Source of the DNA: Bolinopsis microptera
Taxonomy: Eukaryota > Ctenophora > Tentaculata > Lobata > Bolinopsidae
Assembly: GCF_026151205.1 (NCBI RefSeq)
Contig: NC_087076.1
Span: 5,508,902-5,572,901, forward strand
DNA length: 64,000 nucleotides
Direction: 5' to 3'
Positions within the stretch are counted from its first letter, which is position 1. Every line of letters starts with the position of its first letter. The notes below the pieces were generated by a model. It was not told the DNA's origin. It saw only the letters and a program-made list of their open reading frames with translations, and made no database searches. Below are positions 1 through 64,000 of the stretch, in pieces. The translations under genes and the position numbers were made by a program.

Positions 1-33
1 TACGGCCATGAACTAAAAACTCCTTTTTATCAG

Positions 34-189
34 GATCAAATCATGAGGGCTGCTAAACCAGCCCAAGATATGCAACCAATTGGGTTGGATGGGAAGGTTC
101 AGATCAAGGTATATGATAGCAATTTGGGTAAGTTTGTTTTCCGGACAAAGGGGCGCCTGGAAAGGTCCCGAGAAGATCTATGGCCATGA
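34..189 (+). pseudogene. Repeated exon fragment of unknown family (copy 1)
   Basis: An open frame starts right after an acceptor (TTTTTATCAG) and encodes about 51 residues with the motif VQIKVYDSNLGKFVF followed by a basic TKGRLERS stretch. Two related copies lie in tandem at about 21061-21222 and 21241-21400, the first of them frameshifted. No upstream exon or start codon is visible because the window begins here. I do not recognise the family. The three copies share the acceptor and the VQI-VYDSNLG core, so this is a repeated coding module and not chance. Confidence 0.45.
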
Positions 190-200
190 ACTAAGAACAC

Positions 201-346
201 TGATCTACACTGATCACAATGGGAAGTTATTCTGTAGAGCATGTAAGATCGTCATAGATCACATAAGGAAAAACACAGTAGAGCGGCATTTGAAAACGAA
301 TGTAAATAATTTTATTTATCAGGTGAACAATTGTTGCAAAGAATGA
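201..346 (+). pseudogene. BED/CGGBP1-like zinc finger, hAT transposase remnant
   Basis: The frame reads DHNGKLFCRACKIVIDHIR then KNTVERHLKTN. This Cys-x2-Cys ... His pattern is typical of the DNA-binding finger at the N-terminus of hAT transposases and of CGGBP1-like proteins. Only the finger and a short tail to a stop remain; no catalytic core follows. A second copy, frameshifted just before the finger, is at 21951-22219 and keeps an upstream ATG. The family call is from motif resemblance; loss of the transposase body is seen directly. Confidence 0.55.
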
Positions 347-678
347 TATGTATTACTATTTGACATTATATATATTCTGAAAACGTGAAGAACACGTTAA
401 CAAATAAGGCTGGTTAAAACTTAATTTGATTGAAAGTTCTAACAGCAGCTGAGACACCATAATATTGTATCTCCCAGAGTTGCCGATATTGACAGCAACT
501 CTCACGGCTAAGCCTATTGCTTCTGCAATTTACTTACAAGGTAAGAGTTAAGTAAAAACACGTGTAAACAGGGCGTTTAGGAAGCTGGTTAAATTGGAAC
601 TTGTAGAGCTGGATAGTTGTGGACGGTGCAAGAGTACCATACTAGCAGAGGACACACAGGTTACCATACGAGGGTGAG

Positions 679-686
679 TATAAATA
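679..686 (+). promoter_or_regulatory. TATA box of small repeated gene
   Basis: TATAAATA lies about 75 bp before the ATG at 760, with a conserved AACATCAACCTCACTTCCAC stretch downstream as the likely transcription start region. The same arrangement recurs at 1245-1252, 22931-22938 and 23497-23504, which supports a real core promoter and not chance AT richness. Confidence 0.5.
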
Positions 687-759
687 CATGGAGAGTGGAT
701 GATGGAACATCAACCTCACTTCCACATTTGCTTCTTATTGTTTGTTACAACTCTACAAA

Positions 760-1002
760 ATGACAGTCACCTACACTAGCTACGGTACACTAGCCAAGTT
801 GGAATTACTTACCATGTATATGAGGATCACAGTCACCACGGCTGTATGTTTTGGTCTGGACACTATGAGATACAATGTTTGGGACAGGAAGATTAGACGC
901 ATCACCAGAAAACTTGAAGGACAAAATTTAAGTATCATTGATCTTTATTATAATTTATATACATTGTATGATTATTTGTTATTATTGATTTCTAACCAGT
1001 AA
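760..1002 (+). CDS. Small repeated exon (MTVTY family), unknown function
   Basis: The ATG at 760 opens a frame reading MTVTYTSYGTLAKLELL and then a basic segment ending near KLEGQN at about 927. In the sister copy at 1308-1538 the same point is a perfect donor (AAC then GTAAGT). Here the donor is mutated to TTAAGT, so the frame runs on to a stop at 1002. The sister copy has instead lost its start (ATG to ATA). I do not recognise the protein. Its promoter-like TATA box and repeated context suggest a decaying multicopy gene. Confidence 0.4.
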   Translation: MTVTYTSYGTLAKLELLTMYMRITVTTAVCFGLDTMRYNVWDRKIRRITRKLEGQNLSIIDLYYNLYTLYDYLLLLISNQ

Positions 1003-1061
1003 AAATTATCAACGAGTTTTTTTGTTGATATTTTATTAATGACATCTTCAAAACATCTCAG

Positions 1062-1234
1062 GTCAAGGTGACAACAATGGTTGTCAAATCAATTTTGATG
1101 GAAAGCTGCTGAAAGATTTACCAGGACATCTTATTGGTAAACTAAATCGTCTGGCAGTGACTCTATTTCAGGAATCTGGTACCGACCTTCTGAGTATCGC
1201 CAAGACGGAGGATTCCACTGGAAAAACTAATTAA
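1062..1234 (+). CDS. Orphan terminal exon GDNNGCQINFDGK
   Basis: After a good acceptor (AAACATCTCAG) a 57-codon frame runs to a stop: GDNNGCQINFDGKLL, then an LPGHLIGKLNRLAVTLF helix-like segment, ending STGKTN. It has no ATG and enters in phase 1, so it needs an upstream exon ending one base into a codon. The preceding MTVTY exon ends in phase 0, so the two do not join cleanly. An identical copy is at 23314-23486. Function unknown. Confidence 0.45.
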
Positions 1235-1307
1235 CGAGGGTGAGTATAAATACATGAAGAGTGGATGATAGAACATCAACCTCACTTCCACATTTGCTTC
1301 TTATTGT

Positions 1308-1538
1308 TTGTTACAACTCTACAAAATAACAGTCACCTACACAAGCTACGGCACACTAGCTAAGTTGGAATTACTAGCTATGTACATGAGGATTACAGTC
1401 ACCACAGCTGTATGTTTCGGGTTGGACACTATGCGATACAATGTTTGGGACCGGAAAATGAGACGCATCGCCAGAAAACTTGAAGGACAAAACGTAAGTA
1501 TCATTGATCTTTATGTCTATTTAAACTCTGTAAAGTGA
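1308..1538 (+). pseudogene. Second copy of MTVTY exon, start codon lost
   Basis: Nearly identical to the exon at 760 including its TATA box (1245-1252), but the initiator ATG is now ATA. The donor GTAAGT after GQN (about 1494) is intact, the reverse of the lesion pattern in the first copy. The matching copy at 23560-23742 also has ATA and a further frameshift. Confidence 0.5.
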
Positions 1539-1553
1539 GAATATTTAGTAACT

Positions 1554-1958
1554 ATGGATCTTTCTAAATCATACAATAAACCTAGTTTTGAAGGATCATT
1601 TTCTGTAAAAAGGAAATTCTACACTGCTGTAAAGATACTGGACCCAACCATAACCATTAAAAAAGTTGAAAAATTCCTAAAAACACTATTATATCTACCC
1701 AGACCTTTGAGAAAACCTAAATTCTACAGAAAAGTTTATACGAAGGGCATAAATTATTTATGGCAAGCAGACTTGTTGTTTCATGATAAATATTGGAGAA
1801 CTAATAAAGGTTATCGTTATTGTTGTTTTGTGATTGATATTAAGCTGGAGCTAGCAGAGCTGGACAGTTGTACAAGGTGCAACTGGTTTACTCAGTATGA
1901 GTTTTTTCTTCAATCTGAAGATTGTGATGTTACCAGTAAATCCAGAAAATCGAACTGA
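1554..1958 (+). pseudogene. Truncated DDE integrase-like fragment (Polinton/retroelement type)
   Basis: The 134-codon frame contains TITIKKVEKFLKTL (residues 33-46), then INYLWQADLLF (67-77, candidate first catalytic Asp at 73), then NKGYRYCCFVIDI (84-96). This order matches the start of the integrase core in Polinton and related elements (WQADL ... NKGYRY ... VID). After residue 96 the sequence switches to LELAELDSCTRC, encoded by DNA resembling 590-632, so the rest of the catalytic core is gone. A copy is at 23813-24217. The family call is from motif order; the chimeric junction is seen directly. Confidence 0.55.
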
Positions 1959-1990
1959 GGCAGAAACTGTGAGTTTACAGAGAGCAGCAT

Positions 1991-2291
1991 ACTACTATAC
2001 TAGTTATCTCTCACCATATCTCTCCTAGGTGAAGACAGATATATATTGATTACTTATAATATATTGATTACTATATTGATTATGTATGGATTTTAATTGT
2101 ATATCTTAATACGGGTTTTTGTTATATATTCTAGTAATTTATTGTGTTATTGTATTATTAACCGATATACTATTCAGGATGACAACCTGGGTTTTGGTTT
2201 AGCTTTTAGCTTTTAGTCTTGCGTTTACCTTGTCACAACGATTCATAACAGTTTTTAATACACACAATGAGAGTTTTCCTTGAACGATGAG
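1991..2291. other. AT-rich spacer
   Basis: Alternating TA-rich sequence with repeated ATATTGATTAC words; no coding pattern seen. Confidence 0.5.
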
Positions 2292-2594
2292 ATGATCGAC
2301 CCTGACAACAAAGATTTATCTGGCGACGAGGACAAGGACAAATGGTCTGAAGAAAACAAAACAGCAGAGGAGACACAAACATCCGCATCACAACAACCAC
2401 CAGTTGTTAATCCAACTCCAAGGAGGAGAATGCAATCGGATCAAGGAAACCCAGTTGGACAATGGTCAGAAAGTAGTAAACTCAGATCATGGTTCGAACG
2501 TTTGGAAGTGGTATTCATGGATCTAGAGGATGAAAACTCCAATGACAAGTGGAAAGCTGTGAAACTCATCAAGTGGATTGGAGCACCATACTAG
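2292..2594 (+). CDS. Acidic small ORF with gag-like C-terminus
   Basis: The ATG at 2292 (chosen by alignment with the related ORF at 35423) gives about 100 aa. An acidic SGDEDKDK head and a Ser/Gln/Pro-rich linker precede LRSWFERLEVVFMDLEDE ... KLIKWIGAPY. The Trp-x-Glu-Arg-Leu-Glu ... Lys ... Ile-Gly-Ala-x-Tyr layout resembles the N-terminal region of Ty3/gypsy-type Gag. The frame stops inside a 25-bp stretch (about 2586-2610) also present at 636-660, so the 3' end may be a recombination breakpoint. Confidence 0.4.
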   Translation: MIDPDNKDLSGDEDKDKWSEENKTAEETQTSASQQPPVVNPTPRRRMQSDQGNPVGQWSESSKLRSWFERLEVVFMDLEDENSNDKWKAVKLIKWIGAPY

Positions 2595-2798
2595 CAGAGG
2601 ACACACAGGTAACGATATATCTGCTATATATTATGTGCCCCAGTGTTAAACAAGGAACTGAAACCGAGGGGTCTCGTTCAGGTCCCTCACAATTTTGTTT
2701 CTGCTTGGTTTTAATATACCGTTATAATAATGACTTAAATATAAAGTAATGAATAAACATGAAATGTAATTGATCTTAAAACATTTAACAATCAGTAG

Positions 2799-3071
2799 TT
2801 TACATGCGACAAGTGCGATAAGATTGAGGGGGAGGATATGCAGACATACTTCAACGAGCAGGTGACAATCACAAAGATCACAAACAACCAGTGGCAGTAT
2901 AGAAAGAGCTGTCGACTGAATTTACATTCGGAGAGGAGACATGGAGGACACAGTTGGTGTTTGAAAAAGAGCCCCTCTATGACGAGCTTCAAGAGATTGA
3001 GGAGGGGATATAAGGACGGTGAAGCGGTGGAAGGATTATTATTTGGAGATGATCACACCATTAAGCATTAA
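2799..3071 (+). CDS. CxxC small exon, FNE-VTIT family (frameshifted copy)
   Basis: Begins after CAATCAGTAG and reads FTCDKCDKIEGEDM, then YFNEQVTITKIT. The first 40 residues match the longer copy at 34995-35309 (CDGCIPIDDEDF, FFNETVKITSIT); after that the two diverge as expected from a frameshift here. The Cys-x2-Cys pair may bind a metal with residues from another exon. Family unknown. Confidence 0.4.
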   Translation, partial: FTCDKCDKIEGEDMQTYFNEQVTITKITNNQWQYRKSCRLNLHSERRHGGHSWCLKKSPSMTSFKRLRRGYKDGEAVEGLLFGDDHTIKH

Positions 3072-3393
3072 ATTATGTAATTGATTTTTATTTGGTTATT
3101 ATTATATATCTCAACTATTTGTTTCTATACTATTTGAAAAAAATTGTTTCTATACTATTTAAAGCATAGCACCAAAAGTAAACCTTATGTCATAACCAAT
3201 CACTAACCGCCTTACATCTCAGTTGTACCTCAACATGACTTCTTGACCTCTAACTACCAAGACTGGGTTCTCTACCAAAAACGCTCCATCAAGCATCGAA
3301 GTCCTCACTACTTGGTGATTTTTATCACCCAAACATAGAAACAATTTTTCATTAAGCATTATGTAATTGTTTTTTATTTAGTTATTATTATAT
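3072..3393. repeat. Imperfect duplicate of the transposon target site
   Basis: The stretch 3060-3137 is repeated at 3350-3393 and continues across the transposon at 10086. It therefore works as a near-empty-site reference for the 6.7-kb element. It also holds short direct repeats of TTGTTTCTATACTATTT. No gene seen. Confidence 0.6.
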
Positions 3394-3742
3394 CGTCACC
3401 TACAAATAGAAAGGGCCTATGTCGACATAGGCCCCTTTAAAAAGATATACCAGCGCGAATATCTGTGGAACCATACCTACCATATCCCAAAATATTAAGT
3501 CGATTGGGTGAAAATTCAAAATCTCGACTTTTTAAAGTAGGGCCTATATTAACATGGACCTTTTTCAATAAACTGAGCGGCTACTAATTTAGATAGATTA
3601 AAAAGGCACATGTCGACATATGCCCTTATAAATTGTTGAAACGTGATGTTCTTAAAACGTAGAAAGGGCCTAAGTCAACATATGCCCTTTTAAATAGGTC
3701 AAAACCCTGCTTTGTAATAGCAGAGTTAGGGCCTATGTAAAG
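3394..3742 (+). repeat. Left TIR and subterminal motif cluster
   Basis: After the TIR (3394-3423) a GGGCCTATGTC motif recurs at about 3411, 3538, 3603, 3664 and 3729. The first four are followed by their own inverted complement, making near-palindromes of about 22-28 bp. Such clusters are the usual binding sites of a transposase. A GTCGACAT core is kept in copies 1 and 3; the others are diverged. Confidence 0.7.
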
Positions 3743-4419
3743 AAACCTAGCCAGTGAAAGTGCCAGTCAACCGACCGAACTTTGCACTAACCAATTAAAG
3801 CGACATTAAAAACTGTTTGAAACATGTGATCCGGTATTATTTCAGTGATATCGACACGCTGTAATTATTTCGCGCAATAATTAAGTTCCAGAAGGCCATG
3901 GAAGAGTCTTAAGCCGCGCGACACGTTATCATCCATTTCATTTTATGCACGTAATTGTTGAGTTGTTGTTTTGTGATACGTTATGCGATTTCTGTTGCAA
4001 CTTGAATCTATTATTATACCAACCCGATTTCTCTGCTTGTTCAGTTTAAATCGCCAGGTGAACGTGATTGAACACGTGAGTTTTGTCCGTCGTATTATAG
4101 CAATCTGTAATAATTGTAATCCTGTGATAAGAATTTTGGCTCTGATCAAGTATAACTTAACTGCCTACGCCGGGACAGGGACAGCGAAACGTCAAAGAGG
4201 TGCAACTGAAGATGTGCCCGACAATTATTTATCTAGGTCGTTTTGTTTAATTTCTAACGTAAAATAAGAACATCACAAAATACAACCTTTTTAATTGCCT
4301 CCCTTAGACCGCAAAACGGAATACCTAGTCTGAATCAATATATTGCTAGTAAATAACCCGTATTTTGTGTCATATTATAGCGAAATGTTTAATCCTTAAT
4401 TCCTTTCTGTTGTGAATTT

Positions 4420-4580
4420 CTGTTCTGAACCAGAATAAATTACCTGTCATGACAGTGTATATACTAAAGCAGTTATTCAATCACGTATCGTGATACAACT
4501 GTCCAGTATCCGCTCTGATCCAGAATAACTTACCTGTCATGACAGTCTATAACAGTTATTCAATCACGCGCTACGATTAA
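4420..4580 (+). promoter_or_regulatory. Tandem 80-bp repeat upstream of transposase gene
   Basis: Two imperfect copies sharing TTACCTGTCATGACAGT and CAGTTATTCAATCACG, at about 4425-4500 and 4505-4575. Each contains the palindrome ACTGTCATGACAGG-like core. They sit 300 bp before the first coding exon, so a promoter or regulatory role is plausible but unproven. Confidence 0.4.
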
Positions 4581-4882
4581 ATGAGCTTTCGGTTTCATTT
4601 TGTGCAGGGTATAAACTTCTGTCTCAACGTATTATACTGTTAACTGTTAGCTGTGCTCTCTGTGGGGCATGAAATATCGATTTTGTTCTAACGCCACTTT
4701 ACCTTTCGATGTAGATTCAAAAGCGGCTGCACATTGTCACATTGCTGGTTTATTGACTAACATTTCTTAGCTTGGTACTTTCTTTTAGTATATTTTCTCA
4801 GTATAATTTTTGAAATAACGAGATGTGTGTTATAAGGAAATAATACATGCAATACTAAATACATTACCATCCATTTAGCTAG

Positions 4883-7800
4883 ATGACTCATTCTGTAAAG
4901 CTTCGAAAGAGGAAGGGCCGGGGCGGTACGTTATCAGTAGAGGTTAGTTTTTCACGACTTGTATAATAATAATTATATAACTAGAATCATAGTAGTTGCA
5001 TAGTTCTATTTAATAATTATTTTATTACTGCACCTGCAGCTATGAGGTAGATAGAGGTAATAAGAGAGAGGTCAGCTTTTTAACGTTAGGCAGATCGTCA
5101 GATCGTCAGATCGTCTTTATCTCAGTATTGATATTTCCCAGGATACAATGTGGTGTCCTGGGTTGCAGGTTCTTGCAAACCCCTTTCAAGACAAGTTATA
5201 CTACAAGGCTACCATTGTAAAAAGAGTGAGGGTAAGCTGCTTTACTTTTATAATTATTGCAAACATATCAATTTTTGCTAGTTTTGAGATTCTTTTTTAG
5301 GATCAGCGAGCCTAACTTAGACTAGTTGGCACAGATTGTTTAAAATCATAAACATTTCTCACTAATTTCAGGAAGGCGTCTTCAGTCTACAGTTCGAGTC
5401 TGAAAATAAGTCCCGCAATGTTTCTGCGAAATTCATGAAGCTTCTTATACTTGGAGTGGGTAAGTGTAAATTTAAAATGACACTAATACATTTTATGCCC
5501 CGTCTGATGTTGAATATGTGGTAAAATAACTAGTATAGCGGTATACCGTCACCTCTTCCACATGTAACTGTTAATTATTGCTTTGACGCAATGATTCAGA
5601 TTAGACTCAGATAGCTGTTAGTAATGGTATACTCAATACTTATCATGATATGAAGTCTAATCTGAATTAAACTGTCAAATTTTTATGTTATACATTGAAT
5701 TTATCGAATAATTCCTTCAGACGATGCAGAGGACACTGTCGTAGCAGCTGGATCTGAGGACACTGTCGTAGCAGCTGAATCTGAGGACATGGTCGTAGCA
5801 GCTGGATCTGAGGACACTGTCGTAGCAGCTGGATCTGAGGACACTGTCGTAGCAGCTGGATCTGAGGACATGGTCGTAGCAGCTGGATCTGAGGACACTG
5901 TCGTAGCAGCTGGATCTGAGGACATGGTCGTAGCAGCTGGACCTGAGGACACTGTCGTAGCAGCTGGATCTGAGGACATTGTCGTAGCAGCTGTATCTGA
6001 GGACACTGTCGTAGCAGCTGGATCTGAGGACACTGTCGTAGCAGCTGGATCTGAGGACACTGTCGTAGCAGCTGGATCTGAGGACACTGTCGTAGCAGCT
6101 GGATCTGAGGACATGGTCGTAGCCGCTGGATCTGAGGACATGGTCGTAGCAGCTGGATCTGAGGACATGGTCGTAGCAGCTGGATCTGAGGACACTGTCG
6201 TAGCAGCTGGATCTGAGGACACTGTCGTAGCAGCTGGATCTGAGGACAAGGTCGTAGCAGCTGGATCTGAGGACACTGTCGTAGCAGCTGGATCTGAGGA
6301 CATGGTCGTAGCAGCTGGATCTGAGGACACTGTCGTAGCAGCTGGATCTGAGGACACTGTCGTAGCAGCTGGATCTGAGGACATGGTCGTAGCAGCTGGA
6401 TCTGAGGACACTGTCGTAGCAGCTGGATCTGAGGACATGGTCGTAGCAGCTGGATCTGAGGACATGGTCGTAGCAGCTGGATCTGAGGACACTGTCGTAG
6501 CAGCTGGATCTGAGGACATGGTCGTAGCAGCTGGATCTGAGGACACTGTCGTAGCAGCTGGATCTGAGGACACTGTCGTAGCAGCTGGATCTGAGGACAT
6601 GGTCGTAGCAGCTGGATCTGAGGACACTGTCGTAGCAGCTGGATCTGAGGACATGGTCGTAGCAGCTGGATCTGAGGACATGGTCGTAGCAGCTGGATCT
6701 GAGGACACTGTCGTAGCAGCTGGATCTGAGGACATGGTCGTAGCAGCTGGATCTGAGGACACTGTCGTAGCAGCTGGATCTGAGGACACTGTCGTAGCAG
6801 CTGGATCTGAGGACATGGTCGTAGCAGCTGGATCTGAGGACACTGTCGTAGCAGCTGGATCTGAGGACATGGTCGTAGCAGCTGGATCTGAGGACATGGT
6901 CGTAGCAGCTGGATCTGAGGACACTGACTCGGCTATGTATAAACTCCTATACAAATCGAAAATGTTGATGAAAGCACAGCTGATATCAAGAAAGCAGGGA
7001 GAGCCTGTACATGGACATCCACTAAAAAAGGGCCATGGAAAGTTTTTGATCAAACTAGTTCACCTAAGAGAAGCATTTAAAAGCTGGACTGCGTATGATG
7101 AGGACAAACATGTATCAGGGAGTTATATTGCATGGCCAATGAATAGTGCTGTTAAAATAGCAAATTGGGGGCAAAGACCGCCTAAGGTAACTAATACGGA
7201 TAGACAAGACACTCGAAACTATGATGTTGAGGTGAATGTGTTTTGGAGCGAGTTGCAGATCGCACGAGGCAGAGTTGAAAATGAAATCCGAAACTCTGAG
7301 TTCTACACTAACGTTTTTATCTCGCATATATACCCAGAAAACGTGAAAACTATTACGGAAAGGGGTGGAGGACATGAAAACATAGAGCAGCTTCAATGTT
7401 TAAAAGTGGACAACACAATTTCATGGCCATCGAAAGAACTTGAACTAAGAATGGATGGGATACCACGGAAATCACGAAAGAGAAAAAGTGATTCAGTGAA
7501 GATGAAGCGTGACGCTAATCGGCAAAAGAAACGAATGAAAATGAAAAGCAAAGAAATAAAAACATGCAGTTGTGTAGCCAAATGTTATGAAAAGATAGAT
7601 CAAGAGTTACAAATACGCCTCAGGGAATATCATTATGAACTATCAGAGAATACAGCAGCCGGCGATAACTTCTTATCGAAATATATAAATAGAAGAACAA
7701 AGAAGTTGCATAGAATAGCAGCTGGTGACAAGCGGAAGTTCACCTTGATATATAAACTCCCAACAACATCTGAACTTCCAACAACATCGGAAGATAACAC

Positions 7801-9396
7801 AGCTGTGGTGTGTAAGGTGATGTTCTTAGAAACATTCGGCATCACTGCCAAAAAATCAAGAATCATAGTTTTTAAAAAATATGATAGAAACAGTTCTCTT
7901 TCCCACGGATTGGTTGGGAAACCCTCCAATCGCGGGACGGTTCCTGCAGTATTGAGAGCGGCAATTGAAGATCACCTGAATACCTTGCCAACTGTACCTT
8001 CACATTACCGAAGAATGTACTCTCATAAGAGGTATTTCGAGGCATCGCTAACGCTAGCCAAGCTGTTTAAACTGTTTAAAGAAAAGCATCCTGGCGTGAA
8101 AATAGGTCTAACTAGCTACAGTAACATACTTAATTCATTGAACATTGGTTTTTATAAACCTAAGAATGATCAATGCGACCAGTGTACTTCCTACAAGAAT
8201 AGCTCGAAAGAAGAAATCGATCTACTACTGTACATCGAACACATTGAGAGGAAAGACATGTGTAGAAATTGTAAGGATGCTGACAAAATCAAGGCAAAGG
8301 CATGCGACAATTTCGGAGCCTACACCATCGATATGGAAGCTGTAAATTCGTGTCCAAAGGCCGCGTCAGGTGAGTTTTACTATATCACCAAGCTTGCTTG
8401 TTATAACTTATCATGTTATAACCTTGGGACTGATGAGAAGACTTGCTTCATGTGGGATCAGACACAAGCAAACCGTGGTCCAGATGAAATCGGATCGTGT
8501 CTCCTATACATTCTGAGAAATCTGCCTGAGAACATTACGGATGTCGTCATTTGGGCAGATTCATGCGGTGGTCAAAACCGCAATAAGGAAAATGCAGCAG
8601 CAATACTGCACTTCCTTAATGTGGAAGTATCCAACACAGCGCTCCATGTGAAGACTGTGCACCTGAAGTACTTTGAACGTGGACATAACGAATCTGAAGT
8701 TGATACCATACATCACATGATAGAAGCAAGTAAGAAGAACCAAGAAATATATTTACCGGACCGGTATAAGGAGATAGCAAGATCTGCCAGCACAAAAAAC
8801 CCTATAAAGGTTTTTTCACTGGCATCATATGAGTATCCAGTATATGACGTCCACGCCCTTTGCAAGTCCACCATCATTAACCGCAATCGATACCGGTTTA
8901 TTGATCATGAGGGCAAACCGAAGGTTAACGAAGCGTCATGGCTAAGTGCAAAGCGGCTCTCGTTTGCAAAAGGCAGTCGGGCAATGACTATCAGCACATT
9001 ACCCGACCCGGAGAGAACAGATGATGATAAAGTCATTCTCACCGACAGAAAGGTAGGTTGTGTCATTTAGTTATGTATGGTTATTATGGCGCGTGATAAT
9101 ATATCAATGAACTTTTTACAAAGCTATACTCGCACTAATGATCATGACATCTTGGCAGTACCTGTACATTTATTCTATTGCAGGTATACGTAAGCAGCCG
9201 TGCTTCAGTAAGATCGGAGGTGGTGGATAAACCTCAACTCACAATCCTCTGCGACGATTCGACAGAGATACCTGTTTCCGAGAGGGTTATGCTTGGTCTT
9301 ATTGATCTATGTGAGAAGAGGCTGATACCACAGGGGTATCATGCATTCTACAAGAGTATCACTACTATAGAAAGTGACAAGAGCGATACTGACTAA
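4883..9396 (+). CDS. Putative transposase, five exons, about 1260 aa
   Basis: Exons 4883-4942, 5142-5231, 5372-5459, 5721-9052 and 9184-9396 join in frame at GT-AG sites (phases 0, 0, 1, 0). Residues 1-20 are basic. Residues 51-79 with the preceding exon (QDKLYYKATIVKRV ... FSLQFESE) resemble a Tudor/SH3-like barrel. Residues 85-480 are 44 copies of a 9-residue repeat (VVAAGSED plus T or M). A basic, NLS-like region (about 662-690) precedes paired CxxC motifs (C898/C901, C927/C930). The core has TIDMEAV (D950), WADSCGGQN (D1026) and GHNESEVD ... H..IE (E1070-E1081), spaced like a DDE RNase H fold. The ADSCGGQN block is, from memory, typical of DUF7869 proteins. Catalysis is inferred. Confidence 0.8.
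5595..5666. repeat. Inverted repeat in intron 3 of the transposase gene
   Basis: TTCAGATTAGACT (5595-5607) is perfectly inverted at 5654-5666, with a 46-nt loop that also contains an inverted AGTA...TACT pair. It could fold in the intron transcript 55 nt before the acceptor. It may equally be a small relic insertion. Confidence 0.5.
5735..6922 (+). repeat. In-frame 27-bp minisatellite, 44 units, with 216-bp higher-order repeat
   Basis: Exactly 44 units of 27 bp (1188 bp), each coding for nine residues, with no indel. Units differ mainly at one codon, ACT or ATG; rare variants code E, P, V, I or K. From 6275 to 6922 the T/M pattern is TMTTMTMM repeated three times exactly (3 x 216 bp). The first half is irregular. 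This shows recent expansion by unequal exchange of 8-unit blocks. Confidence 0.95.
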
Positions 9397-9779
9397 AACA
9401 CATTCCATATTTCTACATTTGCAGCATTTTTATTTTACTATTTTCAATTTCATGGGACAATTATTTTATGCAATATTCATCTTAGGATGAATGTAGACAC
9501 AAATTACACTTATTGAAATATTATACACCTTTTAAATTATTGGAATATTAATACAATTTAATTCTATTCATCTATTTATACTAATAATGGGATTTAAATA
9601 AATCGTGTTCACTGGTTATTGAAAATACAGCAACCTGTTATGAAATCAATAATGTGGCAAACTGAAATTAAACATAGACCATTTAAACCCATTACGGATG
9701 CATAAAATGCCTACTTCAAACGATATTAATCTACATGAGCCTCTATTCCAAGTGTTTGTCAGGAATAAACTTGAAAAGT

Positions 9780-10085
9780 TAAAAGGACTTATGTACACAT
9801 AAGCCCTGTACCGATTCTCACATGTAAGATATTTCAATCAATTAAAAGGGCCTATGTATTGAATATTTTTTTAAAAGGGCCTATGTCAAACTTAAATCAA
9901 TTATACCAATTAGTCAAAAAGAGCCAAGAACATTTTTATATTGTAGAACAGTCAATCTTTCCATTTAAGATGCATAGAAATCAAATTCAAATGCTTATCC
10001 TAGATCAAATTTCGAGAAATCGGTTTTTATGCATTATCTCAAAACAACTTTTTTTGACATAGGCCCTTTCTATATATAGGTGACG
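9780..10085 (-). repeat. Right subterminal motif cluster and right TIR
   Basis: GGGCCTATGT motifs occur at about 9846 and 9875, a diverged palindromic copy lies at 9781-9810, and the terminal copy is inside the TIR (10056-10085). The right cluster is sparser than the left, an asymmetry often seen in cut-and-paste elements. Between the gene end (9396) and 9780 nothing else is recognised. Confidence 0.65.
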
Positions 10086-10861
10086 ATATCTTCACTATTT
10101 GTTTATCTTTAAAAAATTTACTGACCTCAGCCTTTTGGTTTTAAAACCCGTAATATCGATAACTATAGTCGGAATGTCATGGCACTTGTTATATATCATA
10201 ATATATCATTATCCTATCTTATATATCGGTATATATTGATGATATATTCTATTTATAGGGTCTTCATGACTAGATAAGTCCTCCTCCTCAGTTCGCCTTC
10301 TTAGTCTTACTCCTCCACAGCCCTCCTCCTCCTCCTCAGTCCCCTCCTCAGTCCCCCTCATCCTTTTCCTCTCTTTCATCTCTCAATAATTTGTTAAATT
10401 TATAATTATTGTTGGTGTTATTGTTTATACAATTTATTGTTATACTAAAATGTTTTAAACGCATTTAAGTCTGACTCAAAATGTGCTCAAGAATCTTTTA
10501 GTTTAACAGAGTTTTACTCTCCAGTAATATGGATATTGTTACATGATATTTTTCATAAATAAATTGATTTTCATCCCTTATTAAAGAATGTGTAGACTAT
10601 TCTTAGTACCTAATTGAGGATTAAAAGTTTGAGAAAGGACCATGGTCATTAACCGGGCTATCCATTTCTGCAAATAGTCTGTTACAAACTGTGGAGAGAA
10701 TTTAAATCAAAAGTAACAATTTTTGTCCGTTTTTGTCCGTTCGGTACCCTATTTTCTGAAAACGGACAAAATTGAATGGACAAAGACGGACAAAAAATAA
10801 CATGATCCCCCCCCCCCCCCCTTACTAATAATCTTCAATTTATTGTTATTGAATTTCACAG
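10086..10861. other. Non-coding spacer with microsatellite, palindrome and poly-C
   Basis: AT-rich to 10260; a CTCCTC-type pyrimidine repeat at about 10278-10375; repeated TTTTGTCCGT words at 10712-10732 inverted at 10765-10796, able to form a hairpin; then 15 C at 10807-10821. No coding exon seen before the acceptor at 10861. Confidence 0.5.
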
Positions 10862-11220
10862 TGATGAATAAGATGGTGAATACTAAAGCAGCTGTCCCTG
10901 CATCTTGTACCCCTTAAAGAAAAAGACCAACTGAGACGAAAAAATCGCCTCAAAGGAAAGGAACTAACACTACCCCCAAAAAAGTAACCAAGGTTATTAA
11001 AATAATATCTTTAATTTATTTTTTAACTTTTTTGAGATCACAAAAATGTAAGCAAATTCTTGATTGTAATATAACCAATTCTTTATAAATTGAAGTATGG
11101 CTTCAACATTTAATTTGTGTGCTTATAATTATATTGTAATTTATTTATTATTCAAATTAGGTGACACTCCTAAACGTCGAGAGACACCCGAAAGAAAAGT
11201 TAAACAGCCTAAAACGAATG
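10862..11220 (+). CDS. Two small basic exons, Pro/Thr/Lys-rich
   Basis: After TTTCACAG an ATG-bearing frame (MNKMVNTKAAVPASCTP) is followed by one stop at 10915. The frame then stays open as RKRPTETKKSPQRKG ... KKVTK to a donor at 10992. The second exon, 11161-11220, is exactly 60 bp, phase 1 in and out, reading DTPKRRETPERKVKQPKTN. Composition is like an H1-type or linker tail. The two exons do not join in phase, so one splice site may be misplaced or the first exon may be decayed. A 60-bp phase 1-1 exon of unrelated sequence recurs at 61248. Confidence 0.35.
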
Positions 11221-11807
11221 GTGAGATTGAAGTTTCTTTAAGTTAACTGAATTATCTGCTCCCCAGTGCAGTTGTTTAATGTCCAATGTCATTAATCATG
11301 ATTATAACGCAGTTGTTACATTGTTTTAATTCAATTAATTATAGGATGTGACAAAAAAGGCATTCGAGTGACTTAAATAAATAATAGAACGAGAAATCTA
11401 ATTGACAACACCTGCTTCCTGTAAAATGTCAATTTTTAGATTCTACTTATACACCTAACATTATTTACTTCCCCACTTCTAGTAACCTCTGCTGTACGGA
11501 CAAATCCTACACTGGAACTGAGACACCATGGAGGAAGAGAACTAGAGTAGTATAAGAAGATACTCGGGAGAGCAGGAAGAATTATTAGGGATCTCAGAGT
11601 ATTCGTTACTACGCGGAGCTGCGGGCAACGAATAACTGGAAAATAATGGATATCCAGCCAGTCTACTCTTATCAAGACAGCCCAGCATCCCCCACCTCTC
11701 AATAGACTTTCTAAAAGGACTACAGATCCCCTGAGATTTTTATTTTTTTATTTTTGTATGAATTGAGTTTATACGCTACACCTTAAACAGAAGAAGGGTC
11801 GGAACTG

Positions 11808-12023
11808 ATGGAGTCACAAAGACCTACTGCACTGGGTCTGTGTTGTCAGGCTCGAATGGCGCTTCTACCGCTCCAGACTGAGTACTTTCACTACCGCATT
11901 TTTCAGTGTCATGGTATGTGTGTCTACAGTGTCTACTTATATAACTATTCGGTACAATCAATAACAAGTAATCCACAGATCTCTTTCAGAATTAAACTGT
12001 ATGATTTAACACAAGTTTTAAAT

Positions 12024-12060
<37 letters not shown>

Positions 12061-12727
12061 ATATAGGCTATCTAGCAATCGCCTGCGCTATGTTCTAGGA
12101 TTGACCAGGATCAGGATTAGTGCTAGTTGAATCAACTTTTAAACTAAAGCGTATGCGCTCCAAAAGCATGAACCTTCCCGAGGAACCTTCAGGTAAAGAA
12201 AAATGTCATCAAATGATATAATGGGCCCGTAATCTGTATACTTTTTCGTTCTTTGCCCGTATACCTTTCCGTTGTTTGCTCATCAAAACGTCGATTTATT
12301 CAATAATATATTATAAACTATTACAGGATCTCAGATGGTCATCAGCTCTTTTAAACCGCGCCGGTTTAGGACAGCTGACATTCTGGCTGCATGAGCTCCT
12401 GGCGCAACAACAGGGATCGGGCACCCCTGTACAGTAGAAGAGTACAGCCTTGAACGGCGTGAGTTCGTGAAGACTGAGGGGACACGGGAAATTACTGACG
12501 TTAGTCTGGGAAGGGAAGGGTACAGAAGGGTGTCAAAGGAAAGGTTGCTGCGAGGTGAGAACATCATGGATGTAGCAGTTTCAGAGGCTAATCATCACTT
12601 GATGCAAGATCTTGGGAAACAGAACAAGCACAAATTCGCTACGGAGACGGAGAAAGGGAAACTTTGTGCCTCAAATTTACAACGTCTATCTTTTGCTCAC
12701 TGGGACATAACAAATATGCTTACCTGA
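11808..12727 (+). pseudogene. Three-exon small gene, copy 1, one premature stop
   Basis: Exon 1 11808-11913 (MESQRPTALGL..., phase-1 donor GTATGT), exon 2 12109-12192 (84 bp, phase 1-1, ESTFKLKRMRSKSM) and exon 3 12327-12727 (FKPRRFRTADILAA...) join in frame to about 196 codons. A single TGA at 12392 interrupts exon 3 where the duplicate at 15609-16149 has an open codon. Intron 1 contains a 36-G tract. The family is not recognised; the C-terminal part is hydrophilic with a YRRVSK and an EANHHLMQDLGKQN segment. Confidence 0.55.
12024..12059 (+). repeat. Poly-G tract, 36 bp
   Basis: Uninterrupted G run inside the first intron of the copy-1 gene, absent from the duplicate locus. Length may be unreliable in sequencing. 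Confidence 0.8.
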
Positions 12728-13096
12728 TGGTAAAACGTCAGATCACCATTAGAAGCATCCTCCCCGAACAGCAGCCTATGATTACATTCAAAACACCACC
12801 ATCGGTTAGGATTACTTCATACATTTTTTTCAAAGCTATGAAAGTTCATAGATCTTTTAAGTCTTCGTTACTGCTTCATATAATGTATTTTTTATTGTAT
12901 TGATGATTTGTAAATCAATGTTGATGAATAAGACGAAGGGATGCGCAGAGGAGATCGCGAGAAGTGGAGCCCTAATGGCAATAGACTTGATAGACTGTTT
13001 AGATTCTAATTCTGTTTAATGTTGTTTTCTAGATATAAGTTTTATATGCATGACAGACTTTGTCCAGTATTTTAGGATAGCATTTTATGGCATATA
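12728..13096. other. Segmental duplicate, non-coding part
   Basis: Matches 18865-19320 downstream of the large inverted-repeat element. The downstream copy has an extra stretch (about 19008-19165) absent here. No gene recognised. Confidence 0.6.
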
Positions 13097-14040
13097 ACGG
13101 GTGATGAATAAAAAATGGGACTACATATTTTTTAGCCCTCAGATTCCACCTGAACAAAATTATGATATTTTACCACAACCACCAGTTACTCTGAACAATA
13201 CTCGAACAGTTTCCACCCCCATTTGATAAAATTGGTTGATCTTTGTCCCCGATAATGGTCTCGAACTAGGGGAGGGGTCCTATAAAAATTTTACAGTAAA
13301 GCTCTGTTCACAGAAGTCGCCTCACAGGTAGTTAAAGCTTCCATACCAAAAAATATTTAGCAGAGAGTATGCCGAATGTTATGCTTAAGACGAGGGTTCA
13401 ACACCCATCAGCGTAGCTAAAACCGGTAAGAAGATATTTGAGCTCAAAACCACCTGAGGGGTAAAATTTTACCGTGTGAAAGATCGAGGCTAGGTCAACT
13501 ATCGGCTTTAGCATGGTCTATAATGGTACCACATAAAAATCAAAGTGCTTGGAGCCTTGCCAGGTGTTGTTCCTACAAGAAAATATCCCCAAAGGGTGGA
13601 AGGTGGTTCGTTCGGATGGGGCTAAATCGTATTTTTCTGTGAAAACCGCATCTTTATTTGCCATAAGGGTTAATTTCGTCCCAAAAGTTATCGACTTAAG
13701 TAAATTTTGACAATCTCAACTCATCTAGAGGACTTCTTTAGAGTCCTGGCAACACATGTACATGCCCGGAATATGGCTTACAAGCATACATGGGCCTTAG
13801 GGCACAAAAGAAGAGACTGCGCCAACACGATTTTAATCCCAAATGTACAGACGGATTTTTGAGCTTGAAGAAAGAAGTCCTCCTGAACCAATCAAAATGG
13901 GCTCATGGGCGCTTGTCATTGACCATACTTGTTCAAAATTGCCCGTTTTACAACTCTGTTTCATTGGTTTGAACCAAAAATAGTTTTATCGACACTAAAA
14001 AGACCCTTGAAAAAAGTCCCATTTTTTAGTCATCACCCGT
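13097..14040. mobile_element. 944-bp TA-flanked MITE or non-autonomous transposon
   Basis: Ends ACGGGTGATGA... and its inverted complement, followed inward by TAAAAAATGGGAC-like sequence on both sides. TA at 13095-13096 and 14041-14042. The sister locus at 19325-19340 reads GGCATATATTAG with no insertion, which matches the flanks joined at one TA, so this is a verified empty site. TA duplication points to Tc1/mariner-type mobilisation. No transposase frame inside; the longest frame (13790-13972) has no recognisable motif. Confidence 0.85.
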
Positions 14041-14042
14041 TA

Positions 14043-14283
14043 TTAGTTTACGACATTTAGTACAGCATTTGTTCCCCCGAATTTTCCTCTCCGTCATTAG
14101 GGAGGGACCCATTAGCTCAACCTTGGCATCAATAAGGAATATGAACAGGGAGTTACGAGACTCCCTCATATCGGACAACTTTTCCCTGGAAAAGAAAGAG
14201 AAATGGAATGTGCTGTTAGAATGTTTGTGAAGATTGCAGATGCGTGGTTAGAAAAACAAATACATTGTTATGATATTAACTAA
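14043..14283 (+). pseudogene. Copy 1 of the IREGPISSTLAS ORF, disrupted
   Basis: Homologous to the intact frame at 19322-19582. Here the MITE lies eight bases after the start of that ATG, further substitutions break the N-terminal half, and a 12-base deletion plus shift removes the LEFLGL segment, so the gene is dead. The homologous block continues to about 14492. Confidence 0.6.
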
Positions 14284-14497
14284 TGCTTGAAAATATGTGG
14301 GAGAAAATATGTGGGAGAAAATATGGGAGAAAATATGATGGCCGATCTCAACTGAGTCTACAACTCATAAACGCAGCTTCAGATTATTTGTCACAAGAAT
14401 CCCAAGAGCGCAATATTCTATAATCATGTCAATCGTAAGATTATGACGTATTAGTTATAAGTTCAATATAAAAGTATAAAATATTATGGACATGTAG

Positions 14498-14761
14498 TCT
14501 GTTGTTATTGGTAACAACCGCCAGTTTGTTCAGAAAGTTGCAGACACTATGAACCAAGTTGGCGTTCCATATCTGGACAGACGACTAGATCCTCACGGTA
14601 ATGTTGCGTTACGCAAGTTCAAAATTGGCACACGGGCGTATTATGAAGAAGCAGCAAGAGACCCAATCTTGGTAGCATCAGTGACAAGTGTAACTGTGAA
14701 CAACTTGGTAAAGAATTCCAAAGTAAAAACTCGCAAGGGTGTACTGGAAAGATTTTACTGA
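14498..14761 (+). CDS. Small ORF, unknown (VGVPYLDRRLDPHGN)
   Basis: An 87-codon frame opens after CATGTAG (14497) and contains ATG at 14549. It reads VVIGNNRQFVQKVADTMNQ, YLDRRLDPHGNVALRKFKIG and a C-terminal VTSVTVNNLVKNSKVKTRKG segment. Even residue composition and length suggest a genuine coding exon. It lies just beyond the edge of the duplicated locus and has no second copy here. No family recognised. Confidence 0.4.
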   Translation, partial: SVVIGNNRQFVQKVADTMNQVGVPYLDRRLDPHGNVALRKFKIGTRAYYEEAARDPILVASVTSVTVNNLVKNSKVKTRKGVLERFY

Positions 14762-14852
14762 TTTGTGAACACACAGCAACAACTTTGATTATTGGTTAGC
14801 TAACTTTTCTAATTTTTTAGCTACTCTAGAAACAACAGTAAATACGGACGTA

Positions 14853-14925
14853 CTTACTTACTTTGGGCGATCCTCAATATAAATCCCATTCAGTGTCTGC
14901 CTCCACACGTCTCGATCGCACATAG
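14853..14925 (-). mobile_element. 73-bp LINE 3' end with 17-bp TSD
   Basis: On the minus strand the last codons read CDRDVWRQTLNGIYIEDRPK and then stop, like the C-terminus of a LINE reverse-transcriptase ORF (R-x-x-W-R-x-x motif), followed by a short AAGTAAGTAAG tail. The flanks are CAGTAAATACGGACGTA (14836-14852) and CAGTGAATACGGACGTA (14926-14942), a 17-bp duplication with one mismatch. This is an extremely 5'-truncated insertion. Confidence 0.65.
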
Positions 14926-15061
14926 CAGTGAATACGGACGTAGGGTACATTTTATCAATATATTATTGTATATTCAATCAATCAAGGTAAAGCTTAGTGC
15001 CTGCAATGCAAGAAAAGTCTTAGTTTTTCTGGGACAAAAAATAACCTTTAAAACATTGCAG

Positions 15062-15213
15062 AGCTCCAGATAGTTGACCGAGACTACTTCTCAAACCTTT
15101 TGGCGAGCAGACCAGAGATGATAAAGTCTTCCTTTGCTCAAGTCTGCAAGAAAGCCTTGTCAGAGAAGAGGGAGACGACAATCCAGATGAGGAAGGAAAA
15201 ACTGCTACTTTAA
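15062..15213 (+). CDS. Orphan terminal exon LQIVDRDYFSNLL
   Basis: Follows an acceptor (AAACATTGCAG), enters in phase 1 and runs 49 codons to TAA: LQIVDRDYFSNLLASRPEM, then a helical, basic KKALSEKRETTIQMRKEKLLL tail. No ATG near the start, so it needs an upstream exon or leader. Function unknown. Confidence 0.45.
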
Positions 15214-15608
15214 ATTGTTTCAGTATATATTCAGTATTCTTGTATTTTTCATTAATCAATCAATTATGAAACATGACTCCTTATTGTCAATCATTGAAAC
15301 ACGTTGTATTGCAACTCGATTAATAAGTAGATAATACATCATAGTAAGTAATGGCAGTTTTGACATATCATTGGTTAACTCAATTGGCATATAAATCCCG
15401 ATAAATTTAAATGTGATCTTTAAATACTAAACACATAATTGTGATAAATAGACTTATCAGCCCTCAAAACTGTCACATATCCATTAAATGTGTCAGCAAT
15501 CTGTTCAATACCAAAAGTAGCGTTAAACCTACGTCTAAACATAAAATCTACAGGCTATAGCAATCGCCTGCGCTATGTTCTAGGATTGACCAGGATTTTA
15601 TTGTCCAG
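15214..15608. other. AT-rich spacer
   Basis: No coding signal. From about 15553 it enters the duplicate of 12061 onward. Confidence 0.5.
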
Positions 15609-16149
15609 GATCAGGATTAGTGCTAGTTGAATCAACTTTTAAACTAAAGCGTATGCGCTCCAAAAGCATGAGCCTTCCCGAGGAACCTTCAGGTAAAGAA
15701 AAATGTCATCAAATGATATGGGCCCGTAATCTGTATACTAATAAACTATTACAGGATCTCAGATGGTCATCAGATCTTTTAAACCACGCCGGTTTAGGAC
15801 AGCTGACATTCTGGCTGCTGGAGCTCCTGGTGCAACAACAGGAATCGGGCACCACTGTACAGTAGAAGAGTACAGCCTTGAACGGCGTGAGTTCGTGAAG
15901 ACTGAGGGGACACTGGAAATTACTGACGTTAGTCTGGGAAGGGGAGGGTACAGAAGGGTGTCAAAGGGTAGGTTGCTGCGAGGTGAGGACATCATGGATG
16001 TAGTAGTTTCAGAGGCTAATCATCACTTGATGCAAGATCTTGGGAAACAGAACAATCATAAATTCGAGACGGAGAAAGGGAAACTTTGTGCCTCAAATTT
16101 ACAACGTCTATATTTCGCTCACTGGGGCATAACAATTATGCTTACCTGA
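15609..16149 (+). CDS. Duplicate small gene, copy 2, frame open
   Basis: Exon 15609-15692 (phase 1 in, phase 1 out) and exon 15755-16149 join across a 62-bp intron to about 159 codons ending in HWGITIMLT. The copy-1 nonsense codon is sense here. The 5' exon (MESQRP, 11808) was not found upstream, so copy 2 may depend on another first exon. Residues of note: a RRFRTADILAAGAPGATTG segment and a DLGKQNNHKFETEKGKL segment. Family unknown. Confidence 0.5.
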
Positions 16150-16207
16150 TGGTAAAACGTCAGATCACCATTAGAAGCATCCTCCCCGAAACAGCAGCCT
16201 ATTATAT

Positions 16208-18858
16208 CACCCCCCGCGCGTGAGGGCACGTTTTTGCTAGTAATTTGCGACATTACTTTATGGATATCGAATCTCGCGACTTCAACGAAGTGCTGGGGAC
16301 AAGTTTTCAATAATTCATAAACTTTTCAGTTCCTATCGTTTTAAGCATCGTTAGGGCTTTCCCAGAAACTAACTCTCATCATCCTAGGATAATCATGTGT
16401 CGCACAGCACTTGTTTCAGTAGAGAGTGTACTCGCCTTTACGAGAGAGTGACGTGTACGTTTCGGTCACCTGCAGAAAAAGGAAGTGAGATATCGAAAAT
16501 CTGAGATAAACCCGATCGATAAAATCCTTTCAGGTAGGTGCTAGTCAAGGTTTCATCTCTTTAGACATTAAGATGGCTTCAAACACCTCACAAAAAGTTT
16601 TCAAAAGTAAAATTGACTCGCGACCTACAAATACCACCATAAAACTTGCCCTCATATATTTTTGAGGGCAAGTTTTTGAGCGCGCCGCGTGACTTTGTCT
16701 CAGCAACAGCAAGACATAGTTACAATCTCGCAACTATGAACAGACAAGGAAAATATTGTATTAATATCTGTCAAAGGAATTTAATGTATTTTAACAACTT
16801 GTTCTAATAATGCTAATAACTAATCGATGAACCTCATAAATGGTCGGCCCGGTGTGAGTGTATAGTATGGATTGTGCTCTGAAATGGGGCGCTGTTATTG
16901 GTTAATACAGCGGCCAATCAGGATCGAGCTGGTTTGTGGCTGCAGTCCAAATTTAGGATCATATCTGATTAGGTACCTAATTAGTGATTATGCACTTTAA
17001 AGTAAGATTAACTCGGTATTCACAATCCACATTAACAATTGTCTGCAACCAATCAAGGTCAAGCTGACTACTTAACGTGAAAATCATATTATTATATAGT
17101 GTTTGTATCATTATAAGACGACTCATGTTTCTGACATGTCACTTGTCAGTTAAGAGGTGAAATGAGAAGACAGTTAGACTCTCATTTGATGTACACATTT
17201 TTCTGAATTGTACATGTAACAATCTTTATCAGTAATCTGTAATCAGCATATAAATCACATACCAATGTATCAAAGTGAAAACTGAAATCTTACCTGACAA
17301 CACAAATTATAATAGTACCATTTTAACTCTCATGAAAGTTTACTCTTCTACTGCACTGGTTTTAATTGAACTTCCAAGAACTGTCCGGAAAATAAATCAG
17401 TCAAAAGCAAAGCCCCGAATGCACTGTACACAATCTTTGTAATTACCCAATGTATTTTATCGTGTATACTGTACAGACAGTTCCAATTAAATGCAGAAGA
17501 GTTGTTTAATGTTCCCACTTCCCAATTACAATCATAACAAACTCAAAATTGAGGATTGTATGCGGTACTAATTTCTGCCAAATAAGCACTATATAGACAT
17601 CACAATTTTATTTAGTGTATATCCCGTGTGGCGTGACGGCTAGAGCGTTGATTTCGTTGCAGAGAGGTCGCACGTTCGATTCCCCGTGGAGTTCGAATTA
17701 ATTTTTTGCCCAGATCACTCCGAGCACAATCATTTTTCATGATAAATAGAACATAAACAAAACTGACATGGGCCTGGCTATATCTAATTTTAAAACATAA
17801 CCCAGGCCAGAATTTTCTTGAATAACTGTTGAGCATCAGTAACCAGTGCAGAAAAAGAGAAGATATTTATCTCACTCCACTCTTTCTGCTGTTCTTACTG
17901 TTCTCCACCTCTGTTTTAGTGTCATTAACCGCTGCTGGTTCTTCTATCCTGAATGCTTGTTAAACCGGGGACCTGTATAAATATATAAGTTACAACTATT
18001 TTTTAAAGTTACAAATATCAGCTGATTTGCAAAATGTAGCGATTTAATGTGGATTGTGAATACCGAGTTAATCTTACTTTAAAGTGCATAATCACTAATT
18101 AGGTACCTAATCAGATATGATCCTAAATTTGGACTGCAGCCACAAACCAGCTCGATCCTGATTGGCCGCTGTATTAACCAATAACAGCGCCCCATTTCAG
18201 AGCACAATCCATACTATACACTCACACCGGGCCGACCATTTATGAGGTTCATCGATTAGTTATTAGCATTATTAGAACAAGTTGTTAAAATACATTAAAT
18301 TCCTTTGACAGATATTAATACAATATTTTCCTTGTCTGTTCATAGTTGCGAGATTGCTGTTGCTGAGACAAAGTCACGCGGCGCGCTCAAAAACTTGCCC
18401 TCAAAAATATATGAGGGCAAGTTTTATGGTGGTATTTGTAGGTCGCGAGTCAATTTTACTTTTGAAAACTTTTTGTGAGGTGTTTGAAGCCATCTTAATG
18501 TCTAAAGAGATGAAACCTTGACTAGCACCTATCTGAAAGGATTTTATCGATCGGGTTTATCTCAGATTTTCGATATCTCACTTCCTTTTTCCGCAGGTGA
18601 CCGAAACGTACACGTCACTCTCTCGTAAAGGCGAGTACACTCTCTACTGAAACAAGTGCTGTGCGACACATGATTATCCTAGGATCATGAGAGTTAGTTT
18701 CTGGGAAAGCCCTAACGATGCTTAAAACGATAGGAACTGAAAAGTTTATGAATTATTGAAAACTTGTCCCCAGCACTTCGTTGAAGTCGCGAGATTCGAT
18801 ATCCATAAAGTAATGTCGCAAATTACTAGCAAAAACGTGCCCTCACGCGCGGGGGGTG
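16208..18858. mobile_element. 2651-bp foldback-type element with 0.82-kb inverted arms
   Basis: Left arm 16208-17035 and right arm 18044-18858 are near-identical inverted repeats starting CACCCCCCGCGCG. A 13-base insertion near 16712 is the main difference. TATAT flanks both ends (16203-16207, 18859-18863), a likely 5-bp duplication, and the empty site is seen at about 12770. The arms contain a perfect hairpin, AACTTGCCCTCA with its complement. The 1-kb centre has no transposase frame; it holds a tRNA-like stretch. Non-autonomous; family unclear. Confidence 0.8.
17622..17690 (+). other. tRNA-like segment, possible SINE head
   Basis: An A-box-like TGGCGTGACGGCTAGAGCG (17629-17647) and a B-box GTTCGATTCC (17674-17683) are spaced as in a tRNA. 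Anticodon and acceptor stems do not pair well, so a functional tRNA is unlikely. It lies in the centre of the foldback element. Confidence 0.4.
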
Positions 18859-19321
18859 TATATGATAACGTTCAAAACACCACCATCGGTAAGGATTACA
18901 TCATACATCTTTGTCAAAGCTATGAAAGTTCATAGATCTTTTAAGTCTTCGTTACTGCTTCATATAATGTATTTTTATTGTATTGATGATTTATAAATCA
19001 ATGTTGTTGTAGGGTCATTTTGGCATTTGCCAAAATAACAATTTTGGTCAATGGTCATAGTCTAACACTTTATTACAACAATAAATCAGTGGACACAGTA
19101 AAGACATACGACTGATAAGAAAGAACCGTGGAGAAGGACGTGGAGAGAGAAGAATACAAAGGGAAGACGAAGGGGTGCGCAGAGGAGATCGCGAGAAGTG
19201 GAGCCCTAATAGGAATAGACTTGATAGACTGTTTTGATTCTAATTTTGATTAACGTTGTTTTCTAGATTATTAGTTTTATATGCATGTCAGTATTTGTCC
19301 AGTATTTTAGGGTAGTATTTT

Positions 19322-19582
19322 ATGGCATATATTAGGGTACGACTTTTAGTACAGCATTCTTTTTCCCGAATCTTCCTCTCCATCATTAGGGAGGGACCCA
19401 TTAGCTCAACCTTGGCATCAATAAGGAATATGAACAGGGAGTTACGAGACTTCCTCATACTGGACAACCTTTCCCTGGAAAAGAAAGAGAAATGGAATGT
19501 GCTGTTAGAATTTTTGGGGTTGTTTGTGAAGATTGCAGATCCGTGGTATGCAAAACAAATACTTTGTTATGATATTAACTAA
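19322..19582 (+). CDS. ORF IREGPISSTLASIRNMNRELRD, unknown
   Basis: An 86-codon frame from ATG, reading FSRIFLSIIREGPISSTLAS, then NRELRDFLILDNLSLEKKEKW and LLEFLGLFVKIAD. The C-terminal two thirds is helical and well balanced in composition. It is the undisrupted partner of the broken frame at 14043. No family recognised; it may be an exon of a longer gene. Confidence 0.4.
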   Translation: MAYIRVRLLVQHSFSRIFLSIIREGPISSTLASIRNMNRELRDFLILDNLSLEKKEKWNVLLEFLGLFVKIADPWYAKQILCYDIN

Positions 19583-20388
19583 TGCTTGAAAATATGTGGG
19601 AGAAATGACGGCCGATCTCAACTGAGTCTACAACTCATAAACGCAGCTTCAGATTATCTGTCACAAGAATCCCAAGAGCGCAATATTCTATAATCATGTC
19701 ACTCGTAAGATTATGACGTATTAGTTATAAGTTCAATATAAAAGTGTAGAATATTATGGACATGTAGTCGTCTGGACTGAAATCAGACAAGATTACCATG
19801 AACAGTAGCGGAGATTGGAGGTTGGCACACCAAGGAGGTTGGCACACCAACACAAAGAAGATTAAAATAATAAACTATACACAACGTACTCCAACACTTC
19901 TATTATTTTAAATATCTTGAATATTCTACGTATATTATTCGCTGTTTTTCAGCAGGTTGCTTTTATAAGTTTGTAAACAGGAAACTTGCTAATTAATGCC
20001 GGTATTGGTGCCACCACCATTGCCGGCTCTTTAGACTTAGATGAAACTCCATCAAACATAAAACTGATCATTGAAAAAATACTTGGCATATAAAACGCTC
20101 CATCAAACGATATGCGTTTGGAAGAAACAAAATGTTGCAGACTTTGCAGAGGGAGATCAGGTTATTACGACATTTTTTTATTTAATTATTCAATTTATTC
20201 ATTCACAATGGTGGATTGATGTGATACCTTATAACAAAATTCAAATAACAGGTGACATTAGAGCTTCAGAAAACAATAGAGGGCAGGTATAGTTTGATAC
20301 TATTTATTCGGATATCAATTTGATTGATTGATTGTGTAATAAATTGGTGATAATATATGATAGAACTGTTTTCCTCAAATGTCTTTAA

Positions 20389-20568
20389 ACAAAAGTACCT
20401 CAAGTAAATCTACCACAAATAGAGACGAGAAATGTTAACCACTTCATAGAAGTACTTAGGAAGTCGAGCAACATCCGTGAATGGACTGAACTATATGAAT
20501 TTTATCTTGCTGTTAACAACTTGACCGCTACACCAGAAAAACCCACGAACGTTCTTCTTGTTAGCTGA
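20389..20568 (+). CDS. Short coding remnant NHFIEVLRKSSNIREW
   Basis: A 59-codon frame without ATG: PQVNLPQIETRN, FIEVLRKSSNIREWTELYEF, LAVNNLTATPEKP, then stop. The sequence looks protein-like (amphipathic helix with RKSSNIREW). The acceptor is weak, so the 5' edge is uncertain. Confidence 0.35.
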   Translation, partial: TKVPQVNLPQIETRNVNHFIEVLRKSSNIREWTELYEFYLAVNNLTATPEKPTNVLLVS

Positions 20569-20745
20569 TCAGGTAACCGCTGCTAGCAAGAAGAATATAG
20601 CTGGTTTTATAGATGTGGATAATGGCGGGGAGGTGATCATTGTTTGTTTACGTTTTAGGTGGCGCCTCTATTCAGCAGGTTGAAGATGTGATGTAAATTT
20701 TGTATTATCGAAGGCTTGTTACACTTGTAACGCCTTCTTGTTACC

Positions 20746-20746
<1 letters not shown>

Positions 20747-20776
<30 letters not shown>
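20747..20776 (+). repeat. Poly-C tract, 30 bp
   Basis: Follows a GAAGGC...GCCTTC inverted pair (20708-20737). It lies between two related copies of a TGATCAG...AAGAAGAAT.TAGCTGGTTTTATA motif (about 20565 and 20845), so it may mark one end of a small insertion. Confidence 0.6.
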
Positions 20777-21050
20777 TTTGAAGGTCCCGAATTATTTTCT
20801 GAACGATAGCTCAAAAATAACCGAGAAATCGACCTTTGTAGCCTGATCAGTAAACCACTGTTAACAAGAAGAATGTAGCTGGTTTTATAAACTCTGTTGA
20901 TGGAGAGATTTATTCGCTGATCAGATCTCTTGTTAACCCAGACAATTGTTACAGGTATTATAATATCATATTATATATACAGAATATAATACTGATTGGA
21001 GTCAAATATAACTAAAGTGACACAAGTTAAATTAAGATACTGCCTTTGGC

Positions 21051-21400
21051 TCTCTTTCACCAGGCTCAGATGATTGGGGCTGCCAAACCAGCTAAAGATA
21101 TGTTATTGGTCTGGACAGAAAGGTTCAGATAAATGTCTATGACAGCAATTTGGGTGATTTTGTTTTCAAGACAAAAGGGCGCCTGGATAGGTCCCAAGAA
21201 GATCTTATGGCCATGAACTAAGAAATCCTTTTTATCAGGATCAAATCATGAGGGCTGCTAAACAAGCCCAAGATATGCAACCAATTGGGCTGGATGGGAA
21301 GGTTCAGATCAAGGTATATGACAGCAAATTGGGTAAGTTTGTTTTCCGGACAAATGGGCGCCTGAAAAGGTCCCGAGTTTTGAAACAGTATTGAAATAAT
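21051..21400 (+). pseudogene. Two tandem copies of the VYDSNLG exon
   Basis: Homologous to 34-189. The first copy (acceptor TTTCACCAG, QAQMIGAAKPAKDM) is shifted near 21108; the second (acceptor TTTATCAG) reads RAAKQAQDMQPIGLDGKVQI. Their side-by-side position suggests exon duplication before the larger segmental duplication. Non-coding AT-rich DNA follows to 21950. Confidence 0.5.
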
Positions 21401-21950
21401 TTCTATTTTATCTTCTTGTTGAGTTATCTAAGTTTGTTTATTATTAGTAATATTGATGAGATACTCTACAATCACTGGTAACCTTCAACACAAAGGCCTG
21501 ATGATCATTGAATTGGTTCTGTTACTTGGTTACCCACCTCTAACACATTGAAGTGAAGAAAACGTTTATAAATGAGGCTGGTTAAAACCTAATTTGATTG
21601 AAAGAAAGCAGCTTACGTCATCGTTATTGATTTGTGATTCGCTTGTTATTGTAAGAAGAACATCATCATCAGGAGTAGTAGTTTTAATTTAATAGTAGTT
21701 TAATCTAATAGTAAAAAGACATTATTTAGTTTAGTATTGAAATGTGTATCAGTTAGAGCAGTGTGAGTAGCTGAGTCACACCAATCACCTTTTAATCAAT
21801 CATTCACTATTTGAGAGTGAGTATTTAGAGTAACAAGGTTACATTTGACACACCATTTATTTGTATAACCTCTTTATTCATCTAATTTGTATTTATAATA
21901 ATTGTGTATTATTTGTTATTTAATTAACCCAAGAACAGGGTTCCAACACA

Positions 21951-22219
21951 ATGGACCGCTTTGATAAACGGCCTGCAGACAAACCGGCTGGACATTTGTG
22001 TATTAAACGGTCGAACGTTTCAAAACAGGGCAATGTAACTGCTTCCGGTAGAGTGGCTGAATTTGTAAAGCAACGTTTGACCCTGATCACAATGGGAAGT
22101 TATTCCGTAGAGCATGTAACATCTTCATAGATCACATAAGGAAGAACACAGTAGAGCGGCATTTGAAAACGAATGTAAATAATTTCATTTATCAGGTGAA
22201 CAATTGTTGCGAAGAGTTA
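21951..22219 (+). pseudogene. hAT-type zinc finger with start codon, copy 2
   Basis: An ATG at 21951 opens MDRFDKRPADKPAGHLC ... GRVAEFVKQR. A one-base shift is then needed to continue into DPDHNGKLFRRACNIFIDHIR, the finger also seen at 201. The second metal-binding Cys pair is damaged (FRRAC for FCRAC). It supplies the N-terminus missing from copy 1. Confidence 0.5.
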
Positions 22220-22537
22220 TATGTATTTCTTAATTTGCGATTGGGGAGGCGGATTATCGTTGTGAAGTACTGTACTACTCACGAAGTACTGTACACGATG
22301 TTTTCAACCCACGAGTCAGAGAGCATGCTCAACTGACGGCTCCCAAGGATGTCGTATGCACATGTGATCTGGTCAAGAATGTGGTTGGGCTGTGATTTTA
22401 TCGACCATGAATACCAAGCATATAAGCAGATATTTGAATTGACTAGATTTCCACTGGTAAGCGATTCGGAAAATCATGGGCCGGCATATATGTATTTCTA
22501 TTTGACATTATATGTATATAATCTGAGAACGTGAATA

Positions 22538-22630
22538 GGGGAACTTCAGAAATCTTGGGGAACTTCAGAAATCTTGGGGGACTTTTCCAAAGTTTCCCAA
22601 AGTTCCCCTTGGACCCCCCCCCCCCCCCCC
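22538..22630. mobile_element. 93-bp mini-insertion with 6-bp TSD
   Basis: Ends GGGGAACTT... and ...AAGTTCCCC plus a C run of about 17, flanked by TGAATA on both sides (22532-22537, 22631-22636). The sister locus at about 393-404 has no insertion. Inside, GGGGAACTTCAGAAATCTT is repeated in tandem. Confidence 0.65.
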
Positions 22631-22639
22631 TGAATAACA

Positions 22640-24230
22640 CGTTTACAAATAAGGCTGGTTAAAACTTAATTTAATTGAAAGTTGCAACAGCAGCTGAGAC
22701 ACCATAATATTGTATCTCCGAGAGTTGCCGATATTGACAGCAACTCTCACGGCTAAGCCTATTACTTCAGCAATTTACTTATAAGGTAAGAGTTAAGTAA
22801 AAACACGTGTAAACAGGGCGTTTAGGAAGCTGGTTAAATTGGAACTTGTAGAGCTGGATAGTTGTGGACGGTGCAAGAGTACCATACTAGGCACTAGCAG
22901 AGGACACACAGGTAACCATACGGGGGTGAGTATAAATACATGGAGAGTGGATGATAGAACATCAACCTCACTTCCACATTTACTTCTTATTGTTTGTTGC
23001 AACTCTACAAAATGCCAGTCACATACACTAGCTACGGTACACTAGCCAAGTTGGAGTTACTTACCATGTATATGAGGATCACAGTCACCACGGCTGTATG
23101 TTTTGGTCTGGATACCATGAGATACAATGTTTGGGACAGGAAGATTAGACGCATCACCAGACAACTTGAAGGACAAAATTTAAGTATCATTGATCTTTAT
23201 TATAATTTATATACATTGTATGATTATTTGCTATTATTGATTTCTAACCAGTAAAAATTATCAACGAGTTTTTTTGTTGATATTTTATTAATGACATCTT
23301 CAAAACATCTCAGGTCAAGGTGACAACAATGGTTGTCAAATCAATTTTGATGGAAAGCTGCTGAAAGATTTACCAGGACATCTTATTGGTAAACTAAATC
23401 GTCTGGCAGTGACTCTATTTCAGGAATCTGGTACCGACCTTCTGAGTATCGCCAAGACGGAGGATTCCACTGGAAAAACTAATTAACGAGGGTGAGTATA
23501 AATACATGAAGAGTGGATGATAGAACATCAACCTCACTTCCACATTTGCTTCTTATTGTTTGTTACAACTCTACAAAATAACAGTCACCTACACAAGCTA
23601 CGGCACACTAGCTAAGTTGGAATTACTAGCTATGTACATTGTACATGAGGATTACAGTCACCACAGCTGTATGTTTCAGGTTGGACACTATGCGATACAA
23701 TGTTTGGGACCGGAAAATGAGACGCATCGCCAGAAAACTTGAAGGACAAAACGTAAGTATCATTGATCTTTATGTCTATTTAAACTCTGTAAAGTGAGAA
23801 TATTTAGTAACTATGGATCTTTCTAAATCATACAATAAACCTAGTTTTGAAGGATCATTTTCTGTAAAAAGGAAATTCTACACTGCTGTAAAGATACTGG
23901 ACCCAACCATAACCATTAAAAAAGTTGAAAAATTCCTAAAAACACTATTATATCTACCCAGACCTTTGAGAAAACCTAAATTCTACAGAAAAGTTTATAC
24001 GAAGGGCATAAATTATTTATGGCAAGCAGACTTGTTGTTTCATGATAAATATTGGAGAACTAATAAAGGTTATCGTTATTGTTGTTTTGTGATTGATATT
24101 AAGCTGGAGCTAGCAGAGCTGGACAGTTGTACAAGGTGCAACTGGTTTACTCAGTATGAGTTTTTTCTTCAATCTGAAGATTGTGATGTTACCAGTAAAT
24201 CCAGAAAATCAAACTGAAGCAGAAACTGTG
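22640..24230 (+). repeat. Segmental duplication, copy 2 of 400-1990
   Basis: Carries the same modules: MTVTY-type exon (ATG at 23012, here MPVTY), orphan exon 23314-23486, second exon copy without ATG (23560-23742) and the integrase-like fragment (23813-24217). Similarity ends at about 24250 as in copy 1. Confidence 0.9.
23813..24217 (+). pseudogene. Truncated integrase-like fragment, copy 2
   Basis: Same protein as 1554-1958, including the abrupt switch from VIDI to LELAELDSC, so the chimera existed before the segmental duplication. Confidence 0.5.
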
Positions 24231-24637
24231 AGTTTACAGATAGCAGGATACTAGTTATTTCTCACCATATATCTTCTAGGTGAAGACATCCCTCCATCAC
24301 CTACATTTAAAGTTTCCATCTGCCTCCAGAGCTAGAGCTTGGGAGTACTCACACAAGAACACATAATTAGAATTCGCCTTCATCAAAATTTTCAGTGGGC
24401 TACAGAAGCGGACCATGTTTGTGATCCACTCCTCACATGGACACATCACATGCTTCCATCTCTGATGACAGCAGCACCCATGGTAGCGGCTAAACTGAGA
24501 CCTTGACCATCTTCAGATGGTACCAGCCTCAGCATCGATGGAAGTGGGTACTATATCATAACTAATATCATACGGACATCACAAAATAATAATCAATAAT
24601 ATGTAACACACTCCATTTAACAGTCATATTCTTCCAG
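24231..24637. other. Spacer, no gene seen
   Basis: Mixed-composition sequence without a convincing frame on either strand. Confidence 0.4.
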
Positions 24638-24705
24638 AAAGTATGACTTCAACTTCAGAGGAATTCAAATGTCCTAAATGTGACGAGAGCCTTGCTGAAT
24701 TATAG
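24638..24705 (+). CDS. Mini exon with CxxC (MTSTSEEFKCPKCDESLAEL)
   Basis: After CTTCCAG, five bases precede an ATG and a 20-codon frame carrying one Cys-Pro-Lys-Cys pair, ended by TAG. It resembles the first half of a zinc ribbon, as in the CxxC proteins at 44977 and 56642. It may be a truncated member. Confidence 0.35.
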
Positions 24706-25162
24706 TGCACATATTTTATGCAGAGCACGAACTTAGATCCCAGCTTACAGAATAAATTACATTATTATATTTGTATATTAAGACAAAAACATTTGCTTGT
24801 TGGGTATTATATATATTGGAGCAAGACAAAGGTAAATCACTGGGAACGCTTAGGTGATATCTCTTTTTCTTCATCATTGATCTTTATATTTCTCTTTTTC
24901 TTCATCATTTATTTTCGCCTTTTGTTCCTATCTCTTTTTCTTTTTCTTTATCATTTATCTTTATCTTTTATTCTTAATCTTGAATATCTTTCTTAACTCC
25001 TTGTCTGCTTTATCTTCATTAAGCAGTTTGTTTTTTCTTATTTCAGACTTAAGATATAAATATTTGAACTTCCCACAAACACCCACCAATTCAGCAAACG
25101 CAATCATTTAACTTATTGTAGAAAAGTTTATTTAATAAATTAATCAATGCTATATTGAAAAA
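24706..25162. other. CT-rich spacer and module junction
   Basis: Long TTTTTCTTCATCATT-type pyrimidine repeats (24850-25010) end in an acceptor-like TTTCAG (25040-25046). The same block recurs at 26240-26358, 28700-28816, 31160-31270, 35910-36080 and 41335-41450, always before another module. It is probably the 3' part of a repeated intron. Confidence 0.55.
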
Positions 25163-25405
25163 ATTATTGTTGAGTCGTTGAAAGAAGCGAAGATTGTGCA
25201 ATTCGAAGAATGTGTGATGTGCGCAAAGCTATGCTGCTGCCGTCAAATTCAAAAAGCGGGGATTGCCTCACATTCATATCGTTATAATAATTGGGGAAAA
25301 TTCTCCCAGAAAATGTCAGAACACAGCAATAACAGCATGTTAATAAGATAGATTATCACTTGACCGTGACGACATGACCCGTGATCAGGTTGTATAAATT
25401 TAGCG

Positions 25406-25978
25406 ATGGGTAGAGAAGTGAAGGGTATAGCGGAGAGAGCTTGTCCCAATGACATACGAAGTCACTTGTAACAGGTAATTTCAATTACATTTATCTGTTT
25501 TGTCTTTTTTTTAATTTATTTGTTTTGCGATTATTTACAGGAGAGATGATAAAAATACGGATTATCACCCTGCAGCACCAAATTCCCTCTGGAGGTGTAT
25601 TCTAAAGGAGCAATCGATAAAGATGTCGAATCGATGGTAAAGGAGCTAAGCAGCAATTGGCCGGATTTAAATGATATTAAATTGAAAACCTGTTGCACGG
25701 ATGAATTGCTACTCCGGCAAATTATACCGGAGTTTGATTTAGTAGACCCGACCAAGAACTTTTTTCCGGCATTGAAGTCAATTCACTCGTTACCACTGGA
25801 TGAATTGGAGAATCGTTTGAAGGACAATCTCCCATTTAAGATTCTCGCATCTTGCACTGTTGCATTAACGAAGTGTATTCCTACGTTATCACTGCAAAGG
25901 ATCTATCCAGGGAGATGTCAATTCAATGGTAAACCAACTCAGCAACAATTGGCAAATTATATTAGATATTATATTTGA
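25406..25978 (+). pseudogene. MGREV/YSKG two-exon gene, unit 1, broken
   Basis: Compared with the intact copy at 31634-32335, exon 1 has lost one A (CGAAGTC for CGAAAGTC). Exon 2 reads ERTGA-TAA, two stops where the intact copy has RWKK. The 3' end after PTLSLQ is replaced by DNA resembling the middle of exon 2 (GGTAAACCAACTCAGCAACAATTGG). The central YSKGAIDKDVESM ... LASCTVALTKCIP frame stays open, which suggests recent damage. Confidence 0.55.
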
Positions 25979-26388
25979 TATTGTTCACTAACACTTTCCT
26001 AACTCTTTTATAATATCCTTTATATGGAATGAATAAATAGTTTAATTTCGATCTCAACAATCATACAATGGGGACGAGGATCTACAAAGACGTGTTAACA
26101 GCAATTTGAGACATCACAAATTGGTTTGATAAATTAAAATAACACTTAATGGAGGAAAAGTTGCTCAGATACTTTGTGGCATAGTCTATTGAGTATTGAT
26201 GGATGCTACTTTCATGCTTAACCCAACTAGTAATGGAGGGATTCAGGGACTCTTTTTCTTCATCATTTATCTTTATCTTTTATTCTTAATCTTGAATATC
26301 TTTCTTGACTTCTTGTCTGCTTTATCCTCATTAAGCAGTTTGTTTTTTCTAATTTCAGACTTAATATAGGAGAGTGCGAGACAGGGTG

Positions 26389-26607
26389 ATGTCCAGCATC
26401 ACAGAAGTATGCAGGAGACGAAGAAAGGTTTTCAGAAACTCGAGGGAGTACCAATTGGTGAAAATCAACAACAGGAGGGCAGTTGCAGTGCGATTCAACA
26501 CAGCAACTCGCGTGATGGGCGAGATTCGTGAGAATTCGTCCAACACGCGACTTCAACGGGCACTGGACAGCCTGGTGAGCCTCAGAAACATGGAGAGGAC
26601 TTTCTGA
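26389..26607 (+). CDS. Basic small ORF SSITEVCRRRRKVFRN
   Basis: The ATG at 26389 is chosen because a stop lies upstream in the same frame after the acceptor TTTCAG (26358). It encodes about 72 aa, very basic: TEVCRRRRKVFRNSREY, VKINNRRAVAVRFNTATR, then a helical LQRALDSLVSLRNMERTF end. Repeated identically at 28847-29065. A nucleic-acid-binding role would fit the charge but nothing shows it. Confidence 0.5.
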   Translation: MSSITEVCRRRRKVFRNSREYQLVKINNRRAVAVRFNTATRVMGEIRENSSNTRLQRALDSLVSLRNMERTF

Positions 26608-26795
26608 GGATTCCTTCTTTCTGTTTTGATATTTTATTGTATTTATTTATTGTGATTCACGAGTTTCATTTGTTTAACTTCAAATTTGTTACTTGAATAA
26701 TATTTTTTTAAAGATTTATGTTTTGATTTTGTATTCCCCTTTCACCTTCTAAACCTCCCTTTATCCGCTTGTCTAACCTTCTATCACTTTTCTAG

Positions 26796-27052
26796 TTACT
26801 TGCATGTCATCATCAAGGGACCTGACGAAGGCCGTTACTGCCATCAGCAGTGCGTATACCGACGACCTGAAAGAGTTAGAAGAACTCAAGAAACGCCTCA
26901 GGCGGGCAGAAAGAAGAATAAGAGACCTAGCAGTGGAATTGGAGTACTTGGCGGATCAACAGGCGGCAAGAATGGACACCCAGCCGGCGCCCCCGCCCTA
27001 TTTCCACAGCCCCACCTCGCCCAGCACAGAGCCATACAGCAGCCCTCATTAG
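26796..27052 (+). CDS. Coiled-coil small protein MSSSRDLTKAV
   Basis: Acceptor TTTTCTAG lies 8 bases before the ATG at 26804. The product is 82 aa: a heptad-like segment DDLKELEELKKRLRRAERRI then LAVELEYLADQQ (residues 20-53), and a Pro/Ser-rich tail (PAPPPYFHSPTSP). The DDL-ELE-LK pattern also appears in the fragment at 49670-49788. Repeated at 29254-29510. Likely an oligomerising small protein. Confidence 0.5.
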
Positions 27053-27861
27053 CTCCGGAGGACGAGGTGTCTCGCACTGGCTGTTCTTATCATTCTTGTT
27101 TTTAATTTGTTTAATACATTTCATATTTTATATTTAAAGTGTTTTACTTGTACTCATTCGTATGGAATGGAAATGAGGATCTAAAATAAAGGTTTGAATG
27201 GAAGGAGGAAAGACGGAGAAATAGGTGAGTATTGTAAATTATGATATTGGATTTGGAACAGGGTTAGGCGTTTACTTTTAAGATTCTTTCAGCATTTTAT
27301 TTTTAAGGCGCGCAGAGCCGTGCTAGGGAGTAGGGTTAAATTTAAATAGGTTGTGCAGCGTAAGGCTGTTGGCGAATTTTTAAAAGGTTTTAAATATTCG
27401 GAAAAAATTTTTTGGGTAGAGATGTTGTAAAGAAGTATCGTTAGGTTCTCGATATATTAACTTTGTTTACAGCGGCATATGCAATATTAGGAGAGTTGCG
27501 TTTAATTTAATAGGAACACTTTTATTGTGAAATGTGGTAGTATAAGGACCGTTACACATTTCCGGGTAGTGCGACATTTCGTGAAGGAGTTTAACTGTTT
27601 AACAATTGGTTTAGAACAATTATTGTTGAGACGTTGAAAGAAGCGAAGATTGTGCAATTCGAAGAATGTGTGATGTGCCCAAAGCTCTACTGCTCCCGTT
27701 GAATTCCAAAAGCGGGGATTGCCTCACATTCATATCGTTATAATAATTGGGGAAAATTCTCCCGGAAAATGTCAGAACACAGCAATAACAGCATGTTAAT
27801 AAGATAGATTATCACTTGACCGTGACGACATGACCCGTGATCAGGTTGTATAAATTTAGCG

Positions 27862-28424
27862 ATGGGTAGAGAAGTGAAGGGTATAGCGGAGAGAGCTTGT
27901 CCCAATGACATACGAAAGTCACTTGTAACAGGTAATTTCAATTAAATTTATCTGTTTTGTCTTTTTTTTAAATTTATTTGTTTTGCGATTATTTACAGGA
28001 GAGATGATCAAAATACGGATTATCACCCTGCAGCACCAAATTCCCTCTGGAGGTGTATTCTAAAGGAGCAATCGATAAAGATGTCGAATCGATGGTAAAG
28101 GAGCTAAGCAGCAATTGGCCAGATTTAAATGATATTAAATTGAAAACCTGTTGCACGGATGAATTGCTACTCCGGCAAATTATACCAGCACTCGATTTAG
28201 TAGACCCGACCAAGAACTTTTTTCCGGCATTGAAGTCAATTCACTCGCTACCACTGGATGAATTGGAGAATCGTTTGAAGGACAATCTCCCATTTAAGAT
28301 TCTCGCATCTTGCACTGTTGCATTAACGAAGTGTATTCCTACGTTATCACTGCAAAGGATCTATCCAGGGAGATGTCAATTCAATGGTAAACCAACTCAG
28401 CAACAATTGGCCAATTATATTTGA
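27862..28424 (+). pseudogene. MGREV/YSKG gene, unit 2, broken
   Basis: Exon 1 is intact here, but exon 2 keeps the TGATAA double stop and the same chimeric 3' end as unit 1. The residues IIPALDLVDPTKNFF match the 31-kb copy closely. Confidence 0.5.
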
Positions 28425-28846
28425 TATTATATTTGATATTGTTCACTAACACTTTCCTAACTCTTTTATAATATCCTTTATATGGAATGAATAAATAGTT
28501 TAATTTCGATCTCAACAATCATACAATGGGGACGAGGATCTACAAAGACGTGTTAACAGCAATTTGAGACATCACAAATTGGTTTGATAAATTAAAATAA
28601 CACTTAATGGAGGAAAAGTTGCTCAGATACTTTGTGGCATAGTCTATTGAGTATTGATGGATGCTACTTTCATGCTTAACCCAACTAGTAATGGAGGGAT
28701 TCAGGGACTCTTTTTCTTCATCATTTATCCCTATCTTTTATTCTTAATCTTGAATATCTTTCTTGACTTCTTGTCTGCTTTATCCTCATTAAGCAGTTTG
28801 TTTTTTCTAATTTCAGACTTAATATAGGAGAGTGCGAGACAGGGTG

Positions 28847-29065
28847 ATGTCCAGCATCACAGAAGTATGCAGGAGACGAAGAAAGGTTTTCAGAAACTCG
28901 AGGGAGTACCAATTGGTGAAAATCAACAACAGGAGGGCAGTTGCAGTGCGATTCAACACAGCAACTCGCGTGATGGGCGAGATTCGTGAGAATTCGTCCA
29001 ACACGCGACTTCAACGGGCACTGGACAGCCTGGTGAGCCTCAGAAACATGGAGAGGACTTTCTGA
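28847..29065 (+). CDS. Basic small ORF SSITEVCRRRRKVFRN, unit 2
   Basis: Identical protein to 26389-26607. Two unbroken copies 2458 bp apart fit either selection or very recent duplication. Confidence 0.5.
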   Translation: MSSITEVCRRRRKVFRNSREYQLVKINNRRAVAVRFNTATRVMGEIRENSSNTRLQRALDSLVSLRNMERTF

Positions 29066-29253
29066 GGATTCCTTCTTTCTGTTTTGATATTTTATTGTAT
29101 TTATTTATTGTGATTCACGAGTTTCATTTGTTTAACTTCAAATTTGTTACTTGAATAATATTTTTTTAAAGATTTATGTTTTGATTTTGTATTCCCCTTT
29201 CACCTTCTAAACCTCCCTTTATCCGCTTGTCTAACCTTCTATCACTTTTCTAG

Positions 29254-29510
29254 TTACTTGCATGTCATCATCAAGGGACCTGACGAAGGCCGTTACTGCC
29301 ATCAGCAGTGCGTATACCGACGACCTGAAAGAGTTAGAAGAACTCAAGAAACGCCTCAGGCGGGCAGAAAGAAGAATAAGAGACCTAGCAGTGGAATTGG
29401 AGTACTTGGCGGATCAACAGGCGGCAAGAATGGACACCCAGCCGGCGCCCCCGCCCTATTTCCACAGCCCCACCTCGCCCAGCACAGAGCCATACAGCAG
29501 CCCTCATTAG
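29254..29510 (+). CDS. Coiled-coil small protein, unit 2
   Basis: Identical to 26796-27052, with the same acceptor-to-ATG spacing (ATG at 29262). Confidence 0.5.
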
Positions 29511-30319
29511 CTCCGGAGGACGAGGTGTCTCGCACTGGCTGTTCTTATCATTCTTGTTTTTAATTTGTTTAATACATTTCATATTTTATATTTAAAGTGT
29601 TTTACTTGTACTCATTCGTATGGAATGGAAATGAGGATCTAAAATAAAGGTTTGAATGGAAGGAGGAAAGACGGAGAAATAGGTGAGTATTGTAAATTAT
29701 GATATTGGATTTGGAACAGGGTTAGGCGTTTACTTTTAAGATTCTTTCAGCATTTTATTTTTAAGGCGCGCAGAGCCGTGCTAGGGAGTAGGGTTAAATT
29801 TAAATAGGTTGTGCAGCGTAAGGCTGTTGGCGAATTTTTAAAAGGTTTTAAATATTCGGAAAAAATTTTTTGGGTAGAGATGTTGTAAAGAAGTATCGTT
29901 AGGTTCTCGATATATTAACTTTGTTTACAGCGGCATATGCAATATTAGGAGAGTTGCGTTTAATTTAATAGGAACACTTTTATTGTGAAATGTGGTAGTA
30001 TAAGGACCGTTACACATTTCCGGGTAGTGCGACATTTCGTGAAGGAGTTTAACTGTTTAACAATTGGTTTAGAACAATTATTGTTGAGACGTTGAAAGAA
30101 GCGAAGATTGTGCAATTCGAAGAATGTGTGATGTGCCCAAAGCTCTACTGCTCCCGTTGAATTCCAAAAGCGGGGATTGCCTCACATTCATATCGTTATA
30201 ATAATTGGGGAAAATTCTCCCGGAAAATGTCAGAACACAGCAATAACAGCATGTTAATAAGATAGATTATCACTTGACCGTGACGACATGACCCGTGATC
30301 AGGTTGTATAAATTTAGCG

Positions 30320-30882
30320 ATGGGTAGAGAAGTGAAGGGTATAGCGGAGAGAGCTTGTCCCAATGACATACGAAAGTCACTTGTAACAGGTAATTTCAAT
30401 TAAATTTATCTGTTTTGTCTTTTTTTTAAATTTATTTGTTTTGCGATTATTTACAGGAGAGATGATCAAAATACGGATTATCACCCTGCAGCACCAAATT
30501 CCCTCTGGAGGTGTATTCTAAAGGAGCAATCGATAAAGATGTCGAATCGATGGTAAAGGAGCTAAGCAGCAATTGGCCAGATTTAAATGATATTAAATTG
30601 AAAACCTGTTGCACGGATGAATTGCTACTCCGGCAAATTATACCAGCACTCGATTTAGTAGACCCGACCAAGAACTTTTTTCCGGCATTGAAGTCAATTC
30701 ACTCGCTACCACTGGATGAATTGGAGAATCGTTTGAAGGACAATCTCCCATTTAAGATTCTCGCATCTTGCACTGTTGCATTAACGAAGTGTATTCCTAC
30801 GTTATCACTGCAAAGGATCTATCCAGGGAGATGTCAATTCAATGGTAAACCAACTCAGCAACAATTGGCCAATTATATTTGA
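30320..30882 (+). pseudogene. MGREV/YSKG gene, unit 3, broken
   Basis: Same lesions as unit 2 (double stop in exon 2, chimeric 3' end). The unit then ends in the partial repeat at about 31275 and lacks the SITEV and coiled-coil ORFs. Confidence 0.5.
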
Positions 30883-31375
30883 TATTATATTTGATATTGT
30901 TCACTAACACTTTCCTAACTCTTTTATAATATCCTTTATATGGAATGAATAAATAGTTTAATTTCGATCTCAACAATCATACAATGGGGACTAGGATCTA
31001 CAAAGACGTGTTAACAGCAATTTCAGACATCACAAATTGGTTTGATAAATTAAAATAACACTTAATGGAGGAAAAGTTGCTCAGATACTTTGTGGCATAG
31101 TCTATTGAGTATTGATGGACGCTACTTTCAGGGTTAACCCAACTAGTAATGGAGGGATTCAGGGACTCTTTTTCTTCATCATTTATCTTTATCTTTTATT
31201 CTTAATCTTGAATATCTTTCTTGACTTTTTGTCTGCTTTATCGTCATTAAGCAGTTAGTTTTTTATTATTTCAGACTTAAGAAATAAATATTTGATCTTC
31301 TCACAAACACCTACCAATTCACCAAACGCAATCATTTAACTTATTGTAGAAAAGTTTATTTAATAAATTAATTAA

Positions 31376-31579
31376 TGCTATACTGAACAAATTATTGTTG
31401 AGACGTTGAAAGAAGCGAAGATTGTGCAATTCGAAGAATGTGTGATGTGCGCAAAGCTATGCTGCTGCCGTCGAATTCCAAAAGCGGGGATTGCCTCACA
31501 TTCATATCGTTATAATAATTGGGGAAAATTCTCCCAGAAAATGTCAGAACACAGCAATAACAGCATGTTAATAAGATAG
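31376..31579 (+). CDS. Cys-rich orphan frame upstream of MGREV exon
   Basis: A 67-codon frame without ATG: ETLKEAKIVQFEECVMCAKL then CCCRRIPKAGIASHSYRYNN, WGKFSQKMSEHSNNSM and a stop 55 bp before the next ATG. Conserved, with few changes, at about 25140-25345, 27600-27800 and 30060-30260; its second half also recurs at about 33070 and 36740. Five Cys in a short span could bind metal. The minus strand is open too, so coding status is uncertain. Confidence 0.35.
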   Translation, partial: CYTEQIIVETLKEAKIVQFEECVMCAKLCCCRRIPKAGIASHSYRYNNWGKFSQKMSEHSNNSMLIR

Positions 31580-31633
31580 ATTATCACTTGACCGTGACGA
31601 CATGACCCGTGATCAGGTTGTATAAATTTAGCG

Positions 31634-32335
31634 ATGGGTAGAGAAGTGAAGGGTATAGTGGAGAGAGCTTGTCCCAATGACATACGAAAGTCACTTGTAA
31701 CAAGTAATTTCAATTAAATTGATCTGTTTTGTCTTTTTTTTAAATTTATTTGTTTTGCCTAAATGTTGGTACATGTCATTTTTGATGTGGCTCGGGCACC
31801 TGATTGATTAATTCTATCCAGATCAACCTGCCAACATTTACATGCAGCGAGATAGAGACCAGTCACAAAGATGCGTGGTTATTTACAGGAGAGATGGAAA
31901 AAATACGGATTATTACCCTGCAGCTCAAACTTCCCTCTGGAGGTGTATAGCAAAGGATCTATCGAGAAAGATGTCACATCAATGGTAAACGAACTCAGCA
32001 ACAATTGGACGGGTTTAAATGCTATGAAAATGAAAACCTGTTGCACGGACGAATTGCTACTCCGGCAAATAATACCAGCACACGATTTAGTAGACCCGAC
32101 CAAGAACTTTTTTCCGGCATTGAAGTCCATTCACTCGTTGTTACCACTGGATGAATTGGAGAATCGTTTGAAGGACAATCTCCCATTTAAGCTTCTCGCA
32201 TCTTGCACTGTTGCATTAACGAAGTGTATTCCTACGTTATCACTGCAAGATGTGAGATCTTGTTTGGTGAGTAGAACGGCAAACATAAGGGAAGCAATAA
32301 AAAAGGCAAATTTAATGCCTTCTTTGAGAGCTTGA
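31634..32335 (+). CDS. Two-exon small gene MGREV/YSKG, intact copy, 169 aa
   Basis: Exon 1 31634-31696 (MGREVKGIVERACPNDIRKSL, donor GTAACA, phase 0) joins exon 2 31889-32335 (ERWKKYGLLPCSSNFPLEVY ...). The joint restores a continuous IRKSLERWKKYG helix, the reason for this donor choice. The body holds DVTSMVNELSNNWTGL, TCCTDELLLRQII, a repeated-Leu segment, LASCTVALTKCIP and a basic end TANIREAIKKANL. A strong inner donor (TTG then GTGAGT, about 32270) offers an alternative end. It is the only fully open long member of at least eight copies in the window. Family unknown; mostly helical. Confidence 0.55.
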
Positions 32336-32609
32336 AGAAGAACGTCATAACTAAGTATTGATATGGTTAATATATTCAAATACAGTATTATATAATACGT
32401 ATATAATAGACTTTCAAATTTTTAACAATTTTAACAATTTTATTAAGTTAATTTTAACTTAATAAACACAAACACTGCTACCCACCAATTCAGCAAATGC
32501 AATCATTTAAATTATTGTTGAAAAGTTTATTTAATAAATAAATTAATGCTCTACTGAAAGCCATGTGTTTTGAACAAAGTCTTTGTGATATAAGCATAAC
32601 ATAACACAG

Positions 32610-32866
32610 AAGCAGAGATTGCGTCGAAGACCGAGCTAAAGAAGCTGAAACATCTCTTCACCAAAGCCAGATGGGTCAAGCTGCTGGAGGTAATCCCTCA
32701 GTCAAAATCACATGCTTATACGGTGAAGAGGGAGCTGGCAGCTTCGACCCAGATGGCTAAGGTTTACTTCTTCCTTGATCTGCTGAGTACAGCTCTGACT
32801 TACGAAAGCGAGAACATCGTATCAATTAGGACGTCAGAGCTTCTCAAAGTTGAGCTACTGAAGTAA
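32610..32866 (+). CDS. Orphan terminal exon AEIASKTE...LLKVELLK
   Basis: After ATAACACAG the frame enters in phase 1 and runs 84 codons: EIASKTELKKLKHLFTKARW, VKLLEVIPQSKSHAYTVKRE, LAASTQMAKVYFFLDLLSTA, ending ELLKVELLK. No ATG. It could join an exon ending in phase 1, for example the alternative donor of the MGREV exon. Other copies: 36253-36497 (altered end) and 41622-41878 (open). Differences among the copies are few. Helical; no family recognised. Confidence 0.5.
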
Positions 32867-33225
32867 TAATTGTAATTATCCATATTTTATTTAATGAAAT
32901 ATATTATGAGTCGTTAAATCGCTTATTGGAGCAGATTCACAGTAAAACCGTACCTGAGGCAAAGTGTTAACTGTTCAAGGCAACTTCAATAAATAGAAAA
33001 TTAAGAATAGTACTAAAACTGCTAAAACGAGTATACAAAATATCATCCCCACAAAATTTTGTGGAAGTTCCAAAAGCGGGGATTGCCTCACATTCATATC
33101 GTTATAATAATTGGGGAAAATTCTCGCAAAAAATGTCAGAACACAGCAATAACAGCATGTTAATAAGATAGATTATCACTTGACCGTAACGACATGACCC
33201 GTGATCAGGTTGTATAAATTTAGTG
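32867..33225. other. Module junction with palindrome
   Basis: 3' flank of the AEIASK exon, ending in the perfect palindrome CCACAAAATTTTGTGG (about 33050-33065). It is followed directly by the second half of the Cys-rich frame (KAGIASHSYRYNN). The same flank leads into different modules at 36720 and 42060. Confidence 0.5.
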
Positions 33226-33690
33226 ATGGGTAGAGAAGTGAAGGGTATAGCGGAGAGAGCTTGTCCCAATGACATACGAAAGTCACTTGTAACAGGTTAT
33301 TTCAATTAAATTTATCTGTTTTGTCTTTTTTTTAAATTTATTTGTTTTGCCTAAATGTTGGTACATGTCATTTTTGATGTGGCTCGGGCACCTGATTGAT
33401 TTATTCTATCCAGATCAACCTGCCACCATTTACACACGGCGAGATAGAGACCAGCCACAAAGATACGTGGTTATTTACAGGAGAGATGGGAAAAAGACAG
33501 ATCATCACCCTGCAGCTCAAACTTCCCTCTGGAGGTGTATAGCAAAGGATCTATCGAGAAAGATGTCACATCGATGGTAAACGAACTCAGCAACAATTGG
33601 ACGGGTTTAAATGCTATGAAAATGAAAACCTGTTGCAAGCAAAGTACTTTTGACAAAAGTCCAGAACAGGTCGGACACTTGAAAATGTAA
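33226..33690 (+). CDS. Shortened MGREV gene with new C-terminus (485-bp unit 1)
   Basis: Exon 1 33226-33288 and exon 2 33481-33690 join in frame to about 90 aa. Exon 2 follows the intact gene to MKMKTCCK and then switches to QSTFDKSPEQVGHLKM and stops. The whole unit repeats 485 bp later. The intron contains an extra 130-bp segment ending in a GAGATAGAGACCAG-type stretch, also present at 31740-31888. Confidence 0.45.
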
Positions 33691-33711
33691 TCAGGTTGTA
33701 TAAATTTAGCG

Positions 33712-34175
33712 ATGGGTAGAGAAGTGAAGGGTATAGCGGAGAGAGCTTGTCCCAATGACATACGAAAGTCACTTGTAACAGGTAATTTCAATTAAATTTA
33801 TCTGTTTTGTCTTTTTTTAAATTTATTTGTTTTGCCTAAATGTTGGTACATGTCATTTTTGATGTGGCTCGGGCACCTGATTGATTTATTCTATCCAGAT
33901 CAACCTGCCACCATTTACACACGGCGAGATAGAGACCAGCCACAAAGATACGTGGTTATTTACAGGAGAGATGGGAAAAAGACAGATCATCACCCTGCAG
34001 CTCAAACTTCCCTCTGGAGGTGTATAGCAAAGGATCTATCGAGAACGATGTCACATCGATGGTAAACGAACTCAGCAACAATTGGACGGGTTTAAATGCT
34101 ATGAAAATGAAAACCTGTTGCAAGCAAAGTACTTTTGACAAAAGTCCAGAACAGGTCGGACACTTGAAAATGTAA
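33712..34175 (+). CDS. Shortened MGREV gene, 485-bp unit 2
   Basis: Exons 33712-33774 and 33966-34175. Nearly identical to unit 1, with one amino-acid change (EKDV to ENDV). Tandem identity points to very recent duplication. Confidence 0.45.
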
Positions 34176-34196
34176 TCAGGTTGTATAAATTTAGCG

Positions 34197-34863
34197 ATGG
34201 GTAGAGAAGTGAAGGGTATAGCGGAGAGAGCTTGTCCCAATGACATACGAAAGTCACTTGTAACAGGTAATTTCAATTAAATTTATCTGTTTTGTCTTTT
34301 TTTTAATTTATTTGTTTTGCCTAAATGTTGGTACATGTAATTTTTGATGTGGCTCGGGCACCTGATTGATTAATTCTATCCAGATCAACCTGCCACCATT
34401 TACACACGGCGAGATAGAGACCAGTCACAAAGATACGTGGTTATTTACATACACTAACAGGAGAGATGGGAAAAAGACAGATTATCACCCTGCAGCTCAA
34501 ACTTCCCTCTGGAGGTGTATAGCAAAGGATTCACTAACACTTTCCTAATTCTTTTATATCCTTTATATGGCATGAATAAATAGTTTAATAATACCAGCAC
34601 TCGATTTAGTAGACCCGACCAAGAACTTTTTTCCGGCATTGAAGTCGATTCACTCGTTACCACTGGATGAATTGGAGAATCGTTTGAAGGACAATCTCCC
34701 ATTTAAGATTCTCGCATCTTGCACTGTTGCATTAACGAAGTGTATTCCTATGTTATCACTGCAAGATGCGATATCTTGTTTGGTGAGTAGAACTGCAAAC
34801 GTAAGGGAAGCAATAAAAAAGGTAAATTTAAATTTTAATGCCTTCTTTGTATTGAGAGCTTGA
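34197..34863 (+). pseudogene. Rearranged MGREV gene, internal part replaced
   Basis: Exon 1 starts at 34197, and exon 2 (34459) breaks after the AGCAAAGGAT word at 34530. Sequence of the normal 3' flank (CACTAACACTTTCC) intrudes, and the C-terminal half resumes at 34592 (PALDLVDPTKNFFP ... KKVNLNFNAFFVLRA). The AAAGGAT junction is the same place where the 2458-bp units are chimeric. Confidence 0.5.
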
Positions 34864-34994
34864 AGAAGAACGTGGTAACTAAGTCTTGATATGGTTAATA
34901 TATTCAAATACAGTATATAGACTTTCAAATTTTTAACAATTTTAACAATTTTATTAAGTTAATTTTTAATTTGAGTAAATATTCATAATTTTGA

Positions 34995-35309
34995 CAAATT
35001 TGTAAGAGCACTATAAGGAAAGAAGACACCCAAATAAACTGCGATGGATGTATACCTATAGACGATGAGGACTTTCCTAGTTTCTTTAACGAAACTGTAA
35101 AAATAACCTCGATAACCTGCAAAAAGATGAAGTACTCAAAAGGCGTCTATTTTCAGATTAGCGACAAAAAAATGAGATCGGAAATGATCTTTGAGAACTC
35201 ACCCCTTTCTGAGGATATCCAACTCATGAAGGAGAGTTGTAAAAGAACATTCGAGGGTTGGGTGGAGGACCAAGTTATAGAAGTGATTTCAATGTCAGAT
35301 CCCAATTAA
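34995..35309 (+). CDS. CxxC small exon, FNE-VKIT family, open copy
   Basis: A frame without upstream ATG reads INCDGCIPIDDEDFPSFFNE, TVKITSITCKKMKYSKGVYF, QISDKKMRSEM, and ends EGWVEDQVIEVISMSDPN. It is the longer relative of 2799-3071. Beta-rich pattern with one Cys-x2-Cys; it could be a small OB- or SH3-like fold, but no family is recognised. Confidence 0.45.
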   Translation, partial: QICKSTIRKEDTQINCDGCIPIDDEDFPSFFNETVKITSITCKKMKYSKGVYFQISDKKMRSEMIFENSPLSEDIQLMKESCKRTFEGWVEDQVIEVISMSDPN

Positions 35310-35422
35310 TTCTGTATTTTGTTTAATCTTTTATTTTAAATTTAATTTTTAAATTCATATACTTTGTCTTCATTGTTTGAACATAACTCAGCCCTATATA
35401 TCTAAAACCAAGTAACTATACG

Positions 35423-35614
35423 ATGATTGAACCTGAGAACGTAATAAAGGACACATCTGGCGACGAGGACAAGGACAAGGACAAATCGTCTGAAGAAAAC
35501 AAAACAGCAGAGGAGACACCAACATCCGCATCACAACAACCACCAGTTGTTAGTCTAACTCGAAGGAGCATGAATTTAGATCCCAGCTTAAATTACATTA
35601 TGATGTCTGTATAA
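35423..35614 (+). CDS. Acidic small ORF, related to 2292 ORF
   Basis: ATG then MIEPENVIKDTSGDEDKDK, SSEENKTAEETPTSASQQPP. The first 45 residues match the ORF at 2292, but the gag-like part is replaced by MNLDPSLNYIMMSV, encoded by DNA also found at 24718-24760. The order of this and the preceding CxxC exon is the reverse of that at 2.3-3.1 kb. Confidence 0.4.
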   Translation: MIEPENVIKDTSGDEDKDKDKSSEENKTAEETPTSASQQPPVVSLTRRSMNLDPSLNYIMMSV

Positions 35615-35690
35615 GACATTAACATTGCTTGTTGGGTATATTATATATATATATTGGAGCAAGACAAAGGTAAATTACTGGGAACGCTTA

Positions 35691-35853
35691 GGGGTCGTTC
35701 ACATATTACGTTTTCAGCTGAGGGGGGGGGGGGTTCCAAATGAATACGCTAGTGTAATTTTGACTCAATAGCTATGTGTAAAACTGATTACGGAGGGAGG
35801 GGGGGGGGGGGGGAATGTTCCAAACAATGATTACGTAATATGTGAACGACCCC
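35691..35853. mobile_element. 163-bp Harbinger-type MITE, TTA duplication
   Basis: Ends GGGGTCGTTCACATATTA and complement, flanked by TTA (35688-35690, 35854-35856). Sister DNA at about 24845-24860 reads GAACGCTTAGGTGATAT with no insertion. Two poly-G runs lie inside. The TIR sequence and 3-bp TTA target fit PIF/Harbinger. Confidence 0.85.
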
Positions 35854-36252
35854 TTAGATGATATGATCGCGATCAGTACTAAGAATATTGATTATTTTTT
35901 ATTTCAGTTTTTCTTCATCATTGATCTTTATTTTTTATTTCTTTCTCTTTTTCTTCATCATTTATCCTTGCCTGTTATTCCTATCTCCTTTTATTTTTCT
36001 TTATCATTTATCGTTATCTTTTATTCTTAATCTTGAATATCTTTCTTAACTTCTTGTCTGCTTTTTTTAAAAATTATTTCAGACTCAAGATATAAATATT
36101 TGATCTTCCCACAAACACTGCTACCCACCAATTCAGCAAACGCAATAATTTAAATTATTGTTGAAAAGTTTATTTAATAAATCAATTAATGCTCTACTGA
36201 AAGACATGTGTTTTGAACAAAGTCTTTGTGATATAAGCATAACATAACACAG

Positions 36253-36497
36253 ATGCAGAGATTGCGTCTAAGACCGAGGTAGAGAAGCTGAAACATCTCT
36301 TCCCCAAAGCCGGATGGGTCAAGCTGCTGGAGGTAATCTCTCAGTCAAAATCACATGCTAATACGGTGAAGAGGGAGCTGGCAGCTTCAACCCAGATGGC
36401 TAAGGTTAACTTCTTCCTTGATCTTCTGAGTACAGCTCTGACTTACGAGAGCGAGAACATTGTCTCAATTAGGACGTCAGAGAAAAGACAATTTTAA
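36253..36497 (+). CDS. Orphan terminal exon AEIASKTE, copy with altered end
   Basis: Same phase-1 entry as 32610, but a 28-bp insertion after RTSE changes the end to KRQF and stop. The core VKLLEVISQSKSHANTVKRE is kept. Confidence 0.4.
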
Positions 36498-36834
36498 AGA
36501 CAAGACAGAGCTCCTCAAAGTTGAGATATTAAAGTAATAATTGTAATAATGCATATTTTATTTAATGAAATATATTATGAGTCGTTAAATCGCATATTGG
36601 AGCAGATTCACAGTAAAACCGTACCTAAGGCAAAGTGTTAACTGTTCACGGCAACTTCAATAAATAGAAAATAAAGAATAGTACTAAAACTGCTAAAACG
36701 AGTATACAAAATATCATCCCCACAGAATTTTGTGGAAGTTCCAAAAGCGGGGATTGCCTCACATTCATATCGTTATAATAATTGGGGAAAATTCTCTCAG
36801 AAAATGTCAGAACACAGCAATAACAGCATGTTAA

Positions 36835-37751
36835 GGGTTCACCCTGATTTTTTTGTGAAACTTGGTTTCGAGTTAGCATTTTGACCAACAAACTAGGACC
36901 GGTGACTGAACTTTTGAGGGGGTCCCGGACCCCAACCGCCAAACGGTGCTCGCGCGGCAGCCACTCCCATATTTGGTCGAAATTAGGCCCAATTTAGCCA
37001 AATACCCTCAACATGCCCAAAACCCAGATTTTAGGTGCTTTACATGTAGCTAGTGGTCCCCTGAATAAAAAAATTTGGCGGCCAAATTCTGAAATTTGCC
37101 GGCCATTTTTCAGAATTTGGCCGCCAAATTTTTTTAAAGGCCTAACTCAAAATTCCATATTAAAACTCAAAATGCGATTCTAGGTTGATTCTGAAAATTT
37201 CATGTAAAAATATTGAAACCCTATTGAGTTCTATTGTTTTGAACGAAATCAGTTTCGTAAATATCGCGAACTGAGATATGGGCGATTTTGTTCATTTTTT
37301 GCAATTAATTGAACACAGAATCCACAGTTAGGTAGATACTGAGCTGATAATCATAGAGAATGCGTAGTATAGGCTTACCTTCCATATAAAGTTGGTTTCA
37401 TTCAAAAATATTGATATTTGACCAATTTATGGGCCAAAATCGACCAAATTTGGTGCGTATACCCAAATATGGGCATATGGTTTTTGGCTCATAACTAAGT
37501 CATTTTTTGACCAATCCTGATAAAAATTCATATAAGAGTTCAAGGGACCACTAGCTACATGTAAAGCACCTAAAATCTGGGTTTTGGGCATGTTGAGGGT
37601 ATTTGGCTAATTTGGACCAAATATGGGCGTGGCTGCCCCGGGGCACCGTTTGGCGGTTGGGGTCCGGGACCCCCTCAAAAGTTCGGTCACCGGTCCTAGT
37701 TTGTTGGTCAACTGCTATCTCGAAACCAAGTTTCACAAAAAAATCAGGCTG

Positions 37752-37782
<31 letters not shown>
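36835..37782. mobile_element. 948-bp TTAA-flanked MITE with poly-C end
   Basis: Inverted arms of about 226 bp (36835-37060 and 37544-37753) start GGGTTCA.CCTGATTTTTTT. TTAA lies on both sides (36831-36834, 37783-37786), and the uninterrupted site is GCATGTTAATAAGATAG in the sister modules. The right end carries 29 C where the left has GGG. TTAA suggests piggyBac-, Kolobok- or Sola3-type mobilisation. Next to the arms are nested GGCGGCCAAATT inverted words. No ORF. Confidence 0.85.
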
Positions 37783-37841
37783 TTAATAAGATCACTTGAC
37801 CGTGACGACATGACCCGTGATCAGGTTGTATAAATTTAGGG

Positions 37842-38409
37842 ATGGGTAGAGAAGTGAAGGGTTTAGCGGAGAGAGCTTGTCCCAATGACATACGAAAGTC
37901 ACTTGTAACAGGTAATTTCAATTAAATTTATCTGTTTTGTCTTTTTTTAAAATTTATTTGTTTTGCGATTATTTACAGGAAAGATGATAAAAATACAGAT
38001 TATCACCCTGCAGCACCAAATTCCCTCTGGAGGTGTATTCTAAAGGAGCAATCGATAAAGATGTCGAATCGATGGTAAACGAACTCAGCAACAATTGGAC
38101 GGGTTTAAATGATATTAAATTGAAAACTAAACCTGTTGCACGGATGAATTGCTACTCCGGCAAATTATACCAGCACTCGATTTAGTAGACCCGACCAAGA
38201 ACTTTTTTCCGGCATTGAAGTCAATTCACTCGTTACCACTGGATGAATTGGAGAATCGTTTGAAGGACAATCTCCCATTTAAGATTCTCGCATCTTGCAC
38301 TGTTGCATTAACGAAGTGTATTCCTACGTTATCACTGCAAAGGATCTATCCAGGGAGATGTCAATTCAATGGTAAACCAACTCAGCAACAATTGGCCAAT
38401 TATATTTGA
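37842..38409 (+). pseudogene. MGREV/YSKG gene, further broken copy
   Basis: Exon 1 at 37842 is intact. Exon 2 has the TGATAA stops, an extra CTAAA near 38130 and the chimeric 3' end seen in the 2458-bp units. Confidence 0.45.
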
Positions 38410-38590
38410 TATTATATTTGATATTGTTCACTAACACTTTCCTAACTCTTTTATAATATCCTTTATATGGAATGAATAAATAGTTTAATTTCGATCTCAA
38501 CAATCATACAATGGGGACGAGGATCTACAAAGACGTGTTAACAGCAATTTCAGACATCACAAATTGGTTTGATAAATTAAAATAACACTT

Positions 38591-41220
38591 TTTTTTTTTT
38601 TTTTAAATGAGGAACCTGCCAAACCCCAGGACACCAGGAGGATACCACCGGCAAAGCGGCTAATAGTACCCTCCGGTCTGTGTTGTACCGAAGAAGCTGA
38701 GTTAATCGATCATGACTCGGCTTACCAGCCAAGAGGCAAAATCTGAGCGGCACCAAGGGTTCAGAGAGTGTCATTTCAGCTTCTCCGGTGCTGGATGCCC
38801 TGGGGTTTCACATGCGCCGTAGCAAAATAAATAAAAAAACACACGCACACAATTTTTTTTATTCTTTTAGATAATACGTCGAATAAAGTCAGTGGATATA
38901 GAGTAATAAATTGCACATAAGATGGAGAGAAAAAGGAGAGATACTACTGGTTTTAAATGTGACTCTATATCAATACTAGTAGTGGAGATAACTCCACTAG
39001 CTACAACTTGTGAAATAAAGGGTATAGGTAAGGCACGGCTGAATTTTCGAGAAAATAAATAAACAAGAGTGTATAGTGGATCCAGAACTTTGGGTATAAA
39101 ATGGTCATCAAGGTATAACGTCTTTAAGGCACCGTATAATATCCGGTTTTTCACCTAATAAGAAAAGCTTAAGATGTTTAAGATATCGCTCCCAGAATAG
39201 GGGTTCCTTGTTCTGGAAACTCCTTCCAATAAACCAACAGCAAACCGAATTTATGAAGTTAACACTTTTATCTCTGTGATTTAAGCAAATCAAATAGTGG
39301 CGATATGGGTCGTCATAATTTGCGTCAATATTCGATCTAATAAACAGATTTACTCCCTGTAGGAAAGAGCTTGTGGCTGGACAGTCAATAAATATGTGAG
39401 AGATAGTTTCGAGGTTGTGATTACATAACGAGCAATTTGGACTATCTTTTTCAATCTTCATTTTATATCTCATGTACCGACAAGTACTAATCCGGTGAAG
39501 GAGCTTATATTGGTACTGAATAAGTTTGAAGTTATTTGAGAAAGAAGTAAAAATATCCGTAAAAATACTAATCCAATCAATATCCGTTAAGGAGAGGTTA
39601 GCACTCCAGTTCCTCATTGGAGGAAGGGTGCTGGGATCTAAACGCTTAGACATGGTATCTCTAATGTTTCTACCTTTGATAGTGAGAGGAGTATCTCTAG
39701 AGTTGGGGGTATTCCTACCTCTCCAAAAGCGAAGTGAAAGTTGGGTATCGATAAATGTAATGTTACTTGTAAACGTATCGGTATTATTAAATCGACGTAT
39801 TCCCAATTTTATACTCGCATATTGAGTCGAAGAGATTATACTACTTGTTTGGCCCCACTTTCTCAGAAATTGCTGGAAACTTAAGAGGTTACCTTCCTCT
39901 GAAACGAAATCAGAAAGATAGATGATATTTCTATCAATAAGAATATCGTTCCAGAGCTTGGAGCCAATGTCCGTTATTACGTCGCTTCCCCACACACAGT
40001 GGTTGACTGTACTGTTACTTGACTGTGAAGAAATAGACTTCCAAAGCTTATAATGGCGAAGTAGGTTAAAGGTAAAACCAGTATTCTTTAATGTGAGACA
40101 GTTTTCTATACACACAGTTGGTATATTTGGGTGTAAAAGCTGATTGATGATAATATTTTTCCAGGCATGTTGGAAATTAGGATCGATAACTTTTCCTATA
40201 AGTGACACTTTTAAACCTATAATAAAATCGTTAGTATAGAAGAGACCTAGACCCCCACATTCACGAGGAGAAGTAACAATATCACGTTTCAACTTATCCC
40301 TCTTACAACCCCACAAGAAGTGAAAAATCATAGTGTCTATTTTACTGATGGTGTTAGTATCAGGAGTTTCTAGTGGTATGATAAGGTAAGTGAACTGGGA
40401 AAGAATAAGAGATTTAATAATTGTGCACTTTCCTATCAGAGTTAAGTCTCTCTTACTCCAGGTGTTGATAGCGGAGCTGGCGTTACTAAGTTTACTGTGG
40501 TAGTTCATTTTGCAGAGATCAGCTCCACTAGACGTGTTGTCGAACTTGACTCCTAATGCTGTAAACTCGTTAGCTACCATGTCTTCCCCGTATGTACTGG
40601 TAAGGTAATTTCGAAGACTAGTGTTGTCTCTGGTAGCTCCTAAAGGTATGCACTTAGTTTTACTGATGTTGGGCTTACAGCCTGAGTGCTGACCGAACAG
40701 GTTGAGCTCTAGTATAACTGCATCTACGCAAGCCTGGGAGGGATCCAGGTACAGATCCGTGTCATCAGCAAACAGACTCATGAGTATGTCGATACCATTA
40801 AGGCCTTTAATATAAGGGTTATACTGTAGCTTATTACTAAGTACCTGGGACACTAGGAGGAAAAGAATTGGGGAAAGGGGGCTCCCCTGATGGACGCCAC
40901 GAAGTATGTGAACAGGGCTGCTAAGGTGTCCGTTAACGTTAGCGTAACTCATACCAGCGTGAAATGCCACTCTCACCAAGTTGATTAAATAATTTCCAAA
41001 CCCCATACCTTCCAAGACACTGAAAAGAAACTTATGTTCGACCGAGTCGAAAGCCCGTTGGAGGTCGACCTGCATAATCATACCAGTATCCTCTTGGTTA
41101 TCATGGTAATGTTCTAAGGTTAGATACATTAAGATCAGATTATCGCTGGTACTCTTCCCTTTTTGAAACCCGGATTGGGCTGTACTAATAAGTGTTGGAA
41201 ACAATTAAATTAATTAAGTG
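38591..41220 (-). mobile_element. 5'-truncated LINE with 14-bp TSD and poly-A tail
   Basis: Flanked by TTAAAATAACACTT at 38577-38590 and 41221-41234; the intact target is seen at about 28595 and 31055. The plus-strand T run at 38591-38604 is the poly-A tail of a minus-strand element. About 500 bp of 3' UTR precede the ORF 39108-41204. ORF1, endonuclease and the first part of the reverse transcriptase are missing. Confidence 0.9.
39108..41204 (-). CDS. LINE reverse transcriptase, 5'-truncated, 698 aa
   Basis: Begins inside the palm domain: SGFQKGKSTSDNL (residues 11-23), VDLQRAFDSVEH (46-57, catalytic Asp), GVHQGSPLSPILF (103-115), SLFADDTDLYLD (143-154, catalytic Asp pair). A long C-terminal region ends in a CSLCNHNLETISHIFIDCP knuckle (C-x2-C-x7-H-x4-C). 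The layout is that of L1/Tx1-like LINEs. The frame is uninterrupted over 2.1 kb, so the insertion is recent. The ATG given is only the first Met; the true start lay upstream in the lost part. Confidence 0.85.
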   Translation of the reverse strand: MFPTLISTAQSGFQKGKSTSDNLILMYLTLEHYHDNQEDTGMIMQVDLQRAFDSVEHKFLFSVLEGMGFGNYLINLVRVAFHAGMSYANVNGHLSSPVHILRGVHQGSPLSPILFLLVSQVLSNKLQYNPYIKGLNGIDILMSLFADDTDLYLDPSQACVDAVILELNLFGQHSGCKPNISKTKCIPLGATRDNTSLRNYLTSTYGEDMVANEFTALGVKFDNTSSGADLCKMNYHSKLSNASSAINTWSKRDLTLIGKCTIIKSLILSQFTYLIIPLETPDTNTISKIDTMIFHFLWGCKRDKLKRDIVTSPRECGGLGLFYTNDFIIGLKVSLIGKVIDPNFQHAWKNIIINQLLHPNIPTVCIENCLTLKNTGFTFNLLRHYKLWKSISSQSSNSTVNHCVWGSDVITDIGSKLWNDILIDRNIIYLSDFVSEEGNLLSFQQFLRKWGQTSSIISSTQYASIKLGIRRFNNTDTFTSNITFIDTQLSLRFWRGRNTPNSRDTPLTIKGRNIRDTMSKRLDPSTLPPMRNWSANLSLTDIDWISIFTDIFTSFSNNFKLIQYQYKLLHRISTCRYMRYKMKIEKDSPNCSLCNHNLETISHIFIDCPATSSFLQGVNLFIRSNIDANYDDPYRHYLICLNHRDKSVNFINSVCCWFIGRSFQNKEPLFWERYLKHLKLFLLGEKPDIIRCLKDVIP

Positions 41221-41621
41221 TTAAAATAACACTTAATGGAGAGGAAAAGTTGCTCAGATACTTTGTGGCATAGTCTATTGAGTATTGATGGACGCTACTT
41301 TCATGCTTAACCCAACTAGTAATGGAGGGATTCAGGGACTCTTTTTCTTCATCATTTATCTTTATCTTTTATTCTTAATCTTGAATATCTTTCTTAACTT
41401 CTCGTCTGCTTTATCCTCATTAAGCAATTTCTTTTTTCCTTATTTCAGACTTAAGATATAAAAATATTTGATCTTCCCACAAACAACGCTACCCACCGAT
41501 TCAGCAAACACAATAATTTAACTTATTGTTGAAAAGTTTATTTAATAAATTAATTAATGATCTACTGAAAGACATGTGTTTTGAACAAAGTCTTTGTGAT
41601 ATAAGCATAGTCATAAAACAG

Positions 41622-41878
41622 ATGCAGAGATTGCATCTAAGACCGAGGTAGAGAAGCTGAAACATCTCTTCACCAAAGCCGGATGGGTCAAGCTGCTGGA
41701 GGTAATCCCTCACTCAAAATCACATGTTGATACGGTGAAGAGGGAGCTGGCAGCTTCAACCCAGATGGCTAAGGTTAAGTTCTTCATTGATCTTCTGAGT
41801 ACAGCTTTGACTTACGAAAGCGAGAACATCGTCTCAATTAGGACGTCAGAGCTTCTCAAAGTTGAGCTACTAAAGTAA
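41622..41878 (+). CDS. Orphan terminal exon AEIASKTE, copy 3
   Basis: Acceptor ATAAAACAG, phase 1, 84 codons; EVEKLKHLFTKAGWVKLLEV and MAKVKFFIDLLSTALTYESE as in 32610. Open to its TAA. Confidence 0.45.
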
Positions 41879-42117
41879 TAATGGTAATTATCCATATTTT
41901 ATTTAATGAAATATATTATGAGTCGTTGAATCGCTTATTGGAGCAGATTCACAGTAAAAAAGTACCTGAGGCAAGGTGTTAGCTGTTCACGGCAACTTCA
42001 ATAAATAGAAAATAATAAATAGTACTAAAACTGCTAAAAAGAGTATACAAAATATCATCCCCACAAAATTTTGTGGAAGTTTTCCGTTGCATTGCAACAT
42101 TGCATTACACGTCGCAG

Positions 42118-42251
42118 ATGAGATAAAAAGGATCAATGAGAAAGGTGATAGGACGGCTGTAGACGTCAAAAGAAGTATCAAAACTTGTCTACTGATACGA
42201 GAAACAAAGAGCGGGCAAGAAAACACGCATCAGGAACGGGAGAAAAATTAA
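42118..42251 (+). CDS. Orphan exon DEIKRINEKGDRTAVDV
   Basis: Acceptor CACGTCGCAG, phase 1: DEIKRINEKGDRTAVDVKRS, IKTCLLIRETKSGQ and stop after REKN. The relative at 50340-50467 has the same acceptor and start but a frame change after DVN gives another C-terminus. Small helical product; family unknown. Confidence 0.4.
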
Positions 42252-42329
42252 TATGTTTTGTACACTTTTGTATTGAATATATTATTCTATTAGTTATGAA
42301 GTTATTTATAACTTAATACAACTCCGCAG

Positions 42330-42397
42330 AAAAGTCCATTGAGCAAATTAGGGACCTCCTGCAATTCGTGATAGCCGGCCAACTATCAAGCCACTAA
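42330..42397 (+). CDS. Mini orphan exon EKSIEQIRDLLQFVIAGQ
   Basis: Acceptor ACTCCGCAG, phase 1, 22 codons, ending QLSSH then TAA at the edge of the 15-bp minisatellite. It may be the final exon of the DEIKRIN gene. Confidence 0.3.
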
Positions 42398-42585
42398 CAA
42401 CAGCATCTAGCCTAACATCTAGCTTACCAGCATCTAGCTTAACAGCATCTAGCTTAACAACAGCATCTAGCTTAACAGCATCTAGCTTAACAGCATCTAG
42501 CTTAACATCAGCATCTAGCTTAACAGCATCTAGCTTAACAGCATCTAGCCTAACAACAGCATCTAGCCTAACAGCATCATTTAGC
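42394..42585 (+). repeat. 15/18-bp minisatellite (AGCATCTAGCTTAAC)
   Basis: About twelve imperfect units, some with an extra AAC or ATC. Open in one frame as repeated TASSL, though a link to a gene is not shown. The relative at 50455 has only a remnant. Confidence 0.75.
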
Positions 42586-42797
42586 AGAAGTGCACATAGG
42601 CTGCAGAATGCAGATTAACATTGTTCGGCAAGAATATCCTCACATTCTATATCAGACAGCCACAGCCACTCAACTAGTTCTTAAATTATACTTAAACAAG
42701 CGTTGTGAGGACTATTATTATGTATTAAAATATACATACTAAATGCATTATCACTATCAGTGAGAGCTGTGTTTTGATTCAATATAAAATAAAAGAG

Positions 42798-43375
42798 TTC
42801 AATATAGAGGGTAGAATCGTTATTCTATTAGAATCGTTATTCTATTAAAATCGTTATTCAATTAGATTCCCCCATGAAAAGTAATCGTGAATACAGTAGG
42901 AAATTCAAACTAAGAATCATTCCCTGGTTCAGAATGTCACCTCAATAGCAAAGTGTGCTATGTAACGGGTAACTTAGAAGACCACTGTAGCTCATTATTT
43001 TAGCAATAGGTTGAATACTGACGGCATAGCTCCTCATGACAATGTTAAAGCACTACTTCAAAGCCCTAGTTACGACAACGTTATTTTCACAAAGTTATCT
43101 TGGTTGAACAGTCTGATGTATATGCTTTACTTTACACCATTGGTATCGCCTATTGTTGATGGCATTCATGCGCTGAAACACACCTATCAGAGAGCAGTCA
43201 TTTTACTAAATGACCAGTATGCTCTTAAAGATCACGTCGACATATGTAGACGTCTATTAAAAATCGCTTTTCTATTAGAATCGTTATTTTATTAGAATCG
43301 CTATTCTGTTAGAACCGTTATTCTATCAGAATCGTTATTTTATTAGAATCGTTATTCTATCAAAGAAATCAAAAT
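42798..43375 (+). repeat. 17-bp semi-palindromic repeats (TTATTCTATTAGAATCG)
   Basis: Units at 42812-42868 and 43262-43370 flank the damaged gene copy at 42874; the relative block at 50785-50858 lies in the same position before the intact copy. Each unit contains ATTCTATTAGAAT, an imperfect palindrome. Confidence 0.7.
42874..43293 (+). pseudogene. MKxNREYS small gene, damaged copy
   Basis: Homolog of 50862-51431. ATG and the start MKSNREYSRKFKL are kept. A 10-base loss near 42915 and an extra base near 43000 break the frame, which resumes at NTDGIAPHDNVKALLQSPSY. Confidence 0.55.
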
Positions 43376-43391
43376 ATATTACCATTTTCAG

Positions 43392-43556
43392 GCAGTAATC
43401 AGAAAATCTGTTGGAAATGTTGATCCAAACTCTTTTTTGCTCTTTACAGTAGAATTACTAAATAAGGGACCTCTGCAGATAAAGAGGATGAAGAAAACCG
43501 TAAACCGCACCATGCCATGTGATCCATACCACTCTAACCATGTCTACGTTGAATGA
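43392..43556 (+). CDS. Short exon AVIRKSVGNVDPNSFLLF
   Basis: Acceptor CATTTTCAG, phase 0, 54 codons: VIRKSVGNVDPNSFLLFTVE, LLNKGPLQIKRMKKTVNR, ending HSNHVYVE and stop. An inner acceptor-like CTTTACAG exists at 43447. A further small frame, MSTLNEHFSSDIEHISKKF (43541-43707), overlaps its end. Confidence 0.35.
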   Translation, partial: AVIRKSVGNVDPNSFLLFTVELLNKGPLQIKRMKKTVNRTMPCDPYHSNHVYVE

Positions 43557-43664
43557 ACATTTCTCTAGCGACATAGAACATATTTCTAAGAAGTTTAATC
43601 ATTACACTGCCGTAACCTCTCACATCTCCGGGAAAATGCAACACCACCACAAATTACACCACCT

Positions 43665-43870
43665 CAAAATAGAGTTCTTACCCGTATCCTGGACCCAAAG
43701 TATATAAAAATACATCACTTTTCTGAGAGGATTGAGGAGCATCCGGCTAATAGAACTCAAGGTGGACTTCCTACAGAGGAACAGCCTTTGGTAGCGTTAC
43801 GCTATTACGCTACTGGTAACTATATCATGAGCTTAACAACGCTGGACATTTTCATTTTTCTCAGTTTATA
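43665..43870 (+). pseudogene. PIF/Harbinger transposase N-terminal fragment
   Basis: The frame reads RVLTRILDPKYIKIHHFSER, then LPTEEQPLVALRYYATGNY. The EEQ-LVALRYYATG motif is the conserved LRFxATG block of HARBI1-like nucleases. Nothing of the DDE core follows before the stop at 43870. Confidence 0.5.
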
Positions 43871-43884
43871 AAATATGCATAAAA

Positions 43885-44439
43885 ATGTTCCTGTCTAGTC
43901 TAGGATGGGGAGACGTTCGATACGATCTTGGACCAGAAAATATAGCATCGACGAAGAAAGGCTTGGTTGATTATGGAAAGTTTCCTGTGTGCTTAGGGGT
44001 TGATCCGGGAGCACATCAACAACCAGTTCCTGCAGCTGGACCCACGCTACAACTCCCCATAACAACTGTTGCAGAAATCTGTTCGAGTTTGGGACTTTGT
44101 TCTACTGTAGCTGAAATATGCAATCTGCCATTCCCTGCATATTTTGAGGAGATTCAGCTTGGAAAAGTCAGGTGCAGCTGCTGTCTCAATGACGGGTGGA
44201 AGGTACCGCAGTCCACCTTTCACCCTAACCATCCGGGAAGAAAGTCGAGTTCCTGGAACAAGATGGTGTGGCACATGAGGGCACATCTTAACGATGCACT
44301 GGTGGATCATTATAGGAAAAACCCACCCGTTACCCTCATTAACGCTAGAGTTCTCTCTCATAGTATGAGCCTATCATCAGTCTCATCTCATCACATTCCA
44401 TCATACCCTTCCATCATACGCTTAAAAAAGTTGTTCTGA
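43885..44439 (+). CDS. Unknown 184-aa ORF with Cys/His cluster
   Basis: From ATG at 43885: a Pro-rich centre (PVPAAGPTLQLPITTV), an internal repeat (TVAEICSSLGLC / STVAEICNLPFP), then KVRCSCCLNDGWKVPQSTFH and SWNKMVWHMRAHL. The Cys-x-Cys-Cys ... His ... His-x3-His set could bind zinc. It starts 15 bp after the Harbinger fragment; a link is possible but the motifs do not match known Harbinger accessory proteins that I recall. Confidence 0.4.
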   Translation: MFLSSLGWGDVRYDLGPENIASTKKGLVDYGKFPVCLGVDPGAHQQPVPAAGPTLQLPITTVAEICSSLGLCSTVAEICNLPFPAYFEEIQLGKVRCSCCLNDGWKVPQSTFHPNHPGRKSSSWNKMVWHMRAHLNDALVDHYRKNPPVTLINARVLSHSMSLSSVSSHHIPSYPSIIRLKKLF

Positions 44440-44976
44440 AGGGACAGAGGGTATGCAGTTACTTTTTTTGTATTATTTCTATTTGCTCGTATCGGATCTA
44501 TTTTGTAAGGTATTCAAGCCTGGTCATTATAACTGTTTGGAGAATATAACGCCCTCAGCTGACCTGTTGTTAGAATAATATTTTTGGAATGTTTCTTTGT
44601 CCGTCCCCAACTCGAATAGCTTTTAATTATAGAAAGAGAGTCCTGAAAAAGAGGGGGGGGGGGGGGGGGGGGCTCTTACAGAAGTGAGAAGAGGCTATTG
44701 GAAAAATAGATTTCAATATTGCAAAACATAAGTTATTCTGTAACTTGGATTTGGTAGAGCCTAAAGATGAGAATCCCGTTCAAGATGAGTTGTCGGTGAG
44801 GCATGCACTTGCCTAGAGATACACTGTCAATTTTAATGGCCTTCGAGATATGACGGATCACAGCTTTATGAGTCGCGTCAAAAAGCAGGTGCAGCAACGA
44901 GGGCCAGAGACTGAGTCTACTGTACTTGTACCTGAAAGCGAATATTATTAGGAAGTTGTACTATTCCTCATGCAAC
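44440..44976. other. Spacer with poly-G
   Basis: Poly-G at about 44654-44672 is followed by CTCTTACAGAAGTGAGAAGAG. The same arrangement (G run then CTCATACAGAAGTGAGAAGAG) recurs at 45067-45100, so the G run belongs to a repeated sequence. Confidence 0.5.
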
Positions 44977-45093
44977 ATGAGTTATAGGTGTAATGGATGT
45001 GGCGCCCACGACATCCAGGACGAGGAAGGAGAGCTCTTACAGGAGACGATGTGTACAAGAGGGGCCGGGGGGGGGGGGCTCATACAGAAGTGA
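44977..45093 (+). CDS. CxxC mini-protein MSYRCNGC, poly-G-dependent frame
   Basis: MSYRCNGCGAHDIQDEEGEL then LQETMCTR, homologous in pattern to MSYRCYRCKETKDEEGQQL at 56642 (Cys-x2-Cys, DEEG, Cys). A run of 12 G follows the third Cys; as given the frame ends soon after, but one G less would open a basic tail (KSRGRERKK) like that of the 56642 protein. The G-run length decides the product. Confidence 0.45.
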   Translation: MSYRCNGCGAHDIQDEEGELLQETMCTRGAGGGGLIQK

Positions 45094-45643
45094 GAAGAGT
45101 AGAGGGAGGGAAAGGAAAAAGGTGATGAAGTTACAGGTGTAGACGGATATGTTAGAAAATATAGGAGAAGTGGAGCAACTTGTTTCAAAAGGAGGTTAGT
45201 GTTTGCTATTATTATCAAAACAAACTATTGTATGTAGAGCTTTGTTTATTAAAATTTACTTATGATATTTAATATAATATAATAACCTCACCAAATAGAA
45301 TAATATGTTGTTGGTATTCATTGCACAATAAATACCGATCAAATTTTTCTTGGTTAATAAACATTAAACTGACTATTACGTTATGGAAAATGCGCATTCT
45401 TAGGTTAATTTAATAATTATTTTAAGGCCTAATAGTAATAAAGTTTTCACAAATTGCGAGTTTTAAAATTTAAATTTCTTTATTTAATTGTCATTAATCA
45501 TTGCAGGCTTAAGTAATGAATTAATTAATACATAACAATAACCATAAATGATATTTTGTTTCAATCTGAAATGATAGTGTCCTACAAGGGATTCCACTAT
45601 GAAGTACGGAATTTTAAATGAGCAGATTTGCCGGCCGTATTAG
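45094..45643. other. AT-rich spacer with thrice-repeated block
   Basis: The block around 45283-45380 (CCTCACCAAATAGAATAATA...) recurs at 46125-46190 and 46500-46600. No gene seen. Confidence 0.5.
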
Positions 45644-45867
45644 GTTTCCAATTCCGGGGCAACATCTCCGAGTACCTTATAACCCAAGAATCTTGGGATC
45701 GGAGAAATTCACGGTTCATACAAGTAGAGGCTGTGAACGAGCAAACGTTTCAAGCCTTGAAATGTTTGCCTGCCAAGGAACTGAATGTAGGGACACCATG
45801 GGAAGTGAAAACAAAGTTCAAAAGAGCTGCAGTTGAGTTGGTGCAGGTCACTAACGAACAAGTTTGA
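45644..45867 (+). CDS. Orphan exon FQFRGNISEYLITQESWDRR
   Basis: Acceptor CGTATTAG, phase 1, 74 codons: ISEYLITQESWDRRNSRFIQ, VEAVNEQTFQALKCLPAKEL, NVGTPWEVKTKFKRAAVELV, QVTNEQV. The alternating strand pattern ending in WEVKTKFKRA..VQV suggests a small beta-barrel (OB-like), but this is only a pattern. A part of its 3' flank recurs at 46223-46305. Confidence 0.4.
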
Positions 45868-45974
45868 CCCTGAGTGTCAAACAGAGGTTGTTCAAACCCT
45901 TCTAATAGATAGAGAGCACGGTTTGTCAACAATTTTCTTCCTAACGTTACTATATTATACTAGATAACATTTAC

Positions 45975-46031
45975 AATGATGAACTACTACTTACTACTAC
46001 TTACTACTACTTACTACTACTTACTACTACT
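45975..46031 (+). repeat. 10-bp microsatellite ACTTACTACT
   Basis: Five to six tandem units, interrupted at the ends; no coding meaning seen. Confidence 0.8.
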
Positions 46032-46628
46032 TGCTCTAGTTAACTTGTTATCATTGAAAACAAGCTGTTGTAAGTAGAGATTTGTTTATTGAAATTTACT
46101 TAATATGATGTTTAATAATAATATAATAACCTCACCAAATAGAATAATATGTTGTTGGCAATCATCCCACAATAAATACCAATTAAATTTGCATTTAATA
46201 TTATCTCTTCTGTCAGTGTGTTGGTGCAAGTTAATTACTTGTGAATTCGACCCTGGTTGTCGAAGAGAGGTCGTTCAAACCCATCTCGTAGATAGAGAGC
46301 ACGGTACGTTTTATATGAATATATGCACGTTTAGTATTAGAGTATTAGCAAATAGCAATACAATACAAGTAAACATTAAATGTAATCACATCATTTTCTA
46401 TCGCATAATTATACCATTACCTTAATACTTCAATATTTTATTACTCTGCAGTGAACGAGTGCGGCTGCTAGGCAACCGTAAGGTAAATCATGCTACTAAT
46501 AACCTCACCAAATAGAATGATATGTTGTTGGTTTAATCGTTGCACAATCAATACACTGAATCTACTAGATTTTTCTTGGTCAATAAACAATAAACTGACT
46601 ATATGACAGTTATTTCTTCCGTCAATAA

Positions 46629-46727
46629 ATGAGTGCCAGTAAAAACACGGAAAGCACAGGTTACACGATAAAGTATTTAAAGAAGGGCGATGATATACAT
46701 ATATTCCTACAGAAATACGAACAGTGA
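46629..46727 (+). CDS. Small first exon MSASKNTESTGYTIKYL
   Basis: From ATG: NTESTGYTIKYLKKGDDIHI then FLQKYE. A strong donor (ACA then GTGAGT) sits at 46723, two bases before the in-frame stop, so splicing would bypass the stop. The next exon was not found. Length and charge are compatible with a gag-like or small-gene N-terminus. Confidence 0.35.
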   Translation: MSASKNTESTGYTIKYLKKGDDIHIFLQKYEQ

Positions 46728-47479
46728 GTCTTGTGAATCAAATCGAGGATAATGTCAGATTCAAGAAGGTAATGATTATCCGGCTGGTTGAGTGTAGAGT
46801 GTGTACACCTGTGTGTACCTGTGAGCACTGAGCAGGCACAGTTTACCTGAAGTTTCCTGAGACAATTATCAACAATTAAACCACAGGTACGAAGGACTAG
46901 TCTGATATAACACTATATTTTATTGAACTTGTGCATGGATTGAGTGATGTATATTTATTTTCCATCTGTTATATATCTTGATTACTTTGGGTGAAGTCTG
47001 TTGTCTTTTCCTTTTTGTCTTTTTATTTAATCTTTTCTTGTAGTTCTTTCACTTTCATCATTTTTCTTCTTATTGAGTAATCTAACTTTGCTTTTAATTT
47101 GTACATCAGCCATTCCACATTACCTCAGCTTCAGAACAACTTGATAAACGCTCATATCCAAAACAAGATAGAAATTCAGTTGCAGTGGTGCACCCCGCCG
47201 CCGAATTATTTCTCACGCCTCATTTAGGCAACAGATTCGATGGTTTTGACATTGTTTAGTTTTTCGGGCAGTTTCCTGAGTACTGTGTATTAATCATCCA
47301 TTTTTTAGCCCCATGTGTATTGTGTAATCAGAAGAGTCAAGAAAGCCAAAGTTTTCACGTTTTTATATGTGATTTTTACATTTTCAGAAACGACCAAGAA
47401 AAGTTGCACCAATCGAAGAAGATTTATAAACAATTGATTTCCTTTTTAAAATTATTTTTATTGTTTATATTTGTTTTAG
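46728..47479. other. T-rich spacer
   Basis: No convincing exon; the 46970-47100 part is a long pyrimidine-rich tract of intron type. Confidence 0.4.
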
Positions 47480-47846
47480 ACGTCAAACAGAGCACCACCT
47501 CCTTAAAGTCCTTCTTCGAAACGCCAGCCTACTTGGATTGGTGTAACTGTCATGTGGGGTGCAGATCAGGGCGGCAGACAGCACATATCTTCCCTCTTTC
47601 CATGTGGAACGTCCACGGGCGTCACTTCACGGGGACGACTCGGACCACCAACGCTCTCGAGTCATTCCATCACGCCTTTAACTCCCTGCTCAGCTGCAAA
47701 CATCCGACTATCTGAAGATCTGAGTACTCCTGAAGGCTCTTCATCGCCAACAAGCCCTAACCGACAACACCTTGGCCCACATCGACATAGCTTGGTTCGA
47801 GCCTGTAGCTACATTACAGTTCTTGGTTTGAGCAAGGAGCTTACTT
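47480..47846 (+). pseudogene. MULE-type transposase C-terminal fragment
   Basis: After TTGTTTTAG, phase 1: FPLSMWNVHGRHFTGTTRTT, NALESFHHAFNSLLSCKHPT. The MWNV ... RTTNALESFHHAFN ... HPTI block is the conserved end of MULE-like transposases in animals. A shift at 47713 and one stop are needed to continue into LLKALHRQQALTDNTLAHID, which is also MULE-like. The catalytic D and E region is missing. Confidence 0.6.
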
Positions 47847-48035
47847 GGCAATGGTAGATGTGTTCTCGGGTGTAGAAGTCGAAGGATGTTTCCCTCGACT
47901 ACCATGTTAAGTTTTTAATGAATAAACGTAAAAGATTACATCATAATTTTCAATTTTCATATTCAAGTATATTAAATAGAATTATATTGTTATGTAGTTA
48001 TGTATCATATACCGGTCCCCAAACATGCTGGAGAC

Positions 48036-48609
48036 TCTTATGCTCAAAGATTGGACTCCGCAAAGCTGGGAAAAGGGAAAGTCACCTCGTAAATGTTGCA
48101 GAAGGCGGAGCAAAAATGGAAAAGGTCCAGAAACAGTTGGAGGACTACTGCACGGCACATCCTGATGTCCACGTTGAGAAGCTTCTGATCAGCGTAGGCA
48201 CAAACGATTTAACTATATTAGGCGTGTGGGGGATATTGGTATTTTGAAGGGACCAGTAAAGTAACTTTTTGGTAAGATAGGCCTACTATTTCCCAACTGT
48301 AAGGTATATGTTCAATCTTTATTGCCATAACCTTTACACAATGATAACGATAAATTAACCAACAAGAGGGTAATGGATTTTTATAGGATTTTATTCAATG
48401 AGTGTGTTATTAGGAGGTTCTTTTTCATGGATGTGTTTTATCCCTTTACAAAGTTCAAGAGAGCTCTAAGTGAGCCTGTTAAGAGATTTGATCCCTTATT
48501 TGAGAACAAAGGCATTCACCCCAATCCTCAGAAAGGTATGGGTGTGTTGGCCAGATTTTATATTCGTGCCATCCTCAGTAGATATTTTAATCCTTATATA
48601 TATCAGTAG
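48036..48609 (+). pseudogene. Decayed SGNH/GDSL hydrolase-like domain
   Basis: First part: AEGGAKMEKVQKQLEDYC, KLLISVGTNDLT (block III-like GTND). Second part: LFPNCKVYVQSLLP, one stop, NDNDKLTNKRVMDFYRILFN, and NKGIHPNPQKGMGVLARFYI, whose His-Pro-Asn is the usual catalytic-His block. A shift near 48240 and a stop at about 48337 break it. SGNH domains occur in several LINE ORF1 proteins and unusual elements; which element this came from is unclear. Confidence 0.5.
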
Positions 48610-49600
48610 TTCTTTTGTGCTGTTTTCTGAACCTTGTTTAGCTAGTGATATGCAGATGTAGTCTGGCACGTATACTCACCTGTAAAACACCATGATCGAT
48701 TTAGTAACATACAGATTTAGAGTTGGAGTGTTTAGTGGAAATGCTTTTGCAAAATCCATCAAAAATCAGAACCGTAGACGTGGTACAGGTAGTATTTTTG
48801 ATTATTTAGACAGCTGCATTGATTCTCGCTTATTATTTTATATTTTTTATGTTATATTCATATGTCACTTTTCGCTCATCACTATCACATATCCAGCACT
48901 GCATCACGAACTAGATGGCCACATTTTTCACTTTACAATATTTATATGGTAAAAATATATATAATATAAAATATAAAAATATATATAATATGGTAAATTC
49001 ACTACATATTCATTATGCTCCCCCACCCCCCCCCCCCCCCCTCAGTTTGTCTATATTGAAACCTGAATGATCTAGACAGTGACCTGCATACGGTGAGAAT
49101 AAGCTGTGCTTGAAATTCTTTATGCATTAGCCATGATATGAGCTTAGTATATCATTCACATTATAGTAGACATTTAGGGAAATAAGTTATATTGAGCGTA
49201 TAAGTTTTCCAGCCTAAATGTTGCATTAAATATCACTTTTCATAGAGTTCATCCGTTGTCATCAAGATCTATTTCGATATAATAAACTGCAATTAATTTG
49301 ACAAATTTTGCAGTTTGCTGTCGGAAAAGGTGTTGGCTGCATGGGGGAGGCAATATTTGCCAGCTCGGATAGCCGAAGTACTAAAATCCGGGTATTATCG
49401 TGTGATATTTACTGAATACGGCAAACAAACATGGACCCATAAGCTGTAGTCAACTAAAAAGAGTTCCACAGCTTCTCAGCTGAACAGGTCAGAACAGGTC
49501 GGACAGTTCATCAACTGTGTTAGAAACCAGTTCAATGATACATACCTACATGTAATTCATATTTTATTGAAGTAAGTTATCCCTAGGCCTATCTTGCCCT

Positions 49601-49634
<34 letters not shown>

Positions 49635-49669
49635 TAGCATCGACCAGAGATATTGTCGAAGCGTCGCAG
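48610..49669. other. Spacer with two poly-C tracts
   Basis: A frame RFRVGVFSGNAFAKSIKNQN (about 48715) looks protein-like but cannot be tied to an exon. Poly-C at 49026-49041 and 49602-49631 (30 C). Otherwise AT-rich. Confidence 0.4.
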
Positions 49670-49788
49670 GTTTTAACCACAACGATGACCTCCGAGAATT
49701 GGAGTCCCTAAAAAGAGACCTTAATAAGGAATCAAGTAATCGAATTAGAGTATTAGTTAGACTACCGACCATACAACACATAGAATAG
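49670..49788 (+). CDS. Coiled-coil orphan exon NDDLRELESLKRDL
   Basis: Acceptor AGCGTCGCAG, phase 1: FNHNDDLRELESLKRDLNKE then RIRVLVRLPTIQHIE. The DDLRELE.LKR heptads parallel TDDLKELEELKKRL in the protein at 26804. Probably a diverged, shorter member. Confidence 0.35.
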
Positions 49789-50339
49789 TCATAGATAGTA
49801 GAACTTAGGGACATAAGTGCAGCTGCAGAGTGGTAGGTATAAGAGAAAGAACAAGAGAAATAACAGATGTCATCACAATTGTGTTACAAAATGTAACAAG
49901 AAGGACCCGGATTGTTAATCAGTTATGCCGAATCATAAGTTGAAGTATAATCTTAGTGGGTGCAGTGTCAATAATGTCTTAACAGATTGTTTTCAGATCG
50001 CCTTCTTCGAGGATCTTGTCGATCGGTGGGATAGTCCGAAGCCGAGAAGCTCCCAGGACACATAGATCGCTCAAGATAGAGCCTCTATCCTGAGAACATA
50101 CCAGCGATGATATGACTATGAAGTTGAGCTACTAAAGTAATAATTGTAATAATGCATATTTAATTTATTAAAATAGATTATTGTTCGTTGAATCGCTTAT
50201 TGGAACAGATTCACAGTAAAAAAGTTAACAAGGTGTTCACTGTTCACGGCAACTTCAAAAATAGAAAATAATGAACAGTACTAAAACTGCTAAAACGAGT
50301 ATACAACATATCCCTTTTCCGTCGCATTACATGTCGCAG

Positions 50340-50467
50340 ATGAGATAAAAAGGATCAATGGGAAAGGTGATAGGACGGTTATAGACGTCAACAAAAAGTA
50401 TCAAAACTCGTCCACTGATACGAGAAAGAAAGAGTGGACAAGAAAAAACACACGGTATCTAACTTAA
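50340..50467 (+). CDS. Orphan exon DEIKRINGKGDRT, copy 2
   Basis: Same acceptor and phase-1 entry as 42118. After RTVIDV an indel moves the frame, giving NKKYQNSSTDTRKKEWTRKN and a stop. Either copy could be the original. The upstream flank lacks the 16-bp palindrome present at 42059. Confidence 0.35.
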
Positions 50468-50861
50468 CAACATCAGCAGAAGTGCACATAGGCTGCAGAA
50501 TACCCTCACATTCTATACCAGACATTCTATACCAAAAAGACCTGAACGACAGCAGCAGAAGTCCACAGTGGCTGCACAGTGCAGATTAACATTGTTCGAA
50601 GAATAACCTCACATTCTATACCAGACAGCCACAGCCACTCTACTAGTTCTTAAATTATAATTAAACAAGCGTTGTGAGGACTACTATTATGTATTAAAAT
50701 ATATATATACTAAATGCATTATCACTATCAGTGAGAGCTGTGTTTTGATTCAATATACAATAAAAGGGTTCAATATAGAGGGTAGAATCGTTATTCTATT
50801 AGAATCGTTAATCTATTAGAATCGTTATTCTATTAGAATCATTATTTTATTAGAATCTCCC

Positions 50862-51431
50862 ATGAAAATAAATCGTGAATACAGTAAGAAATTCAAACTT
50901 AAGGCTGAAAAATCATTCCCTGGTTCAGAATTTCACCTCAATAGCAAAGGGTGCTATGTGACGGGTAACTTAGAAGACCACTGTATCTCATTATTTGGCA
51001 ATAGGTTGAATACTGACGGCATAGCTCCTCATGACAATGTTAAAGCACTAGTTCAAAGCCCTAATTATGACAACGTGATTTTCACAAAGTTATCTTGGTT
51101 GAACAGTCTGATGTATATGCTTTATTTTACACCATTGGTATCGCCTATAATTCTTCATGGCATTCATGCACTAAAACACACCTATCAGAGAGCAGTCATT
51201 TTACTAAATGACCAGTATGCTCTTAAAGATCACGTCGACATATGTAGACGTCTATTAAAAATCGCTATTCTATTAGAACCGTTATTTTATCGGTCTCCTT
51301 CTTCTCTCGGAAAAGAGTGGTTGCGGAGGCCTCGAAGGTGGATATGGTGGCGCTTCAGCAGGAACGGTTCTCAAACCGAAAAGACAGTATTAAATAGAAT
51401 GTATAATTTTATTAATCTATTAGTTGTTTAA
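50862..51431 (+). CDS. MKINREYSKKFKL small gene, intact copy, 189 aa
   Basis: From ATG: KKFKLKAEKSFPGSEFHLNS, GCYVTGNLEDHCISLFGNRL, GIAPHDNVKALVQSPNYDNV, LVSPIILHGIHALKHTYQRA, LNDQYALKDHVDICRRLLKI. Up to about residue 148 it matches the damaged copy at 42874; the last 40 residues (WLRRPRRWIWWRFSRN...) are not shared and may come from fused flanking DNA. Preceded by the 17-bp semi-palindromic repeats. Soluble, mixed fold; no family recognised. Confidence 0.5.
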   Translation: MKINREYSKKFKLKAEKSFPGSEFHLNSKGCYVTGNLEDHCISLFGNRLNTDGIAPHDNVKALVQSPNYDNVIFTKLSWLNSLMYMLYFTPLVSPIILHGIHALKHTYQRAVILLNDQYALKDHVDICRRLLKIAILLEPLFYRSPSSLGKEWLRRPRRWIWWRFSRNGSQTEKTVLNRMYNFINLLVV

Positions 51432-51534
51432 AGTATTGGTATTCAGGAATTAGATTGATTTTAATTAAGCCTAACAACAGAGGCTTAATTGTGTGCTGTG
51501 CTGCAGAGTGCAGCACAGTAAAGTGCAGTGCACA

Positions 51535-51699
51535 ATGCAGATCAACATTTTTCGAAGCACCAGGAACTATCGTTTCAATAGCAATTCTTTTAAGAGCTAT
51601 ATCAATAATACCGTTTGTTGTAAAGATGCTCTAACAAAAAGGGACGTCAGCAAGACTTGCAACCTTCAAAGATGGCAAAAAAGTCCAGGGAACTGTTAG
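51535..51699 (+). CDS. Weak short exon INIFRSTRNYRFNS
   Basis: Follows ACAATGCAG in phase 0 and runs 54 codons with a Cys-Cys and a TCNLQRWQKSPGNC end. The opposite strand is also open (51707-51970, adjacent), so coding is doubtful. Just upstream CTGTGCTGCA and its complement form a tight hairpin at about 51498-51520. Confidence 0.25.
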   Translation: MQINIFRSTRNYRFNSNSFKSYINNTVCCKDALTKRDVSKTCNLQRWQKSPGNC

Positions 51700-52293
51700 A
51701 TTCATCTCACGAAACCACGGTCCAGTGAAGTTTGCCTGCTGCCATCACAAACAAGATGCTAACATATGGTTGTGGTCTGGTCATAGCTATATCAGATGTA
51801 CCCTCTGAAATGTATAAACCCACTTCACGAGACACTCGAGTTAGTTTTGTTGAAAGTAACGTTTTGTTAATAAGGAGTGTAATATTGTCAGATATGAGCA
51901 GTGTTATAATATAGTTATCGGAAAGACAGTGAATGATTGGCTTTATTTCGGGGCAGTTAGCTTTGTCCATAATGACAAATGAACAACCATATTCATTAAC
52001 TTAATATATATTATTAAATATTGTATGCTTTGATGCTATGTACCTAGAATGGTATTCTCGACTTGAATGTCCTGCAGTATTGAAGCTGCCTTGAATTACT
52101 TTCATTCTTATTGTATTACTGTATGAACTATGCATTTAATTTCAATTCTTATTCTAATCATAATAATGGTGTCTGAATTGCGTAATCGGATAAAATTTAT
52201 CTATGAATCGAGTATTTAATATTATCGCGTATTTTGCTATTATCTGCACAATAGATTCTTTCTATTCTCGTAATTAAATTCTATCCCAACTAG
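51700..52293. other. Spacer, possible minus-strand frame
   Basis: An 87-codon minus frame (51707-51970: VSREVGLYISEGTSDIAMTR, PQPYVSILFVMAAGKLHW) is protein-like but isolated. The rest is AT-rich. Confidence 0.3.
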
Positions 52294-52499
52294 GTATGGC
52301 ATGGAAGTGTCCCAATCCCTGTGGGAATGTTATGACGAGTTTTGCTACGTTAAACTGCACCTCATGTGGACGAGTTAAGTCAGAAGGAGAATCGATGTTA
52401 GTTATGAAAGGGGACTGGTTATGTCGTCATTGTATGAAGAATAACTTCGCTAAACGAAAGACCTGCTTTAGTTGTGGAATCGGCAAGGTAGTTACATAA
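52294..52499 (+). CDS. Double RanBP2-type zinc finger mini-protein
   Basis: An acceptor (CCCAACTAG) lies two bases before ATG at 52296. 67 aa: a degenerate finger WKCPNPCGN ... NCTSCG (residues 3-25) and a canonical one, GDWLCRHCMKNNFAKRKTCF then SCG (residues 39-61; W-x-C-x2-C ... N-F-A-x-R-x2-C-x2-C). RanBP2 fingers bind single-stranded RNA or ubiquitin; the NFAKR form fits the RNA-binding class (ZRANB2/FUS type). An AAG-GTAGTT donor just before the stop could extend it into another exon. Confidence 0.65.
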
Positions 52500-53380
52500 C
52501 ACGTTTCCAAATCCAAGCCAATTTGTGATTTGCTAACTTATTATCTTAAATATAAGGGGTCATTTATAATAACTAAGTATTTCTTAAGTAAATATTCGCT
52601 AGTAATTACTTAGATTTTTCTGAGTCTCAAAATCGGTATTCACAAAGTTTGAGCATTTACTGCCCAGTAAAAACTAATACTCAAGCTGAATTCATCGTGA
52701 GTATGACTTACATTCAAGTAAATACTCACTAAAATGCTCTCAAACTAGCACTCAAATACTCAAATCAGTATTTTAAGAAGCACGACAGGTTAATTCAGAT
52801 ATTTTGTTTGCCATCTTATGTTAATGGAAAAACACCCAAATTCGGATGTACATCGATGTATCGAAGGAATGTGAAATAAACATTTTCGAGGGAAATTTGT
52901 GTCGAGTACATTCGACATTCGCACATCACGTACCGCATATGTCTGTGATGTAATTTGTGATATCGCAATCTTGAAATGGCGGCAAAATGACAACACCCTT
53001 GATATGACTCCGAAGATAATTCAGAATCATTCTTGATATCTATAATGAATGTTTCGTGTGCGATATTGTGTCCCCTACAGGTAATTTCACGTCCCTTTTA
53101 CAGTGGTTTACCGTGATTTACTGTAGTTTTCTTTTATCCACGGTAGTTTCCAGAAACCCACCGTAGTTTTACTGTGGTTTGCCGTCAATTCCTCAAACTT
53201 TATTAAATACATATCGATGTTTAATAATTACCTAGCAGATTATTCTAACCCAATACTGACAGTGATAGAAAGGTAAGCTGAACTTTTGTATGATCATGTT
53301 CGTGGCATGTTTTCGACATGATTGTGTCTTTTGTTATTGATTAATTTTGTTATTGATTAACTGACGAAGTTTGAACTCAG
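52500..53380. other. Spacer with repeated TACTCA/GTAAAT and TTTACTGT words
   Basis: 52560-52770 has many inverted short words (AAGTAAATA / TACTTA), perhaps an old MITE. 53085-53180 has repeated GTAGTTTTACTGTGGTTT-type words. No exon seen. Confidence 0.4.
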
Positions 53381-53626
53381 CTTGTGTTAAGTCTGAGCTC
53401 TATGGCACTTCCTATTTTACCACCGGCCACACATTCGACTAGAACATTCAAGACCCGACGTCAGCCCCAAACGGACTTTTACTACAAAACCCAGTTCCGC
53501 TTTGAAGAACCGTCCGTTGACTGGATGGCCAGGCATTTTTTGGGACCTGATTCTGGTGAAACGCGAGGAGTTGTTGAGTTCATGGAATCACTTTTAATGA
53601 AGATCAGTTCTAAATTAGATAACTGA
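53381..53626 (+). CDS. PIF/Harbinger-like N-terminal domain ORF
   Basis: Acceptor AACTCAG then ATG at 53402. The protein contains DFYYKTQFRFEEPSVDWMAR then HFLGPDSGETRG. The FRF...VDWMARHFLG...ETRG block is like the N-terminal part of a HARBI1-like family, where it precedes the DDE core. Here it ends after VEFMESLLMKISSKLDN, so it is either a truncated relic or a short accessory protein. The unbroken frame is notable. Confidence 0.45.
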   Translation, partial: LVLSLSSMALPILPPATHSTRTFKTRRQPQTDFYYKTQFRFEEPSVDWMARHFLGPDSGETRGVVEFMESLLMKISSKLDN

Positions 53627-54364
53627 GATGTTCTAAGTTGATCATTACCTATCAAATTTAGATTTGTGTACATTTCCCAAATTTTTATTTATTTAATGAG
53701 GCTAAAAACATGCGTTGGTTTAAAAATCTTGCTATTTGATAAATCACGGTTTTTTAAACAAACATGCGTTTGTTTATTTTTTTCTATCAATTTTGTATGG
53801 ACTTGGATAGGATGTTTTCTTCACATCCTGAATTTGATTGTCAAGAATTCAATATTTACACAAAGCGGAGTGCAAAGGTTGATTAAGAAGATCAAAATTA
53901 TCAATATGTTGATAATTGACATAATTGTGAAATAGTAAATAGATATTTACTGACCTTGACTGACAACCAGACAATATAAAATAGTTATTATATCATTTTA
54001 TCAATGTATACATTGAATTTAATTACATTGGTTCTTAGATTAATTATACCTGTTTTATTGGATTGCGTGAAATAATTTAAATTTGTCATGGTCTTTCTAA
54101 TTTATAATTTTTAATTTATAATTGTAGGCGATGAATATCTAGAGGAAATGAGGAAAAGCACCTGTAAATAGTAAAACTGCAAAAGCAAATTTAGCATTAA
54201 TGCTCAAAAGAAATTGTGATATTACATCCATGATGTAGGATCTTTTATTTTGCCTGTAGTCTGTTATCTTTTACTTTTTTCTTTTCACTTTTATCATTCA
54301 TTTTTTCTGTTCATTTGCGTTCTTTTCGCTTTTGTCTTGGTTTTGAGGAATAATATCGCTAAAG
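53627..54364. other. AT-rich spacer
   Basis: Nothing coding recognised; TGTTGATAATTGACATAATT-like words near 53910. Confidence 0.4.
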
Positions 54365-55000
54365 ATGGAGGGACATCACGGCATGTCATTTCTCCACAAA
54401 GAACAATCAATGGTTACTCTACATTACATTGCTGGGGGAGAGGGTCACCAGACTCTGTATCTTAATTCCATGATTGCCCGGCCAACTATTTTGAAGTTTA
54501 TCCCGAAAGTAACGGACACAACCTCCCTAGTAACGGACACAACCTCCCTAGTAACGGACACAACCTCCCTAGTAACGGACACAAGTCGCTTGCACAACAT
54601 CTTCAAATGCTATGGCTACGAGGCTACAGAAGTGTACTTTAACTTAAAGGCGTTGCATTTCATGTGTGATGCCTTCATGGACAAGGACCTTGATCCTCAT
54701 GATCGGCTGTATAAAATATGGTGGTGCAAGACATTCTTCACCAGATGGGATTCTAATAAGAATGGTCCTACTGAGTGAATCACCACAAGTGCGTTCAGGG
54801 ACATGTGGATGTAATGACCTCTTCTTTTAACTAGAAATATGGTAAGACACAAATTTCTTAATGCAGAAATAACGACATCTGACCAAAATGAGCAGCTATT
54901 TGCATTCATCAGAGAATCTTTCTCAAATGGCAGGAACCTGACCGACCAGAGGTGGCTCCTGTTAATTCATTATATTGCAAGAATCAAACTCTCTGGCTAG
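54365..55000 (+). pseudogene. Unknown gene with VTDTTSL repeats, three stops
   Basis: ATG at 54365: VTLHYIAGGEGHQTLYLNSM, then a 21-bp repeat coding VTDTTSL three times plus a partial unit (54510-54585), then YGYEATEVYFNLKALHFMCD. A TGA at 54776 and TAA-TGA at about 54812 interrupt the same frame, which then continues as RNMVRHKFLNAEITTSDQNE, QLFAFIRESFSNGRNLTDQR. The continuation after the stops in one frame marks a recent pseudogene or readthrough. No family recognised. Confidence 0.45.
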
Positions 55001-55263
55001 TTTAACACGGCGGTGTGTTCATAAGCTCATGTTTGACGATATTTTTTAACAGTAATAGTTTATTTAAAATGTTGTTAACACGACATCACGACATCAAGAA
55101 GGTAGAGACTCTGGAAAGCTCCTAGAAATGACACTAGGACTTTCAGAACCACTCAAGTAAATTCACATAATCATTATTATAATGAGTAGTTTTCTTATGT
55201 ATTATTATACATTATATAATGTATTATTTATTTCTTATTTAAATATTTCTTTCATCACACCAG

Positions 55264-55406
55264 CAACGAGTAGGTCTACAGTTGGTGCCATTATAACTTT
55301 TGGAATTTCTAAGAATCCATCGAAAACAGAGGTGATTTACCGAACTTACATCAAGATTTCATTCAGTAAAAGGAACATAAGCGGGCTTCATTCCGTTACC
55401 AGTTAA
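55264..55406 (+). CDS. Orphan exon TSRSTVGAIITFGISKNPSK
   Basis: Acceptor TCATCACACCAG, phase 1, 47 codons to stop: TFGISKNPSKTEVIYRTYIK, ISFSKRNISGLHSVTS. It lies inside the first of two tandem copies of the following HTH fragment and is absent from the second. Confidence 0.35.
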
Positions 55407-55432
55407 CCTAAACGATTAACGATCATCTCATC

Positions 55433-55985
55433 ATGCCTCGTAAACTAACTTTCCAGCAACGGATATTCCTTGTTTCTGAATCCAAGGATACCCCCTTTGC
55501 AGCTCTTATCCAACTGTTCATAGCGAAATTCCCTGGAATCACTCTCCAGGTACTAGGAAAGCAGTCTACAACCTTAAGAAGAAATTTAAAGAACTAGGAC
55601 CTTTAGACCCGTCCAAGTTATTTCACATAATTATCATTATAATCAGTAGTTTTCCTATGTATTATTATACCAGTTAACCTAAGCGATTTACGATCATCTC
55701 ATCATGCCTAACTAACTCTCCAGCAACGGATATTCCTTGTTTCTGAATCCAAGGATACCCCCGTCGCAGCTCTAGCTCTTATCCAACTGTTCATAGCGAA
55801 ATTCCCTGGAATCACTCTCCAGATACTAGGAAAGAAGTCTACAACCTTAAGAAGAAATTTAAAGAACATGGAGTTGTCACCGACCGACAAAAGAAAGCGT
55901 TCATAAAAAGTACGACAGACAATGCACAACATATTGTGATGTATCATCTTAGACCAGTAGAGTCATTGCTCAAGGAACTTCACAA
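55433..55985 (+). pseudogene. Two tandem HTH-type transposase N-terminal fragments
   Basis: Copy 1 (55433-55600) starts MPRKLTFQQRIFLVSESKDT then FAALIQLFIAKFPGI; copy 2 starts at about 55706. After a shift copy 2 reads VYNLKKKFKEHGVVTDRQKK. The LTFQQRIFLV ... KFPG ... LKKKFKEHG.V order matches the DUF4817-like helix-turn-helix domain before Tc1/mariner-like cores. No catalytic domain follows. Confidence 0.45.
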
Positions 55986-56641
55986 GTCTTTGTAGGATTA
56001 CACAGAAACGGGACTACACTACTAAGAAAAGTGTGAACAGAAAAGAGTGAAATTGTAAGAGAGAATTACCGTCAGTGGTACAGGACCTACCTAATGTAGC
56101 ATATTCTACAAGGAATACTATAAAGAATATGATAAGGAATATCAAGGTTTCCCCTGCTGCCAACCTGGCAATTCAGTTTTTATATTAACTTAATTATGAC
56201 ATATCATCAACATTGCTATGTATTATAAAATGTATTGTAAAATTTTAAATCATTGACTTTATTGGCACAATAGGATATTTTTGTGCCATCCCTTTCATAA
56301 TAGAGAAAAAACACTCATCTTTATATTAACAGTTTTTATATTAACAGTTTAACCACTATGGACTGTATTTACGAGCAGAAGACATTTCAGTTGGCTGAAC
56401 TAGTGAACTAAGAACACCACTTGATCTGCTTTTCAGTTCCAATAGGGAATAACCCCTAATCCAGTAGAGATTCACTCCTGATGCCTTTTTGGGTAAGATG
56501 TGATGAGAGTTTTATTCCGTTGCATTGTCTTACCCGGGAGATGTTTAGTATTGTACGCTGTGGCATTTCACGTACGTCATGTAATTTGTTGTTGATTGCA
56601 GCTTTATTTGTAACTCTTCTTTAATACTTTTACGGTTCAGA
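55986..56641. other. Partial duplicate of 56818-57040
   Basis: 56099-56340 repeats the end of the MSYRCYRC gene and its 3' flank, without the start. A non-productive copy. Confidence 0.55.
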
Positions 56642-56908
56642 ATGAGCTACAGATGCTACAGATGTAAAGAAACGAAAGATGAAGAGGGGCAGCAGCTGGA
56701 TGAGGAGCTCTGCAGAAAATGTCAGCTTGAGGAGAGAGCTCAGAGAAGAGCAAAGAAGGTAAAAGAACAGATAAAGAAGATACAACAGAAGAACAAGGGG
56801 AGGTTGAGATCTCAAGGAGCATATTCTACAAGGAATACTATGAAGAATACGATAAGGAATATCAAGGTTTCCCCTGCTGCCAACCTGGCAATTCAGTTTT
56901 TGTATTGA
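56642..56908 (+). CDS. CxxC/coiled-coil mini-protein MSYRCYRCKETKDEEG
   Basis: Acceptor GGTTCAG is one base before the ATG. 88 aa: MSYRCYRCKETKDEEG, a second Cys pair LCRKC (residues 24-28), a Lys/Arg/Glu-rich helix (EERAQRRAKKVKEQIKKIQQ, 31-50) and a hydrophobic end AANLAIQFLY. The two Cys-x2-Cys pairs suggest a treble-clef or ribbon-like zinc site. A relative lies at 44977, and a copy of the C-terminus at 56099. Confidence 0.5.
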   Translation: MSYRCYRCKETKDEEGQQLDEELCRKCQLEERAQRRAKKVKEQIKKIQQKNKGRLRSQGAYSTRNTMKNTIRNIKVSPAANLAIQFLY

Positions 56909-57067
56909 CTTAATTATGACATATATCATCAACATTACTATGTATTATAAAATGTATTGCAAAATTTTAAATCATTGACTTTATTGGCACAATAGGATAT
57001 TTTTGTGCCATCCCTTTTATAATAACTGAACTAGTGAACTAAGAATACCACACGATCGGCTTTTCAG

Positions 57068-57265
57068 TTCCAAAACGAGAAGTACTCAGAAAAGATGATA
57101 GATAAACTTCTCATCAACAACGGCTACACTGATAGAATTTTAGAAACCATAAAGAACAAGAGAAAACGTAGAAAAAGAAACAATCAGAACGTACAGAACT
57201 ATCAAATCATGAGACTCAAAAACACTACACGAATCCACCAGATAAAATGTATTGTAAAATTTTAA
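57068..57265 (+). CDS. Exon EKMIDKLLINNGYTDRILET, Penelope-like RT end
   Basis: Acceptor GGCTTTTCAG, phase 0, 65 codons: KMIDKLLINNGYTDRILETI, KNKRKRRKRNNQ, then QNYQIMRLKN and stop. The LL.NNGYTDRILE..I...RKRRKR pattern resembles the segment after the palm in Penelope-like reverse transcriptases (L..NGYP...I). The rest of an RT is not visible. Confidence 0.35.
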   Translation, partial: FQNEKYSEKMIDKLLINNGYTDRILETIKNKRKRRKRNNQNVQNYQIMRLKNTTRIHQIKCIVKF

Positions 57266-57447
57266 ATCATTGACTTTATTGGCACAATAAGATATTTTTG
57301 TGCCATCCCTTTTATAATAGAGAAAAAACACTCATCTTTAAATTAACAGTTTTTATATTAACAGTTTAACCACTATGGACTGGATTTACAAGCAGAAGAA
57401 ATTTCAGTTGGCTCACTGAACTAGTGAACTTAGAATACTACTCGATC

Positions 57448-58168
57448 GGGGGTGATGCAACGTCAATTAATGTCAATTAATGTCAATGTCAGTTTTGCAA
57501 AATTTTGGAATACTGACATTAATTGACACGATATTTTTCGACCAGAGATCATGTAGTTCTACCATATTTTTAGCACTTTAGAACGTTTATATCATCAATT
57601 TATTCACTACTATCACATATGGAAATGTGAAATGTGAAAAAAATTCAGATCATTAAACAATAAAACTAAAATAATACGGTTTTCCGAAATTTAATTTTCT
57701 TAAATGGGCGTGGCCATTTAAGGGCGTGGTTCTCAACATCATCAGAACTTAAAACCCACATTAAACGAAATGCCTTCATGACATTTATATATGAATAACG
57801 AATCTTAAACAGCTAACATTAATCCTTCATACTAAAAAAGCCGATTCTAGATATTTTACCTGTATAAGAAACCAATAAAATATGGGCTTGGCCGGTGGGG
57901 ACCGAAGATGGAAGAGTTGGAAACTGAAATTTTTTTTGTGATCTTTGAACCTAAGGATCAACAGATAAGAACATACTCATAACTATTCAAGGACATTTTG
58001 TTTTTTTGAACTGGTCTAACTTACATAGACGTGAATATCTTGAATATTTATCGAATAATGATAATCTCAAATTTCAAGACAAATTAATGTCAATTAATGT
58101 CAATTAATGTCAATGTCAGTTTGGGGTTTTTATGGAATACTGACATTAATTGACGTTGCATCACCCCC
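57448..58168. mobile_element. 721-bp hAT-type MITE with 8-bp TSD
   Basis: Ends GGGGGTGATGCAACGTCA and complement; flanks ACTCGATC at 57440-57447 and 58169-58176, an exact 8-bp duplication as in hAT elements. Subterminal TTAATGTCAA repeats occur at both ends (3 copies left, 4 right). Sister flanks without the element are seen at about 57050 and 56425. No ORF. Confidence 0.9.
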
Positions 58169-58186
58169 ACTCGATCTGCTTTTCAG

Positions 58187-58336
58187 TTCGAATGGGGAAT
58201 ACAGGACTTCCAACATAACATAAAGACGTTGCTTATATCGCATCGGCTTGTATTCAACAAGATTAGCATAGAACTGAAAAGGAGTAAACTCGCTTTTTTA
58301 GAGATCAACTATACAGTTATATCAAGATATAATTAA
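58187..58336 (+). CDS. Exon FEWGIQDFQHNIKTLLISHR
   Basis: Acceptor TGCTTTTCAG, phase 0, 49 codons: NIKTLLISHRLVFNKISIEL, KRSKLAFLEINYTV and stop. The acceptor region is homologous to the one before 57068, but the coding part is different, so one acceptor has been attached to two different exons. The hAT MITE ends 18 bp upstream. Confidence 0.4.
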   Translation, partial: FEWGIQDFQHNIKTLLISHRLVFNKISIELKRSKLAFLEINYTVISRYN

Positions 58337-58371
58337 TTTTAATGTTCATTATTAATTTATCAAGTCTTCAG

Positions 58372-58706
58372 CCTCTAACACTGTGGGTGTCAAGAAGAAA
58401 ACCCAAAGACATCATCATTCATCAGATCAGCATGTTTGTAATATGTCTGACGAGAGACACAAACTTTTACAAGAACTGAACGACAATTCAGTTAGAGATA
58501 GGACAGTATTGAGAAAACGTATCAATAAACTCAAGAACGATATCAATAAACGTCTTAAAGTGCTAGAGACAGCTCTAGCCAACCAACTAGCTGACACCAT
58601 CAACGCTGCAGATGACACGAAGAGGATTTTCGAGGCTACCAGAGCTCTTGCTGCCAGCAAAGAGTCAGAGCCAATATCTGTCTTCAACTCTGAAAATCAG
58701 CCATAG
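58372..58706 (+). CDS. Coiled-coil orphan exon / small protein MSDERHKLLQEL
   Basis: Acceptor AGTCTTCAG, open from the first codon in phase 1 (SNTVGVKKKTQRHHH...), with an ATG at 58443. Heptad-like helix MSDERHKLLQELNDNSVRDR, TVLRKRINKLKNDINKRLKV, LETALANQLADTINAADDTK. Likely a dimerising small protein of 87-111 aa. Family unknown. Confidence 0.5.
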
Positions 58707-60017
58707 TTGGTCAGTTCGTACCAAATTCGTACAGTTCGGGACCTTTTTTCAGTTCGGGATTAGTTCGGGAAAAATTCGCCACATAAATGTTCGAAAAGAT
58801 TATTCCAAAAATGTTATAATTTGAAATATAAGGGGTTTAAGTTTTGGGTTTTGACCAATGATACAAATTGTATAACTGAAGTATTAGTAAGCATTAAAAT
58901 AACTTCTCAAATAAACTATTATTTGTAATTTTCAATAACTAGTCATTGACTACTGATAGTGTAATGTAGTAAGGCAGTTACAGTGGGGACTTAGCGTACT
59001 GAAGAATTTATTTAGGATTTATAGAATAGTTTTGGGAGTTAATATTAGTAGTGAAGATTAGCAGTAAACTTAGGATTTATCGGCAGTTTTGCGGAGTGAT
59101 GATTGTTTCTTTCAAAAATTCTAATTTGTAACTCCTGTTACTCTTACATACAGAGCATTTTCTCTATATATTGTAGATACTGAATATCTGAGACAATATC
59201 TACTAAGGGATCCAGCTATTAGATCCAGTAATATTATCAGATGTATAATGTGTGATAATAGGGATCATTTTATTTAATTGTCCCAGATTTCTTTCTTTGT
59301 TCCAAAATCATTACAACAGGAAGAATCTTAAGATATTTGAAAAATCATTACAGCAGAAGTTTAAAGTTAATGTTTACAGTTTAAGACCTAGGATATTTGA
59401 ATTATTGAGATATTATATTGGGGAACATTGAGACAGACAGCATAAAGCTGGGAGGCTCTTAACTTCACTACCAGGTTGTATTTTGACTAAATAACAATTT
59501 AGTTTTACCTATTTTTACCACTTTTAATCTCAATCAGTTTCGAATATTCAACCTCCATATTATGGATTATAGGCACCTGGATGGACACTTGCAATACATT
59601 CCAAATATTATTAACAGTGCAGTTTGCTCTGACTAGTTGGTTTTTAATATTTTATGAAAAAACGCCTATATTCTCTCGGGACTGCGACCACCCTTTCTCT
59701 CTTTTTACCTTTTTGTGTGCTAGAGAGTTCTTTTTTGTGAGACTTTACGAAATCAATTATCCATTGCTGATGGTACCATTTAAACTTATTTAAATAACAA
59801 CACAATGGCCCTCTCTGTCATATATTTAAAGCTATCTTACCGGAAGAAGTATACAAGAAGGGTGATCTTGTGATTTAATGTACCATGCTTCCCAGACCCT
59901 GTATCTTACTCCAGTCACGTGACCTTAGTAAGTAAATTGTATACTGAGTTACTAAAGATTGCCCTGACGGATAATAACCACATATTTTTATTTTTATATT
60001 TTATTTTTCATTACTAG
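58707..60017. other. AT-rich spacer with repeated block
   Basis: The block 59750-59880 (CCATTTAAACTTATTTAAATAAC... and AAGAAGTATACAAGAAGG) recurs at 61670-61790 and 62330-62470. No gene recognised; a 71-codon frame at 59581 has no features beyond hydrophobic stretches. Confidence 0.4.
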
Positions 60018-60139
60018 TGAAAAAATATCCCACAATAACAGAAAAGGTCGAACAACCAGGAGAAGAGGTGGACACTGGACACAAAGAAACAAGAACAAAT
60101 AAGAATGACGGATTTGTTTTAAGTAAACGGCTTCCCTAA
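60018..60139 (+). CDS. Orphan exon KKYPTITEKVEQPGEEVDTG
   Basis: Acceptor TTCATTACTAG, phase 1, 40 codons to stop, hydrophilic and acidic then basic. The copy at 62508-62611 lost one base (GAATACGG for GAATGACGG) and ends NENTDLF. Confidence 0.45.
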
Positions 60140-60479
60140 GCAAAGCTTTTTTAATGTTAGTTCCCTGCATCTTTGTTAAACTTTACCGCACAATTGTTTG
60201 ATGTTTATTTCCATTTTTAACATATTTACAATTATAATCGTAATGATAATGGGATACTCAAGAGACTAAGATAATTATCACCTTATATTTTATTCGCGTT
60301 TCTGACATGTAATGGGAGTCTACATTTTGAACTCAAAAATTGCTATTTCTTACCGTATCTAATTTTTTTATTTTATGTTTAGTAAGAACTAAGATAGAAA
60401 ACGGTCTGAGCAACATGAACAGTGATACCGCAGTAGAGACGTAGAGGTTGGAGGAAGGATCAAGTATCTAAAAACAAAA

Positions 60480-60857
60480 ATGACCAGTGGTTCAAAACTG
60501 GTTCAACATTTTGCACTAACAGGAGGAAGCGAGATACAAATCTTATCTCATTTCCCAACAGATGAACAGGATATGTTTAAGGTATGCATTCAAAAATTTA
60601 AATAAATCATATAGAATTAAAGAATTTTAAAAACTTTAATAAAAATCTTGGTTTTGTATTTGTTTCAGTAAATAAGTAAATTTCAGGAGGGTAAACTCTA
60701 TTATTATTCAATTGATGTTAATTATTATCTGAAATATTTTAAATTCATATCAACTCTAGTTGTGGAACACAACAAGAAAATTGAGAATAATCTTGTGCGA
60801 GGGATTGACGAGTGTTTTAGATTAAATGATATCGCTTTCAGAATGGAGATGACATAG
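60480..60857 (+). CDS. Two-exon small gene, 90 aa
   Basis: Exon 1 60480-60581 (MTSGSKLVQHFALTGGSEIQ ... DEQDMFK, donor GTATGC, phase 0), exon 2 60687-60857 (acceptor AAATTTCAG; EGKLYYYSIDVNYYLKYFKF, ISTLVVEHNKKIENNLVRGI, DECFRLNDIAF). 105-bp intron. Joined frame is clean from ATG to TAG. The Tyr-rich strand and VVEHN...LVRGIDE helix look like a folded domain; no family recognised. An overlapping acceptor (GCTTTCAG, 60841) may start a further exon ending at a GTGAGT donor at 61010. Confidence 0.5.
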
Positions 60858-61247
60858 AAGGAGTGGCTATGAAAAAAGGTAGCTATCTTACCTTGAGAGT
60901 GTGGACTGTGGGAAGTCACTGTTGCAGACACTCCCCCTGCTTCAAAAAGAAAAAGAGCCCCCGTTCGACCGGCCCCAACTACTGCAAGCAGAGGCAAAAC
61001 ATTACCCGTGAGTGTCTTTTGTTCCTTATTTTCAATCAAGTATGATTCTAAAGACAGTAGATATACAATGTTCAGAATAATCTAATTGTAATAAGTAACT
61101 TAATAAGAAACTAAAGATTATTAATAAATAGAGAGAGAAAATGTGAAAGGAAACGATGTCAAAAATTAAATATCTTAGTTCTACGAAACAGCCAGTAGTT
61201 TCGTACACAAACAATTTAGAAAGTGTTTTAATGTTGATGTCTTTTAG

Positions 61248-61307
61248 AATCTGACATCAGCCGAACCATCAACTTCAACAAAGAAGTCAAACAGGAAGTT
61301 ACCCACG
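61248..61307 (+). CDS. 60-bp symmetric exon (phase 1-1)
   Basis: Acceptor GTCTTTTAG and donor G-GTGAGT bracket SDISRTINFNKEVKQEVTH. Same length and phase class as 11161-11220 although the sequences differ. A second reading (phase 0: LTSAEPSTSTKKSNRKLPT) is also open, so the true frame is unsettled. Confidence 0.4.
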
Positions 61308-61955
61308 GTGAGTAGCTTCATTTTTCTTATTCTTTTAACCAAGCATAATTTTGAAACTCACTACAACTACAATGTACCATATAGTTCAGAATATTTAATT
61401 CTTAGTAATCAAATATAAATAAAGAAATTCAAGAAATTAAATAAGAAAAATGAACAAATAATTGTTTGAGCTTAAGTATCCCAAAACAGTATTATCAACA
61501 TGATGTTTTCCTTTCTCTGTTGGCGATTTAATAGAAGCCAAATGGTACAAGACATGTAAAGTTTAGGAAGAAAACCAGGTTGGTATGTGGTGGAATTTGT
61601 ACGGGATGGAAAGAGAAAGACTACAAATCAAGAAATGTGTTGTGAGATTTTACAAAATCAATTATCCAGTACTGATAAAACCATTTAAACTTATTTAAAT
61701 AACCACATAATGCTACACTTGGCTCTATTATATATTTAAAGCTAACTTCCCGCAAGAAGTATACAAGAAGGGTGATCTTGTGATCACCCTGACAGTTAAT
61801 GTTATATTCATTGAGTATATTTATTCATTATATTTATATATTTGACTGATGAGATTTATTATACGATTATATTTGTAACTAATAATTATATCCTTTTATA
61901 GGTTTGTTTTGATGACAAAAACTTGTCTACACTTGTCTTCTTATCGAATTTAACA

Positions 61956-61972
61956 TGGTGTCAGAAGTGGGA
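61956..61972 (+). promoter_or_regulatory. Primer-binding site of an LTR retrotransposon
   Basis: TGGTGTCAGAAGTGGGA follows directly after ...TTTAACA, as a primer-binding site follows the CA end of a 5' LTR. The sequence resembles the complement of an animal tRNA-Leu 3' end. A candidate LTR spans about 61785-61955 (TGATCACCC...TTAACA), preceded by a perfect hairpin of AGGGTGATC. No pol region is seen, and the 3' LTR was not found in the window. Confidence 0.5.
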
Positions 61973-62014
61973 TAAATTCTCGCGGGAATGTAGTGCGACT
62001 CAGGTTCGCATTAC

Positions 62015-62293
62015 ATGCATGATGCAAAACAATGCTTGAAAAAGAAGAAGGCGAAAGAGCTCATCAAAACACAAGTCCTAAAAATGGAGACAAGTGGGTT
62101 AAGAGACGGGACCTTGTCTCATGAGGTTTTCAGATTGATCATCCAATGTCAGAAGAGAGGATGTGAGTATCTAAATTTGGTTTTAAATATACCATTTGCA
62201 CTCTATTTGTACGGATTTGGTGACTGGCTACAGCCTGATCTGTCGGCAACCAGCTTATTTGCCAGGCCGGTATATACCAACCAGCGCATGTAA
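62015..62293 (+). CDS. Possible gag-start or small ORF after the PBS
   Basis: Frame MHDAKQCLKKKKAKELIKTQ, VLKMETSGLRDGTLSHEVFR, LIIQCQKRGC, then less protein-like sequence. A donor-like GATGTGAGT at 62160 may end the true exon. Position 45 bp after the PBS fits a gag start, but no Gag motif is present. Confidence 0.3.
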   Translation: MHDAKQCLKKKKAKELIKTQVLKMETSGLRDGTLSHEVFRLIIQCQKRGCEYLNLVLNIPFALYLYGFGDWLQPDLSATSLFARPVYTNQRM

Positions 62294-62507
62294 ACCTAAC
62301 CATTAGCAAAGCTTTTACAAAATCAATTAGCCAGTATTGTAATACCATTTAAACTTATTTTAGGCGATATTTAAATAACGACATAGTGACTTGGTCCTAT
62401 TCTCTCTATTAAATATCTAATGCTAACTTCCCTGCCCCCTACAAGAAGGCTGCTCCTATGAGCACCCTGACCGTTAATAACCACATATTTTTATTTTTCA
62501 TTACTAG

Positions 62508-62611
62508 TGAAAACATATCCCACAATAACAGAAAATGGTGAAGAACCAGGAGAAGAGGTGGACACTGGACACAAAGAAACAAGAACAAATGAGAATACGG
62601 ATTTGTTTTAA
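62508..62611 (+). pseudogene. KTYPTITE orphan exon, frameshifted copy
   Basis: Second copy of 60018-60139, with the same acceptor and a one-base deletion near the end. About 200 bp of flank on each side are also duplicated. Confidence 0.5.
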
Positions 62612-62823
62612 GTAAACGGCTTTCCTAGCCATTAGCAAAGCTTTTTTTAACGTTAGTTGCCCTGCATCTTTGTTAAACTTTACCGTACAATTGTTTGATG
62701 TTTATTTCCATTTTTAACATATTTACGTTATTAACGCAATCTTTCTCATTAACACGCAATCTTTTTATCTGCTGTAACTCGTATCGTAATCGTGTAAGCG
62801 CATCACGTCACCGCAGCAAGACC

Positions 62824-62988
62824 ATGGGTGAGGAAAGCAAATCGGCTACCTCTCGCTCCGCAACCCGGCTAGCTTCTCAGCTCAAAGCTGCTTCCAAGAG
62901 TCAGAATGAAGAGATCAAAAAAATAAGCAATGTGCTCAAATACCTTGCCAAGACGATGAATGACTTATCATTATTGTTTAAGCCGTAA
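62824..62988 (+). CDS. Small Ser/Lys-rich helical ORF MGEESKSATSRSA
   Basis: 54 aa from ATG (MGEESKSATSRSATRLASQL, KAASKSQNEEIKKISNVLKY, LAKTMNDLSLLFKP). The N-terminal half recurs at 63300-63400 and the NVLKYLAKTMNDL end at 63665-63720, so the unit has been split and duplicated around the SWIM fragment. Family unknown. Confidence 0.4.
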   Translation: MGEESKSATSRSATRLASQLKAASKSQNEEIKKISNVLKYLAKTMNDLSLLFKP

Positions 62989-63462
62989 GATACGTTTCTT
63001 AGGGTAACTAACTAATAAGTTAGTTCAGAACTGATGAAGATGTAGACCATCGAAAATATTTTTGTGTGATTAACTGCTTGTTTCATTTGTTGAGCTCGCT
63101 AGTGGAGGAAAAACAGAATTTTCACCTATCAAAATTACGTCATGCGACTCTTAAACAACGCCCCACTTACTCATCTTAAGTAATAAGTGTTGTAATGTAT
63201 TGTTTAAAATTGAGATGGTTCAGGAACTATTTATCTATGTTCAGGAAGTGTAGGAGATAGAGAAGGATACCAGTTCCACAATGGGAAATATTACACCAAG
63301 GCTCCGCAACCCGGCTAGCTTCTCAGCTCAAAGCTGCTTCCCAGAATGAAGAGACAAAAGAAATAAGCAAAGAAAAACTCAAGTTCTCAAGATCTTTCAT
63401 GTGAGATTGAAACAATATGTACTATTTTACAGGGCTGACAACAACGAGAAAAATCCTGCGAA

Positions 63463-63693
63463 ATGATGGGTCAGATGATCAGTAGTGGCTTCGAAGACAT
63501 CTACCACAAAATTGATATTAGCGTGCCCTGTTGTAGCTGTAAAAGCTTTCATGCTACCCGGCTACCTTGCCGACACTTCTTCTTCCTTCTAGAGGAAGGC
63601 AGTATAAAATGGAATAACTGCCCTACTACTTTAACAAGGACATGGAAGTTGGTAAGTGTTAAAATGTGCTCAAATACCTCGCCAAGACGATGA
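63463..63693 (+). pseudogene. SWIM zinc-finger fragment of a MULE-like transposase
   Basis: GFEDIYHKIDISVPCCSCKS, FHATRLPCRHFFFLLEEG, WNNCP. CSC...LPCRH is the C-x-C-x(n)-C-x-H SWIM motif that follows the catalytic domain in MULE-type transposases and ZSWIM proteins. A stop lies upstream in the frame, and the exon end at a GTAAGTGTT donor (about 63650) is plausible. Only the finger remains. Confidence 0.55.
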
Positions 63694-64000
63694 ATGACTT
63701 ATCATTATTGTTTAAGCCGTACAAGATACGTTTCTTAAGGTTACCAACTAATAAGTATTATTAAGTATTGTTTAAAATTGAGATGGTTCAGGAAGTGCAG
63801 GAGATAAAGAAGGATACCAGTTTAGACACAATGATATTACACCAAGGGTGCGCTGTAGGAGGGAAAGAAGAAAGACAGAAAAAGGAGAAAATGTTATAGT
63901 CAGCTATTTAATTATACGTATAATAGTATGATGATACAACTTCATTGAATCGAATAGTTTATTTTAATTGTGCTTTGGTATGGGACAAACCAATATAATT

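Follow-up and report, generated by a model that had tools for sequence, protein, structure and literature searches.

The stretch of Bolinopsis microptera DNA analysed here (64,000 nucleotides, hereafter the window) holds between precise ends a gene related to the DUF7869 type, and the question raised by this locus is whether that gene encodes the transposase of the element around it. DUF7869-type proteins are common in invertebrates, and DUF7869 (Pfam PF25273) is a domain of unknown function; in this study, related proteins were found within complete elements with precise ends. We propose, with a probability of about 0.87, that the locus is a cut-and-paste DNA transposon that is autonomous and has been active recently, whose predicted spliced gene encodes a DDD transposase with the residues D950, D1026 and D1074, probably of the Sola2 group.

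The segment 3394-10085 (plus strand, 6,692 bp) is a complete and very recently moved cut-and-paste DNA transposon. Its terminal inverted repeats (TIRs), at 3394-3423 on the plus strand and 10056-10085 on the minus strand, match at 28 of 30 positions inside ATAT flanks (3390-3393 and 10086-10089), and with these flanks included the inverted arms 3390-3423 and 10056-10089 are 94% complementary. A 26-base TIR pattern (up to 3 mismatches) had 28 matches in the 264.65-Mb genome, compared with 0 for the same pattern read backwards, which agrees with the TIRs and the precise ends described in an earlier note on this DNA. Using the two flanks of the element joined with one ATAT as a query, two paralogous empty sites were identified, both on the window's own contig: C5:5372777-5373020 shares 98% identity with the joined flanks over all 243 bases, and C5:5358082-5358246 shares 92% identity with joined-flank positions 78-243. 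Both sites read ...ATATCTTCAC with a single ATAT, and the window reads ATAT-element-ATATCTTCAC. Because these two sites without the element have one ATAT, the target-site duplication is 4 bp (ATAT), which gives a definite length to the duplicated AT run reported before. Within the window, a tandem copy of the flank that has diverged further (3072-3124) reads ATATAT, which speaks for a 2-bp duplication and carries less weight. The 2-bp duplication was rejected on account of the single ATAT of the two closer empty sites and the AATT duplication of a related element, L039.

A single gene was predicted on the plus strand from the sequence, with five exons that join in frame, as the earlier note had it; all have GT..AG borders, and together they encode 1,260 aa. 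Exon 1 (4883-4942) encodes a basic N-terminus (MTHSVKLRKRKGRGG...), exons 2 (5142-5231) and 3 (5372-5459) the first and second halves of a Tudor-like head, exon 4 (5721-9052) a coding minisatellite and the putative transposase core, and exon 5 (9184-9396) a conserved C-terminus with the stop. A relative on contig C10, which is 41% identical over an 86-aa stretch made up of the last part of exon 4 and exon 5, backs the join of these two exons, and L038 backs the predicted head (31% identity over 71 aa, E 6e-8). The DUF7869 profile scored 19.8 bits against the window protein, below the gathering cut-off of 26, and 23.5 bits against L040, also below it, whereas L036 (34.1 bits), L037 and L038 (33.1 bits) fell within 33-38 bits, above the cut-off; the L035 protein had no Pfam match. 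The window protein thus appears to be a divergent relative of the DUF7869 domain, and of the earlier DUF7869-type description the related core and its candidate role as a transposase stand, while the score of the window protein itself does not reach the cut-off.

Three further families were identified in the genome, namely L035 (C10), L036/L037 (C10, C6) and L038/L039 (C4, C1), with about 22-55% protein identity, in which the same type of protein is paired with TIRs and 4-bp AWWT duplications. Among the 12 protein-bearing loci examined, seven are two-ended with a direct 4-bp duplication, six of them ATAT and one (L039) AATT, the C152 locus has a single end, and L040-L043 had no convincing ends; the many end pairs of L041 were rejected, since they lie within a large inverted duplication. 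The termini of the four families are of two kinds, CGTCACC on the one hand and GAGGGACC or GTGGGACC on the other, and the similarity between copies breaks off within 1 to 5 bp of the TIR tip in L038/L039 and at the right end of L036/L037, the ends of the latter two having been located after extension of the loci. The gene of L035 is interrupted.

In three of the four families, moderate evidence points to a Tudor-like N-terminal head, in each near the protein start, in line with what had been noticed in the window protein; no head was found in L036/L037. A profile built from the heads of the three families had 22 matches in the PDB (best E 0.075), of which 19 were Tudor domains (8 of TDRD3 and 11 of 53BP1), while the reversed profile had a single match, an antibody. 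Taken singly, the heads score weakly: in Pfam the window head is closest to DUF4537 (E 0.003, below the cut-off) and then Tudor_3 (0.11), and the L038 head matches the Hsr-9 Tudor (0.028), while in the PDB the window head matches only PsbO (E 0.08) and no Tudor. The L035 head, itself detected through a weak match (E 0.026), had only non-Tudor families in Pfam (E 0.05 or worse) and matched no PDB chain.

Behind the head lies an in-frame minisatellite of the EDTVVAAGS type (5729-6916, plus strand), whose 44 units of 27 bp amount to the 396 residues claimed for the repeat earlier. In-frame tandem arrays are present in all seven two-ended gene-bearing elements, with units that differ by family, although the L037 array has just 2.5 copies. 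The copy number changes faster than the remaining element, with 44 against 36 units in two near-identical copies and 24.5 against 2.5 and 41 against 25 in two pairs of close copies, and such differences would turn the transposase into a length polymorphism that evolves fast.

These observations bear on a rival reading that we take seriously and place somewhat short of even odds, in which the likeness of the head to Tudor domains is accidental, or the head is a small beta-barrel of another kind, and the repeat arose neutrally through slippage and has no role. The weak single scores and the headless L036/L037 are in its favour, but the preponderance of Tudor domains over the reversed control, the constant position of the head near the protein start and the recurrence of in-frame arrays built from different units argue against it. 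In the reading that we prefer, the Tudor-like head may help to bring the transposase to chromatin; the long acidic repeat may act as a disordered linker. We tentatively go further and suggest, as a conjecture we would sooner doubt than trust, a DDD, AWWT-targeting lineage in which a Tudor head is joined to the transposase via a hypervariable acidic minisatellite, the head steering insertion or escape from silencing via histone or arginine methyl marks and the linker staying acidic though its units differ by family. If true, this would be the first described DNA transposon with a Tudor head, within a limited literature search that leaves room for earlier reports. Gypsy-10_Ec32 of Ectocarpus, to its authors' knowledge the first Tudor-bearing transposable element to be reported (PMC12477816), is likewise a mobile element with such a domain; however, it is an LTR retrotransposon with a C-terminal Tudor, whereas here the element is a DNA transposon and its Tudor-like head is N-terminal. 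Should that head be a Tudor domain, mobile elements bearing a chromatin reader of this kind would include DNA transposons.

Within the core, the two aspartates proposed earlier as catalytic, D950 (codon 8330-8332, plus strand) and D1026 (8558-8560, plus strand), are conserved in 8 of 8 and 9 of 9 rows covering the respective site, and D1074 (8702-8704, plus strand), in the motif GHxxxxxD, in 9 of 9, in an alignment whose rows are not independent and include near-copies and one gene split into two rows. The third catalytic residue had been sought in a glutamate between 1070 and 1081; D1074 is the more likely candidate. Even the nearest relative lacks E1070 and has Q there, E1072 is kept in that relative only, and E1081, which fares best among these glutamates, is present in 5 of 9 rows, with K or T in L036-L039. 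The three aspartates are invariant in every row covering them, while neighbouring acids vary. A rough propensity plot gave strands at D950 and D1026, and the helices expected of an RNase H-like fold between them and at D1074 were not clear. In a profile search against solved structures the core had no nuclease match; its matches to Colicin D (E 0.23 or worse) and SYF1 (E 0.73) were taken as chance, as was the NCBIfam match of L040 to a biofilm protein (E 0.19).

Kolobok and piggyBac, cut-and-paste elements of the DDD/E type, also duplicate 4 bp of their target. In both the duplicated sequence is TTAA (PMC9587614), whereas here it is ATAT and, in one relative, AATT, which speaks against both. 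We consider that the element probably belongs in the Sola2 group, judged by its duplication and triad. Sola transposases reportedly (Bao et al. 2009) have a DDD triad, and the three candidate aspartates here would correspond to it. Sola2 duplications are 4-bp and AT-rich, of the form AWWT, with ATAT, AAAT and ATTT as examples (PMC3627910), and the present elements resemble those of that account in their AWWT duplications (in all seven two-ended elements), in their TIRs (in all four families) and in having one large transposase, of 888 aa in amoebozoan Sola2. They differ in TIR length, 30 bp here against 12-13 and 21 bp in amoebozoan Sola2 elements, and the passages of that paper considered here make no mention of a Tudor-like head or a coding minisatellite, both of which are present here. 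Alternatively, DUF7869-type DDD transposases might form a superfamily of their own that shares the 4-bp AT-rich duplication with Sola2 by chance. Searches of Pfam, NCBIfam and the PDB named no transposase family and gave no match named Sola2, and the name DUF7869 was not found in the literature searched, all of which would fit a separate superfamily; we nevertheless regard it as unlikely, given the AWWT duplication reported for Sola2 and the DDD triad of Sola transposases.

It is very improbable that the gene is a passenger or a captured host gene and the transposase encoded elsewhere, a reading that draws on L040-L043 and on a transposase role read from sequence, but has against it the homologues that TIRs enclose in four families, whose termini are of two kinds and among which there are seven two-ended elements, and the three invariant aspartates amid variable acids. 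The DUF7869-related protein is very probably the transposase, since three further families also pair this type of protein with TIRs and AWWT duplications. Relatives were not found in phages or plasmids, in viral contigs, or, with none of 21 pattern matches confirmed, in genome contigs, the last two scans having used one protein and reaching close relatives only.

Motif clusters at both ends, as noted earlier, extend over 3410-3739 on the left, where some of the AAAGGGCCTATGTC-like motifs are paired as palindromes, and over 9782-10069 on the right. With up to 3 mismatches, AAAGGGCCTATGTC occurs 12 times in the 752 bp of both element ends, against a mean of 0.06 and a maximum of 1 in 200 shuffles, and elsewhere only once in the element interior and once in the remaining window. 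These motifs are probably transposase binding sites. The transposase would bind the clustered sites at both ends, cut at the TIR tips and, on insertion, open AT-rich AWWT targets with cuts staggered by 4 bp. The DUF7869 domain, whose function is unknown, is thereby tied to precise transposon ends, to a target, to a candidate triad and to near-identical sister copies, which is the set that a transposition assay needs.

Other copies with the same ends, which the earlier note had proposed to look for, were found, as the 28 TIR matches already indicate. A full-length copy (C2:20651870-20658337), flanked by ATAT on both sides, shows 3 substitutions over the 5,461 bp that align outside the repeat, and its gene has a 25-bp out-of-frame deletion. 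A partial copy on C152, with one end present and without the 5' part of the gene, has 1 difference in 2,725 bp and a different right flank. No intact gene copy of this family was seen in the genome other than the one in the window. As for TIRs and gene occurring apart, they are together in four families, gene-less TIRs are found in short derivatives, as is expected for non-autonomous copies, and L040-L043 carry the gene without convincing ends. The derivatives of about 600-775 bp (L020-L024, L030) retain, at 78-88% identity, some 260 bp from the left end and some 320 bp from the right, and are older than the near-identical copies, with which they have their ends in common. No clear end pair was found in L050-L053. 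Identical 4-bp flanks were present in only 3 of the 9 short derivatives with both ends located, counting L032, whose left end is imprecise, as a non-matching pair, and two of these 3 share flanks. L021, L022, L023 and L025 have common flanks and are therefore parts of a larger repeat rather than independent insertions.

The DNA transposon at window 3394-10085 is real, with better support than the sequence alone could give, and the complete element proposed in the earlier note now has exact ends, a 4-bp target-site duplication and further copies. Its inverted arms, including the ATAT flanks, lie at 3390-3423 and 10056-10089 and are 94% complementary; inside these flanks the terminal inverted repeats (TIRs) agree at 28/30 positions, the figure originally given. 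A 26-base TIR pattern (up to 3 mismatches) had 28 matches in the 264.65-Mb genome, while the same pattern read backwards as a control had none. The motif clusters noticed at both ends were also recovered: with up to 3 mismatches allowed, AAAGGGCCTATGTC occurs 12 times in 752 bp of both ends versus a mean of 0.06 in shuffles, and once in the element interior. When the genome was queried with both flanks fused around a single ATAT, all 243 bases were found at C5:5372777-5373020 (98%) and query positions 78-243 at C5:5358082-5358246 (92%), both on contig C5. On its own, ATATAT in a more diverged window copy of the flank (3072-3124) would point to a 2-bp duplication, but this copy was weighted less. 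Both C5 loci carry ATATCTTCAC with a single ATAT and the window reads ATAT-element-ATATCTTCAC, which is most simply read as insertion into pre-existing sequence with a 4-bp duplication, so that the AT-run duplication of the earlier note would be ATAT.

The single gene joining in frame holds up as well: five predicted exons, all with GT..AG borders, encode 1,260 aa with homology at both termini, the last part of exon 4 together with exon 5 matching a relative on contig C10 (41% over 86 aa) and the N-terminal head matching L038, a relative on C4 (31% over 71 aa, E 6e-8). Other copies with the same ends, for which a search had been proposed, include short non-autonomous derivatives (L020-L034) and a second full-length copy at C2:20651870-20658337, with TIRs as in the window and ATAT on either side. 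Outside the repeat, the C2 copy aligns in two stretches, one of 2,326 bp with 1 difference and 19 gap columns, the other of 3,135 bp with 2 differences and a single 25-bp gap. That gap is out of frame and thus breaks the gene of this copy; the 850 comparable codons hold 1 synonymous and 1 nonsynonymous change, too few for a selection test. The partial copy on C152 shows 1 difference in 2,725 bp, with a different right flank and the 5' part absent, and its 5' side (L018 1-777) is cut by palindrome-rich tandem sequence at the contig end, either a truncation or an assembly edge. Another site, on C1, has 224 bp of the right end (99%). Given that the long copies are nearly identical, and that identity at the two ends retained by the short derivatives L020-L024 and L030 (about 600-775 bp) is 78-88%, the long copies appear to be very young and the short family older. 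L033 and L034 (about 380 bp) resemble the element near one end only. Both ends could be placed in 9 short copies, and 3 of these have identical 4-bp flanks, two of the three having flanks in common because they lie inside a larger repeat. Flanks are also common to L021, L022, L023 and L025 (gtcgttcac/tgattacgta), and such sharing indicates that some short derivatives are carried within a larger repeat family.

At least 38 genome matches to the window core (708 aa) were found, several being exons of a single copy, and nine distant loci (L035-L043) were retrieved. L035 (C10) matches the core at 46% and 55% in two pieces and is bounded by CGTCACCTCC TIRs with ATAT duplications; its transposase frame is broken just after CGGQNR, and the QNR motif recurs beyond the interruption (L035 6871-7364), as would follow from a repetitive insertion that copied several bases. 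L036 (C10) and L037 (C6) are bounded by GAGGGACCACATGC TIRs with ATAT. The C6 element inserted into a long satellite (...CCGGAACATATACCCGACCT..., L037 1-3000), of which the adjacent unit is a site with a single ATAT. L038 (C4) and L039 (C1) are bounded by G[AT]GGGACCACATTC TIRs, their similarity stopping within 1 bp of the TIR tips, with ATAT and AATT duplications. Altogether, including the window and C2, seven elements in four families have both ends, a transposase gene (some broken) and a 4-bp AWWT repeat. L040-L043 had no convincing transposon ends; L040, L041 and L042, which carry ADNCSAQN and GHTFMSAD, belong with about a dozen more genome matches to the same query range in a further DUF7869-like group of many copies.

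The alignment comprises 11 pieces, which do not count as independent: L036/L037, L038/L039 and L041/L042 are pairs of near copies, and L035 contributes two pieces. Two of the proposed catalytic residues are conserved throughout, D950 in 8/8 and D1026 in 9/9 covering rows, but the glutamate expected at 1070-1081 is not: at E1070 the nearest relative has Q and the remaining rows have still other residues, E1072 is shared with the nearest relative only, and E1081, the best, is conserved in 5/9, versus 9/9 for D1074. The natural reading is a candidate D-D-D triad, D950-D1026-D1074, spaced by 76 and 48 residues, and from this pattern we infer a putative RNase H fold. Profile searches of the core against solved structures gave no relevant match, and a rough propensity plot has strands at D950 and D1026, the expected helices being absent. 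Sola transposases are said to be DDD, in Bao et al. 2009. Sola2 duplications are 4-bp and AT-rich, AWWT or ATAT/AAAT/ATTT (PMC3627910). The AWWT duplication and candidate DDD of the present element agree with Sola2, while its duplication does not fit the TTAA families as outlined in PMC9587614. By this likeness, which is not proof, the element works like Sola2 and is probably a member (probability roughly 0.65). The name DUF7869 occurs in no paper of the literature searched. The enzyme type is probably already known under a different name; what appears new is the exact tie between DUF7869-related proteins and their transposon ends and target, together with the Tudor-like head and hypervariable coding arrays.

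The long repeat described in the enzyme is an array of 27-bp units, 44 (44.4) in the window and 36 (36.4) in C2, although these copies hardly differ elsewhere. Each of the seven two-ended elements carries an array whose period is a multiple of three: besides the window and C2, this is 27 in L035 (23.7 copies, unit unlike the window's), 63 in L036 and L037 (24.5 vs 2.5 copies; 97.8-98.6% identity in two long pieces) and 30 in L038 and L039 (41.0 vs 24.9 copies; 98.1-98.6% in two pieces, 93.0% in the piece covering part of the array). Units are unlike between families and every one is net acidic in its reading frame; what seems to be maintained is the acidic character of a probably disordered spacer, whose sequence keeps changing.

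Three of the four families have, near the protein start, a basic patch followed by a module with the pattern PG..V...F....Y..T. The L035 head, a separate predicted exon starting with ATG and KRRRG, is a weak profile match (E 0.026), and no head was found by profile in L036/L037. On the Tudor likeness of the earlier note the results were mixed: a three-row profile gave 22 matches in the PDB at E 10 or better (best 0.075), of which 19 were Tudor (11 53BP1, 8 TDRD3), 1 DNMT3B and 2 others, and the reversed profile matched one antibody, but the window head alone matched only PsbO. In Pfam, its best match was DUF4537 (0.003), then Tudor_3 (0.11); the L035 head alone matched no PDB chain and no Tudor family in Pfam. 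We lean modestly towards a true Tudor fold. A report on a Gypsy element with a Tudor domain presents it as, to its authors' knowledge, the first TE reported to have one (PMC12477816), and the titles and abstract openings listed for Tudor and transposase included no DNA transposon with such a domain, which does not prove absence.

Elsewhere in the window, the open frame at 1539-1955 contains WQADLLFHDKYWRTNKGYRY, which gives it some likeness to an integrase, though it matched nothing in Pfam at E 0.1 or better. A 698-aa frame at 39108-41204 (minus strand) resembles a LINE-type reverse transcriptase in its motif FADDTDLY, and a 485-bp tandem repeat (2.7 copies, 97% matches) lies at 33204-34530.
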